A stretch of DNA of 35,864 nt, taken from positions 1 to 35,864 of the forward strand of contig CADCOS010000087.1 of NCBI GenBank assembly GCA_902803165.1. Reading direction: 5' to 3'. The notes beneath the pieces are model-generated. The model did not search any database and was not told where the DNA came from. It saw only the letters and a program-made list of their open reading frames with translations. Made by a program: the position numbers and the translations under genes. Below are positions 1-35,864 of this stretch, one piece after another. How positions within the stretch are numbered: the stretch's first letter is position 1; the number at the start of each line of letters is the position of its first letter. This DNA comes from an uncultured bacterium (lineage in GTDB: Bacteria > Cyanobacteriota > Vampirovibrionia > Gastranaerophilales > Gastranaerophilaceae).

Positions 1-63
1 AGGAACCATAATTGAGGGTTGCTGCTGTTGTTCATCATCCAAAGAATCTAAAATTTCAATCAT
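1..63 (-). CDS. N-terminal fragment of an unknown protein (runs off the window)
   Basis: An ATG at 63-61 on the minus strand is preceded by a good ribosome binding site (AAAGGTGG, about 4 nt upstream). It opens 21 codons with no stop before the window edge. The visible peptide is MIEILDSLDDEQQQQPSIMV..., acidic and then Gln-rich. It is divergent from the helicase gene at 151, so the 64-150 gap probably holds both promoters. Too little is visible to name a family. Confidence 0.6.
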   Translation of the reverse strand, partial: MIEILDSLDDEQQQQPSIMVP

Positions 64-90
64 TCTACCACCTTTATTAATTGCAAATAA

Positions 91-119
91 TACTTATTTT
101 GTGTATGCTGAATTATAAT
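91..119 (+). promoter_or_regulatory. Candidate promoter for the helicase gene
   Basis: A consensus -10 box TATAAT lies at 114-119, 31 nt before the helicase start codon. The sequence about 17 nt further upstream is a poor -35. The box is supported mainly by its sequence and by its place in a divergent intergenic gap. Confidence 0.35.
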
Positions 120-150
120 ATCATAAAATCAGTCATTTGGGAATAGGGGA

Positions 151-2649
151 ATGGAAAATATTTTAGAAAAGTTAAATCCTGAGCAACTTGATGCTGCAAA
201 GACAACGGAAGGTGCTCTGTTAATTTTGGCAGGCGCAGGGAGCGGTAAAACAAGAGTATTAACTACAAGAATTGCTTATATGATACAACAAGGCGCAATA
301 GCGGGTAAAATTCTTGCAGTAACGTTTACTAACAAAGCGGCAAGAGAGATGAAGGAAAGGCTTTCGTCTATACTTGGTGAAAATGTGGTTAAATATATGT
401 GGGTAGGTACATTTCACAGTATATGCGGGCGAATTTTAAGGCAGGATATAGAAAATTATACTTTTCAGTCAGGTAAGAAACTTGATAAAAATTTCACAAT
501 ATATGATGAGACTGACTCATTAGCCGTAATAAAACAGGCTATTAAAAAGATTAACTTGGACGATAAAATTTATCAGCCAAAATTAATAAAAGCAATTATT
601 TCAAATGCCAAAAATAAAATGCAGGATGCTTTCAGTTATGCTACTTTTGCTAAAGATTTTAAAAGCCAAAACATCGCAAAAGTATTTGAAGCGTATGAAA
701 ATGCTCTTTTGAATAATAATGCAATTGACTTTGATGACATGCTCTTATTAACAGTGAAATTATTGGAACAAAATCCGGATGTAAGAAAAAAATATTATAA
801 TAAATTCCAGCATATTTTAGTTGATGAATATCAAGATACAAACCTCGCCCAATATAAGCTTGTAAATGCTTTATATACTAATTTTGATAAAATAGTTCCT
901 CCCGAACGTTCTCTTTGCGTTGTCGGTGATGTGGATCAGTCAATATATAGTTGGCGAGGAGCTGATTTTAGGATAATTATGAATTTTCAAAAAGATTTTC
1001 CTAATGCAAAGCTGGTTAAATTAGAGCAAAATTATCGTTCGACTGCAAATATATTAAATGCGGCAAATTCTGTAATTGAAAATAATGAAGAGCGTGTGGA
1101 AAAAGTTCTTTATTCAAATAAAGGAGAGGGTGAAAAAATAACATATTATGAAGCTCAGGATGAGGCCGATGAGGCAAATTATATAGTAAAATCAATAGTT
1201 AATACTTCTGAAAATTATAACCAATTTGCGATTTTATACCGTACTAATGCGCAATCACGTGCCTTAGAAGAAGCTTTGATTGCGCAAGGAATTCCTTACA
1301 GAATATATGGCGGATTAAAATTTTATGACAGAAAAGAGATTAAAGATGCTATCGCATATTTAAAACTAATACATAACATTGATGATTCACAATCACTTAA
1401 AAGGATTATAAACGTTCCGAAACGTGCTATCGGTGAAACAACATTAAAACATTTGCAAGAATATGCTGATGAAAAAGATATAAGTTTGTTTTCAGCTATA
1501 TTGGATGTAGATAATATTTCATCGATAAAATCAGGAACAGCCTCTAAGTTGAAGGATTTTGCAAAATTAATAATAAAGTTTCAGGAAGTTCAATCAAATT
1601 ATAATTTGCCGGAGTTTTTAGGTTTGGTGCTTGAAAGAAGCGGTTATTTGCATGAACTCCAAATCTCAAATACTGACGAAGATGTAACCCGTATTGAAAA
1701 CTTGCAGGAACTTGTAAATGTAGCAAATGAGTTTGAACCTGAAGATATGGAAAATACTTTAGGAGAATTTCTTACTCAAGTGTCATTGGTTTCAGATATA
1801 GACGGTTTGGATGAAATAGCAAATAATGTGACGTTAATGACACTTCATGCTTCAAAAGGTCTTGAATTTCCTATAATTTATCTTGCAGGATGTGATGAAG
1901 GAATTTTTCCTTCCGCGAGGACTATGAACACAAAATCAGAGTTGGAAGAAGAGAGAAGGCTTATGTATGTCGGTATAACAAGAGCGCAGCAAAAACTGTA
2001 CATAACGACTGCAAAAAGACGTCAAATGTGGGGTGAATATAAATATTATTCACCAAGCAGATTTGTAGATGAAATACCTTCAAATCTTTTAGACAGAGAA
2101 GAATCAGAAGAAAGTGAGTACTCTTCAAGAAGCACATTTAAAAATGCGGTAAAAAGTGTCAAAAACCGAGACTTTTCGGAGATATCAAAAACTAATAAAT
2201 ATGATGAACAGATAAAAAACGGTACGGGTTTCGGGAAAAATTTTGTAGCACCATCGGTAAACAAATCTTCAGTTTCTTCAGGTAAAACTACAGAAGTTGT
2301 CAAAAGAACTCCTTCACGTGCCTTTATTCAAAAAAATCCTATAAATAAACAAAAAGAGGAAGAAAAATTAAAAGCATTTTTTGAAAATAACAAGATAAAG
2401 AAGCAAATCGAAGAACGTGACAGAGAGCGAAAACTGATAGAAGAAGAAAAGGCAAGAGCAGAAGAGCTAAAAAAGAGCGCAACGCAGTATTATTTTAATA
2501 TCGGTGAACGCGTGTTTCACGATAAATTAGGTGTAGGAAACATCACCGATGTTATACAAATAGGTGAAAGTACTATGTATACGATAGATTTCGGCAAGTT
2601 CGGCAAGAAAGCCATGGATGCTGCGTATGCAAATTTGAAAAAGTTTTAG
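151..2649 (+). CDS. pcrA: ATP-dependent DNA helicase PcrA/UvrD (superfamily 1A)
   Basis: This is a 3'-5' DNA helicase of the UvrD/PcrA/Rep family, used in nucleotide excision repair, removal of RecA filaments and conflict resolution with RNA polymerase. Helicase motifs appear in order: Walker A AGAGSGKT (residues 27-34), motif Ia VTFTNKAA, motif II DEYQDT (225-230), QNYRS, LMTLHASKGLEFP, and motif VI VGITRA (about 607-612). A charged coiled-coil-like linker rich in Glu/Lys/Arg spans about residues 730-775. The last 45 residues (GERVFHDKLGVGNI...) match the C-terminal Tudor-like module by which PcrA/UvrD binds RNA polymerase. The length, 832 aa, is slightly above the usual 720-740 because of the linker. 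The start is preceded by TAGGGGA. The gene appears monocistronic. Family assignment is very secure; PcrA rather than UvrD or Rep rests on the C-terminal module. Confidence 0.96.
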   Translation: MENILEKLNPEQLDAAKTTEGALLILAGAGSGKTRVLTTRIAYMIQQGAIAGKILAVTFTNKAAREMKERLSSILGENVVKYMWVGTFHSICGRILRQDIENYTFQSGKKLDKNFTIYDETDSLAVIKQAIKKINLDDKIYQPKLIKAIISNAKNKMQDAFSYATFAKDFKSQNIAKVFEAYENALLNNNAIDFDDMLLLTVKLLEQNPDVRKKYYNKFQHILVDEYQDTNLAQYKLVNALYTNFDKIVPPERSLCVVGDVDQSIYSWRGADFRIIMNFQKDFPNAKLVKLEQNYRSTANILNAANSVIENNEERVEKVLYSNKGEGEKITYYEAQDEADEANYIVKSIVNTSENYNQFAILYRTNAQSRALEEALIAQGIPYRIYGGLKFYDRKEIKDAIAYLKLIHNIDDSQSLKRIINVPKRAIGETTLKHLQEYADEKDISLFSAILDVDNISSIKSGTASKLKDFAKLIIKFQEVQSNYNLPEFLGLVLERSGYLHELQISNTDEDVTRIENLQELVNVANEFEPEDMENTLGEFLTQVSLVSDIDGLDEIANNVTLMTLHASKGLEFPIIYLAGCDEGIFPSARTMNTKSELEEERRLMYVGITRAQQKLYITTAKRRQMWGEYKYYSPSRFVDEIPSNLLDREESEESEYSSRSTFKNAVKSVKNRDFSEISKTNKYDEQIKNGTGFGKNFVAPSVNKSSVSSGKTTEVVKRTPSRAFIQKNPINKQKEEEKLKAFFENNKIKKQIEERDRERKLIEEEKARAEELKKSATQYYFNIGERVFHDKLGVGNITDVIQIGESTMYTIDFGKFGKKAMDAAYANLKKF

Positions 2650-2658
2650 TAAATACAC

Positions 2659-2686
2659 TTGAAAAATATATATAGCATGTTATAAT
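2659..2686 (+). promoter_or_regulatory. Strong sigma70-type promoter with extended -10
   Basis: The -35 box is TTGAAA (2659-2664), followed by a 16-nt spacer and TATAAT (2681-2686). TGT sits immediately before the -10, giving an extended -10 element. It lies 36 nt upstream of the 56-aa gene at 2722, so this short gene has its own promoter and is not simply read through from the helicase gene. Confidence 0.75.
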
Positions 2687-2721
2687 TAGTATATATTAAA
2701 GCAATTAAAAGAGGTGTTTAT

Positions 2722-2892
2722 ATGGATGTAAGTTCAATAAGCGGAAGCGCTATGACTCCCGATGTTCAGACTCAGTATGCCGTAAAATTAATAAAAATGA
2801 TGCAAGAGTCTCAAGAAGTTGTGGGAACTTTACTTGAAGATACAGCTGAAATATCAAAAGAAGCAATGGAAAAATATCTGAGTGAATTGTAA
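2722..2892 (+). CDS. Small YjfB-like protein (putative motility protein family)
   Basis: This is a 56-aa gene with its own promoter at 2659-2686, a ribosome binding site (AAGAGGTG, 2709-2716) and a strong terminator 22 nt after the stop. The peptide begins MDVSSISGSAMTPDVQTQYA and is otherwise amphipathic helix (VKLIKMMQESQEVVGTLLED...). Length, the MDVSSIS-like start, the Gln/Val/Lys helix and the Met-Met pair resemble the YjfB family of about 60-aa proteins, which is annotated as putative motility proteins but has no established biochemical role. No flagellar gene is visible nearby. The complete transcription unit makes it a real gene; the family call is by eye and moderate. Confidence 0.72.
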   Translation: MDVSSISGSAMTPDVQTQYAVKLIKMMQESQEVVGTLLEDTAEISKEAMEKYLSEL

Positions 2893-2913
2893 ATAATGTA
2901 GTGTGTTTTTAAT

Positions 2914-2954
2914 AAAAAGACGGGCGGTTTTATTATAAAACCGCCCGTCTTTTT
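2914..2954. terminator. Bidirectional Rho-independent terminator
   Basis: A perfect 18-bp inverted repeat (2914-2931 with 2937-2954) has a GC-rich core GACGGGCGG, a 5-nt loop, and A and T runs at its two ends. It can therefore terminate both the YjfB-like gene (plus strand) and nusA (minus strand), which converge here. Confidence 0.93.
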
Positions 2955-2966
2955 ATTTTTAGTTTT

Positions 2967-4208
2967 TTATTCTTCCGTTTCTTCGGAATTTTCTTCTTCA
3001 ACTTCTTCTTGCTGAAGGTCTTCTTCATCAAGAGCTTGTTGATTCATTTCTTCTTCAATTTCTTCCTGAATTTCTTCGGAATCTATAGCGGATTCTTCTG
3101 ATTCTTCGTCGTCATTGTATTCGAAGTTAGAAGTTTTTCTGGCTTCTTCATCTTCCATTTGAGAAACTGACTTAATATCAATTTTCCAACCGGTTAATCT
3201 GTGGGCGAGTCTGACATTTTGACCTTCGCGGCCGATTGCAAGTGATAATTGGTCATCAGGAACAACTACTAATGCATCTTTTCTGTCTTCATCATCAGTC
3301 ATAATATCAACAGAAACAACTCTCGCAGGAGAAATTGCATTAACTATGAATTCGACAGGATCAGGTGACCATCTTACAATATCAATTTTTTCATTTTTCA
3401 ACTCACCAACGATAGTTTGAATTCTTGAACCTCTTGGCCCGATACAAGCACCAACTGAATCCACTTCCGGATCATTTGACCAAACGGCCAGTTTTGTTCT
3501 GAAACCTGCTTCACGTGCTATTGATTTAATTTCTACAATTCCGTCTTCAATTTCAGGAACTTCGAGTTCAAATAATTCTCTTACAATTTCTGCATGAGCA
3601 TGAGATACAATAACTTGCGGTAATCTGTTTGTTTCTTTAACATTAAGCACAAAAACTCTTATTCTGTTACCCGGTTTATAGTATTCACGAGGAATCTGTT
3701 CTTTTTGAGGCATTATAGCATCTGTTTTACCGATATTAACAATAACATTTCTGTTTTCAACTCTTTGAATAATACCGGTAGTAAGAGTTCCTTTCTTTTC
3801 AAGAAATTCGTTTAAAATATTATTTCTTTCAGCATCTCTGATTCTTTGTGTAATAACTTGTTTCGCTGATTGAGCGGCAATTCTTCCGAATTGATCAGGT
3901 GTAACTTCAATTTTAACTTCGTCGTCTATTTCCACTTCGTCATCAATTTCTTTAGCATCTTCCAACGAAATTTGAGTATCAGGATCTTCTACATTTTTTA
4001 CAACAAGTTTTGTTGAAAATACACCAATTTCTCCTGTTTGTTCATCTAAAATAGCTTCAATATTAGCAGCCTCTTTAACATGCATGTGTTTTTTGTATGC
4101 TGCAACCATTGCATCACAAAGTGAAGCTATCAAAACATCTTTTGATATACCTCTTTCTCTTTCAAGCTCTTCACAAGCTTCAAATAATGCTGTTCCGATT
4201 TTAATCAT
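2967..4208 (-). CDS. nusA: Transcription termination/antitermination factor NusA
   Basis: NusA binds RNA polymerase and nascent RNA and modulates pausing, termination and antitermination. The order is an N-terminal RNAP-binding domain (about 1-130), an S1 domain (about 138-203), KH1 with GPRG at 257-260 in ACIGPRGSR, and KH2 with GREGQ at 326-330 in AIGREGQNVRLAHRLTGWKI. Residues 351-413 are a very acidic Glu-rich low-complexity tail in place of the folded AR repeats of enterobacterial NusA; Gram-positive-type NusA also lacks AR repeats. The ribosome binding site is GAAAGGA, about 10 nt before the ATG. It follows rimP by 14 bp on the same strand, the conserved rimP-nusA order. The usual downstream partners (ylxR, infB) do not follow; a terminator closes the unit. 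Confidence 0.97.
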   Translation of the reverse strand: MIKIGTALFEACEELERERGISKDVLIASLCDAMVAAYKKHMHVKEAANIEAILDEQTGEIGVFSTKLVVKNVEDPDTQISLEDAKEIDDEVEIDDEVKIEVTPDQFGRIAAQSAKQVITQRIRDAERNNILNEFLEKKGTLTTGIIQRVENRNVIVNIGKTDAIMPQKEQIPREYYKPGNRIRVFVLNVKETNRLPQVIVSHAHAEIVRELFELEVPEIEDGIVEIKSIAREAGFRTKLAVWSNDPEVDSVGACIGPRGSRIQTIVGELKNEKIDIVRWSPDPVEFIVNAISPARVVSVDIMTDDEDRKDALVVVPDDQLSLAIGREGQNVRLAHRLTGWKIDIKSVSQMEDEEARKTSNFEYNDDEESEESAIDSEEIQEEIEEEMNQQALDEEDLQQEEVEEENSEETEE

Positions 4209-4222
4209 TTTTTTATTCCTTT

Positions 4223-4705
4223 CTAATCTATATATAATTTTGCTGATTTAATATTATTTTTTGAAATTTGAATTTCCTGTCCGTCATCAAAACGGAAGAA
4301 GGTTAGACCTTCATTGTCATCCCAGTCAATAATTTCACCCTTAAATATAAGTTCTGATTCACCGGCAAGAGGTTCTCTAAGTTTAAGACTTATTCTTCTT
4401 CCTTTGAATATTAAAAACTCTTTATCCGATTTAAATTTTCTTTCCAATCCAGGTGAAGATACTTCAAGAAAATACTTTACCGGAATAAGTTCATCCAAAA
4501 AATCGTTTAAACTTCTTGTAATATTTTCACAATCATCAAGGGTGACGTCTTTTTCTTTTGAGTAAAGATAAATCCTCAAAAACCAGCGGTGGTTTTCTTT
4601 AACAAATTCTATTTCGATTGGTATAAATCCAAACCTCATAGCTGTGTTTTCTATTAAAGGAGTTATTTTTTCCAAAACTTCATGTCTGTTAATATCTTGT
4701 TTCAC
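4223..4705 (-). CDS. rimP: Ribosome maturation factor RimP
   Basis: RimP is needed for maturation of the 30S ribosomal subunit. The 160-aa length is typical. Recognisable parts are the N-terminal domain with VTLDDCENITRSLNDFLDEL and the family hallmark FLEVSSPGLERKFKSDKEF, followed by the small C-terminal beta domain (LREPLAGE..., IQISKNNIKSAKL). The start codon is GTG at 4705-4703 with AAGGAG about 7 nt upstream; the overlapping ATG at 4707 runs straight into TGA and is not used. Its position just upstream of nusA is the classic arrangement. A terminator-like hairpin lies in its leader (4741-4771). Confidence 0.95.
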   Translation of the reverse strand: MKQDINRHEVLEKITPLIENTAMRFGFIPIEIEFVKENHRWFLRIYLYSKEKDVTLDDCENITRSLNDFLDELIPVKYFLEVSSPGLERKFKSDKEFLIFKGRRISLKLREPLAGESELIFKGEIIDWDDNEGLTFFRFDDGQEIQISKNNIKSAKLYID

Positions 4706-4740
4706 ATTCGCTCCTTATTTTTTGTTTATACCGCTAAATA

Positions 4741-4771
4741 AAAAAAGAACGGGATAACTCCGTTCTTTTTT
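4741..4771. terminator. Terminator-like hairpin in the rimP-nusA leader
   Basis: A perfect 12-bp inverted repeat (4741-4752 with 4760-4771, core AAGAACGG) has a 7-nt loop and U/A tracts on both ends. It lies 36 nt upstream of the rimP start on the minus strand and in the gap before the plus-strand gene at 4962. No convergent gene ends here, so it is not needed to terminate a coding gene. It may be a leader attenuator for rimP-nusA or may insulate the divergent promoters. The structure is seen; the role is inference. Confidence 0.6.
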
Positions 4772-4918
4772 CAAAGAAACTATTCACTACTAAATAGTAT
4801 CAAATTTCTTATTAGCTGTAAATATATTTATTAAGGTTTATTAAGAGAATAAAATTAAAAACTTTTACAAAGATATAAAGATTATGTAAGGAAATCCTGT
4901 TTTTTAAAAATTTTACAC

Positions 4919-4924
4919 TATAAT
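4919..4924 (+). promoter_or_regulatory. -10 box of the HEAT-like/rnhA operon promoter
   Basis: A consensus TATAAT lies at 4919-4924, 38 nt before the operon's first start codon at 4962. The -35 region around 4896-4902 is weak. The box overlaps an upstream ATG at 4923, which argues against that ATG being translated. Confidence 0.5.
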
Positions 4925-4961
4925 GATTTTAACAAATGAAAAAGTAAAAGGAGATTATATA

Positions 4962-5243
4962 ATGCAATTAGTTGATGAAATTCTCGGTAAATTAGAAACA
5001 GCAGATAATACAACCAAGAATAAACTGGAAAATTTATTGGTAGATCAAGGTTCATCAGTAGTGCCTGATTTGGTCAATAAGTTACAGGTAGTAAAAGGTA
5101 TGCAAAGAGGTGTGGTTGCAATGTCTTTAATAAGAATAGGCGAAGCTTCAGTTGACTATTTAAGAAAAGCTGCCAGTTCAAACAAAGATTTTGAATGGGT
5201 TGCAAAATATTTAATTTCAGAAATTCAAGGTATTGCAGCTTAA
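4962..5243 (+). CDS. Small HEAT-repeat-like hypothetical protein
   Basis: This is a 93-aa helical protein. I place the start at 4962 because AAAGGAG lies 8 nt upstream; an in-frame ATG at 4923 sits inside the promoter -10 box and has no binding site. The sequence has paired amphipathic helices (VVPDLVNKLQVVKGMQRGVVAMSLIRIG..., SVDYLRKAAS) of the kind seen in HEAT-like or PBS-lyase-like repeats, enough for one or two repeats. There are no catalytic motifs and no signal peptide. It is the first gene of an apparent operon, and rnhA begins directly after its stop codon. Function unknown, probably protein-protein interaction. Confidence 0.75.
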   Translation: MQLVDEILGKLETADNTTKNKLENLLVDQGSSVVPDLVNKLQVVKGMQRGVVAMSLIRIGEASVDYLRKAASSNKDFEWVAKYLISEIQGIAA

Positions 5244-5732
5244 ATGACTGTAAAATCAAAAGTTATAATTTATACAGATGGTGCTTGCAGCGGAAATCCG
5301 GGTTCCGGAGGCTACGGCACCATTTTAGTGCATACTGATTCTGACGGGATAAAACATGAAAAAGAGATTTCATGCGGCTATAAAATGACTACAAACAACC
5401 AAATGGAAATATTGGCTGTAATTGCAGGATTGGAAGCTTTAAAAAAAGAGTGTGATGTTGTTGTATATTCAGACAGTAAATATGTAGTGGATGCGTTCAA
5501 TAATAACTGGATAGACGGGTGGGTTAAAAAAGGTTGGAAAACTGCCGGAAAATCTCCGGTTAAAAATGTAGAACTTTGGAAACGCCTTTTAAAAGCTATG
5601 GAGTTGCACAATGTGCAATTTATATGGGTTAAAGGACATGCAGGACATGAATATAACGAAAGGTGTGATAAGTTGGCGGTTAGTGCATATAAATCCGAAA
5701 ATTTAAAAGATATTGAATCGGAGCTGATTTAG
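5244..5732 (+). CDS. rnhA: Ribonuclease HI
   Basis: RNase HI degrades the RNA strand of RNA-DNA hybrids (R-loops, primer remnants). The 162-aa protein has all catalytic residues in the usual places: D12 in [12 protein letters not shown]55 in NNQMEIL, D77 in [10 protein letters not shown] and D142 in ERCDKLA, with H132 in WVKGHAGH. The basic handle region [17 protein letters not shown] is present, as in E. coli-type RNase HI. Its ATG follows the preceding stop codon with no gap, and it has no clear binding site of its own, so translation is probably coupled to the HEAT-like gene. Confidence 0.97.
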
Positions 5733-5748
5733 GTCTATAATAATAAGC

Positions 5749-6342
5749 ATGGAATTGTTTAGTGCCGGACAAAAAATTGCATTGCTGCTGACAAAAGACG
5801 AAAGTCTTATTGAAATTACTGCAAATATTGAAATAGTAGAAGATGATCGTTTGATAATTAATTTACCTCAATATTTTATGCGTTATGTAGACCAGCTTCA
5901 AGTCGGAAGCGATTTAACGGTAAAGGCATTTTCAAAATACGGGACAATTGATTTCAACTCAATTGTAATAACGTCACCGTTAGAAGACTATTTTTCCATA
6001 GAGCTTGATTATAATGCAATAAAGTTTACTCCAAGTGAGGATATTCCTATGGTAGAGGCTGTGGAAAAATTAAATATAAAAAAAGACGGACATGAGTATA
6101 AGTTAAAAACGTTTGGTATTTCAGCAGAATATATAAAGTTTTCATCAAATGATGACTTTGTATTAGATGAAATTATTGATTGCTCGCTCGCTTTACCGAA
6201 TGATTATGGTATAATAAACTTTAGAGCAATGATATCGGAAATTGATCCTGTTTATGAGCATGAGTATACTGCAAAATATCTGTCAATTTCTGAATCTGAC
6301 AGGCAGAATTTACTTTATTACATGTATATGTATGACAATTAA
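5749..6342 (+). CDS. PilZ-like protein with a degenerate c-di-GMP site
   Basis: A 197-aa soluble protein. Its N-terminal ~95 residues (GQKIALLLTKDE..., DRLIINLPQYFMRYVDQLQVG..., SDLTVKAFSKYGTIDF) resemble the YcgR/MotI-type N-terminal beta barrel, and its C-terminal ~85 residues have the shape of a PilZ domain (FGISAEYIKFSSND..., LALPNDYGIINFRA...). The usual c-di-GMP-binding RxxxR and D/NxSxxG motifs are not intact; the second is replaced by GISAEYIKF. It may therefore be a non-binding PilZ or bind differently. It lies 16 bp after rnhA and 12 bp before the TPR gene, all in one direction. The family call is moderate and based on overall pattern. Confidence 0.55.
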   Translation: MELFSAGQKIALLLTKDESLIEITANIEIVEDDRLIINLPQYFMRYVDQLQVGSDLTVKAFSKYGTIDFNSIVITSPLEDYFSIELDYNAIKFTPSEDIPMVEAVEKLNIKKDGHEYKLKTFGISAEYIKFSSNDDFVLDEIIDCSLALPNDYGIINFRAMISEIDPVYEHEYTAKYLSISESDRQNLLYYMYMYDN

Positions 6343-6354
6343 GGTTGGTAACAA

Positions 6355-7944
6355 ATGAAAAATTTATTTGATGATGAAACTAAAGAAAATACGTCTAATA
6401 AAAGAATGTACAAATTAATTGAAAGATGCAGAATGGATTTACAAAAAGATCCTTCAAATCCTGATTTGCATGTCAGACTTGGAGATTTGTATATGAAGTG
6501 GCATCTTGATATATATAATGCCGGTCAATATGTCGATGAAGCTATAACAGAATATCAGTTGGCTATGGAATCTTTGATAGATTCTCATGAAATATACTAT
6601 AAGTTAGGTACAGCCTTTTACTACAAAGGTGATTTAGATAAGGCGTTAAACTACCTTACAACGGCATTAGAAAAGAAACACGATTATTATGATGCGTATT
6701 ATATGATAGCGGAAACATTCGTGAAAAAAGCTCATTTTACTGATGCAATAGACGCAGCTCAAGCGGCAATTCAATGCTCAAAATTGTGTTCTTCAAGTTC
6801 TCATTTTTTACTTTATAAATTATATGATGCATCGTCTTTTAAAGATACAAGGATTAAAATTAAAGCTTTTTATGAAAGATTAATGGCATTTTTGCTTATA
6901 CCGTTTGATAAAACTGCGGTAAAAAATATATGCAGATCAATAGCATATTTAAAATTTATGCCGGTATTCATGCTTGGTTTTCATGCAATACAGTCAAAAA
7001 ATTATTCAAGAGCGATTGACTTATATAAAAATGCAATAGAGTCTGCACCCGGATTCGCTCCGTTGTATTGTGTTTTGGGTGATATATATTTAACCACAGG
7101 TTATTTTGAAGATGCAATAACGGAATATAAAATGGCTATATGGCTGGATTCTTTCAATGTTTCAGCATACAGACATTTATGCAGGGCTTATGAAGAACAG
7201 GGAGATTACAATCAAGCAATTGAAATTTATAATAAATTAATAGCAATGGCTCCTAATATGCCTGATTTGTATTCAAATCTTGCAAATATATATTACATAA
7301 AAGGCGAATTTGATTTAGCTATTTCAAATTATCAAACAGCAATAACTTTAAATCCTAATCGTTCTTGGACAAGTGTAATTGCCCAAACTATGGGATTTGT
7401 ATATCAGGAAAATAAATCTGATCCTGATGCGGCAATATCAGCATATCAAACCGCTTATGTGCTTACGCCTGAAGATATGGATATATATGTAAATTTAGGC
7501 AGTGCTTTTTATGATAAGGAGGATTATGCCAACTCGCTTGCCATATACAGACAAGCTCTTGAGCTGGAGCCTCATAATCCGAAAATACACTGTAATTTAG
7601 GATTTTTATATTGGGGTAAAGGTGATACTGAAGAAGCGATAAAGTCTTACGAATTGGCAATAAAATATAATGAGAATTACGATATTGCTTACAATAATCT
7701 GGGTGTGATTTACCTTGACGATTTAGGCAGAGTGAATAAAGCCATAGAATTATTTAAAAAAGCTGTAGAGTGCAATCCAAGTTATGCGTTAGCTCATTTT
7801 AATCTGGCTCGTTCTGTATCAATTGTCGGCGATAAAATTGAGGCAGCTAAATTATATCAAGCGGCGCAGGAAATAAATAAAGTTACAATGGAAATTGATC
7901 CTAAAGACATTGCTGATAAAATCAGTGAACTCTTTGAATCATAG
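6355..7944 (+). CDS. Multi-TPR scaffold protein
   Basis: A 529-aa protein made almost entirely of tetratricopeptide repeats. There are roughly ten, with the typical spacing of small and aromatic residues, for example AHFTDAIDAAQAAIQ, GYFEDAITEYKMAIWLDSF, GDYNQAIEIYNKLIAMAPN, GEFDLAISNYQTAITLNPN, EDYANSLAIYRQALELEPHN and GDTEEAIKSYELAIKYNENY. A less repeat-like, cysteine-containing insert lies at about residues 140-215. There is no signal peptide or membrane segment, so it is probably a cytoplasmic interaction scaffold. AAGGTTGG precedes the ATG. The partner is unknown; the neighbouring PilZ-like protein and P-loop kinase are candidates. Confidence 0.85.
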   Translation: MKNLFDDETKENTSNKRMYKLIERCRMDLQKDPSNPDLHVRLGDLYMKWHLDIYNAGQYVDEAITEYQLAMESLIDSHEIYYKLGTAFYYKGDLDKALNYLTTALEKKHDYYDAYYMIAETFVKKAHFTDAIDAAQAAIQCSKLCSSSSHFLLYKLYDASSFKDTRIKIKAFYERLMAFLLIPFDKTAVKNICRSIAYLKFMPVFMLGFHAIQSKNYSRAIDLYKNAIESAPGFAPLYCVLGDIYLTTGYFEDAITEYKMAIWLDSFNVSAYRHLCRAYEEQGDYNQAIEIYNKLIAMAPNMPDLYSNLANIYYIKGEFDLAISNYQTAITLNPNRSWTSVIAQTMGFVYQENKSDPDAAISAYQTAYVLTPEDMDIYVNLGSAFYDKEDYANSLAIYRQALELEPHNPKIHCNLGFLYWGKGDTEEAIKSYELAIKYNENYDIAYNNLGVIYLDDLGRVNKAIELFKKAVECNPSYALAHFNLARSVSIVGDKIEAAKLYQAAQEINKVTMEIDPKDIADKISELFES

Positions 7945-7970
7945 GTTAATACACAAAACGGAATAATATA

Positions 7971-8864
7971 ATGTTGGAAGATGATAAAGACGGTTTACAC
8001 CACCTGATTGAGGAAGAATTAAACTCTAATGATAAAATATTAAAACCTGATTTCTCAAAGCAGGCAGGTCGTGAACTTCTTGCTTTTTATTTACAGTCAA
8101 AGTTCAGGCAATTAATAATGTATGACAGCAAGGCAAGCAGACCGATATTCAGAAATATTAGTGAAGATTTTTTGAGAAATTTTTCAAAACGATTGGTTGT
8201 AACACCTGAAAAGCGGATTATGATAGGCATAACAGGTGAATCTGCATCCGGCAAATCAACAATGTGCAAGGCAATTTCCAATGTTATTAAAAGTTTTAAG
8301 ATGCCGGTTTCAATATTGGCTACTGACAGTTATTTTAATGACATATCGGATTTAATAGCAAAATTCGGAAGCTTTGATAATCTAAGAGATAATGGTTATG
8401 ATGTTGATTCTCCGGAAAGTTTCCAATTGGATGTTTTAAAAGAAGATTTAACAACTTTGTCAAAAGGGCGGGATATATATGCTCCTCAATATTTGCCTAA
8501 CGGAACAGGGGTATCAATGCCAAAGTCTCAGTTTGTTCCATCAAACAAAATAATTATTGTTGAAGGCATGGCTACCATGTATGAAACGATAAAAGATATT
8601 TTTGATATAAAGGTCTATGTCGAGACGGACTTGGATACCAGAAAAGAGAGATTTTTGCACAGAGCATTTACCGAGAGAAATCAAGATTTTGAGAATGCTA
8701 AAAAACATTGGGATTATATTTTGGACGCAGGTAAAAAATATGTGCAGCCTGCAAGGGAATTTGCAGATGTTGTATTGAACGGTAATACTGATATGGAGTA
8801 TTTCTGCCAGCTTTTAGAGTATATTCACACTATTACGAATAATTTTAGCGGTCAAACATTATAA
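7971..8864 (+). CDS. Uridine kinase/phosphoribulokinase-family P-loop kinase
   Basis: A 297-aa protein with a central kinase fold of the uridine kinase/PRK type: Walker A GESASGKS at residues 89-96 in IGITGESASGKSTMCKAI, then ILATDSYFND (substrate/Mg-binding Asp-Tyr as in Udk), VDSPESFQLDVL, a hydrophobic Walker-B-like strand IIIVEGMATM, and KVYVETDLDTRKERFLHRAFTERN (lid/arginine region). About 80 extra N-terminal residues have no recognised domain. The substrate could be uridine/cytidine or another small molecule; the N-terminal extension makes plain Udk uncertain. It is the last gene of the plus-strand operon and overlaps the convergent metalloprotease gene by 6 bp. Confidence 0.8.
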   Translation: MLEDDKDGLHHLIEEELNSNDKILKPDFSKQAGRELLAFYLQSKFRQLIMYDSKASRPIFRNISEDFLRNFSKRLVVTPEKRIMIGITGESASGKSTMCKAISNVIKSFKMPVSILATDSYFNDISDLIAKFGSFDNLRDNGYDVDSPESFQLDVLKEDLTTLSKGRDIYAPQYLPNGTGVSMPKSQFVPSNKIIIVEGMATMYETIKDIFDIKVYVETDLDTRKERFLHRAFTERNQDFENAKKHWDYILDAGKKYVQPAREFADVVLNGNTDMEYFCQLLEYIHTITNNFSGQTL

Positions 8865-10337
8865 ACCTAATTTTATAATTCCGTATGGAGCAAGTCTTAT
8901 ATTTTCTTTTTCTTTAGGGTTGTTTTCTATAAATCTTTTTAAAACTTTGCGTGCAGACATGTATTTCTTTTCTCTGACGTAAATATTTGCAAGAGCAATA
9001 ACATATTCAATATCAGAAGGGTTATTTGTTATTAAGTATTCATATTCTTTTATAGCTTTAGGAATATTGCCGCTGTCCGTGTATATTTCGGCAAGCAATT
9101 GGTGATGCTGTTCTGTTTCATTGATTGCTATTGATTTATCAAGATAAGATTTTGCATTGTCGTAATCTTTAATTAGATTATATATGATTGCAAAATTATA
9201 GTAGATCATTCCGTTAATTTCTTTGTTGTCAGAAAGTTTTAGAGCTTTATTCAAGCTTTTAAGCGCTTTTTCGTACTCTTTTACAGCAACCAACCCTTCT
9301 GCTAAATCAATATATCCTGCCGGTATATTGGGGGCTTTTCGTATGTAACTTTTGGCTTCTTGTATTTTAGCCGAGGTAATTTCTTTTTCTCCGCCTATAA
9401 CAATTTCTTGAGCATAGTCAGCCGGAAAATTTTTCTTATCTGTCAAATCTGGTTTTGTCTTATATAAAAGAGCAACTGTATTAACGTCTCGTTTTGATAG
9501 TTTTGCCCTTAAATCATTTGTTGTAATTTGCGGATCAAGAGTCATATACATAATATCTTTTGAATGATCGCTATGTCCCATAACCCCAATAGCATGGCAA
9601 ATTTCGTGTAGTGCCGTATTGTATATTTGATTTGGAGAAAAATATTGTTGTTCTGAATCTGTAACAAAGAAATCCATTGTCATTCGGGTTAACATATCGC
9701 CGTCTAAATTCGGGTTTGTGTATGCTACAACATATTTTTCGCCATCGTTTTCCGCTGAAGTCGGTTGATTTTGGTTGAATTTTATTAAAATATTTACATT
9801 TGCGGTATTTTCTGTTCTTTCAAAACAGATTCGTCTTGCAGTTTCAATTTCCCATGTTTTAAAGGCATTTTCTATTTCTTTTTCATAGTAGTTCGGTATA
9901 TTTTTATCATTAGCGAAACCGTATGTTATGGGTAAAGTAGACCATCTAAGCAGTTTATGGTTATACGGGGCATTTTTTATATAGTTATCATAATATTTGT
10001 ACCTGATTTCACTTTTTAAGTCAGAAAGGTAGTCTTCCGCTCTTACCATTGCTCCGTCATTTGTTTTGTACGTTAGGAACTTTAGGAGCTTTTCTTGTTT
10101 AAATGAATCAATATCATCTTTTAGTAAAATATTTACATAGGCATCACTTGATGCAGGATTTTTTAATCCGAGTTCAAAGGCATATTCATAGTATTTCATA
10201 GCCATTGGAGTATTATTTTTTTTCAACCAATATTCAGCACGAAATTTCATTGCCTGCTCAGCATGTGAATAAAAAAAATCTCCTGTTAAAAGAAAAAAAC
10301 ATAACAAAGATAGTATTAGCCATATTTTCTTATTCAT
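8859..10337 (-). CDS. Matrixin-like zinc metalloprotease with TPR repeats, exported
   Basis: A 492-aa protein with an N-terminal hydrophobic export signal (IWLILSLLCFFLLTGDFFYS, residues 5-24). The protease core has the full metzincin signature HEICHAIGVMGH (H244, E245, H248, H255) and a downstream Met-turn DIMYM (M263). It is preceded by the matrixin-like stretch LPITYGF...ENAFKTWE (135-162). Residues about 320-480 form TPR repeats (EYEKALKSLNKALKLSDN, KDYDNAKSYLDKSIAINE). It is thus a secreted or periplasmic M10-type peptidase with an interaction domain. Its ATG lies inside the end of scpB with an 8-bp overlap (ATGAATAA), so translation is probably coupled to the condensin genes, an unexpected pairing. 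Protease class is secure; substrate unknown. Confidence 0.85.
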   Translation of the reverse strand: MNKKIWLILSLLCFFLLTGDFFYSHAEQAMKFRAEYWLKKNNTPMAMKYYEYAFELGLKNPASSDAYVNILLKDDIDSFKQEKLLKFLTYKTNDGAMVRAEDYLSDLKSEIRYKYYDNYIKNAPYNHKLLRWSTLPITYGFANDKNIPNYYEKEIENAFKTWEIETARRICFERTENTANVNILIKFNQNQPTSAENDGEKYVVAYTNPNLDGDMLTRMTMDFFVTDSEQQYFSPNQIYNTALHEICHAIGVMGHSDHSKDIMYMTLDPQITTNDLRAKLSKRDVNTVALLYKTKPDLTDKKNFPADYAQEIVIGGEKEITSAKIQEAKSYIRKAPNIPAGYIDLAEGLVAVKEYEKALKSLNKALKLSDNKEINGMIYYNFAIIYNLIKDYDNAKSYLDKSIAINETEQHHQLLAEIYTDSGNIPKAIKEYEYLITNNPSDIEYVIALANIYVREKKYMSARKVLKRFIENNPKEKENIRLAPYGIIKLGL

Positions 10338-10875
10338 TGATTACTTCTTCCGTTTTTGGTTCGGGCTCGTCGTCTTTAATTCCGTTATCAATATTTAATG
10401 TTTTAACAAGTGCTTTTACGTCACCTTTTAGTTTAAAATATTCTTTAAATTTAGGTGTTGTTTTAATATTAAAAGAACGTCCGTTTTTATCTTTATGTCT
10501 TGAAATTAGGCCTTTTTCAATAAGTTCTTGAACGTGCTCGTACGCATTTGAGCCTCGCAAATCTTTTAATAAGGTTTGTCGTATAGGTTCTTTTAAGGCT
10601 ATTACGGTCAATGTCTTTAAAACAGGAGGTTTAAGTTCAACCGGACAAAGTTTTTCCACTATGTCTAAATGTTCTTGTTTAACCTGTAAAATATAGCCGT
10701 TCTCGTCATCAATTTCCAGAGCGCCTTCTCTTGAAGCGTAGTCCATTATAAGCTCCAACAAAGCTTCCTCAACGGTTTCGGGAGATTCCTCTAAAATTTC
10801 TGCAATTTCATTTATCTGTAAGACTCTTGCGGTCACAAACAGAACCGCTTCAATTCTCGATTTTAGCTGTTCCAT
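10330..10875 (-). CDS. scpB: Segregation and condensation protein B
   Basis: ScpB dimers (paired winged-helix domains) bind the kleisin ScpA within the SMC condensin that compacts and segregates chromosomes. The 181-aa length is typical. Family features include SRIEAVLFVTARVLQINEIAEIL at the start, a central LKTLTVIALKEPIRQTLLKDLRG and GLISRHKDKNGRSFNIKTT for the second winged helix, then an acidic tail. GAGGGAGA precedes the ATG. The gene overlaps scpA by 26 bp and the downstream metalloprotease gene by 8 bp. Confidence 0.96.
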   Translation of the reverse strand: MEQLKSRIEAVLFVTARVLQINEIAEILEESPETVEEALLELIMDYASREGALEIDDENGYILQVKQEHLDIVEKLCPVELKPPVLKTLTVIALKEPIRQTLLKDLRGSNAYEHVQELIEKGLISRHKDKNGRSFNIKTTPKFKEYFKLKGDVKALVKTLNIDNGIKDDEPEPKTEEVINE

Positions 10876-11764
10876 TTTCTTCTCCCTCTATTACGCTAGC
10901 TGCATTATTTACGGCGTCAAATATATTATCATCAGATTCTTCTTCAACGGATTCATCATGTTTAGGAGCAGAGCCTTCTCTTTTAATAACATATAAATCC
11001 GAATAAAATTCGTCCTGAACTAAATCGTAATCGCTTTCGGCTGTTAAAAACAACAGCGAAATATATGCATTAACCCTATCCATGCCAAGTAAAGTTAATT
11101 CATTTAATTCAATTTTGTCCTGCCTGTTCAGAATTTCCTCAAGATTAGCTTTTAATCTTTGCACTCCGTCTTCAATATATTCTTCATGCGCAAGATTTAT
11201 AATATCTTCGGGCGTAAGCCTTGCATAATTTTGTACTCTTCTTTTTGCTCTTTCATGTGCATTTTTTAAGGCTTGTTTTCTGTCAAGCATTTCATAGAAT
11301 TCCAATTGACGGATTAAATCGCGCAATGTAACAACACGATTATGATTAAGCCTTACGGATGTCCTTCTTTGGAGAACCTCATCAATTGAAATAACATTGT
11401 TTGTCGGAATGTAGTCATCTTCTGCATTATAATCAAGCGGTTCATCAGAGTATTCCAAATTATCTTCCTGTGTCGGTTCAAAATCAAGAATATCAATTCC
11501 TTTTAAAACATTTGATTTTAGTTTTAAAAGGATAGCTGCGAACAAAAGTGTTCTTCCCGTCCAACGGAGATTCTGAGCCTTTGATTGAAATACGTGCGCC
11601 AAATATTTATCCGTAACTTCAACGATATCGACATTCCACGGATCAATTTTACCTTGTTTTGCCATGTTTACAAGGATTTCAATACCGTCAACATCTGCCT
11701 CTTTTGAATCTGATAAGGTATTATTTGTGTTATTTAAATCAATATTTGTTACGTTAACTGCCAT
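10850..11764 (-). CDS. scpA: Segregation and condensation protein A (kleisin)
   Basis: ScpA is the kleisin that bridges the SMC heads. The 304-aa protein has the diagnostic N-terminal block (ILVNMAKQGKIDPWNVDIVE, then VTDKYLAHV...WTGRTLLFAAILLKLKSN), a central linker and a C-terminal winged-helix region (LTLLGMDRVNAYISLLFLTA...). It has an acidic C-terminal extension, somewhat longer than usual. AAAAGGG lies just upstream of the ATG. It is followed by an overlapping scpB, and smc lies 237 bp upstream on the same strand, so the whole SMC-ScpAB complex is encoded together. Confidence 0.95.
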   Translation of the reverse strand: MAVNVTNIDLNNTNNTLSDSKEADVDGIEILVNMAKQGKIDPWNVDIVEVTDKYLAHVFQSKAQNLRWTGRTLLFAAILLKLKSNVLKGIDILDFEPTQEDNLEYSDEPLDYNAEDDYIPTNNVISIDEVLQRRTSVRLNHNRVVTLRDLIRQLEFYEMLDRKQALKNAHERAKRRVQNYARLTPEDIINLAHEEYIEDGVQRLKANLEEILNRQDKIELNELTLLGMDRVNAYISLLFLTAESDYDLVQDEFYSDLYVIKREGSAPKHDESVEEESDDNIFDAVNNAASVIEGEENGTAKIEN

Positions 11765-11890
11765 ATACCCTTTTAAATCGATTATTATACAATCATATTA
11801 CTATATATATTTACCTCTGAAATCCTCTAAAATTATGAACGATTTTTTAGGTAAAAAGCTATATGTAAAAAATATTCTTCTCCCTATTCT

Positions 11891-11919
11891 ATTTAAGCTG
11901 AAACCCCGCAAAATGTCAA
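11891..11919 (-). promoter_or_regulatory. Candidate promoter for scpA-scpB within the 237-bp smc-scpA gap
   Basis: On the minus strand TTGACA (11919-11914) is followed after 17 nt by TTAAAT (11896-11891), giving a leader of about 120 nt. A second TATAAT is present at 11789-11784, close to the gene but with a poor -35. The rest of the gap (11765-12001) is AT-rich, contains the palindrome ACAAATTTGT near 11939, and shows no coding sequence. smc may also read through. Confidence 0.4.
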
Positions 11920-12001
11920 TTTGTAAGACTTTTGTAACAAATTTGTAAAGTTGAAAATGACATTATAAAGTTCAAGAATGGTCAAATAATTTTTATTACC
12001 C

Positions 12002-15000
12002 CTAGTCTCTCAGTTTAACCCCTGTAACTTTGGAAATACCTTTTTCTTTTTGGGTTACACCTATTGTGCGGTTAGCTGATTCAATCATCGGTTTGCGGTG
12101 AGATACAACGATAAATTGTGTTTTTTCGGCTTGAGTTTGTACAATATGCGCAAGTTTTTCGACATTTATACCGTCAAGGCTCGCATCAACTTCGTCAAAG
12201 GCGTAGAATGGTGCCGGCATGTATTTTTGAATAGCAAATACAAACGAAAGTGCCGTCAGGGCCTTCTCTCCTCCTGACATACCCATTAAACGCTGTTTTT
12301 TCTTGTCTCTTGGCTGTGCTTCAATATCCAAACCTCCTTCAAACGGTTTTTCTTCGTTTTCAAGGATTAGAGTTCCTTCTCCGTCCGAAAGTTTATGGAA
12401 AATATCTTTGAAGTTTTCGTTTATTGAATTATAGGTCTTTAAGAAGGTTTCCTTCTTCAAATCTTCGTAGCCTTTCATTCTTTCAAGAATCTGTTCTCTT
12501 TCTTTTGATAAGGTTTCAATTTGCCCGTGAAGTTCCTGCTGTCGTTGAGAGACTCTGTCATAATCTTCCAACGCTCTCATATTGACGGCACCAAGCTCAT
12601 CCATTCTTTTTTGGAGTCTTTGAATTTTGTTGGTTATTTCGTCAATCGACATTTCAACAGGAGTAAGAGAATTTATATCAACTCCGGCTTCTGTAAGCGT
12701 TGTCCTTGTTTCTTCAAGTTGTGGCTCAAGTTCTCTTCTTCTTGCCTTAAATGATTCAATTTGTTCGGCTATTTTATCAATATCGGATTTTTTTAAATTC
12801 TTTTGAGTTTCGATATCGACAAGATCTTTATTTATAGAATCTCTCTGGTTAAGTAATTCACCGAGTTTTTCCGTAATCTCTTTTATTTGTTCATCTAAAA
12901 CGGCTAATTGTGATTCAAGTTCTTTTATTTCTTCTGCACGTTTTAGTTTATCCGTTTCCAACTCTTTGTTTGTTTCTATTAATCTTTCAATCGTACTGTT
13001 ATGAGTTCTTATAGTTGTATTTATAAATTCAATGCGTTGATTAAGACCTTCAATTTCGTTATTAGTATCGGCGATATTTTTTTCATATCGTTTAATTTCG
13101 TTTTCGACACCGGAAGTTTTTTCTTTGAGTTCTTTTAAATCGGTATCATTCATAAGCTTTTCAACTTCGCTGATTTCTGTTTGAATATCGGTTATTTTTT
13201 CTGAAATGACAATATGTTCTTCTTCCAATTTGTCTAATGTTTTTTCAATATTAGTAATTTCAGGCTTTGTAGCTTTTATGTAATTTTGTTTGTCGTCAAT
13301 TTCTTTTTGGGTGTTTTCAAAATTTGATTCTAAAGTTGAAAGTTCTATTTTTGCTTTGCTGAATTCGTTATTTGAATTTGAAAACTTGCTTCGAACATCT
13401 TCAATTTTTTCTTCAAGACTTGTTCTTTTAGCTGTCATACTGTTGTATTTGTTTTCCATTTCTTTAAGTCTTGATTTAAAGGTTTCAATTTCGCTGTCGG
13501 AATTTTGCGAGAATTTAAGTCCTGATTTCTTAGCCGCACCGCCGGTAATAGAACCTGATTTTTCAAACAAATCTCCGGACAATGTAACCATACGGTATTT
13601 GCCGATTAATTTGTTCGCAGCATTTCGGTCTTCTACTATTAATGTATCGCCTACAGCGTAATAAAAAGCATTCAAATACTCATCATCAAAATCAATGAGG
13701 TTTATTGCATAATCAATAACCCCTTTTTCTTTAGGCAAGTTAAGACTTTTAGGACATCTTACAATTTTATTAAGCGGAATAAACGTGGCTCTGCCCGCAC
13801 CTGAAGATTTGAGAAGTTCAATACAGGTGGATGCAACATGCTCATCATCAACAACAATATGGGACATTCTTCCGCCAACGGCAATTTCAAGCGCGGTAGA
13901 ATATTCTTCATCAACCTGCCCTAGTTTTACCAGCGGCGCATGAACGCCTCTTATATTAGCGTTTACAACTGTATCAACCGCACGTCCGAGGTTAGCATCT
14001 TCGTTCGCTTGCTTAGCTGCCTCAAGCATATAAATCTTTTTACGTGCTGTTTGCAGGTCGTAGTCCAAATCTGTGATTTCGTTTTTAGTTTTATCCAATT
14101 CATACATTGTGTTTTTAAGGATATTTTTGAAATCGTCAAGCTCTTTGCCTAATTGTTCTATTAATAATTCTTTTGAAGATTTTGTTTCGCTGAAATTCTT
14201 TCTGAAATTTTCAAGCTCGGTTAATTTAGCTTGAGCATCTTCCAAAGATTTTTTCTTAGAAGACAATTCTGCTTCTAACGGGGCTTGTTTTTGAATTAAT
14301 TTTGTTTCTTTATCCTGTTCGAGTTCAAGATTTTTCCTTAAAGAATTACGCTTTTCAATGTGTTTTTCGGCAGTTTCGTTTAGGCCTGACATATCTTCAA
14401 GAATTTTAGCCAAGATTTCTTTTTGTTCTTTAATTTTAGTTTCAATACCTGTAATATTTTCTTTTTTCAGGGAAATTTGCAATTCGGCTTCTTTAATTTT
14501 ACCGCCTTGAACTTCAATACCGTTTTTGGTATTTTCAATAGTTTTTAAATTATCTTGAATTTGTTTGTCGGAAAACGCAATTGCACTGTTTTTTCTGTCA
14601 ATTCCGCCCTTAACTTCTTCAGCTTTTTGTTTTAATTCTATTTGATGAGATTCTCCTTTTTCTTTAATTGTTTCGGATATTTCATCATATTTTTCACGAA
14701 TAAGCTTTAGACGTTCTTCCAAATCTTCTGCTTTTAATTCTTCTTCTTTTTTCTTTTTGGTAAATTCCAAAATGTTTTCGTGAGCTTTTTCTAAATTTCT
14801 CTTTATATCAAAGAATTTTACAGTATTAATTTGGCTTTCTAATCCTGTTTTTTCATCTTTAAGCTTTTTGTATTTTAAAGCGGTTTCTCTTTCTTCGTTG
14901 AGTTGTTCAAGTCGAAGGTTTACTTCATTCAATATCAGAGTTGAATTTGTAACCCTTTTTTCAACCGTTTCAAGCTCTGATGTTGCTTGTTCTATTCTTC

Positions 15001-15493
15001 TGTCAAAATCAGCAACGCCTGCAATTTCATCGATTACTTTTCTTCTTTCGTAAGGCGTACAGCTTGTAATACTTGTTACGTCGCCCTGCATAACTACGTT
15101 GTAACTGTTTGGAGTGATATTATGCTTTTCCAAAAGCGAATGAACGTCAGAAAGTGTTACAATTTTGTCGTTAATATAGTAAATACTGTTAAATCCTTGA
15201 GAAGATTTTCTGATTCTTCTTGCGACAGAGAATTCTCCGTCTTCGGTCTCGCCAAAAGTTACCTTTACAAAAGCTTCGTTTCGTTTGTTATATGTGGAAA
15301 TCAGGTGAAATAATTTTTCTGCACGCAAAGTTCTGCTTGTTGAAAGTCCCAGAGCAAACAAAATACTGTCGATAATTGTACTTTTCCCCGAACCGTTTGG
15401 CCCTGAAATGGTTGTAAATCCTTTTAGCATAGGTATATCGACTTTGTTTGCAAAAGACTTAAAGTTATCAACTTCCAGCTGCTTTATATACAT
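12002..15493 (-). CDS. smc: Chromosome segregation/condensation ATPase SMC
   Basis: This is the SMC ATPase of bacterial condensin. At 1163 aa it has the expected plan: N-terminal ATPase half with Walker A GPNGSGKST (residues 31-39), a long coiled coil, a hinge domain at about 500-660 (RGVHAPLVKLGQV..., GRMSHIVVDDEHVA..., LFEKSGSITGG), a returning coiled coil, and the C-terminal ATPase half with signature SGGEK (1073-1077) and Walker B/D-loop FDEVDASLD (D1100, E1101). GGGGAG precedes the ATG. A good promoter and a palindrome lie just upstream. ScpA and ScpB are encoded next on the same strand. Confidence 0.98.
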   Translation of the reverse strand: MYIKQLEVDNFKSFANKVDIPMLKGFTTISGPNGSGKSTIIDSILFALGLSTSRTLRAEKLFHLISTYNKRNEAFVKVTFGETEDGEFSVARRIRKSSQGFNSIYYINDKIVTLSDVHSLLEKHNITPNSYNVVMQGDVTSITSCTPYERRKVIDEIAGVADFDRRIEQATSELETVEKRVTNSTLILNEVNLRLEQLNEERETALKYKKLKDEKTGLESQINTVKFFDIKRNLEKAHENILEFTKKKKEEELKAEDLEERLKLIREKYDEISETIKEKGESHQIELKQKAEEVKGGIDRKNSAIAFSDKQIQDNLKTIENTKNGIEVQGGKIKEAELQISLKKENITGIETKIKEQKEILAKILEDMSGLNETAEKHIEKRNSLRKNLELEQDKETKLIQKQAPLEAELSSKKKSLEDAQAKLTELENFRKNFSETKSSKELLIEQLGKELDDFKNILKNTMYELDKTKNEITDLDYDLQTARKKIYMLEAAKQANEDANLGRAVDTVVNANIRGVHAPLVKLGQVDEEYSTALEIAVGGRMSHIVVDDEHVASTCIELLKSSGAGRATFIPLNKIVRCPKSLNLPKEKGVIDYAINLIDFDDEYLNAFYYAVGDTLIVEDRNAANKLIGKYRMVTLSGDLFEKSGSITGGAAKKSGLKFSQNSDSEIETFKSRLKEMENKYNSMTAKRTSLEEKIEDVRSKFSNSNNEFSKAKIELSTLESNFENTQKEIDDKQNYIKATKPEITNIEKTLDKLEEEHIVISEKITDIQTEISEVEKLMNDTDLKELKEKTSGVENEIKRYEKNIADTNNEIEGLNQRIEFINTTIRTHNSTIERLIETNKELETDKLKRAEEIKELESQLAVLDEQIKEITEKLGELLNQRDSINKDLVDIETQKNLKKSDIDKIAEQIESFKARRRELEPQLEETRTTLTEAGVDINSLTPVEMSIDEITNKIQRLQKRMDELGAVNMRALEDYDRVSQRQQELHGQIETLSKEREQILERMKGYEDLKKETFLKTYNSINENFKDIFHKLSDGEGTLILENEEKPFEGGLDIEAQPRDKKKQRLMGMSGGEKALTALSFVFAIQKYMPAPFYAFDEVDASLDGINVEKLAHIVQTQAEKTQFIVVSHRKPMIESANRTIGVTQKEKGISKVTGVKLRD

Positions 15494-15506
15494 TAAATTT
15501 ATCTCC

Positions 15507-15524
15507 CCAATATTGGCGCCAATA
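15507..15524. promoter_or_regulatory. Overlapping palindromes in the smc leader (candidate operator)
   Basis: CCAATATTGG (15507-15516) overlaps the 14-bp perfect palindrome TATTGGCGCCAATA (15511-15524), so CCAATA/TATTGG half-sites occur three times in 18 bp. The position is between the predicted smc transcription start (about 15533) and the smc binding site, where a bound repressor or an RNA stem could act. The symmetry is seen; the regulatory role is inference. Confidence 0.5.
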
Positions 15525-15539
15525 CCGCCCCATATTACT

Positions 15540-15568
15540 ATTACAACCTAAACGATATGGCATGTCAA
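15540..15568 (-). promoter_or_regulatory. smc promoter
   Basis: On the minus strand, a perfect -35 TTGACA (15568-15563), a 17-nt spacer and TGTAAT (15545-15540, 5 of 6 matches) lie 47 nt upstream of the smc start codon. Confidence 0.75.
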
Positions 15569-15664
15569 ACAATTTACAAATATTTATTATTTAAATTGTC
15601 AGCGACTAAAAAATAACGTTTTATGTTGCGAAATATAACAAATTGTAAAGTAAAAATAAAAATC

Positions 15665-15694
15665 TTTACAAAAGGCTGAAAGCCTTGTTATAAT
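15665..15694 (+). promoter_or_regulatory. Promoter with an inverted repeat in its spacer
   Basis: TTTACA (15665-15670) and TATAAT (15689-15694) are separated by 18 nt, with TGT directly before the -10 (extended -10). The spacer carries the inverted repeat AAGGCT-GAA-AGCCTT (15672-15686), a layout typical of a repressor operator placed between -35 and -10. It drives the small gene at 15839 through a leader of about 140 nt. Confidence 0.65.
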
Positions 15695-15698
15695 TGCG

Positions 15699-15723
15699 AT
15701 ATGATATGATATGATATGATATG
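15699..15723 (+). repeat. Five tandem copies of ATATG at the transcription start
   Basis: ATATG is repeated five times without interruption, starting 5 nt after the -10 box, so it covers the predicted transcription start and first transcribed bases. The unit (5 bp) is outside any coding frame. Slippage here would change promoter or leader spacing, not a reading frame. Confidence 0.9.
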
Positions 15724-15838
15724 AGGGATTTTATACATTTTTTAATTTTGCCCCTAAAGTTTTTAAAAAACCTGCCGTAATAAAAATCATAAAGTTTTTT
15801 AAGAGAGTAACCAAAACAAAGAAAGGATGGTTTATTTT

Positions 15839-16180
15839 ATGGCAGGAATTAACGGTAATTTTAATTTTGGACAGCAAGGTGTACGCCAAGCTCAAAACAC
15901 AGAAGGTTTAAAAAGCAATTTAGAAAGTGTTGACGGTAAAACTAAAAAAACACGTGAAGAACATCTTGATAAAGCTGTTTGGAATTTTGGAAGTGAGGGT
16001 TCTGGAGGCGCTAAGCCTGGTGATGTAATAGTAGCAAGGGACGAAAATGGATATGTATATTATAAAATTGATGAAAATGGTGTAGGTCAAAAATGTTCTA
16101 AGGAAGATATGTGCGATGCGCTAGAAATGACAAGGGGTGATATAAGGAAACCTTTAACGTTGCCTAAACATCATACTTAA
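15839..16180 (+). CDS. Hypothetical protein, lineage-specific
   Basis: A 113-aa protein, not recognised. I choose the ATG at 15839 because AAAGGA (15822-15827) lies about 11 nt upstream; the in-frame ATG at 15827 overlaps that site. The sequence is hydrophilic and Gly/Asn-rich (MAGINGNFNFGQQGVRQAQN), with a central basic patch KTKKTREE and a possible small beta domain (GDVIVARDENGYVYYKIDEN). There is no signal peptide or membrane segment. It has its own promoter with operator-like symmetry and stands alone, so it is probably separately regulated. Confidence 0.7.
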   Translation: MAGINGNFNFGQQGVRQAQNTEGLKSNLESVDGKTKKTREEHLDKAVWNFGSEGSGGAKPGDVIVARDENGYVYYKIDENGVGQKCSKEDMCDALEMTRGDIRKPLTLPKHHT

Positions 16181-16184
16181 TATT

Positions 16185-16274
16185 AGCAAGCAAGCAAGTA
16201 GGGTGGGCAAAATGAAATTTTGCCCACCAAAATATAATATTGGATGGCGTGTTGCGGCTTTATCCCCGCTTGCT
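16185..16274. repeat. Nested palindromic element between two small genes
   Basis: A 12-bp perfect stem GGTGGGCAAAAT (16202-16213) pairs with ATTTTGCCCACC (16217-16228) over a GAA loop. Around it, AGCAAGC (16185-16191, part of a short AAGC tandem run) is repeated inverted as GCTTGCT (16268-16274). The stem is not followed by a T run, so it is a poor terminator, although it could stabilise the 3' end of the upstream mRNA. It looks like a small REP-like insertion. Confidence 0.65.
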
Positions 16275-16309
16275 TAGTGATTTTAGTAAAATAAAATGAA
16301 AGGTGGAAT

Positions 16310-16609
16310 ATGGCAGAATTTAATCCATACAGCATGTATGCATACTCAGCAGGTCAAATGTCAACAGCCGCTGACGGAAAGATTTTTGTTGATTTGCAGC
16401 GATTCAAGTCCATACACGATATTGATGAAGTAAATGAATACATTGAAAAAACATTCGGTCAATTTGAAAACCAAAAGGCATTTCATTATCCGAATGACGT
16501 GCTTGTCTTTATCAGCAAATCAGAAGAAAATGTTGAAGTTATTGCAATGCAAAAAGACAAACAAATATACGGGAATCGTTGGTTTGTTATAAAAGATGAG
16601 GATGAATAA
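16310..16609 (+). CDS. Hypothetical protein, lineage-specific
   Basis: A 99-aa protein, not recognised. AAAGGTGG lies just upstream of the ATG. The N-terminus (MAEFNPYSMYAYSAGQMS) is aromatic and polar and probably disordered. Residues about 23-99 look like a small alpha/beta domain (KIFVDLQRFKSIHDIDEVNE, DVLVFISKSEENVEVIAMQK, RWFVIKDEDE). There is no export signal. The copy of the 208-bp dispersed repeat begins 10 bp after its stop codon. Confidence 0.7.
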   Translation: MAEFNPYSMYAYSAGQMSTAADGKIFVDLQRFKSIHDIDEVNEYIEKTFGQFENQKAFHYPNDVLVFISKSEENVEVIAMQKDKQIYGNRWFVIKDEDE

Positions 16610-16618
16610 TTAAATATA

Positions 16619-16826
16619 TGTCATCCCGAAAGCGTAGAAAATTTGTCCGAAAGGAGATAATTTTCAAGCTGTTCGGGATCGTATCCGCTTGATATATGAT
16701 ACTTTGCCGATAAGATTCTGAAATACGCCTTAATTTTATGTACTGTCACTATAATTAATGTTTGTACTTGACGGCTATTCAGAATGACAGCACATCTATT
16801 GCTAATTTATTCGGAACAGTAGTGCC
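16619..16826. repeat. Dispersed repeat, copy A (171-bp inverted-end core)
   Basis: The core 16619-16789 begins TGTCATCCCGAA and ends TTCAGAATGACA, imperfect terminal inverted repeats. It matches 24648-24818 at the same length without gaps, with about 13 differences by eye; weaker similarity continues to 16826. Inside are two 8-bp stems, ATCCCGAA/TTCGGGAT (16623-16630 with 16672-16679) and ATTCTGAA/TTCAGAAT (16715-16722 with 16778-16785), so the element is two hairpin halves facing each other. It has no coding capacity. The remaining gap to 16907 shows no gene. Confidence 0.85.
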
Positions 16827-16907
16827 TTTTGGAGAGGGTTGGGGTGAGGTAAAGCTCACTTTTTATTCCGCCCTTTTTTTAACAGTTTCTGCCTGCAATC
16901 GCCTCAA

Positions 16908-18257
16908 TTAGCTTTCTTCAACTACATTTTCCTGCTCGGTGATTGCTTCTTTTACGACTTCAAGCTTGGTTATTCTTGCGCCGTCGATTTCCGTAACTTT
17001 GAATGTCAGTCCGTTAAAGGAAACAGTATCACCGACTTCGGCGATATGTCCCAATAGTTTAACGACCAATCCTGCTATGGTTTCAACGTCATCTTCTTCG
17101 AATTCCGAAGAATTAAGGTCAAAGTATTCGACAAGCTCATCTATTCTCATCATACCGTTTGCTATATAAGTATTTTCACCGGTTTTTTCAATATTTACCT
17201 CTTCTTCTTCATCAAATTCGTCCTGAACTTCCCCGATTATTTCTTCAAGTACGTCTTCTAAAGTAATCAATCCTGACGTTCCGCCGAATTCGTCAATTAC
17301 TACCGCCATTTGGCCGTGAGTTTTCTTGAATTCTATAATCAAGTTATCAAGTGTCATTGTTTCAGGAATAAGCATTAAAGGTCTTGTAAGTTTTTCTATA
17401 GAAAACCTTTCTTTATTCATAGACATTGAGAACAGGTCTTTAACGTGAATAAATCCCAAAATTTTATCAATATTTTCTTCTTCATATACAGGATATCTTG
17501 TGTATTGGTTTTCAAGTGCAAATTTAACCAATTCTTCATAAGTAATATCGTTCGGAATACATATCATATCCGTTCTCGGTGTCATTGCCTGTTTTGCCAT
17601 TAAATCCGAGAATTTAAACATATTATGAAGCATTTCAGTTTCTGTTTCGTTTAAAACACCTTCATTAAATCCTGCATCAACAAGCATGTCCAGTTCTTCC
17701 GTTGAGTGAACGAGAGAAGCGTCTTCCGCTGATACGTGGAATGCGCTTAAAATTTTATCCCCGCTGACCATCAAAAGCCATACAAACGGTTTAAGAATAG
17801 TTATAAACATATCCATCGGAGCAGCAACAAGTAATGCAAGTGAATCAGTGTGTCTTAATGCAAAACATTTAGGCAGCTGCTCACCAAGCAGTACGTGAAA
17901 ATACGTTACAAGGAAAAATGCTATCGGCACGGCGATTGCGTGCGCTGACAATGCTGCTGATTGAACGTTAAAAAGTTTTATAACAGGCTCAACAAGCTGT
18001 ACAATGGTAGCTTCCGCTACCCAACCTAAAGCTATACTGGCAATTGTAACTCCAAGTTGCGCTGCCGCAAGCATTTTATTCGTATTGTTGACAAGCTTCA
18101 ATGCTCTTTGGGCTCTCAAACTTCCTTCATTACAAAGTTGCTCTAATCTTGTTTTACGAACTTTTACAAGAGAAAACTCCGCAGCAACAAAAAAACCGTT
18201 TACAAATAGCAAAAATGCTATAACCAAAATATTAATAAATATATCAGATAGGTCCAT
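16908..18257 (-). CDS. CNNM/CorC-type membrane protein with CBS pair (hemolysin C family)
   Basis: A 449-aa inner-membrane protein of the CNNM/CorB/HlyC (UPF0053) family, whose members are linked to Mg2+/Co2+ transport or efflux. Domains in order: a DUF21 transmembrane domain with about four helices (about 1-190; LVIAFLLFVNGFFVAAEFSL, with the FVAAEFSLVKVRKTRLEQL block diagnostic of the family), a CBS-domain pair (about 205-335; MAKQAMTPRTDMICIP..., VVIDEFGGTSGLITLEDVLE), and a C-terminal CorC/HlyC transporter-associated domain (about 345-430; GMMRIDELVEYFDL, DVETIAGLVVKLLGHIAEVGD). AAAGGTAA lies upstream of the ATG. It is a single gene with its own promoter. The exact ion is not decidable from sequence. 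Confidence 0.92.
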   Translation of the reverse strand: MDLSDIFINILVIAFLLFVNGFFVAAEFSLVKVRKTRLEQLCNEGSLRAQRALKLVNNTNKMLAAAQLGVTIASIALGWVAEATIVQLVEPVIKLFNVQSAALSAHAIAVPIAFFLVTYFHVLLGEQLPKCFALRHTDSLALLVAAPMDMFITILKPFVWLLMVSGDKILSAFHVSAEDASLVHSTEELDMLVDAGFNEGVLNETETEMLHNMFKFSDLMAKQAMTPRTDMICIPNDITYEELVKFALENQYTRYPVYEEENIDKILGFIHVKDLFSMSMNKERFSIEKLTRPLMLIPETMTLDNLIIEFKKTHGQMAVVIDEFGGTSGLITLEDVLEEIIGEVQDEFDEEEEVNIEKTGENTYIANGMMRIDELVEYFDLNSSEFEEDDVETIAGLVVKLLGHIAEVGDTVSFNGLTFKVTEIDGARITKLEVVKEAITEQENVVEES

Positions 18258-18289
18258 TTATTCTCAGTTACCTTTAATCTATATGTGTA

Positions 18290-18318
18290 ATTTTACAATA
18301 GTCTTGAATATTTTGCAA
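18290..18318 (-). promoter_or_regulatory. Promoter of the CNNM-family gene
   Basis: On the minus strand TTGCAA (18318-18313), a 17-nt spacer and TAAAAT (18295-18290) lie 33 nt upstream of the start codon at 18257. The -10 matches 5 of 6 consensus bases and the -35 matches 4 of 6. Confidence 0.5.
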
Positions 18319-18398
18319 ATCAAACAGTTTTTTATAAAATTTTGCAATTGTAAAATTTTGTAAATTGGAAAATACATTAATCCAATTTTTAAACTACT

Positions 18399-18407
18399 TG
18401 TTATACT
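18399..18407 (+). promoter_or_regulatory. Extended -10 promoter for the 94-aa gene
   Basis: TGTTATACT (TGT plus TATACT at 18402-18407) resembles the extended -10 boxes at 2678-2686 and 15686-15694. No good -35 is present, as is common with extended -10 promoters. The gene start at 18461 lies 54 nt downstream. Confidence 0.5.
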
Positions 18408-18460
18408 GGTAATATGTATTAGGAATTTGAATAGTATATTAAAAAACGGAGGTAATGACA

Positions 18461-18745
18461 ATGTCCAAAATAGGTAATTATTGTCAAGTTTGCTATGACA
18501 ATTTGAGTTGTCTTGAAAGCATTATAAAAATGACAAAAGACGTGTGTTTAGAGCATGAATCTTCGTCGGTTTATTATGATTTAAAGGCAAAAAACAAATT
18601 CAGGCTAAGCGAGGAGCGTAATCATTATATTAATATGATGACAATGGCACTTGACAGAGTATCTGTGCTTAAAAATTTGAACGATGATATAGAAGGTGAA
18701 AACTATAATATTCTTTTACAAAAGAATTCCGACAATCGCGGCTGA
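18461..18745 (+). CDS. Small hypothetical protein
   Basis: A 94-aa protein, not recognised. The start at 18461 is chosen because GGAGG (18448-18452) lies 8 nt upstream; the ATG at 18455 is only 2 nt from it. The sequence is mostly helical, with a Cys-containing N-terminus (NYCQVCYDNLSCLESI; C residues in CQVC and SC could bind metal) followed by polar helices (SEERNHYINMMTMALDRVSV). Its last 30 bp overlap the end of the convergent nupC-like gene. Confidence 0.65.
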   Translation: MSKIGNYCQVCYDNLSCLESIIKMTKDVCLEHESSSVYYDLKAKNKFRLSEERNHYINMMTMALDRVSVLKNLNDDIEGENYNILLQKNSDNRG

Positions 18746-19984
18746 TAAATAACAGCTTAATGTACCGCAAATTAATGCTCGTATGCTTAATCTGGCAAGG
18801 TTTTTTCTTTGGTTCGGCGCAAGTTCTCCAATACCTCCGATTTGGATTGCAATTGAACCGAAATTGCCGAAAGAACACAGAGCAAAGCTTGCAAGCATAA
18901 AACTTTTAGGATCAATTGCCGTCGCAATTTGAGAAAGTTTTACATAAGCAACCATTTCGTTTAATACTATTTTTGTACCCATTAAAGAACCTACTGTTGA
19001 TGCATCATGGAGCGGTACACCAATGATAATTGCAAAAAATGCAAAGATTTTGCCTAAAATTAGTCCGAGTGATAAATTCTGAAGCCATAATAAATGCCCC
19101 ATTCCCGGAATATAATTGAACAAGAAGTTTCCTGTTAAACCCAAAACCCAATCTATAAATGCAACCAGAGCCACAAGTGCAAGAATCATTGCCGTAACAT
19201 TAATTGCGACTTTCATACCTTCCGAAGCTCCGCTTGAAATACCGTCAAATACATTCGCAAAAGTTCTTCTTCTGGAAATTCTTATATTATCTCTTGTTTC
19301 AGGCTCACCTGTTTCCGGATAAATTATTTTTGCCAGAATAAGAGCTCCGGGCGCTGCCATAACAGATGATGCCAGCAAGTAGTGTGCAGGAATCCCCATT
19401 CCTATATAAATAGGCATTATTGCGCCTGAAATACACGCCATACTTCCTGCCATTGACGCCAGGAGCTCTGAACGTGTTAATTTTTCCAAGTATGGTTTAA
19501 TCATAATTTGTGCAACGATTTGTCCGACAAAAGCGCTTGCAACATTTGAAAGTGCTTCCGCGCCGGATACGTGCATAAATTTATTCATTGCCTTTCCGAG
19601 AATTGCAACGACTCGCTGCATAATTCCGTAGTAATAAAGAATATTAACAAGCACCATCATAAATATAGTTGAGCAAATAAGCTGTAAGGCAAAGATACTG
19701 TAATCGTTTCCGAATAATTCCGCAAGTCTTCCGTTGTTTAAAAGCGGACCGAACACAAAACTTCCGCCTTCGTATGCAAAATCAAGTATTTTCCGTATAA
19801 ATTCACCAATCAAAAGAAACATTTTTTGTCCAAGCGGAACTTTAAATATAAATACCGCAAGTGAAACCTGCAAGATAAATCCCATTCCGATTGTTTTATA
19901 ATTAATTGCTTTTCGGTTGTTAGAAAGAGCATAGCAAATCAGGAATATAATGATTATGCCTATAAGACCGATAAATCTTTCCAT
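18716..19984 (-). CDS. nupC: Concentrative nucleoside transporter (CNT/NupC family)
   Basis: A 422-aa polytopic membrane protein that imports nucleosides with H+ or Na+. Family features are an N-terminal helix block (IGIIIIFLICYALSNNRKAI...), the central IMPIYIGMGIPAHYLLASSV and APGALILAKIIYPETGEPE, ISSGASEGMKVAINVTAMIL, and a C-terminal FGSIAIQIGGIGELAPNQRK with a final helix. This is the CNT layout of N-terminal, gate and core domains. AAAGGAG precedes the ATG. The gene starts 15 bp after gcvPA on the same strand, so it is probably cotranscribed with the glycine cleavage genes; both could feed one-carbon and nucleotide metabolism. Confidence 0.92.
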   Translation of the reverse strand: MERFIGLIGIIIIFLICYALSNNRKAINYKTIGMGFILQVSLAVFIFKVPLGQKMFLLIGEFIRKILDFAYEGGSFVFGPLLNNGRLAELFGNDYSIFALQLICSTIFMMVLVNILYYYGIMQRVVAILGKAMNKFMHVSGAEALSNVASAFVGQIVAQIMIKPYLEKLTRSELLASMAGSMACISGAIMPIYIGMGIPAHYLLASSVMAAPGALILAKIIYPETGEPETRDNIRISRRRTFANVFDGISSGASEGMKVAINVTAMILALVALVAFIDWVLGLTGNFLFNYIPGMGHLLWLQNLSLGLILGKIFAFFAIIIGVPLHDASTVGSLMGTKIVLNEMVAYVKLSQIATAIDPKSFMLASFALCSFGNFGSIAIQIGGIGELAPNQRKNLARLSIRALICGTLSCYLSAAIVGILL

Positions 19985-19999
19985 TCGGAAACTCCTTTT

Positions 20000-21238
20000 C
20001 TATATTGCGTTAGTGTAATTTATTATTTCTTCTTCCGAATTCATTTCGGTTGCGCAGACTAAAATATGAGTATTATCTAATTTTATTCCGCCTAAAATAT
20101 TTTGTTTTTTTAGTTTTTCCAAAAATTCATCTGAATTGTTAACCTCTATTACAAATTCGTTAAAGAAATTTTTATTAACTGTTTTTATTCCTTTTTTATT
20201 AAGCAATCCTGAAAGCTTGTGAGCATTATTGGCAGAAATGATACTAACTTGTTTAAATCCGTTTTCTCCTAATAAACTCAAGTATAAAGTGGCGCTTAAT
20301 GCGATAAGGGATTGATTAGAGCAAATATTACTTGTTGCTTTTTCTCTTTTAATATGCTGCTCTCTGGTTTGGATTGTAAGAGTATATGCTTTTTTACCGT
20401 CAGCGTCAACTGTCGCTCCGACTAATCTGCCCGGCATTTGGCGCATATACTGCTCTTTGCACGCCATATATCCCGCATGCGGGCCTCCAAAACTCATTGG
20501 AATGCCCAAAGGTTGAATATCTCCGACAACTATATCGGCATCTCTTGGCGGTTCAAGGATTGCAAGTGAACTCAAATTCGCGCAAACAATTAAAATTGTG
20601 TCAGGTTTTGTAATCTGTGAAATTTCTCCGTAGTAATCAGGGTTTTGAATTAGTACACAGCAGTATTCGGAACAATTTTGAGGAACTTCATCAAACCATT
20701 CAATTTCAATATTTTGCGCCCATAGATATGTTTTAATAACTTCTTTGTATTCAGGGTTTAATTTGTTAGAAATAAGGCAAATATTTTTCTTCCCCTTATT
20801 TATTCTGTGTGCCATTAAAACAGCTTCGGCACAAGCAGAACCTCCGTCATACATAGAAGCGTTCGCTATATCCATTCCTGTAAGCCTTGATATCATTGTT
20901 TGGTATTCATAAATGATTTGCAAAGTGCCTTGAGAAATCTCGGGCTGATAAGGAGTGTAGGCTGTAAGAAATTCCATCCTTTGAGCCAAATACCCTATTG
21001 CCGCCGGTATAAACTTGTTATAAACTCCGCCGCCTAAAAAGTTAGAAAACTCTGTTCCGTTTTTTCGGGCAAGCGATTTTATCTTCTTTTGAGTTTCCAT
21101 TTCATTTATGGCATCACCAATATTAAAATTTTCAAACCTAATCGGAATTTGTTTATACAAATCCTCAATATCCGAGTAATTAATGCTTGCAAGCATTTCT
21201 TGCCGCTCGGCATCCGTATGTGCTATAAAATTTTTCAT
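20000..21238 (-). CDS. gcvPA: Glycine dehydrogenase (decarboxylating) subunit 1
   Basis: This is the alpha-type subunit of the two-subunit P-protein of the glycine cleavage system. The 412-aa protein (family usually about 440) begins with the typical MKNFIAHTDAERQEMLASIN and contains FLGGGVYNKFIPAAIGYL, AYTPYQPEISQGTLQIIYEY, SMYDGGSACAEAVLMA, PLGIPMSFGGPHAGYMA and TLTIQTREQHIKREKATSNI. The PLP-binding lysine of the enzyme resides in the other subunit, GcvPB, which is not encoded anywhere in this window; nupC occupies the position where gcvPB often sits. The ATG overlaps the gcvH stop by one base (TAATG), so the two are translationally coupled. The family call is secure. Confidence 0.95.
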   Translation of the reverse strand: MKNFIAHTDAERQEMLASINYSDIEDLYKQIPIRFENFNIGDAINEMETQKKIKSLARKNGTEFSNFLGGGVYNKFIPAAIGYLAQRMEFLTAYTPYQPEISQGTLQIIYEYQTMISRLTGMDIANASMYDGGSACAEAVLMAHRINKGKKNICLISNKLNPEYKEVIKTYLWAQNIEIEWFDEVPQNCSEYCCVLIQNPDYYGEISQITKPDTILIVCANLSSLAILEPPRDADIVVGDIQPLGIPMSFGGPHAGYMACKEQYMRQMPGRLVGATVDADGKKAYTLTIQTREQHIKREKATSNICSNQSLIALSATLYLSLLGENGFKQVSIISANNAHKLSGLLNKKGIKTVNKNFFNEFVIEVNNSDEFLEKLKKQNILGGIKLDNTHILVCATEMNSEEEIINYTNAI

Positions 21239-21612
21239 TATGCTATTTCTTCTTTATAATCTGAGTAATCCAATAAATCCGCAAATTCAACCTGATCTGC
21301 ATCAGATTCAATTTTTACTAACCATTTTTGAGCATAGCTTTCATCATTTAATAATTCAGGAGAGTTAACCACTTCCTCATTAACCTCAATAATTTTACCG
21401 GAAATCGGCATATAAATTTCAGAGGCTGCTTTTACTGATTCAACAGTGGCAAAAACTTCGTTTTTCTTGAATTCGGAACCCGTTTCGGGAAGTTCAATAA
21501 AAACAATATCTCCAAGTTGTTCTATGGCATAATCGGTTATACCGACTTCATAGCTTTCACCTTTTTCCAGAACGTATTCGTGAGTTTTTGTACATAACAT
21601 ACTTTCATCCAT
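21238..21612 (-). CDS. gcvH: Glycine cleavage system H protein
   Basis: This lipoyl carrier shuttles the aminomethyl group between the P and T proteins. The 124-aa protein has HEYVLEKGESYEVGITDYAI and LGDIVFIELPETGSEFKKNE. The lipoyl-lysine site is ATVESVKAASEIYMPISG with K61 as the attachment residue. AGGAG lies about 12 nt upstream of the first ATG. It is the middle gene of gcvT-gcvH-gcvPA, 35 bp after gcvT and overlapping gcvPA by one base. Confidence 0.97.
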   Translation of the reverse strand: MDESMLCTKTHEYVLEKGESYEVGITDYAIEQLGDIVFIELPETGSEFKKNEVFATVESVKAASEIYMPISGKIIEVNEEVVNSPELLNDESYAQKWLVKIESDADQVEFADLLDYSDYKEEIA

Positions 21613-21647
21613 TTATTTTATTCTCCTATTAAAACTATATTTCATAT

Positions 21648-22745
21648 TTATTTATTTCTTTTTGCGACAAACGGTTTTTTTACAATTTCCGCATTGTATA
21701 ATTTTTCCCTAATCATTATTTGAATTGTAGAGCCTACATCCAAATTGTCAAGATTTTTGATATAAGCGAGAGCCACACAATCCCCTCTTGTAGGTGACGG
21801 ACATCCGCTTGTAACAACTCCTATTTTTTCATTGTTGAAATAAACATCGTAACCGTGTCTTGCAATACCTTTGTCAATCATTTTAAGCCCGATTAATTTC
21901 TTTTCAATACCGTTTTTAATTTGACTTTCAATAACATCTTTTCCGTTATAATCTTCTTTTTTATCTTTCGGAATAGACCAGGAAAGTCCCGCTTCAATCG
22001 GCGTAGTGTTTTCGTCTAAATCGTTTCCGTAAAGATGAAGGCAGGCTTCCAATCTTAGAGTATCTCTTGCTCCAAGACCGATAGGCTTTGCTCCGAACGG
22101 TTTTCCTTTTTCAAGCAGCTTATCCCAAAGTTCGCATACATATCTATTCTTAACGATAAGTTCAACTCCGTCTTCTCCGGTGTAACCTGTTCTTGATATC
22201 CATAAATCTATACCGTAAAGTGAGCCGTGTTCTATTGAAAAGAATTTAGGTAAATCGTTTAAATTGCCCGTAGTTTTAATAAATTCACAAGCTTTAGGGC
22301 CTTGAACGGCAATCATAGAGTAATTATGTGATTCGTTAATAATTTCGACATCCATATCGCCGATATTTAATGACATCCAGTTAACATCCTCATCAACTCT
22401 TGATGCGTTATGGATAATTAAATATTTGCAATCCTCAAGTTTATATACAATCAAATCATCAATTAAACCGCCGTTTTTGTTCGGAAGCTGGCAATAAACG
22501 GCTTTTCCGTCTGTTAATTTATCTATGCATTGCGGAACCATTTTGTTAAGGAATTTTTCAACATCTTTGCCTTTATAAATAACCTCTCCCATATGAGAAA
22601 CATCAAATAACCCGACAGACTCCCTTACGGTTTTGTGTTCTTCGATAATAGAAGTGTATTGAACAGGCATGCACCAGCCCGCAAAATCAACCATTTTTGC
22701 TCCGAGTGCAACATGTCTGTCATGTAAAAATGTTTGTTTAGTCAT
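21648..22745 (-). CDS. gcvT: Glycine cleavage system T protein (aminomethyltransferase)
   Basis: GcvT transfers the methylene group from aminomethyl-lipoyl-H protein to tetrahydrofolate, releasing ammonia. The 365-aa length is typical. Motifs include LGAKMVDFAGWCMPVQYTSI, VGLFDVSHMGE, YCQLPNKNGGLIDDLIVY, SMIAVQGPKA, SRTGYTGEDGVELI, LGARDTLRLEACLHLYGNDL and a final VTSGCPSPT. GAGAGGG precedes the ATG. It is the first gene of the gcvT-gcvH-gcvPA-nupC unit. Confidence 0.97.
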   Translation of the reverse strand: MTKQTFLHDRHVALGAKMVDFAGWCMPVQYTSIIEEHKTVRESVGLFDVSHMGEVIYKGKDVEKFLNKMVPQCIDKLTDGKAVYCQLPNKNGGLIDDLIVYKLEDCKYLIIHNASRVDEDVNWMSLNIGDMDVEIINESHNYSMIAVQGPKACEFIKTTGNLNDLPKFFSIEHGSLYGIDLWISRTGYTGEDGVELIVKNRYVCELWDKLLEKGKPFGAKPIGLGARDTLRLEACLHLYGNDLDENTTPIEAGLSWSIPKDKKEDYNGKDVIESQIKNGIEKKLIGLKMIDKGIARHGYDVYFNNEKIGVVTSGCPSPTRGDCVALAYIKNLDNLDVGSTIQIMIREKLYNAEIVKKPFVAKRNK

Positions 22746-22771
22746 AAATCCCTCTCGTACTCCTGTAAATA

Positions 22772-22800
22772 ATTTTCCTAATAAATAGTTGCAGTGTCAA
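22772..22800 (-). promoter_or_regulatory. Candidate promoter of the gcvT operon
   Basis: On the minus strand a perfect TTGACA (22800-22795) is followed after 17 nt by GAAAAT (22777-22772), a weak -10. The leader to gcvT is about 20-30 nt and too short for a glycine riboswitch; none is seen further upstream either. Confidence 0.4.
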
Positions 22801-22842
22801 GTATTAAGATTTATAAACTGAAATTATTCAATTCGGGTAAAA

Positions 22843-22879
22843 ATAATCCGAAAAGCAAATTGTATACTTTTCGGATTAT
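22843..22879 (-). terminator. Terminator of the trigger factor gene
   Basis: A perfect 13-bp stem (22843-22855 with 22867-22879, core AATCCGAAAAG) has an 11-nt loop and, reading the minus strand, is followed at once by a T run (TTTTTACCC). It sits 26 nt after the tig stop codon and separates tig from the downstream gcvT operon. Confidence 0.85.
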
Positions 22880-22905
22880 AGTTTAATCTTTACGAACTCA
22901 AGTTA

Positions 22906-24198
22906 CTACTTAATTTTTACCGTATTATTTTCAAACAAGAATTGAGTAACTTTTTCGTTCAAAGCTTGCTGAGAAAGTGCATTAAATACCCCCGGATTTC
23001 CTGAAAGCTGCTTAATCATATCAGCAGGATTCATTTGGTACATTCTGGAAAGCTCGGATAATTTCGCACCGAAATCCGCTTGAGAAACCGTAATATTTTC
23101 TGCTTTAGCAATTTTATCAATTACAAGTGAGTTTTTAACTCTTACAGCGGCATCTTCTTTCAAATCTTTAACGATATTGTCATAGCCTTGTGCCTCAAGA
23201 GCTTGTTCCCAAGTGAAACCTTGCATTTGAAGTTTTTGTTTGTATTCTTCAACCAGCAAATCTGTTTCTCTGTCAATCATTGATTGTTGTATTTCAACTT
23301 TAACACCTTCCACAACTTTGTCAAATATAGCTTTTTCGGAATTTGTTCTGTCAATATCTTCTTTTTGTTTATCCAAATAAGATTGAATATCAGCTTTTAA
23401 TTCATCAACATTTTTGAAATGTCCTACTTTTTGAGCAAATTCATCATTTAATTCAGGTAAAACTTTCTTTTTAATTTCATTAATTTTGCATTTGAATGTT
23501 GCCGGCTGACCTGCAAGTTTCTTTTCGTGGTATTCTTCAGGGAACTTAACTTCTATTTCAAATTCTTCGCCCAGAGGTCTCCCTACGAGCTGTTCTGCGA
23601 ATCCAGGAATAAAGCTTGAATTACCTAAATCAAGGGTATAGTTTTTGGCATCTCCGTGTTCAATTTTTTCACCGTTAGCAAATCCTTCAAAGTCAAAAAC
23701 AATAATATCTTTGTCTTCGGTATTTCTGTCCGTAACCAAAACGGTAGTGGCAGATTGTTCAAGCAAGTTGTCTATTGATTTTTGCATAGAATCTTCAGGT
23801 GTTTTGTAGCCTTCAACCTCTACTGTTAAACCTTTGTAATCACCCAAAGTTACTTCCGGACGTAGTTCGATTTTTGCAGTTATTTTCATATCTTCGCCGA
23901 TTTTGTAATCATAAGATTCAACGTACGGTTGGGTTACGATATCAAAATTATTAGATTTAATTACTTCTGCAAACAACTTAGGAAGAGCGGATTCGAGAGC
24001 TTCATGTTTAATTCTTTCTTCTCCGATATGTTGTTCTACAATATTTCTGGGTGCTTTGCCTTTTCTAAACCCGGGAATATTTACATATTGCGCTAATTTT
24101 TTAGCCGCATTGTTATAATAATCTACTGCATCTTTTGCAGGTACTTCAATTTCAACCTTTACAATGTTTTCAGGAAGTTTTTCAATCTTAGTTTCCAT
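22906..24198 (-). CDS. tig: Trigger factor (ribosome-associated chaperone, PPIase)
   Basis: Trigger factor binds at the ribosome exit tunnel and folds nascent chains. From the start chosen at 24198 (preceded by GAAGGGG) the protein is 430 aa, the family norm; an upstream in-frame ATG would add 24 hydrophobic residues with no binding site. It has the ribosome-binding signature GFRKGKAPRNIVEQHIGEER, an FKBP-type PPIase domain (about 150-240; DKDIIVFDFEGFANGEKIEH, FIPGFAEQLVGRPLGEEFEI) and a helical C-terminal domain (ELNDEFAQKVGHFKNVDELK...). A -10-like TATACT is present at 24249-24244. The gene ends at a good terminator. clpP and clpX, often next to tig, are not here. Confidence 0.96.
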   Translation of the reverse strand: METKIEKLPENIVKVEIEVPAKDAVDYYNNAAKKLAQYVNIPGFRKGKAPRNIVEQHIGEERIKHEALESALPKLFAEVIKSNNFDIVTQPYVESYDYKIGEDMKITAKIELRPEVTLGDYKGLTVEVEGYKTPEDSMQKSIDNLLEQSATTVLVTDRNTEDKDIIVFDFEGFANGEKIEHGDAKNYTLDLGNSSFIPGFAEQLVGRPLGEEFEIEVKFPEEYHEKKLAGQPATFKCKINEIKKKVLPELNDEFAQKVGHFKNVDELKADIQSYLDKQKEDIDRTNSEKAIFDKVVEGVKVEIQQSMIDRETDLLVEEYKQKLQMQGFTWEQALEAQGYDNIVKDLKEDAAVRVKNSLVIDKIAKAENITVSQADFGAKLSELSRMYQMNPADMIKQLSGNPGVFNALSQQALNEKVTQFLFENNTVKIK

Positions 24199-24303
24199 AA
24201 TTATCCCCTTCGTAATAAAAATATATACTAAACTATGTACAAGAGTATAATAAACATGTGTATTTTGCAAGGAAAAGTGATTTTGATAGAGATTAGGTGA
24301 TTA

Positions 24304-24525
24304 GGTGACCAGGTGATATTCCGTCATTCTGAGGGAGTGAAACGACCGAAGAATTCAGTCAATTAAATGGAAAATTGAAAATGGAAAGTGGAAAATTGGG
24401 TGATCAAGTGATCAGGTAATCAGGTGATATTCCGTCATTCTGAGGGAGTGAAACGACCGAAGAATCCAGTCAATTAAATGGAAAATGGAAAATGGAAAGT
24501 GGAAAATTGGGTGAACAGGTGATCA
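24304..24525 (+). repeat. Recent 111-bp tandem duplication containing a GTCATTCT palindromic unit
   Basis: Two head-to-tail copies, 24304-24414 and 24415-24525, differ at about 6 of 111 positions by eye. Each contains 8-bp GTGATCA-type units, then a GTCATTCTGAGGG...GAAGAAT(T/C)CAGTC unit (24323-24360 and 24434-24471) with the ATTCT/AGAAT stem, then a purine-rich TGGAAAATGGAAA-like tract. It lies in the tig upstream gap. I see no coding sequence between 24199 and 24955. Confidence 0.9.
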
Positions 24526-24573
24526 AGTGATCAAGTGATCAAGTGATTAGGTGATTGGGTGATAGGGTGATAG
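24510..24573 (+). repeat. Eight tandem copies of an 8-bp unit, RGTGATNR
   Basis: The units read GGTGAACA, GGTGATCA, AGTGATCA, AGTGATCA, AGTGATTA, GGTGATTG, GGTGATAG, GGTGATAG, in exact 8-bp register. Shorter runs of the same unit occur at 24295-24318, 24398-24429, 25858-25913 and 25960-25991. In several places it directly abuts the GTCATTCT palindromic unit. Confidence 0.92.
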
Positions 24574-24647
24574 GGGAATTATAACCTTTTCCCTCTCCCG
24601 CATTACTGTCCATGATAATTTTTGAAAAGTACAAATATGCAAAAACA

Positions 24648-24855
24648 TGTCATCCCGAAAACGTAGAAAATTTGTCCGAAAGGACTTAATTTTCAAGCTG
24701 TTCGGGATCTTACCCGCTTGATATATGATACTTTGCCGGTAAGATTCTGAAATACGCCTTAATTTAATGTCCCGACACTAAAATCAATGTCTGTACTTGA
24801 CGGCTATTCAGAATGACAGCACATTTATAGTAAATTTATTTTGGACAGTAGTGCC
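24648..24855. repeat. Dispersed repeat, copy B (171-bp inverted-end core)
   Basis: This is the second copy of the element at 16619-16826, in the same orientation and of identical length. The core 24648-24818 has TGTCATCCCGAA and TTCAGAATGACA ends, the ATCCCGAA/TTCGGGAT and ATTCTGAA/TTCAGAAT stems are conserved, and the junction reads ATCTTACCCG...CGGTAAGAT, where copy A has substitutions. Confidence 0.88.
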
Positions 24856-24901
24856 CTCTCCCGCAAAGGGGCTGTGATTGTGGTTTTATTTATAAAACAA
24901 A

Positions 24902-24927
24902 AGAGCCGAAATTTTATTTTCGACTCT
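24902..24927 (-). terminator. Terminator of the 229-aa hypothetical gene
   Basis: Stem AGAGCCGAAA (24902-24911) pairs with TTTCGACTCT (24918-24927), with one G-U wobble on the minus-strand RNA. It is followed on that strand by a TTTTGTTTT tract. It lies 28 nt past the stop codon. Confidence 0.75.
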
Positions 24928-24955
24928 ATGTTAGTAAATATAAGAACTATAGATT

Positions 24956-25645
24956 CTATACTGTTTCATTTTTTGGTTTGAACATCAATCCGATTAAAGC
25001 ACCGGCACCTACACCTGCTGCTGTAATCCAAGCCAGCTTGCCGCCTTTTATCTTGCCTTTTTCAAATAATGCTTTCAATTCGTCACAAATTTTACCTTTT
25101 TGTTCTTCGGTTGCTTTTTTTATAGCATCATCACGTGTACCGTTACTTTTTTCGAACGCTTCTTTTAATAATTCAGTTTCTTTCTTTCTGACTGCTCTTT
25201 GAGCTTTAGCTACAGCGTCACGTTCTGTTTTTATATCTTTTTTAGTATATTCTGTTGCGCCTAATTCATTTATTTTTGCATTCAATTTCGACTTCGCTTC
25301 ATTTAATTCAGTCAATTCTTTAGCATCTGCAGGTAAAATAGTATTTCTCTTATCAACAATATATTTATTTAATTGTGTTTCATAATCAGTACCTGCTTTG
25401 TTGATTGCTGTTCTTGCTGTTTCCAAATCTGTAACAGCTTTTTCAGATATACCTTCATTGTTTTTTACAAAATCATCTTTTGATTCTTTCAAAATATCTT
25501 CAAAGCTTGCATATTTACCTTTTTCTCTAGCCCATTGAGGCCCCCAATTGCTTAATGCTGCGGCTGTACCGCCGCCTACTACCGCTCCGCCTAATGCATA
25601 AGGTGCTGCTGATGGTTGTTGTTGAACGATGTAATCTTCTGACAT
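24956..25645 (-). CDS. Hypothetical protein: coiled coil between two Gly/Ala-rich hydrophobic ends
   Basis: A 229-aa protein, not recognised. TAGGAG lies 10 nt before the ATG. Residues about 16-32 (YALGGAVVGGGTAAALSNWG) and 205-222 (LAWITAAGVGAGALIGLMF) are glycine-zipper-like hydrophobic segments able to insert in a membrane. The roughly 160 residues between them are charged helix with coiled-coil character (KTERDAVAKAQRAVRKKETE). There is no cleavable signal peptide. It may be a membrane-tethered spacer or scaffold; a pore-forming role cannot be excluded. It has its own terminator. Confidence 0.72.
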   Translation of the reverse strand: MSEDYIVQQQPSAAPYALGGAVVGGGTAAALSNWGPQWAREKGKYASFEDILKESKDDFVKNNEGISEKAVTDLETARTAINKAGTDYETQLNKYIVDKRNTILPADAKELTELNEAKSKLNAKINELGATEYTKKDIKTERDAVAKAQRAVRKKETELLKEAFEKSNGTRDDAIKKATEEQKGKICDELKALFEKGKIKGGKLAWITAAGVGAGALIGLMFKPKNETV

Positions 25646-25857
25646 AATTAAATGCTCCTATATTTACTTACTATCTTTATTTTCTAAAATAAATCCATTT
25701 TCCCTGTAACTATGCTTACAAACATGTAAACGTTTTAAAAAAATAAAAATTGCCATGTTAAAAAGTTAAAATTTTCATTAAAACGCTAAAAATATTGTAT
25801 ACAAAGCATTTTGGCGACACAAGTCATCTTCACAAAACTTTACAATGTGTTAAAAAT
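25646..25857. other. AT-rich gap without a gene
   Basis: This is the upstream region of the 229-aa gene. It contains the palindromes ACATGT and TTGTATACAA and several TTTACA/TGTAAA words that could serve as -35 elements, but no promoter I can call with confidence, and no coding sequence. Confidence 0.5.
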
Positions 25858-25913
25858 AGGTGATTAGGTAATTAAGTGATCAGGTGATCAAGTGATCAAG
25901 TGATCAGGTGATA
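25858..25913 (+). repeat. Seven tandem copies of the 8-bp GTGATCA-type unit
   Basis: Units in register are AGGTGATT, AGGTAATT, AAGTGATC, AGGTGATC, AAGTGATC, AAGTGATC and AGGTGATA. The array runs directly into a GTTATTCTGAG palindromic unit at 25918, the same junction sequence (GTGATATTC) seen at 24311-24323 and 24422-24434. Confidence 0.9.
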
Positions 25914-25917
25914 TTCT

Positions 25918-25991
25918 GTTATTCTGAGTGAATAAGACGACCAAAGAATCCACTGAATAAGGTAATCAGGTGACCATGTGATTGGGTGAAT
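25918..25991 (+). repeat. Degenerate GTCATTCT unit followed by four 8-bp units
   Basis: GTTATTCTGAG...CAAAGAATCCACT (25918-25953) is a diverged copy of the GTCATTCT...AGAATCCAG unit. It is followed at 25960-25991 by AGGTAATC, AGGTGACC, ATGTGATT and GGGTGAAT. Confidence 0.75.
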
Positions 25992-26008
25992 AGGAAAATT
26001 GAAAAAAG

Positions 26009-26079
26009 CTGGATCCTTCGCCTGCGACTCAGGATGACACATTCCGTCATTCTGAGTCTCGAAGAGACGAAGAATCCAG
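26009..26079. repeat. Palindromic repeat P1 downstream of the GIY-YIG gene
   Basis: A 71-bp element made of two half-units facing outward: CTGGATCCTTCG...AGGATGAC (26009-26038) and GTCATTCTGAG...AGAATCCAG (26046-26079). Each half has its own short stem (ATCCT/AGGAT and ATTCT/AGAAT), and the second contains an inner GTCTC-GAA-GAGAC stem. It differs from P2 (26397-26467) at only 3 positions by eye. The nuclease stop codon begins at the next base, 26080-26082. Confidence 0.92.
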
Positions 26080-26373
26080 TTAAATTATTTCATAGTACAA
26101 ATCTTTCCATTCAGGATTAATTGACTCTATTAAATCTAATTTATACTTCCTAATTTTACCTTTAATCTGTTTCTCTCTTATAATAGCTTGTTCTATCGTA
26201 TCAAAAGCTTCAAAGTATCCTAATTTATCAGTTCCGTATTTATTGCTAAATCCTTCGACGAATTTATTTTTATGTTCCAAAACCCGTTTCGAAATGTTTG
26301 AGGTTACTCCCACATACAGGGTTCCATTTCTTTTGTTAAACATTATATATGTGTAGCCTTTTTTCTCTTTCAT
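26080..26373 (-). CDS. Small GIY-YIG family endonuclease bracketed by palindromic repeats
   Basis: A 97-aa single-domain GIY-YIG nuclease of the UPF0213/YhbQ-like type. The two signature tyrosine strands are YTYIMFNKRNGTLYVGVTSN, followed by the catalytic Arg region ISKRVLEHKNKFVEGFSNKY, the central GYFEAFDTIEQAIIREKQIK, and the C-terminal INPEWKDLY with the metal-binding Glu. I start at 26373 (MKEKKGYTY); an in-frame ATG at 26430 would add 19 residues (MCHPEPQAKDPD...) that are simply translation of the repeat P2. No Shine-Dalgarno is evident; TGTTATATT, an extended -10-like sequence, lies just upstream, so the message may be nearly leaderless. The gene fits between two direct copies of the palindromic repeat, suggesting a mobile unit. 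Confidence 0.85.
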   Translation of the reverse strand: MKEKKGYTYIMFNKRNGTLYVGVTSNISKRVLEHKNKFVEGFSNKYGTDKLGYFEAFDTIEQAIIREKQIKGKIRKYKLDLIESINPEWKDLYYEII

Positions 26374-26396
26374 AGTAAAAATATAACATAAAATAT

Positions 26397-26467
26397 CTGG
26401 ATCCTTCGCCTGCGGCTCAGGATGACACATTTCGTCATTCTGAGTCTCGAAGTGACGAAGAATCCAG
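26397..26467. repeat. Palindromic repeat P2 upstream of the GIY-YIG gene
   Basis: This is the second 71-bp copy, in direct orientation with P1: CTGGATCC...AGGATGAC (26397-26426) and GTCATTCT...AGAATCCAG (26434-26467). P1 and P2 are spaced 388 bp apart and enclose the nuclease gene and almost nothing else. Confidence 0.92.
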
Positions 26468-26472
26468 TCTCT

Positions 26473-26502
26473 CTGGATCCTTCGCCTGCGGCTCAGGATG
26501 AC
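26473..26502. repeat. Third half-copy of the palindromic repeat
   Basis: CTGGATCCTTCG...AGGATGAC, 30 bp, matches the left half of P2 (26397-26426) exactly by eye, 5 bp after P2. It is a solitary half-unit. Confidence 0.9.
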
Positions 26503-26524
26503 GGAAAAAGACTTTGATATATTA

Positions 26525-26974
26525 TTATCTTTTAAGAAGATTTTTCCAAAACGGATTAAGTTTTATGTAATCTTTTTGTTTCATATTATTCATTATTTTT
26601 TTAATTTCTGATAACGGCAACTCTCCGCTTATAATTTTTTTAAGGATAATAGGAGAAATCAATATTCCGCCCGCTACAAATGCGGCAGGACTCAGGAATA
26701 TAATCGGTGTAGGTATTGCGAGAGCAGAGAGAATAAATGGTATTTCAACCGGCGAAATTCCTTTAAGTACATTCTTAGTTGAATAAATTCTTTTATCCGC
26801 AAACGTCATAAATTTGCCATGATTTTTTATCTTGGCAACTTTTTCACCGATTTGACGTCCGGTTGTTGCATCCTGAATCGTTCTTGGCGCAATATTGCAA
26901 GTGTAGTTGCAAATATTCCTGACAATATTTACCGGAGCTGATGTTTTAAAATTTTTGATACCGTTTATTTGCAT
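26525..26974 (-). CDS. Hypothetical membrane-associated protein
   Basis: A 149-aa protein, not recognised. Residues about 76-112 form two adjacent hydrophobic segments (EIPFILSALAIPTPIIFLSP, AAFVAGGILISPIILKKIIS), consistent with a hairpin of two membrane helices. The N-terminal half is basic and polar, with three Cys residues (a CNYTCN motif plus an earlier one excluded by position). The ribosome binding site is weak, so the start is less certain. It is divergent from lysS across a 93-bp gap. Short, basic, lineage-specific proteins of this kind cannot be assigned a function from sequence. Confidence 0.65.
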   Translation of the reverse strand: MQINGIKNFKTSAPVNIVRNICNYTCNIAPRTIQDATTGRQIGEKVAKIKNHGKFMTFADKRIYSTKNVLKGISPVEIPFILSALAIPTPIIFLSPAAFVAGGILISPIILKKIISGELPLSEIKKIMNNMKQKDYIKLNPFWKNLLKR

Positions 26975-27067
26975 ACTTCGTTTATTAAAACACTAAAATA
27001 AAATAATTTGCTATCGGTATAAAACTTTTATGTTAATATGTATTTATAGAAATGAGGATATAAAATT

Positions 27068-28603
27068 ATGACAGAACAGGTAAAAGAACCGATTTCGGCA
27101 TTAGAAACAATAAGACAAAACAGGATTCAAAAACTTACGGAGCTTGCAGATATAGGGATTAACCCATATCCGTATGTATTTGACAGAGATGCAAATGCTG
27201 CAGAATTGCAGGAAAAATACAAAGATTTACCGTCAGGAGAAGAAACATCTGATTCTTATTCCGTTGCAGGTCGTGTAATGGCAATAAGAAATTCAGGTAT
27301 GTTTATTGATTTGATGGATACAACAGGAAAAATTCAAATTTTCTCTCATAAAGATAATATGACAGAAGAAATGATAAAACTTTTAAAACTCGTTGATATC
27401 GGTGATATTGTGGGATTTCACGGAACAATAAGAAGAACTCCGAGAGGTGAACTCTCTATAAAAGCAAGAGATTTAAAGATGCTTTCGAAATCGCTGTTAC
27501 CGCTCCCTAACAAGCAAATCAGCGAGGAAAAGCTGGAACAATTGAAGTCTTATCACAATATGTCCGATACAGAAACCAAGTATCGTCAAAGATATTTGGA
27601 TTTAATAGTAAATGAAAAGACAAGAGACACTTTAAGAAAAAGAAGTCTAATAATACAAAAAGTAAGAGAATACTTGTATAAACAAGGCTTTATAGAAGTT
27701 GAGACTCCAATGCTTCATACACAGGCATCAGGTGCGAATGCAAGACCGTTTATAACCCATCATAATGCTTTAGACATGGATTTGACACTAAGGATAGCTC
27801 CTGAATTGCATTTAAAACGTTTAATGGTTGGCGGATTAAATGATAAGATTTTTGAGCTTTCAAGATGCTTCAGGAATGAAGGTATTGATACCCGACATAA
27901 TCCTGAATTTACGATGATAGAATTGTATCAATCATTTGTTGATTACAATGAAATGATGGCTTTGACTGAAAATATGGTAGCTTATGTTGCTCAAGAAGTT
28001 TTGGGAACAACAAAAATTCAATACGGCGAAAATGAAATAGATTTAACACCTCCATGGGACAGAAAAACAATGCTTGGCGCTATAAAAGAATATACAGGTG
28101 TTGATTTTTCAGAAGTATTTACGGCAAAAGAAGCTTATGAAAAAGCTAAAGAACTGCATGCGGAAGTTGATGAAGAAATGAATTGGGGACAAATTGTTGA
28201 GGCTGTATTTGAGGCAAAAGTTGAGCCTACATTGATTCAGCCGGTTCATATTATAGATTACCCGAGAGAAATTTCTCCGCTTGCAAAGGTTCACAGAGAT
28301 AATGACAGATTGACTGAGAGATTTGAAACCCGTGTAAACGGTTGGGAAATTGCGAATGCTTTTTCTGAACTTACGGATCCGATTGACCAGCGTCATAGAT
28401 TTGAGGCGCAGGCTTTAGCGAAAGCAAACGGGGATGAGGAAGCTATGGAGATTGATGAAGATTACATCAATGCACTTGAATACGGGCTTGCTCCAACAGG
28501 CGGTATGGGCATGGGTATTGACCGTTTGGTAATGCTTTTAACAAATTCGCCTACAATAAGAGATGTAATAGCTTTCCCTACGTTGAAAAAATTGGAAGGT
28601 TAG
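27068..28603 (+). CDS. lysS: Lysyl-tRNA synthetase, class II
   Basis: LysS charges tRNA-Lys in the cytoplasm. The 511-aa protein has an N-terminal OB-fold anticodon-binding domain (about 60-150; SVAGRVMAIRNSGMFIDLMD), then the class II catalytic core: motif 1 near VETPMLHTQASGANARPF, motif 2 SRCFRNEGIDTRHNPEFTMI (about 263-282), and motif 3 GGMGMGIDRLVML (about 478-490). GAGGAT lies upstream of the ATG; TGTTAATAT near 27031-27039 may be an extended -10. The end of the coding sequence also carries the -35 of the following tRNA-region promoter. Confidence 0.97.
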   Translation: MTEQVKEPISALETIRQNRIQKLTELADIGINPYPYVFDRDANAAELQEKYKDLPSGEETSDSYSVAGRVMAIRNSGMFIDLMDTTGKIQIFSHKDNMTEEMIKLLKLVDIGDIVGFHGTIRRTPRGELSIKARDLKMLSKSLLPLPNKQISEEKLEQLKSYHNMSDTETKYRQRYLDLIVNEKTRDTLRKRSLIIQKVREYLYKQGFIEVETPMLHTQASGANARPFITHHNALDMDLTLRIAPELHLKRLMVGGLNDKIFELSRCFRNEGIDTRHNPEFTMIELYQSFVDYNEMMALTENMVAYVAQEVLGTTKIQYGENEIDLTPPWDRKTMLGAIKEYTGVDFSEVFTAKEAYEKAKELHAEVDEEMNWGQIVEAVFEAKVEPTLIQPVHIIDYPREISPLAKVHRDNDRLTERFETRVNGWEIANAFSELTDPIDQRHRFEAQALAKANGDEEAMEIDEDYINALEYGLAPTGGMGMGIDRLVMLLTNSPTIRDVIAFPTLKKLEG

Positions 28604-28611
28604 AGTATAAT
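28583..28611 (+). promoter_or_regulatory. Promoter of the tRNA region, -35 inside lysS
   Basis: TTGAAA (28583-28588), a 17-nt spacer and TATAAT (28606-28611) give a near-consensus promoter whose transcript would begin close to 28618, just before the broken tRNA copy. The -10 region and downstream bases (TATAATACAAAAAA) recur before the intact tRNA at 28721, but without a well-spaced -35. Confidence 0.75.
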
Positions 28612-28620
28612 ACAAAAAAT

Positions 28621-28704
28621 GGGCGATTGGCGCAGTTGACTCTGCCGACGAAAAAGTGACTAAATGTCACTTTTGAGGAGAGGTAGCACTTGAACGACAT
28701 TCAA
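28621..28704 (+). pseudogene. Truncated, interrupted copy of the tRNA-Val gene
   Basis: 28621-28638 matches the first 18 nt of the intact tRNA at 28740, and GGTAGCACTTGAACGACATTCAA continues the match after a 43-nt insertion (28639-28681) in the D-loop. The copy lacks two D-stem bases (CG) and the whole T arm and acceptor 3' strand, so it cannot fold as tRNA. The insert holds a perfect 9-bp hairpin, AAAAGTGAC/GTCACTTTT (28652-28660 with 28666-28674), loop TAAAT. Its promoter-proximal sequence is also duplicated, so this is a tandem duplication with a unit of about 119 bp. Confidence 0.8.
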
Positions 28705-28739
28705 AAATTGAAAATTATGATATAATACAAAAAAGAAAT

Positions 28740-28812
28740 GGGCGATTGGCGCAGTTGGTAGCGCACTTGAACGACATTCAAGGGGTCACAAGTTCGAGCC
28801 TTGTATCGCCCA
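28740..28812 (+). tRNA. tRNA-Val (anticodon GAC)
   Basis: A 73-nt cloverleaf: acceptor GGGCGAT/ATCGCCC (28740-28746 with 28805-28811), D stem GCGC/GCGC, anticodon stem CTTGA/TCAAG (28766-28770 with 28778-28782), variable GGGTC, T stem ACAAG/CTTGT with loop TTCGAGC, discriminator A at 28812. The seven-base anticodon loop ACGACAT puts GAC at 28773-28775, for Val. Position 33 is C (28772) instead of the near-universal U. CCA is not encoded; the gene runs into a T-rich stretch. A second TATAAT lies at 28721-28726. It converges with aroA, 5 bp away. Confidence 0.88.
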
Positions 28813-28817
28813 TTTTT

Positions 28818-30092
28818 TTATTTAATTTTTTCAACCAATTCTTCAAACTCGGGAAACGATATTTTAGTCCATTCAAATCCGTTTATCGAAATTTCCTTTT
28901 CACATATCAGTCCTGCTACGTAAAAGCTCATGGCAAGGCGATGGTCATTGTAGGATTCCAATTCGGCATTTCCTTTTAGCTTAGATTTTCCCCTGACAAT
29001 AAAACCGTCAGGCGTTTCTTCGATATCAACCCCTATTTTTAAAAGTTCCGTTACAAGACATTTAATTCTGTCGGATTCTTTATTTCTCAAATCTTCGGCG
29101 TTTTTAATAATTGTTTCACCGTCGGCTTGGGATGCAAGCACTGCAATAACGGGTAATTCGTCGATTAATCTCGGAATATCTTCTCCGCTGATTTCGCAGC
29201 CTTTAAGTGTATCATTATATTTAACTTGAATATCAGCGCAAGGTTCTCCCGAGATAATTCTATTATTTAAAATACTTAATCCTCCGCCCATTCTTTTTAT
29301 AATATCAATAATTCCGGTTCTTGTAGGGTTTATTCCTACGTTTTTAATTATAAAATCAGAATTCGGAACAATAAGTCCGGCAACCATAAAGAATGCAGCA
29401 GAAGAAATGTCTCCGGCAATTTCTATATCTTTCGACGTTAATATTGACGGAGATAGCGTAATTTCGTTGTTGTAAGTTAAGATATCAGCACCTAAGTATT
29501 TAAGCATTAATTCCGTGTGATTTCTGGATTGATAAGGTTCAATTACTGTAGTTTGCCCTTCCGCATTCAGTCCGGCAAGGAGAATTGAAGACTTTACCTG
29601 AGCGCTGGCAATTGGCATTTTATAGGTAATTCCGTGAAGCTTTTGACCGTGAATTGTTATTGGTAAATGGTTATCAATAGAATCTATTCTTGCTCCCATT
29701 TGAGTCAGAGGTAAAATAACTCTTTTCATTGGACGTTTTGAAAGGCTTTCATCTCCGATAATTTCCGAATCAAAATTCTGACCTGCCAAAATTCCTGAAA
29801 TCAATCTTGTTGTTGTTCCGGAATTTCCCGCATCAAGGGGTAAATATGATTTATTTAGTTTGCCGTTTGAAATAATCTCTATAGTTTTGTCGTCTATTTC
29901 ATTTATTTCAACTCCAAGTTGTTTAAAAATACTCAAAGTTGACCGACAATCAGCTCCGCTTGAAAGGTTTTTTATGGTAGATTTTCCGTTTGCAAGTGAT
30001 GCAAGCATAATAGCCCTGTGTGATATTGACTTATCAGCAGGAATCGTTATTTCGCCTGACAATGATTCGGATTTGCAAACCTTTTTTAACAT
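28818..30092 (-). CDS. aroA: 3-phosphoshikimate 1-carboxyvinyltransferase (EPSP synthase)
   Basis: This is the sixth step of the shikimate pathway: shikimate-3-phosphate plus PEP gives EPSP. The 424-aa protein has the substrate-binding blocks ADKSISHR (19-26), LDAGNSGTTTRLISGIL, SLSKRPMKRVI, SAQVKSSILLAGLNAEGQT, GDISSAAFFMVAGLI, IDELPVIAVLAS, LRNKESDRIKCL and YNDHRLAMSFYVAG. AAAGGA precedes the ATG. It follows kdsA by 46 bp on the same strand; both enzymes use PEP as substrate. Confidence 0.97.
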   Translation of the reverse strand: MLKKVCKSESLSGEITIPADKSISHRAIMLASLANGKSTIKNLSSGADCRSTLSIFKQLGVEINEIDDKTIEIISNGKLNKSYLPLDAGNSGTTTRLISGILAGQNFDSEIIGDESLSKRPMKRVILPLTQMGARIDSIDNHLPITIHGQKLHGITYKMPIASAQVKSSILLAGLNAEGQTTVIEPYQSRNHTELMLKYLGADILTYNNEITLSPSILTSKDIEIAGDISSAAFFMVAGLIVPNSDFIIKNVGINPTRTGIIDIIKRMGGGLSILNNRIISGEPCADIQVKYNDTLKGCEISGEDIPRLIDELPVIAVLASQADGETIIKNAEDLRNKESDRIKCLVTELLKIGVDIEETPDGFIVRGKSKLKGNAELESYNDHRLAMSFYVAGLICEKEISINGFEWTKISFPEFEELVEKIK

Positions 30093-30138
30093 ATTTCCTT
30101 TCTCTAACGCTCTTTGGCAGAGTGTCAGGGTATAAGAT

Positions 30139-30951
30139 TTATCTTCTTATAATTTCAAATATTTCTTTACATTTTGAGAAAACTTGTTCGGCATCCTTTA
30201 AAAATAACATATTTGGCCCGTCACATAGTGCACGGTCAGGATTAGGGTGAACTTCGAAGAATAAAACATCCGCACCCGCAGCCATTGCGCAGTTAGCCAA
30301 TACAGGGACGAATCTCCTGTCTCCGCCTGTAGAATCTCCGTTTGAGCCAGGCATTTGTACGCTGTGCGTTGCATCAAATACAACCGGGTATCCGAATTCT
30401 TTCATGATAGGAATTGAACGAAAATCTGACACAAGATTGTTGTATCCGAATGTAACCCCTCTGTCGGTAAGCATAATTTGGCGGTTTCCGCTATCTTCCA
30501 CTTTTTTAACCAATGATTTCATTTGCTGCGGAGCAAGGAATTGACCTTTTTTTATGTTAACAATTTTACCTGTTTTTGCTGCAGCAACAAGTAAATCTGT
30601 CTGTCTGCATAAAAACGCCGGAATTTGTAAGATGTCGGCTACTTCCGCTGCCAAAGGTGCTTGGTCAGGCGTATGGATATCCGTTACAATAGGTAAATCA
30701 AATTCCTTTTTTATGGCTGCAAGGTATTCCAATCCTTTTTCCATCCCCAAACCCCTGTATGAGTTTATAGAAGAACGGTTTGCTTTATCATAAGAACATT
30801 TAAAAACATAATTAATGCCTAGTTTTTCACATACTTTTTTAAGCCCTTCTGCTGTTTCTCTCATAATATCAAGAGTTTCAACCGCACATGGTCCGGCAAG
30901 TATTGTTAATTTGTTATTACCTATTTCAAAATCTTTTAGTTTTATAGTCAT
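30139..30951 (-). CDS. kdsA: 3-deoxy-8-phosphooctulonate (KDO-8-P) synthase
   Basis: KdsA condenses arabinose-5-phosphate with PEP to KDO-8-phosphate, the precursor of the KDO sugars of lipopolysaccharide, so the organism probably has an LPS-bearing outer membrane. The 270-aa length is typical. Motifs: ILAGPCAVE, FKCSYDKANRSSINSYRGLG, PIVTDIHTPDQA, QIPAFLCRQTDLLVAAAKTG, NIKKGQFLAP, VVFDATHSVQMPG and FFEVHPNPDRALCDGPNM. C22 in GPCAVE is the metal-ligand cysteine of the metal-dependent class (E. coli KdsA has Asn here). AAGGAG precedes the ATG. It probably forms a unit with aroA downstream. Confidence 0.96.
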   Translation of the reverse strand: MTIKLKDFEIGNNKLTILAGPCAVETLDIMRETAEGLKKVCEKLGINYVFKCSYDKANRSSINSYRGLGMEKGLEYLAAIKKEFDLPIVTDIHTPDQAPLAAEVADILQIPAFLCRQTDLLVAAAKTGKIVNIKKGQFLAPQQMKSLVKKVEDSGNRQIMLTDRGVTFGYNNLVSDFRSIPIMKEFGYPVVFDATHSVQMPGSNGDSTGGDRRFVPVLANCAMAAGADVLFFEVHPNPDRALCDGPNMLFLKDAEQVFSKCKEIFEIIRR

Positions 30952-30965
30952 ACATACTCCTTTTT

Positions 30966-31048
30966 GTCATGCTGAATCGGTTCAGCATCTTATCACTTTA
31001 TAGTGTCAGCTATTATTTGGTAAGATCCTGGAATAAATTCAGGATGAC
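30966..31048. repeat. 83-bp palindromic element, copy C of the GTCAT superfamily
   Basis: It starts GTCATGCTGAA and ends TTCAGGATGAC. The left half forms ATGCTGAA-TCGG-TTCAGCAT followed by CTTATC; the right half forms GGTAAG then ATCCTG(G)AA-TAAA-TTCAGGAT. The right half is thus the reverse complement of the left in layout (GTCAT-stem-CTTACC), exactly as in the 171-bp elements at 16619 and 24648 but with shorter loops. It lies between the activase gene and kdsA and may also attenuate transcription there. Confidence 0.85.
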
Positions 31049-31054
31049 ATTTAA

Positions 31055-32059
31055 TTAGGCAATATCCCATCTTCCGCAGGTTCCGCCCCAGCGAGCAATT
31101 ATATTCCCTTTAATATCACCTATTTTTTCAACATGACCTACAGGTTCAGAACCTTCTAATATTGTGATAACCTCGCAGTTATTTGAGCAACCCGTGCATT
31201 GGCATGTTACAGATTGGAAATTCATGTTTCCGACTTCAAAACCTTTGAACTTTGTAGGTTTTTCTGTGTACTGGTGATTTTCCATGGCAAGAAGTGCCGC
31301 TCCGATTGCACCCATTGTTTGGTGATTTTCAGGTACGACAATCTTTGTATTCAAAGCTTCTTCAAAAGCTTTTACCATGCCGGAGTTTGTTGCAACGCCG
31401 CCTTGGAAAGATATGGTAGGAAGAAGTTCTTTCCCGAGTGCCAAGTTGCTTAAATAATTTCTAACTAATGCCTGACAGAGTCCGTATAGAAGATCTTCAA
31501 CCGGATAACCGAGCTGTTGCTTATGTATCAAGTCTGATTCGGCAAACACGCCGCATCTGCCTGCAATACGTGCAGGGTTGTCAGATTTAAGAGCCGTTTC
31601 GCCGAATTTTTCAATGGGAACATTCAATCTTTGTGCCTGGTGGTCCAAAAAACTTCCTGTACCTGCGGCACAGACCGTATTCATTGCAAAATCGGTTACA
31701 ATACCGTCTCTTAATATGATAATTTTGCTGTCTTGTCCGCCTATTTCAAGAATGGTTTGAACCCCCGGAATATTGGTGCTGGCAGCAACGGCATGTGCAG
31801 TTATTTCGTTTTTTATAACGTCTGCACCAACAAGAGCTCCGGCAAGATTCCTTCCTGAACCGGTTGTACCGACACCCTGAACATTATATTCTGTCAATGC
31901 CTGACTTAAAATATGTCTTAAACCGTCTTGAACTGCATCAACAGGTTTACCTGCCGTTTTAAGCATGTATGAATCAACATATTTTCCGCTTTCATTTACC
32001 AGTGCTAACTTTGTTGTAACGGAACCGACATCTATCCCTAAATATACATCTAAACTCAT
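31055..32059 (-). CDS. CoA-dehydratase-type ATP-dependent activase (HgdC/BadF family)
   Basis: A 334-aa ASKHA-fold ATPase of the BadF/BadG/HgdC family. Such proteins use ATP hydrolysis to push an electron from a bridging [4Fe-4S] cluster into a 2-hydroxyacyl-CoA dehydratase or benzoyl-CoA-type reductase; they are extremely oxygen-sensitive. Visible are the phosphate-1 loop YLGIDVGSVTTKLALV, EIGGQDSKII, and the two cluster cysteines C130 in NTVCAAGTGSF and C169 in AGRCGVFAESDLIHKQQ. The C-terminus adds a cysteine group CQCTGCSNNC (C286, C288, C291, C295) and C328, suggesting an extra metal site. AAGGTGG precedes the ATG. No dehydratase subunit is encoded in the window, so the partner is unknown. 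Confidence 0.9.
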   Translation of the reverse strand: MSLDVYLGIDVGSVTTKLALVNESGKYVDSYMLKTAGKPVDAVQDGLRHILSQALTEYNVQGVGTTGSGRNLAGALVGADVIKNEITAHAVAASTNIPGVQTILEIGGQDSKIIILRDGIVTDFAMNTVCAAGTGSFLDHQAQRLNVPIEKFGETALKSDNPARIAGRCGVFAESDLIHKQQLGYPVEDLLYGLCQALVRNYLSNLALGKELLPTISFQGGVATNSGMVKAFEEALNTKIVVPENHQTMGAIGAALLAMENHQYTEKPTKFKGFEVGNMNFQSVTCQCTGCSNNCEVITILEGSEPVGHVEKIGDIKGNIIARWGGTCGRWDIA

Positions 32060-32121
32060 TTTTCCACCTTCTCTGTTTATATTTCTATGATATCACAAAA
32101 AGTGTTTATGGGTAATAATTG

Positions 32122-33246
32122 TTAAAACTCATATCCTCTAAGTTTCGGGTGGTCAAAAACAGGTTCTTCATAGAGTTTGTTTTTCTTTGTTTTCTTAATA
32201 TTTATAGGTTCTAAAGTTGTGTCAGTCTCTTTTATTTTTGTATAAACCGTGTTTTTGACAGCGCTTGTCTCAAATGTTTTTGTGTTATTTATGTTATTAA
32301 TGTAATTTTCTTTTTCAGTGTAAACAGGAGTAGCTTTGACTTCCAATTTTGTTTGCTGCTGTTGCTGCTGTTGTTTTAATAATTTTTCTTCAGCTTTTCT
32401 TGTTTTGTAATCATGGTATTGTTCTTTTTTGGTATTAATAAATTCTTTAGTATGAGTTTTTTTCTGATTATAAATTTTGTCGTATTCTTTACCTAAATGG
32501 CGGTATTTCTTTGTGAATACATTGTCTATATTACCCATGTCAAAGTCTATTTGATTAGATTCTTTAGCATAGATATCAGGCGGTAAAACATTAAGTTGTA
32601 CGTGTTGTGCAATTTGCGGACAAAGATATCTTGAATAATCTTTTATTCTGCTCAACTGCTCTGTTTGTGGAGAAGGTCCTCTTGTAATAATTCTGTTTTC
32701 AACAGTGCTTATTGTTTTATAGTAAGTGTCTGCCCAAACTTTTTTGTTCTTTTCAGTGTCAATAAGTGCGGCGTATGTGGAAATTTTGTATGCAGGATCA
32801 ATAACGCTTGCTCCTGCCACATTAAAGAAATCCCACCATGTTCTGCGCAAAATATAGTTTTCTGCATCAATATATGATGTCATTAGTAGCACGTATTTTG
32901 CGCCCGATTTTGCTCCGAGTTTTTTTACGGCAGAATAATCTATGTTGTATGAATTTCGGAAACGGGCTGTTAAATTTTTTGCTGTCAAATTAGCGGACGG
33001 ATCTTTTTTGTATAACTCACGAATATCACTGATTTGAGGAGCTTTAATGTATTCAGTGCCGTTAAGAAGAACGGCTACTTCATCTGCAAAAAATTCTGCG
33101 GCTGAATCATAAATGTATGAATCAAGAGAAACATTTTCCGTCACAATATTGTCAGGTATAATCAGCACTTTATAGCTTTCCGCATAAACAGACTGCGCAA
33201 AGAAAAAAGCTATCCCGATTGTTAAAAGTTTAATAAAATCTCTCAC
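32122..33246 (-). CDS. Exported hypothetical protein with a Gln-rich basic C-terminal half
   Basis: A 374-aa protein, not recognised. Residues 1-22 (MRDFIKLLTIGIAFFFAQSV then YA) form a signal peptide cleaved after AxA-like VYA. Residues about 25-230 look like a folded alpha/beta domain with YKVLIIPDNIVTENVS, AKYVLLMTSYIDAEN and STYAALIDTEKNKKVWADTY, in outline like periplasmic domains of the CsgG/TolB-N kind; I would not assign either. Residues about 230-374 are charged and low-complexity, with a run of Gln (CAG/CAA codons near 32353-32380). The start is GTG, with no binding site and a TATAAT only 6 nt upstream. Confidence 0.75.
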   Translation of the reverse strand: MRDFIKLLTIGIAFFFAQSVYAESYKVLIIPDNIVTENVSLDSYIYDSAAEFFADEVAVLLNGTEYIKAPQISDIRELYKKDPSANLTAKNLTARFRNSYNIDYSAVKKLGAKSGAKYVLLMTSYIDAENYILRRTWWDFFNVAGASVIDPAYKISTYAALIDTEKNKKVWADTYYKTISTVENRIITRGPSPQTEQLSRIKDYSRYLCPQIAQHVQLNVLPPDIYAKESNQIDFDMGNIDNVFTKKYRHLGKEYDKIYNQKKTHTKEFINTKKEQYHDYKTRKAEEKLLKQQQQQQQTKLEVKATPVYTEKENYINNINNTKTFETSAVKNTVYTKIKETDTTLEPINIKKTKKNKLYEEPVFDHPKLRGYEF

Positions 33247-33252
33247 AGAAAG

Positions 33253-33258
33253 ATTATA
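33253..33258 (-). promoter_or_regulatory. -10 box directly before the exported protein (leaderless start)
   Basis: On the minus strand TATAAT (33258-33253) ends 6 nt before the GTG start codon at 33246, so transcription would begin at or next to the start codon. No Shine-Dalgarno lies between. This fits a leaderless mRNA. Confidence 0.5.
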
Positions 33259-33380
33259 GCATATATTTTATAAAAACGAAAATTAAAAATTACAGATATT
33301 CAAATTTAGCTTGAAAATATAATAAGTTCATGATATACTATGTATATATGTTGATTGGATGTTTATTTAAAGGAGCGAAT

Positions 33381-35651
33381 ATGAAAAAGTTTGCGTACAC
33401 TTTGGCAGAAGTTTTAATTGCCGTATGTATAGTTGGAGTTATATCCGCAATTTTGATAGGGCTGCTTAACAAGGCTGCCCCCGATACTAATAAAATCAGA
33501 TATTTAAAAACTTATGATGCTTTAACAAAAGCTGTCAAGACTATGTCAAAGAATTCTTCTTTGTACTCTGAAATGTCAGAGGTCGTGATACCTGATGATT
33601 TAGGAAATCCGCTTTATAAAATTACGTTAAATCTGCATAAATATCCGTTAATTGACACTAACAAACCCACAAATCCTGATTTTCAGGATGATATATATTC
33701 AGGCGCTCCGAAATTCGGTAATTTATTAAAAGTTGCTTTAAACGGAAAAACTCCGGATTCAGGTGTTAATTGTGATTTTGTAACTCCTGATAATGCACGA
33801 TGGACTGTTAATACTGTGAGCGGAATGGACGATGATTATCCGCTAATGGTAGATGAAAATGGCGTTCATGGCATTTACAAATTTTATTCAAAAATTACAG
33901 TTGATATAAACGGAGCACAGAAACCTAATCAGTCATATAATCAAAACATGCAAAATACGCCGGATATATTTATGTTTGGTGTAACAGCTAACGGTAAAGT
34001 GAAAGCGTTGGATGCTTATGGCAGGCACTATTTAAAAACAAGACGTTCACTTTCCCGTAAAAAGGTATCTTTAACAAACGAAAATTCTAATAGTATAAAC
34101 ATTAACAGTCTCGGTGTAGATATTGATATAAATATATTAAAACCTTCTTTGACAGTATACAAAAATGATGATGATGACGAGGACAATGATGACCAAAACG
34201 GTGATGATCCGAACGGCGATGATCCGAATGGTGATGATCCGAATGGCGATGATCCGAATGGTGATGATCCGAACGGTGATGATCCGAATGGTGATGATCC
34301 GAATGGCGGATTTCTGCCTATCATACACAAACCGGGATGGTGGAAGCCATGGAACGGTCATAATCCGCCGCCAATAAATCCTAATTTAATTAATAATGAC
34401 GGTGAATGGAGTAATGTGAGCGGTAGTGACTTGGCGGTCCCGTCAGTTGCACAAATGACGCAAGCATTATCAAATTCTCACAATACAGCGGTTTTATTGT
34501 CGAGCAATTGGTACGAAGGAGACGATTTGGATGATGCAGGTACTTTCAGAAGTGCCGCGAAAGCTACGTTGAATAGCATAATAGATGAATTATATGAAGA
34601 TATATTAGGATATTACTTGAATAGTTTTGTGTCAGAATCTGTAAAAAGTCAGCTAACGGTAAATCATGATGTAATTGAAAATGAAGTATTTAAGGCAAGG
34701 CTTGAATATACAAAAGAAACTCTAAAACGCTTTTATGCGAAGGTAATTGACAGTGCGGAACTTCCGTATTGTATGGATACACCTCATTTTACAGGCGAAT
34801 ATGAGAGCTCCAATTATAGTTTTTATGATTATGATTATATACAAAGGTCGAGAACTGATAAATGGTATAGTGCTAATTTGGAATTCTATGGAACAGGTGA
34901 TTTGGATGCATTGGAAAATTGGCTTCTAAATGGCGTTATGCCGGCAAGTACTCCGCGTAGCGGTATAGTTTCGTCAGGCATTGCTGTCGGACAATCAGGC
35001 TTAATATTGCTAACTGATTCAGAGAGATGGTTTTGGTTTGAGGATTGCCATGCAAAATACGCAATAAACAAAAATCAGTTAAAACAAAGATTTATGGATT
35101 TTTATTCATCTTATGCTATGACCAGAGATTATTCAAACAATTTCTGGGTGCAAAATGGTGATCCGAGCGATATCTCTTCTCAGTTTACAGGCATGTACAG
35201 ATTAGGAAATGACGGTAACGGTTCGGGTGACTATTATTATGAATGTTCAAATGCTGTATCTGACGCTAAATCTGCTATGAATACTCTTTTAAACAATATG
35301 AAAACAAAATTGACTGAAGCCGGATATCCGGAAGCTGCAGTTACATCTGCAGTAAGCAACACAAAAACATATTATGATACATTACTAACGCGAATTGGTA
35401 CAATGAACGGTACAATAGAGGACTATAGTAGTGGTCAGTATGTAAAAACGATATCGGGTGTTACTCCGACAGCTACGTTTGGAGCTATTGTGTACGGTAA
35501 AGTTAAAACATGTGATAGCAAAAGCGGTGTCGGAACAGGAACATCAGGAATTTTGGTCAGATGTTCTACAAATTGGAATACATCATGGCGAATTGATGTT
35601 GATAAATCCAAAGTATTTAACAGAGTATTGCAAAAAATAGGTGGTTCATAG
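33381..35651 (+). CDS. Giant type IV pilin-like surface protein
   Basis: A 756-aa protein. AAAGGAG lies 4 nt before the ATG at 33381; an upstream ATG at 33330 lacks a site. The N-terminus MKKFAYTLAEVLIAVCIVGV is a class III prepilin leader: short basic leader, then Y-T-L-A-E with the Glu at +5 and a hydrophobic helix. The residue before the predicted cut is Ala, not the usual Gly. Residues about 35-260 are a pilin-like domain (RYLKTYDALTKAVKTMSK...). Then come an acidic run, seven NGDDP repeats (273-307), a Trp/Pro-rich stretch (HKPGWWKPWNGHNPPP), and about 430 residues of unknown fold with several Cys (YCMDTPH, FEDCHAKY, YECSNA, KTCDSK, VRCSTN). Probably a pseudopilin-anchored adhesin or minor pilin. 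Confidence 0.82.
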   Translation: MKKFAYTLAEVLIAVCIVGVISAILIGLLNKAAPDTNKIRYLKTYDALTKAVKTMSKNSSLYSEMSEVVIPDDLGNPLYKITLNLHKYPLIDTNKPTNPDFQDDIYSGAPKFGNLLKVALNGKTPDSGVNCDFVTPDNARWTVNTVSGMDDDYPLMVDENGVHGIYKFYSKITVDINGAQKPNQSYNQNMQNTPDIFMFGVTANGKVKALDAYGRHYLKTRRSLSRKKVSLTNENSNSININSLGVDIDINILKPSLTVYKNDDDDEDNDDQNGDDPNGDDPNGDDPNGDDPNGDDPNGDDPNGDDPNGGFLPIIHKPGWWKPWNGHNPPPINPNLINNDGEWSNVSGSDLAVPSVAQMTQALSNSHNTAVLLSSNWYEGDDLDDAGTFRSAAKATLNSIIDELYEDILGYYLNSFVSESVKSQLTVNHDVIENEVFKARLEYTKETLKRFYAKVIDSAELPYCMDTPHFTGEYESSNYSFYDYDYIQRSRTDKWYSANLEFYGTGDLDALENWLLNGVMPASTPRSGIVSSGIAVGQSGLILLTDSERWFWFEDCHAKYAINKNQLKQRFMDFYSSYAMTRDYSNNFWVQNGDPSDISSQFTGMYRLGNDGNGSGDYYYECSNAVSDAKSAMNTLLNNMKTKLTEAGYPEAAVTSAVSNTKTYYDTLLTRIGTMNGTIEDYSSGQYVKTISGVTPTATFGAIVYGKVKTCDSKSGVGTGTSGILVRCSTNWNTSWRIDVDKSKVFNRVLQKIGGS
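34197..34301 (+). repeat. Seven in-frame 15-bp repeats encoding NGDDP
   Basis: The unit AAYGGYGATGATCCG is repeated seven times in exact register, encoding Asn-Gly-Asp-Asp-Pro, preceded by an Asp/Asn-rich run and followed by a partial unit (NGG). Differences are only third-position C/T changes, so the array is recent or homogenised. Because the unit is a multiple of three, copy-number change lengthens or shortens the linker without a frameshift. Confidence 0.95.
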
Positions 35652-35679
35652 AACACGGTATTTTCTTAAAGCATTATAT

Positions 35680-35711
35680 AAAAGCGGGTAAATTTAGTTT
35701 TGCCCGCTTTT
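35680..35711 (+). terminator. Terminator after the pilin-like gene
   Basis: AAAAGCGGG (35680-35688) pairs with CCCGCTTTT (35703-35711), extended inward by GTAAA/TTTTG pairs including one wobble. It is followed by TGTTTAATT and lies 28 nt past the stop codon. Confidence 0.85.
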
Positions 35712-35739
35712 TGTTTAATTACGCAAAAAAAAAATTACA

Positions 35740-35748
35740 TGGTAAAAT
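35740..35748 (+). promoter_or_regulatory. Candidate extended -10 for the last gene
   Basis: TGGTAAAAT (TGG plus TAAAAT at 35743-35748) lies 23 nt before the start codon at 35772, with no clear -35. Confidence 0.35.
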
Positions 35749-35771
35749 ATAGCAGATTAAAGGAGTTATTT

Positions 35772-35864
35772 ATGAGAAAACTTTTTAAAATATTAGAGGC
35801 GTCAAGAATTTTTTCGCTGCCGATGTCAATTTTTTCATGGCTGATAATTTTTGTGTATTCTTTG
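35772..35864 (+). CDS. Start of a UbiA-like prenyltransferase (runs off the window)
   Basis: ATG at 35772 with AAAGGAG 7 nt upstream; 31 codons to the window edge without a stop. The peptide MRKLFKILEASRIFSLPMSI followed by FSWLIIFVYSL resembles the N-terminus of UbiA/MenA-type membrane prenyltransferases (basic start, an R-x-F-S-L-P motif at the first transmembrane helix). The call rests on one helix only. Confidence 0.5.
   Translation, partial: MRKLFKILEASRIFSLPMSIFSWLIIFVYSL

Follow-up and report, generated by a model that had tools for sequence, protein, structure and literature searches.

The window analysed here is a stretch of 35,864 nucleotides from the genome of an uncultured bacterium of the Gastranaerophilaceae, and the feature under study is a promoter on its + strand. 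A -35 element TTTACA at 15665..15670 (sequence read and promoter scan) is followed, after an 18-nt spacer, by a -10 element TATAAT at 15689..15694 (sequence read, promoter scan and family alignment). The spacer contains the inverted repeat AAGGCT-GAA-AGCCTT at 15672..15686 (+ strand), with its arms at 15672-15677 and 15681-15686, and within this repeat, at 15674-15684 (+ strand), a copy GGCTGAAAGCC of a spacer motif whose family consensus is GGCTNAAACCC. Across the predicted start site, at 15698..15724 (+ strand), lies the 5-bp tandem array (GATAT)5.4, which is 100% perfect according to TRF and which, in the register (ATATG)5, begins 5 nt past the -10 element. The preliminary description had noted the inverted repeat in the spacer and the 5-bp array behind the -10 element, and direct reading and TRF find the elements as written (TTTACA-18-TATAAT, the 6+3+6 inverted repeat and the 5-bp array). 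Upstream, an HLR1-like (RpaB) box TATAAC-AAAT-TGTAAA lies in reverse orientation, with no strand assigned, at 15634..15649 and starts 55 nt upstream of the -10 element; downstream, a sigma-28 (FliA)-like promoter TAAAGTTT-N11-GCCGTAAT was read at 15755..15781 (+ strand), 60 nt after the -10 element. In the promoter scan the core scored 11/12 and was the top promoter-like site in its 1.5-kb region, and the promoter-like sites in the scanned region as a whole were not more numerous than in shuffles (8 vs 7.0, sd 2.9).

The presumed product of this promoter is a 113-aa protein (15839..16180, + strand; ORF list, profile and homology searches) with no family match. A 117-aa form of the same ORF, read from an upstream ATG at 15827, had no match in Pfam or NCBIfam and no relative in 56 related genomes. 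Since neither a phage relative nor a PHROG was found for the 113-aa form in the phage and PHROG searches, we rejected a phage origin of the gene. An unknown ORF of 99 aa (16310..16609, + strand), which has a weak PHROG match (E 0.0087), may or may not belong to the same transcript. Other repeats also occur in the window: 8-bp tandem arrays of the GGTGATCA type were detected by TRF at 24291-24575 and 25857-25912, the former as part of a 111-bp repeat (about 2.2 copies) in which an AAATGGA array and a CATTCTGAGGGAGTGAAACGACCGAAGAATC stretch also occur, and a 15-bp repeat GGTGATGATCCGAAT, present in 7 copies and perhaps coding, lies at 34200-34306.

The array of the window promoter exceeds chance expectation, as judged from its count in the genome against a reversed control pattern and from the scarcity of period-5 tracts. 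The 1.78-Mb genome contains two GATAT arrays with 4 or more units and no match to the reversed control pattern; the second array, of 9 units, stands on contig C16 directly after a -35/-10 pair and upstream of a small unknown ORF. In the genus, 11 of 65 genomes had arrays when searched with 3.4 units, with no match to the reversed control, and in the class an array of 4.4 units was present in 29 of 382 genomes, all 29 of them from the window's own family, with the reversed control found in one. Tracts of period 5 other than GATAT are rare, numbering 4 in 755 kb of related DNA, two of which lie in or beside leaders of the promoter type described below. As the loci of this 755-kb set were found through GATAT (L121, L129, L135, L168, L181, L203, L208 and L156 being left out), these four tracts alone measure the background. 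Sixty-seven of the 101 GATAT-type tracts in the same DNA had a -10 element and an HLR1-like box under a strict automatic test, and the rest failed it.

DNA upstream of the window gene has partial matches in 37 of 57 genomes, including its own, some at the promoter and array and others at about 15752-15792. We collected sites in relatives from 48 fetched regions and at least 106 stretches obtained by scanning 84,980 species genomes; among the matches listed, 36 of the 43 stretches that name a lineage belong to Candidatus Gastranaerophilales, Melainabacteria or cyanobacteria, and 7 to others. When 108 distinct sites with a GATAT array (L121, L129, L135, L168, L181 and L195-L220 being left out) were aligned on the -10 element, they showed a single architecture, in the order TGTAAC-N4-TGTAAA, a weak -35 element, GGCTNAAACCC, the -10 element, usually four more nucleotides, and the array. 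The -10 element is TATAAT in 90 and TAAAAT in 15 of these sites, the array stands 9 nt behind it in 89, the AA of GGCTNAAACCC is conserved in 97-98%, and three GATAT units are present in 57, so that short arrays form the majority. The -35 consensus of the family, TTTAAA/TTTCAA, is weak, compared with TTTACA in the window. A promoter model without the array (R1), built from 68 sites, had matches in all 65 genomes of the genus at E<=0.01, the best E per genome ranging from 1e-16 to 0.0095, with a part of these matches weak or covering the model only partially, and in 69 of 117 genomes of the family at E<=1e-4. The earlier placing of the repeat on the predicted start site is supported, and the module around it is conserved as a whole in relatives. 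Judged from sequence, the window promoter is one copy of a Candidatus Gastranaerophilales module that precedes many unrelated, apparently effector-like genes, and what the preliminary description had missed is that the repeat belongs to a promoter type spread through the family, with a unit that varies from lineage to lineage. Several contigs of G063 (e.g. L090, L091, L093 and L094) have an end no more than about 100 bp from an array, as would be expected if the module were a dispersed repeat that breaks assembly. The full module is also present on L156 (JAMPCZ010000028.1), a contig titled Muribaculaceae and perhaps mis-binned.

The inverted repeat of the spacer had been taken for a possible operator, a reading that the relatives do not support. 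Over 77 representative spacers, the best arm pairing follows the shuffled distribution, save for a slight excess of perfect cases (6/6 pairing in 2 of 77 spacers, vs 0.2% in shuffles; the window is perfect). Arm complementarity is therefore not kept, the asymmetric motif GGCTNAAACCC being conserved instead, and we rejected an operator based on the inverted repeat.

The upstream box recurs across the family sites. HLR1 half-sites follow a 4-nt spacing rule. The best match to TGTAAC-N4-TGTAAA reached at least 9/12 in 71 of 75 scored family sites, vs 8.9% of shuffles, and the full 12/12 match was found in 30 of the 75 sites vs 0 of 3750 shuffles. Box starts cluster at -45/-44, with 8 sites one turn off at -55; the window box falls into this -55 class, shifted by about one helical turn. 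Reverse-complemented, the upstream box of the module corresponds to HLR1, the site of RpaB in Cyanobacteria described in PMC6331805, and the window genome encodes an RpaB orthologue (NF045944, 353.8 bits, cut-off 330), which may bind at the HLR1-like box. With its two direct TTACA-type half-sites and this orthologue, the module resembles the HLR1/RpaB promoters of Cyanobacteria as characterized in PMC6331805. It differs from them in that its hosts are gut relatives and its genes look effector-like rather than related to light stress.

The second promoter-like element, in the leader, is present in part of the sites. The sigma-28 consensus is TAAAGTTT-N11-GCCGATAA. Against this consensus, taken as general background, the window element matches the first half at 8/8 positions, has the spacing of 11 and matches GCCGATAA at 5/8 positions in the second half; a relaxed pattern fits 16 of the 75 representatives with a full downstream region. 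The window genome encodes a FliA/WhiG sigma factor (TIGR02479, 229.6 bits, cut-off 189.6), and its FlhA and FlhB are also above their cut-offs, the flagellar pair being located on C59. A second, divergent export gate of the FlhA/SctV family (L321:1456-3549, G000:C56) scores below the cut-offs of both families and adjoins a FliH/SctL-like gene; the two may possibly represent a second type III export system. Partial FlhA/SctV-type genes were also seen on C131 and C109.

The 94 called first genes behind the module fall into 74 families, the largest of which has 13 members that are perhaps joined by low-complexity sequence. An N-terminal hydrophobic segment is rare by a crude test, with 3 of the 94 module proteins vs 50 of 462 background ORFs, and an EF-hand-like motif is commoner behind the module (9 of 94 vs 12 of 462), the background being one that is not length-matched to the module proteins and includes loci of other organisms. 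Of ten module proteins scanned, five showed a match to EF-hand, LysM, MORN or RHS-repeat, and the other five showed none. These features suggest that the module gene products may be effectors or host-interaction proteins.

Genomes without GATAT often carry other 5-bp arrays at the same position of the module. Within the genus these are GAATA, CGGGA, GGGCA or GGATA; other genera have GGATA or GGTAT. Tracts of period 5 that reach 14 bp or more were present at the array position in 34 of 75 R1 matches, which is not a genome-wide rate, these sites having been hand-picked from the listed matches, mainly in genomes without GATAT arrays; such a tract was seen at 1 of 73 control positions farther downstream, at 0 of 74 upstream positions and in 0 of 75 shuffled sequences. 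Among other periods at this position, each of 3, 6 and 9 was seen 2 to 4 times, and period 10 is implied by period 5. Two partial promoter matches, L297 and L310 (G074 and G075), have GTA, a 3-bp unit, instead; it is repeated 17 and 10 times between flanks that are almost the same, so that the tract clearly differs in length between related species.

AT-type units share a further property in that each recreates a -10-like hexamer TANNNT every 5 bp (TATGAT, TAGAAT, TAGGAT or TATGGT). In the window array, TATGAT occurs at 15700, 15705, 15710 and 15715, the first of these 11 bp below the start of the -10 element, and the first TANNNT lies 11 or 12 bp below the -10 element in 95 of 103 array promoters, mostly with GATAT. 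Among 29 promoters without a long tract, of which a few are doubtful and which often keep 1-2 units by descent, TANNNT was found at 11 or 12 bp in 16, about 1 of 29 being expected per offset. Both sets come mostly from loci found through GATAT. The presence of the hexamer is tied to that of the repeat, since any AT-rich period-5 unit with TA yields TANNNT. In E. coli, distal sigma70 pauses require a -10-like element that lies 11 bp past the -10 element, as reported in PMC7876045, and region 2 of sigma binds -10-like pause elements as it does the -10 itself, according to PMC6606751.

Our best explanation, which we put forward tentatively, is that the module holds a ladder of -10-like elements that tunes promoter escape and changes by whole units. 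RpaB would recruit polymerase to the module promoter, and each AT-type unit would recreate a -10-like hexamer, the first of them 11-12 bp below the real -10 element. Sigma still held by the polymerase could then rebind these hexamers, and the polymerase would pause near the promoter before escape. Slippage by whole units would add or remove pause sites and lengthen the leader in 5-bp steps, and the number of units might in this way tune output over evolution, possibly also between cells; in part of the sites the leader after the array would carry the second, sigma-28-like promoter. Since CGGGA and GGGCA arrays contain no -10-like hexamer, sigma pausing cannot explain all arrays. The further claim that this is a regulon-wide promoter, in which a ladder of -10-like 5-bp units counts sigma-dependent pauses and the word is replaced lineage-wide while the period and the register to the -10 element are kept, we consider doubtful.

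Leader and tract lengths bear on both this pause ladder and a rival explanation, simple-sequence-repeat phase variation, in which the 5-bp unit would slip within individual cells and thereby shift the start or the leader length and switch the gene. Of 16 representative sites, 15 have a distance from the -10 element to TAAAGTTT of 0 or 1 modulo 5 (Rayleigh R 0.75, p about 1e-4), and the distance to GCAAT shows a weaker period-5 effect (43 sites, p about 0.007). With the two elements combined, p is about 7e-6 for period 5 and 0.04-0.05 for 10-10.5, with no effect at 3, 4, 6 or 7; the test used 70 representatives less than 80% identical upstream, from loci mostly found through GATAT. No 5-bp periodicity was seen in the distance from the element to the start codon (53 sites). 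Leaders of relatives thus differ by whole 5-bp units, so that the claim that slippage alters leader length holds over evolution, and length variation in whole units is also what phase variation would produce.

Phase variation is further favoured by perfect arrays inside the promoter or leader, some of them long (5.4 units in the window and 9 on C16), by GGGCA tracts that follow similar upstream flanks and measure 52 and 78 bp, and by products that look like host-interaction proteins. Site pairs alike upstream only differ in tract length in 64 of 167 cases and are equal in 103; examples of differences are 20 vs 24 and 52 vs 78 bp with the upstream flank alike, and 31 vs 26 bp with both flanks alike. 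However, arrays are mostly of 3-4 units, and 3-4 units are too short for fast slippage. Moreover, in 38 of the 44 site pairs with both flanks alike the tract length is equal, an argument against rapid switching in short arrays; these pairs compare different loci, with one genome per species (L121, L129, L135, L168, L181, L203 and L208 being left out), and 22 of 40 listed both-flank pairs lie within one genome with 3-unit arrays. A unit shared across most arrays of a genome is also not needed for a pure length switch. Phase variation, which the preliminary description had raised, is possible but on the unlikely side.

In a further explanation, the array would be a binding platform, as DNA or as the 5' end of the RNA, for a co-evolving regulator that reads the unit, the shared word marking a regulon. 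In the nine array-agnostic genomes with at least 2 scored arrays, 28 of 30 arrays carry the dominant unit of their genome, and units vary between genera, the position of the array and its register to the -10 element are kept, and the genes that follow are unrelated (94 proteins in 74 families). Against such a regulator, G020, G031 and G087 contain mixed units, uniformity would also follow from cassette spread or homogenisation, and the promoter cassette shares genome-specific letters outside the array too. We regard this explanation as unlikely.

It is likewise improbable that the arrays are a by-product, in which transcription-linked mutation makes 5-bp duplications at strong starts, these spread with the copied cassette and their number is neutral. 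The period does mostly stay at 5 while the sequence changes, other period-5 tracts are as rare as the four in 755 kb, and the cassettes precede unrelated genes. Against a neutral origin stands the kept register of the G and of the -10-like hexamer to the -10 element, and the 3-bp GTA unit at two related sites means that 5 is not the only possible outcome there.

Several other candidates were rejected. A helical-phase switch, for which 5 bp would be half a turn, fails because distances to TAAAGTTT do not favour a period of 10 or 10.5 bp (R 0.02 and 0.12) and those to GCAAT do so weakly (p about 0.02 and 0.04), in a way not separable from period 5. Met-Ile-stop minigenes (AUG AUA UGA), of which lambda bar is an example, do not fit GAATA and GGATA units, which have no AUG. 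By reasoning from the units, a G-quadruplex leader would be possible with GGATA, GGTAT, CGGGA and GGGCA and impossible with GATAT and GAATA, and is thus not shared by all arrays; the same objection applies to CsrA-type GGA sites, which are not common to all units.

We found no account of the module among the titles listed in searches of the literature on Gastranaerophilales/Vampirovibrionia promoters, phase variation or tandem repeats. The nearest analogues found are the (GAA)n promoters of vlhA in Mycoplasma gallisepticum and the TAACTGA arrays. Like the module, the vlhA promoters carry one unit at many promoters, with conserved flanks and variable number, as described in PMC6258824. That source places a 3-bp repeat about 40 nt upstream of the start in one paralogous family, with expression classically tied to 12 units (PMC6258824), whereas the array of the module lies over the predicted start, has a 5-bp unit that varies by lineage and precedes unrelated genes. 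The TAACTGA arrays of marine Beggiatoaceae, Cyanobacteria and Bacteroidetes are also a short tandem unit upstream of many unrelated genes (PMC4679880), but according to the same source they have a fixed 7-bp unit, lie mostly within several nucleotides of start codons and have been proposed to act in translation (PMC4679880).

The repeats of Neisseria nadA and Helicobacter sabA act upstream of the core promoter and not in the initial transcribed region. In these cases promoter output is set by repeat number, as reported in PMC2791445 and PMC4081817, and they concern single genes, unlike the module. In having a -10-like hexamer about 11 bp below the -10 element, the AT-type arrays of the module, though not those of CGGGA or GGGCA, resemble the sigma70 promoter-proximal pause elements of lambdoid late and E. 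coli promoters described in PMC7876045 and PMC6606751. Those systems have one element, whereas the module has a tandem series.

Promoter repeats have usually been seen as isolated switches at single genes or at one gene family, whereas here a repeat on the predicted start recurs in a promoter type that one family of gut bacteria uses for many unrelated genes, with units that vary by lineage. The module amounts to a natural series of initial transcribed sequences and could be used to test the control of promoter escape, and it marks effector-like genes for discovery. It also suggests that RpaB, known from the control of photosynthesis, drives effector-like genes in relatives of Cyanobacteria.

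Follow-up and report, generated by a model that had tools for sequence, protein, structure and literature searches.

Cyanobacteria and their relatives commonly carry short tandem arrays, for which we know of no accepted origin. The question of what such arrays are is raised by a cluster of intergenic repeats in a stretch of 35,864 nt (the window), in which runs of an 8-bp unit are repeatedly fused to a palindrome. A sequence-only reading had proposed that array and palindrome form one compound element, the array perhaps having grown by slippage or serving as an array of protein-binding sites. The window corresponds to contig C87 of a Gastranaerophilales MAG (1.78 Mb, 177 contigs, completeness 96%), and its LysS is 93% identical to that of Candidatus Gastranaerophilales MAGs from rumen and horse gut. 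The repeat cluster is bordered by three genes on the minus strand, i.e. tig, which encodes trigger factor (22906-24270), an unnamed ORF (24956-25645), and a gene for a solitary GIY-YIG endonuclease (26080-26430).

The repeat cluster and its octamer unit

All five 8-bp runs that had been noted are present, at 24297-24320, 24400-24431, 24511-24574, 25860-25915, and 25962-25993, and the junction GTGATATTC(C/T)G is found in three copies, at 24313, 24424, and 25908. The first array (GTGATTAG GTGACCAG GTGATATT, plus strand, as are the other arrays and REPs up to 25993) ends in the junction GTGATATTCC and is followed by a CGTC-tagged REP-like palindrome of subtype P1 (CGTCATTCTGAGGGAGTGAAACGACCGAAGAATTCAG, 24322-24358) and by a 7-bp array of the TGGAAAA/TTGAAAA type (24365-24396, TRF period 7). 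Next come the second array (GTGATCAA GTGATCAG GTAATCAG GTGATATT, with junction), a second copy of P1 (24433-24469), which reflects a 111-bp direct duplication of this first block (94% identical), and a second TGGAAAA array (24476-24507). The third array is the longest of the window, with eight units, and has no palindrome downstream. The fourth, with seven units, ends in the junction GTGATATTCT and precedes a degenerate REP (TGTTATTCTGAGTGAATAAGACGACCAAAGAATCCA, 25917-25953), which is followed by the degenerate fifth array (GTAATCAG GTGACCAT GTGATTGG GTGAATAG). The GIY-YIG gene has on either side a 79-nt direct repeat of a REP dimer, the two copies being 94% identical. To its left is a tag-to-tag dimer at 26010-26078 (TGTC REP on the minus strand, CGTC REP on the plus strand), and to its right are a dimer and a third REP at 26398-26503.

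Two further repeats were seen in the window. An inverted repeat at 24600-24854, ACTGTCCATGATAAT...GGACAGTAGTGC with arms 209 nt apart, encloses GTCATCCCGAA...AGAATGACAG and resembles another dispersed repeat from the flanks of genomes G015 and G027. At 34200-34306, seven copies of the 15-bp tandem repeat GGTGATGATCCGAAT form a coding repeat within a 773-aa ORF.

The five runs are far above chance expectation. With up to three mismatches, the array pattern has 86 matches in the genome versus none for a reversed-pattern control; the strict pattern has 11 versus none. Requiring at least three units, we counted 59 arrays (268 units; longest array, 11 units) in 36 clusters, and these are lower bounds because many clusters sit at contig ends. 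All but one of the clusters are intergenic (35 of 36), and the exception touches the end of an ORF.

The unit had been described as RGTGATNR in strict register; the 8-bp runs are there, but this pattern is too strict, and the 209 internal units are better represented by GTGA-NN-A-R. Positions 1 to 4 are GTGA (96-100% per position), position 7 is A in 89%, and position 8 is G, A or T. Positions 5 and 6 are nearly always TC (59), CC (53), TT (48) or AT (40); AC was seen once and CT three times, versus 22 and 25 expected under independence. The array unit AGGTGATC might matter as a complement of the 3′ end of 16S rRNA. The palindrome TGATCA with its GATC, regarded earlier as the core of the unit, occurs in only 54 of the 209 units (26%) and is absent from the arrays of the sister species G015 and G016. 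It is not a defining feature, because it characterizes a minority of units and is missing in some sister species. A cluster of Dam sites would require GATC in each unit and is not supported by these counts.

The suggested protein-binding array with an 8-bp footprint fares no better. A DNA- or RNA-binding protein reading GTGA at each step is a highly improbable explanation: periods of 7, 8 and 9 bp, and even units lacking GTGA, occupy equivalent positions, GATC is not conserved, the spacer is limited to four dinucleotides instead of being free, and the arrays are found upstream and downstream of genes and in operon gaps without polarity to the genes. The points that speak for such a protein are the near-invariant GTGA next to varying spacer positions and the proposal that TAACTGA heptamers of Beggiatoaceae are regulator sites (PMC4679880).

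Slippage can account for array growth at most in part. Adjacent units agree at 2.26 of the 4 variable positions, compared with 2.07 for random units drawn from all arrays (p 0.006; p 0.05 when units are shuffled within arrays), and units are shared genome-wide. As sole origin of the arrays, slippage was rejected on this comparison. So the arrays are not fresh slippage products, and a small genome-wide set of unit types is in use. The set is specific to the species, with TT/CT at positions 5 and 6 in G015, TT/GC/AC in G016, and TC/CT/TT/CC in G027. The weak similarity of neighbours and the small species-specific set imply copying from locus to locus, of single units or of blocks. Units would be exchanged by duplication, recombination or gene conversion, with some local slipping.

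These comparisons also bear on a neutral explanation, in which the arrays are STRR-like repeats that originated by slippage, were co-amplified with the REPs by chance and constitute neither an element nor a function, while the IVP genes described below merely tolerate or acquire them. We regard this as rather unlikely. The species-specific units, the variable copy number, the intergenic location, and the lack of a conserved position relative to genes are all compatible with it, and similar heptamer repeats have been described from cyanobacteria as well as from other bacteria (PMC4679880, PMC4692102). With cyanobacterial STRRs and the TAACTGA arrays, the arrays described here have in common that they are short, degenerate, intergenic, and present in many copies (PMC4679880); they differ in their 8-bp GTGA unit, in their linkage to REPs and IVP arms, and in having no clear start-codon bias. 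In addition to the low similarity of neighbouring units, slippage alone would lead one to expect neither the fixed polarity and junction with REPs nor the inward bias and the inverted complementary IVP arms of matched period that are reported below.

Junctions and the intergenic mosaic

A whole-genome search for the junction GTGATATTCYGTCATTCTGAG with up to three mismatches yielded 15 matches, on contigs C17, C23, C46, C55, C59, C65 (a doubtful match), C87, C91, C126, C152, and C175. The constant form GTGATATTC(C/T)G-GTCATTCT is present on about ten contigs besides that of the window, and therefore the 111-bp duplication does not account for the shared junctions. In the named GTDB collection, from which near relatives may be missing, the exact junction has no match. 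The junction varies with the subtype of the palindrome, i.e. GTGATATTCC precedes GTCATTCTGAG and GTGATTCC precedes GTCATTGCGAG. Polarity is fixed as well: when an array and its nearest REP are no more than 60 bp apart, they are on the same strand in 34 cases and on opposite strands in two (17 contigs).

The compound element that had been proposed is thus real to the extent that the two modules are repeatedly joined, on the same strand and with a constant junction. It is not obligatory, since no REP lies within 400 bp of 16 of the 59 arrays, examples being those of the spc ribosomal operon (L6, S8, L18; C112) and of the fliF-fliG gap (C102), a site that carries arrays in G025, too. In the window's own genome, the arrays are therefore not mostly away from palindromes (43 of 59 within 400 bp), whereas in sister species they almost always are. 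Octamer arrays of sister species adjoin other modules: G027 has the constant arrangement ...GTGCGTTAATGAA-[array]-GAATTTATAACT..., and G015 has a GAAATTGTCCCCTCCCC... repeat.

Among 50 REP-like units identified by a loose rule in the retrieved regions, 26 come directly after an octamer array, 11 after a TGGAAAA heptamer array, and seven after another REP, tag-to-tag; these proportions are biased, as the regions were chosen via array, junction, and REP searches, of which the array and strict REP searches were genome-wide. The block array-REP-CCAGTCAATTAA-heptamer array, of the 111-bp type, recurs on many contigs with 77-99% identity. The repeat GTGATTATGTGATTTCGCTTCGCTCCGTGATTATGTGACCGTGAACTG is dispersed and recurs next to arrays of the same genome (L262:3880-3921, L261:2968-3009, L252:493-534).

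Distinct repeat modules with recurrent junctions in intergenic DNA place the cluster among mosaic intergenic elements of the BIME/NIME type. The enterobacterial BIMEs and the neisserial mosaics likewise consist of modules in fixed junctions that are shuffled among intergenic sites; here, in another organism and with other sequences, the modules include tandem arrays of 7-8 bp. The BrickBuilt MITE of Porphyromonas gingivalis (PMC4596501) is another dispersed intergenic combination of a tandem array with small inverted repeats. It has 23-bp units within one element with leader and tail, in contrast to 8-bp arrays that lie outside the palindrome and also occur independently.

The tract adjoining tig is recognizable in close relatives, and the empty-site comparison was based on it. 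None of the relatives that show this flank (27 other genomes searched) has such arrays or REPs upstream of tig, and therefore the repeats are a lineage-specific gain in the window's genome. Synteny at lysS is not conserved among relatives and hence was unusable for this comparison.

CGTC-tagged REPs and solitary GIY-YIG genes

The palindromes P1 to P4 start with the tag CGTC or TGTC, have a stem opening with AT, and end in the tail CCA (CGTCAT...ATCCA), features that they share with CGTC-tagged REPs, whose tag may be CGTC, TGTC or CCTC. Family stems usually have 8-9 bp and loops of 4-5 nt. P3, at 26044-26080, has a stem of 5+5 bp around GA/GA mismatches and a loop of 3, and the 5-bp outer stem of P1 is likewise broken by GA mismatches, with no significant fold on its own (z -0.2). 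A strict scan for CGTC REPs with stems of at least 7 bp found none in the window because the GA/GA mismatches break the stem, and a 5-bp outer stem was used as detection rule instead. Strict REP copies number 26 genome-wide, dispersed and intergenic.

The CGTC-tagged REPs surveyed in 2013 (Di Nocera et al. 2013, PMC3733652) share with those described here the CGTC/TGTC start, the AT-opening stem, the CCA tail, the intergenic location, the occurrence of dimers and of multiple subtypes per genome, and the interleaving with other repeats, as in Neisseria. Differences are the short interrupted stem of P1, the joining to octamer arrays, and the tag-to-tag dimers, which are usual here and rare in that survey. 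The survey reported no dedicated transposase and no associated enzyme gene (PMC3733652), whereas GIY-YIG genes lie between REPs here. A Y1 tyrosine transposase (PF01797) has no match in the window's genome (96% complete), and dispersal of the REPs by a RAYT was accordingly rejected.

We compared the REP flanks of GIY-YIG loci, placed by known match coordinates. Among 39 solitary loci of the order, 12 have at least one strict REP no more than 500 bp away, six of them on both sides; within the same genus, nine of 13 are REP-flanked. The corresponding value for UvrC GIY-YIG loci is 0 of 11, and random windows have strict REPs on one side in 0.4% and on both sides in 0 of 20000 cases. All loci are related and come from one order. 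As a lead, and not as a demonstration, the GIY-YIG protein of the window is a candidate enzyme for CGTC REPs. Searches of the open-access literature found no report that links GIY-YIG genes to CGTC REPs.

An array and a REP could also constitute a single mobile element of the MITE/BIME type, moved by a nuclease or transposase that acts on the REP, with the arrays as passengers and the adjoining GIY-YIG enzyme as candidate. The excess of REPs at solitary over UvrC loci, the location of the window's gene between near-identical REP dimers, and the negative search for a Y1 transposase would agree with this. We nevertheless regard it as improbable, given that 27 of the 39 solitary loci have no strict REP, that arrays have spread in species in which no REP adjoins them, and that an association among related loci of one order is not an activity.

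Arrays as arms of IVP genes

The segment that is homologous among arrays of G004, G015, and the window's genome is a gene for a 23S_rRNA_IVP protein (S23, four-helix bundle) bracketed by inverted arrays. We know of no function for S23/IVP proteins. Such genes were found in 31 of 65 genomes of the genus (about one per genome). In the window's genome, the IVP gene (G000:C25:3326-3631, PF05635, E 6e-36) has inverted GTGATCAN octamer arrays on both sides, with the same unit set as the window. Its arms pair with -42.5 kcal/mol (z -9.3), and in the RNA of the whole element the ends are paired, closing one long terminal stem (z -3.6). Complementary terminal repeats that close a stem were found for sister IVP loci, too. 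The assumption that G015:C4 and C25 represent one genomic site proved wrong; the alignment covers the IVP element, and the sites differ.

Arm pairing was compared over 75 nt on either side of the gene. The median z value of 31 IVP loci is -7.05, with 77% below -4, versus 0.05 and 0.7% for 150 control small ORFs of similar size. Five to seven of the 31 show little or no pairing of these flanks, in part owing to gene starts or additional ORFs that the comparison did not accommodate. The arm arrays are of the GTGA, GTTAATAAG or GGAAAAT type, and where both sides have clear arrays, the two arms nearly always have the same period, of 7, 8 or 9 bp (G030 and G029 are unclear). Both array types of the window serve as IVP arms, the heptamer type (GGAAAAT) in G067.

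These elements were not filed as rRNA intervening sequences (IVS), because they are not in 23S rRNA: 22 of 32 IVP loci are located between groES and groEL (within L400-L432, e.g. L403, L404, L401, and L425), a possible insertion hotspot. We sorted 21 groES-groEL elements by hand into six arm classes, and the IVP tree mostly unites the elements of one class, although some nodes are weakly supported. GroEL barely resolves the species. Arm class tracks the IVP tree, and hence the arms belong to the element. The groES-groEL site is probably a repeated target, the alternative being fast evolution of the arms in place.

In rRNA, S23 ORFs lie within intervening sequences with complementary ends that are cut by RNase III, and the Coxiella IVS carries tandem heptamers (GACAGAT) in its 5′ region, upstream of the ORF (PMC4990558). 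The IVP elements share the S23-family ORF inside complementary ends with this IVS, and tandem heptamers are found in Coxiella as well. They differ from 23S rRNA IVS in their location between protein genes, mostly groES and groEL, and in arm units and periods that vary by clade. Searches of the open-access literature found no account of S23 elements that have arrays as arms and lie in protein operons.

The window arrays have no inward-facing partner arm and no IVP ORF, and every one of them is on the plus strand, so they are not IVS-like elements themselves. On balance, we favour an origin of these arrays as solo IVS-like arms, lacking both the gene and the second arm, that were amplified together with the REPs into an intergenic mosaic. 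The three modules of the mosaic (octamer array, CGTC-tagged REP, TGGAAAA heptamer array) are joined in fixed polarity and would have been block-copied to many intergenic sites. The arrays would then most likely be arm copies of IVS-like elements and not protein-binding sites, and the inverted IVP arms pair into a long stem resembling the one at which RNase III cuts intervening sequences of 23S rRNA, so that they may be processed by RNase III, too. We favour solo arms because the window's genome and G015 use the same unit sets for arrays and for arms, and because arrays that have no gene share the inward bias: opposite-strand arrays no more than 700 bp apart face inward in 31 cases and outward in four (counts that are not independent).

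Several observations are at odds with the derivation from arms. Arrays far outnumber IVP genes, those of the window lie on one strand without an inverted partner, and some IVP loci have the poorly pairing flanks mentioned above. In G019, the dispersed arrays that were found are octamers, whereas the IVP arms are heptamers. In G016 (89% complete), no IVP gene was found, yet there are many arrays, inward pairs included. One such pair in G016 (C2:1489-1560, L394) apparently lies between rplK and rplA and has arms of different unit type.

More tentatively, free-standing S23/IVP genes could be the protein-coding portion of a mobile element of the IVS type. Such an element would insert into gaps of operons, with groES-groEL as hotspot, and would have short tandem arrays as interchangeable ends. 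The many 7-9 bp arrays dispersed in Gastranaerophilales might then be its solo ends, some of them captured by REPs.

Each IVP gene is enclosed by two arrays that match one another and differ by clade. This ties the arrays to S23/IVP proteins, and the link opens RNase III cleavage, mobility, and co-evolution of the arms to testing. For the CGTC-tagged REPs, the solitary GIY-YIG genes with REP flanks suggest a candidate enzyme.
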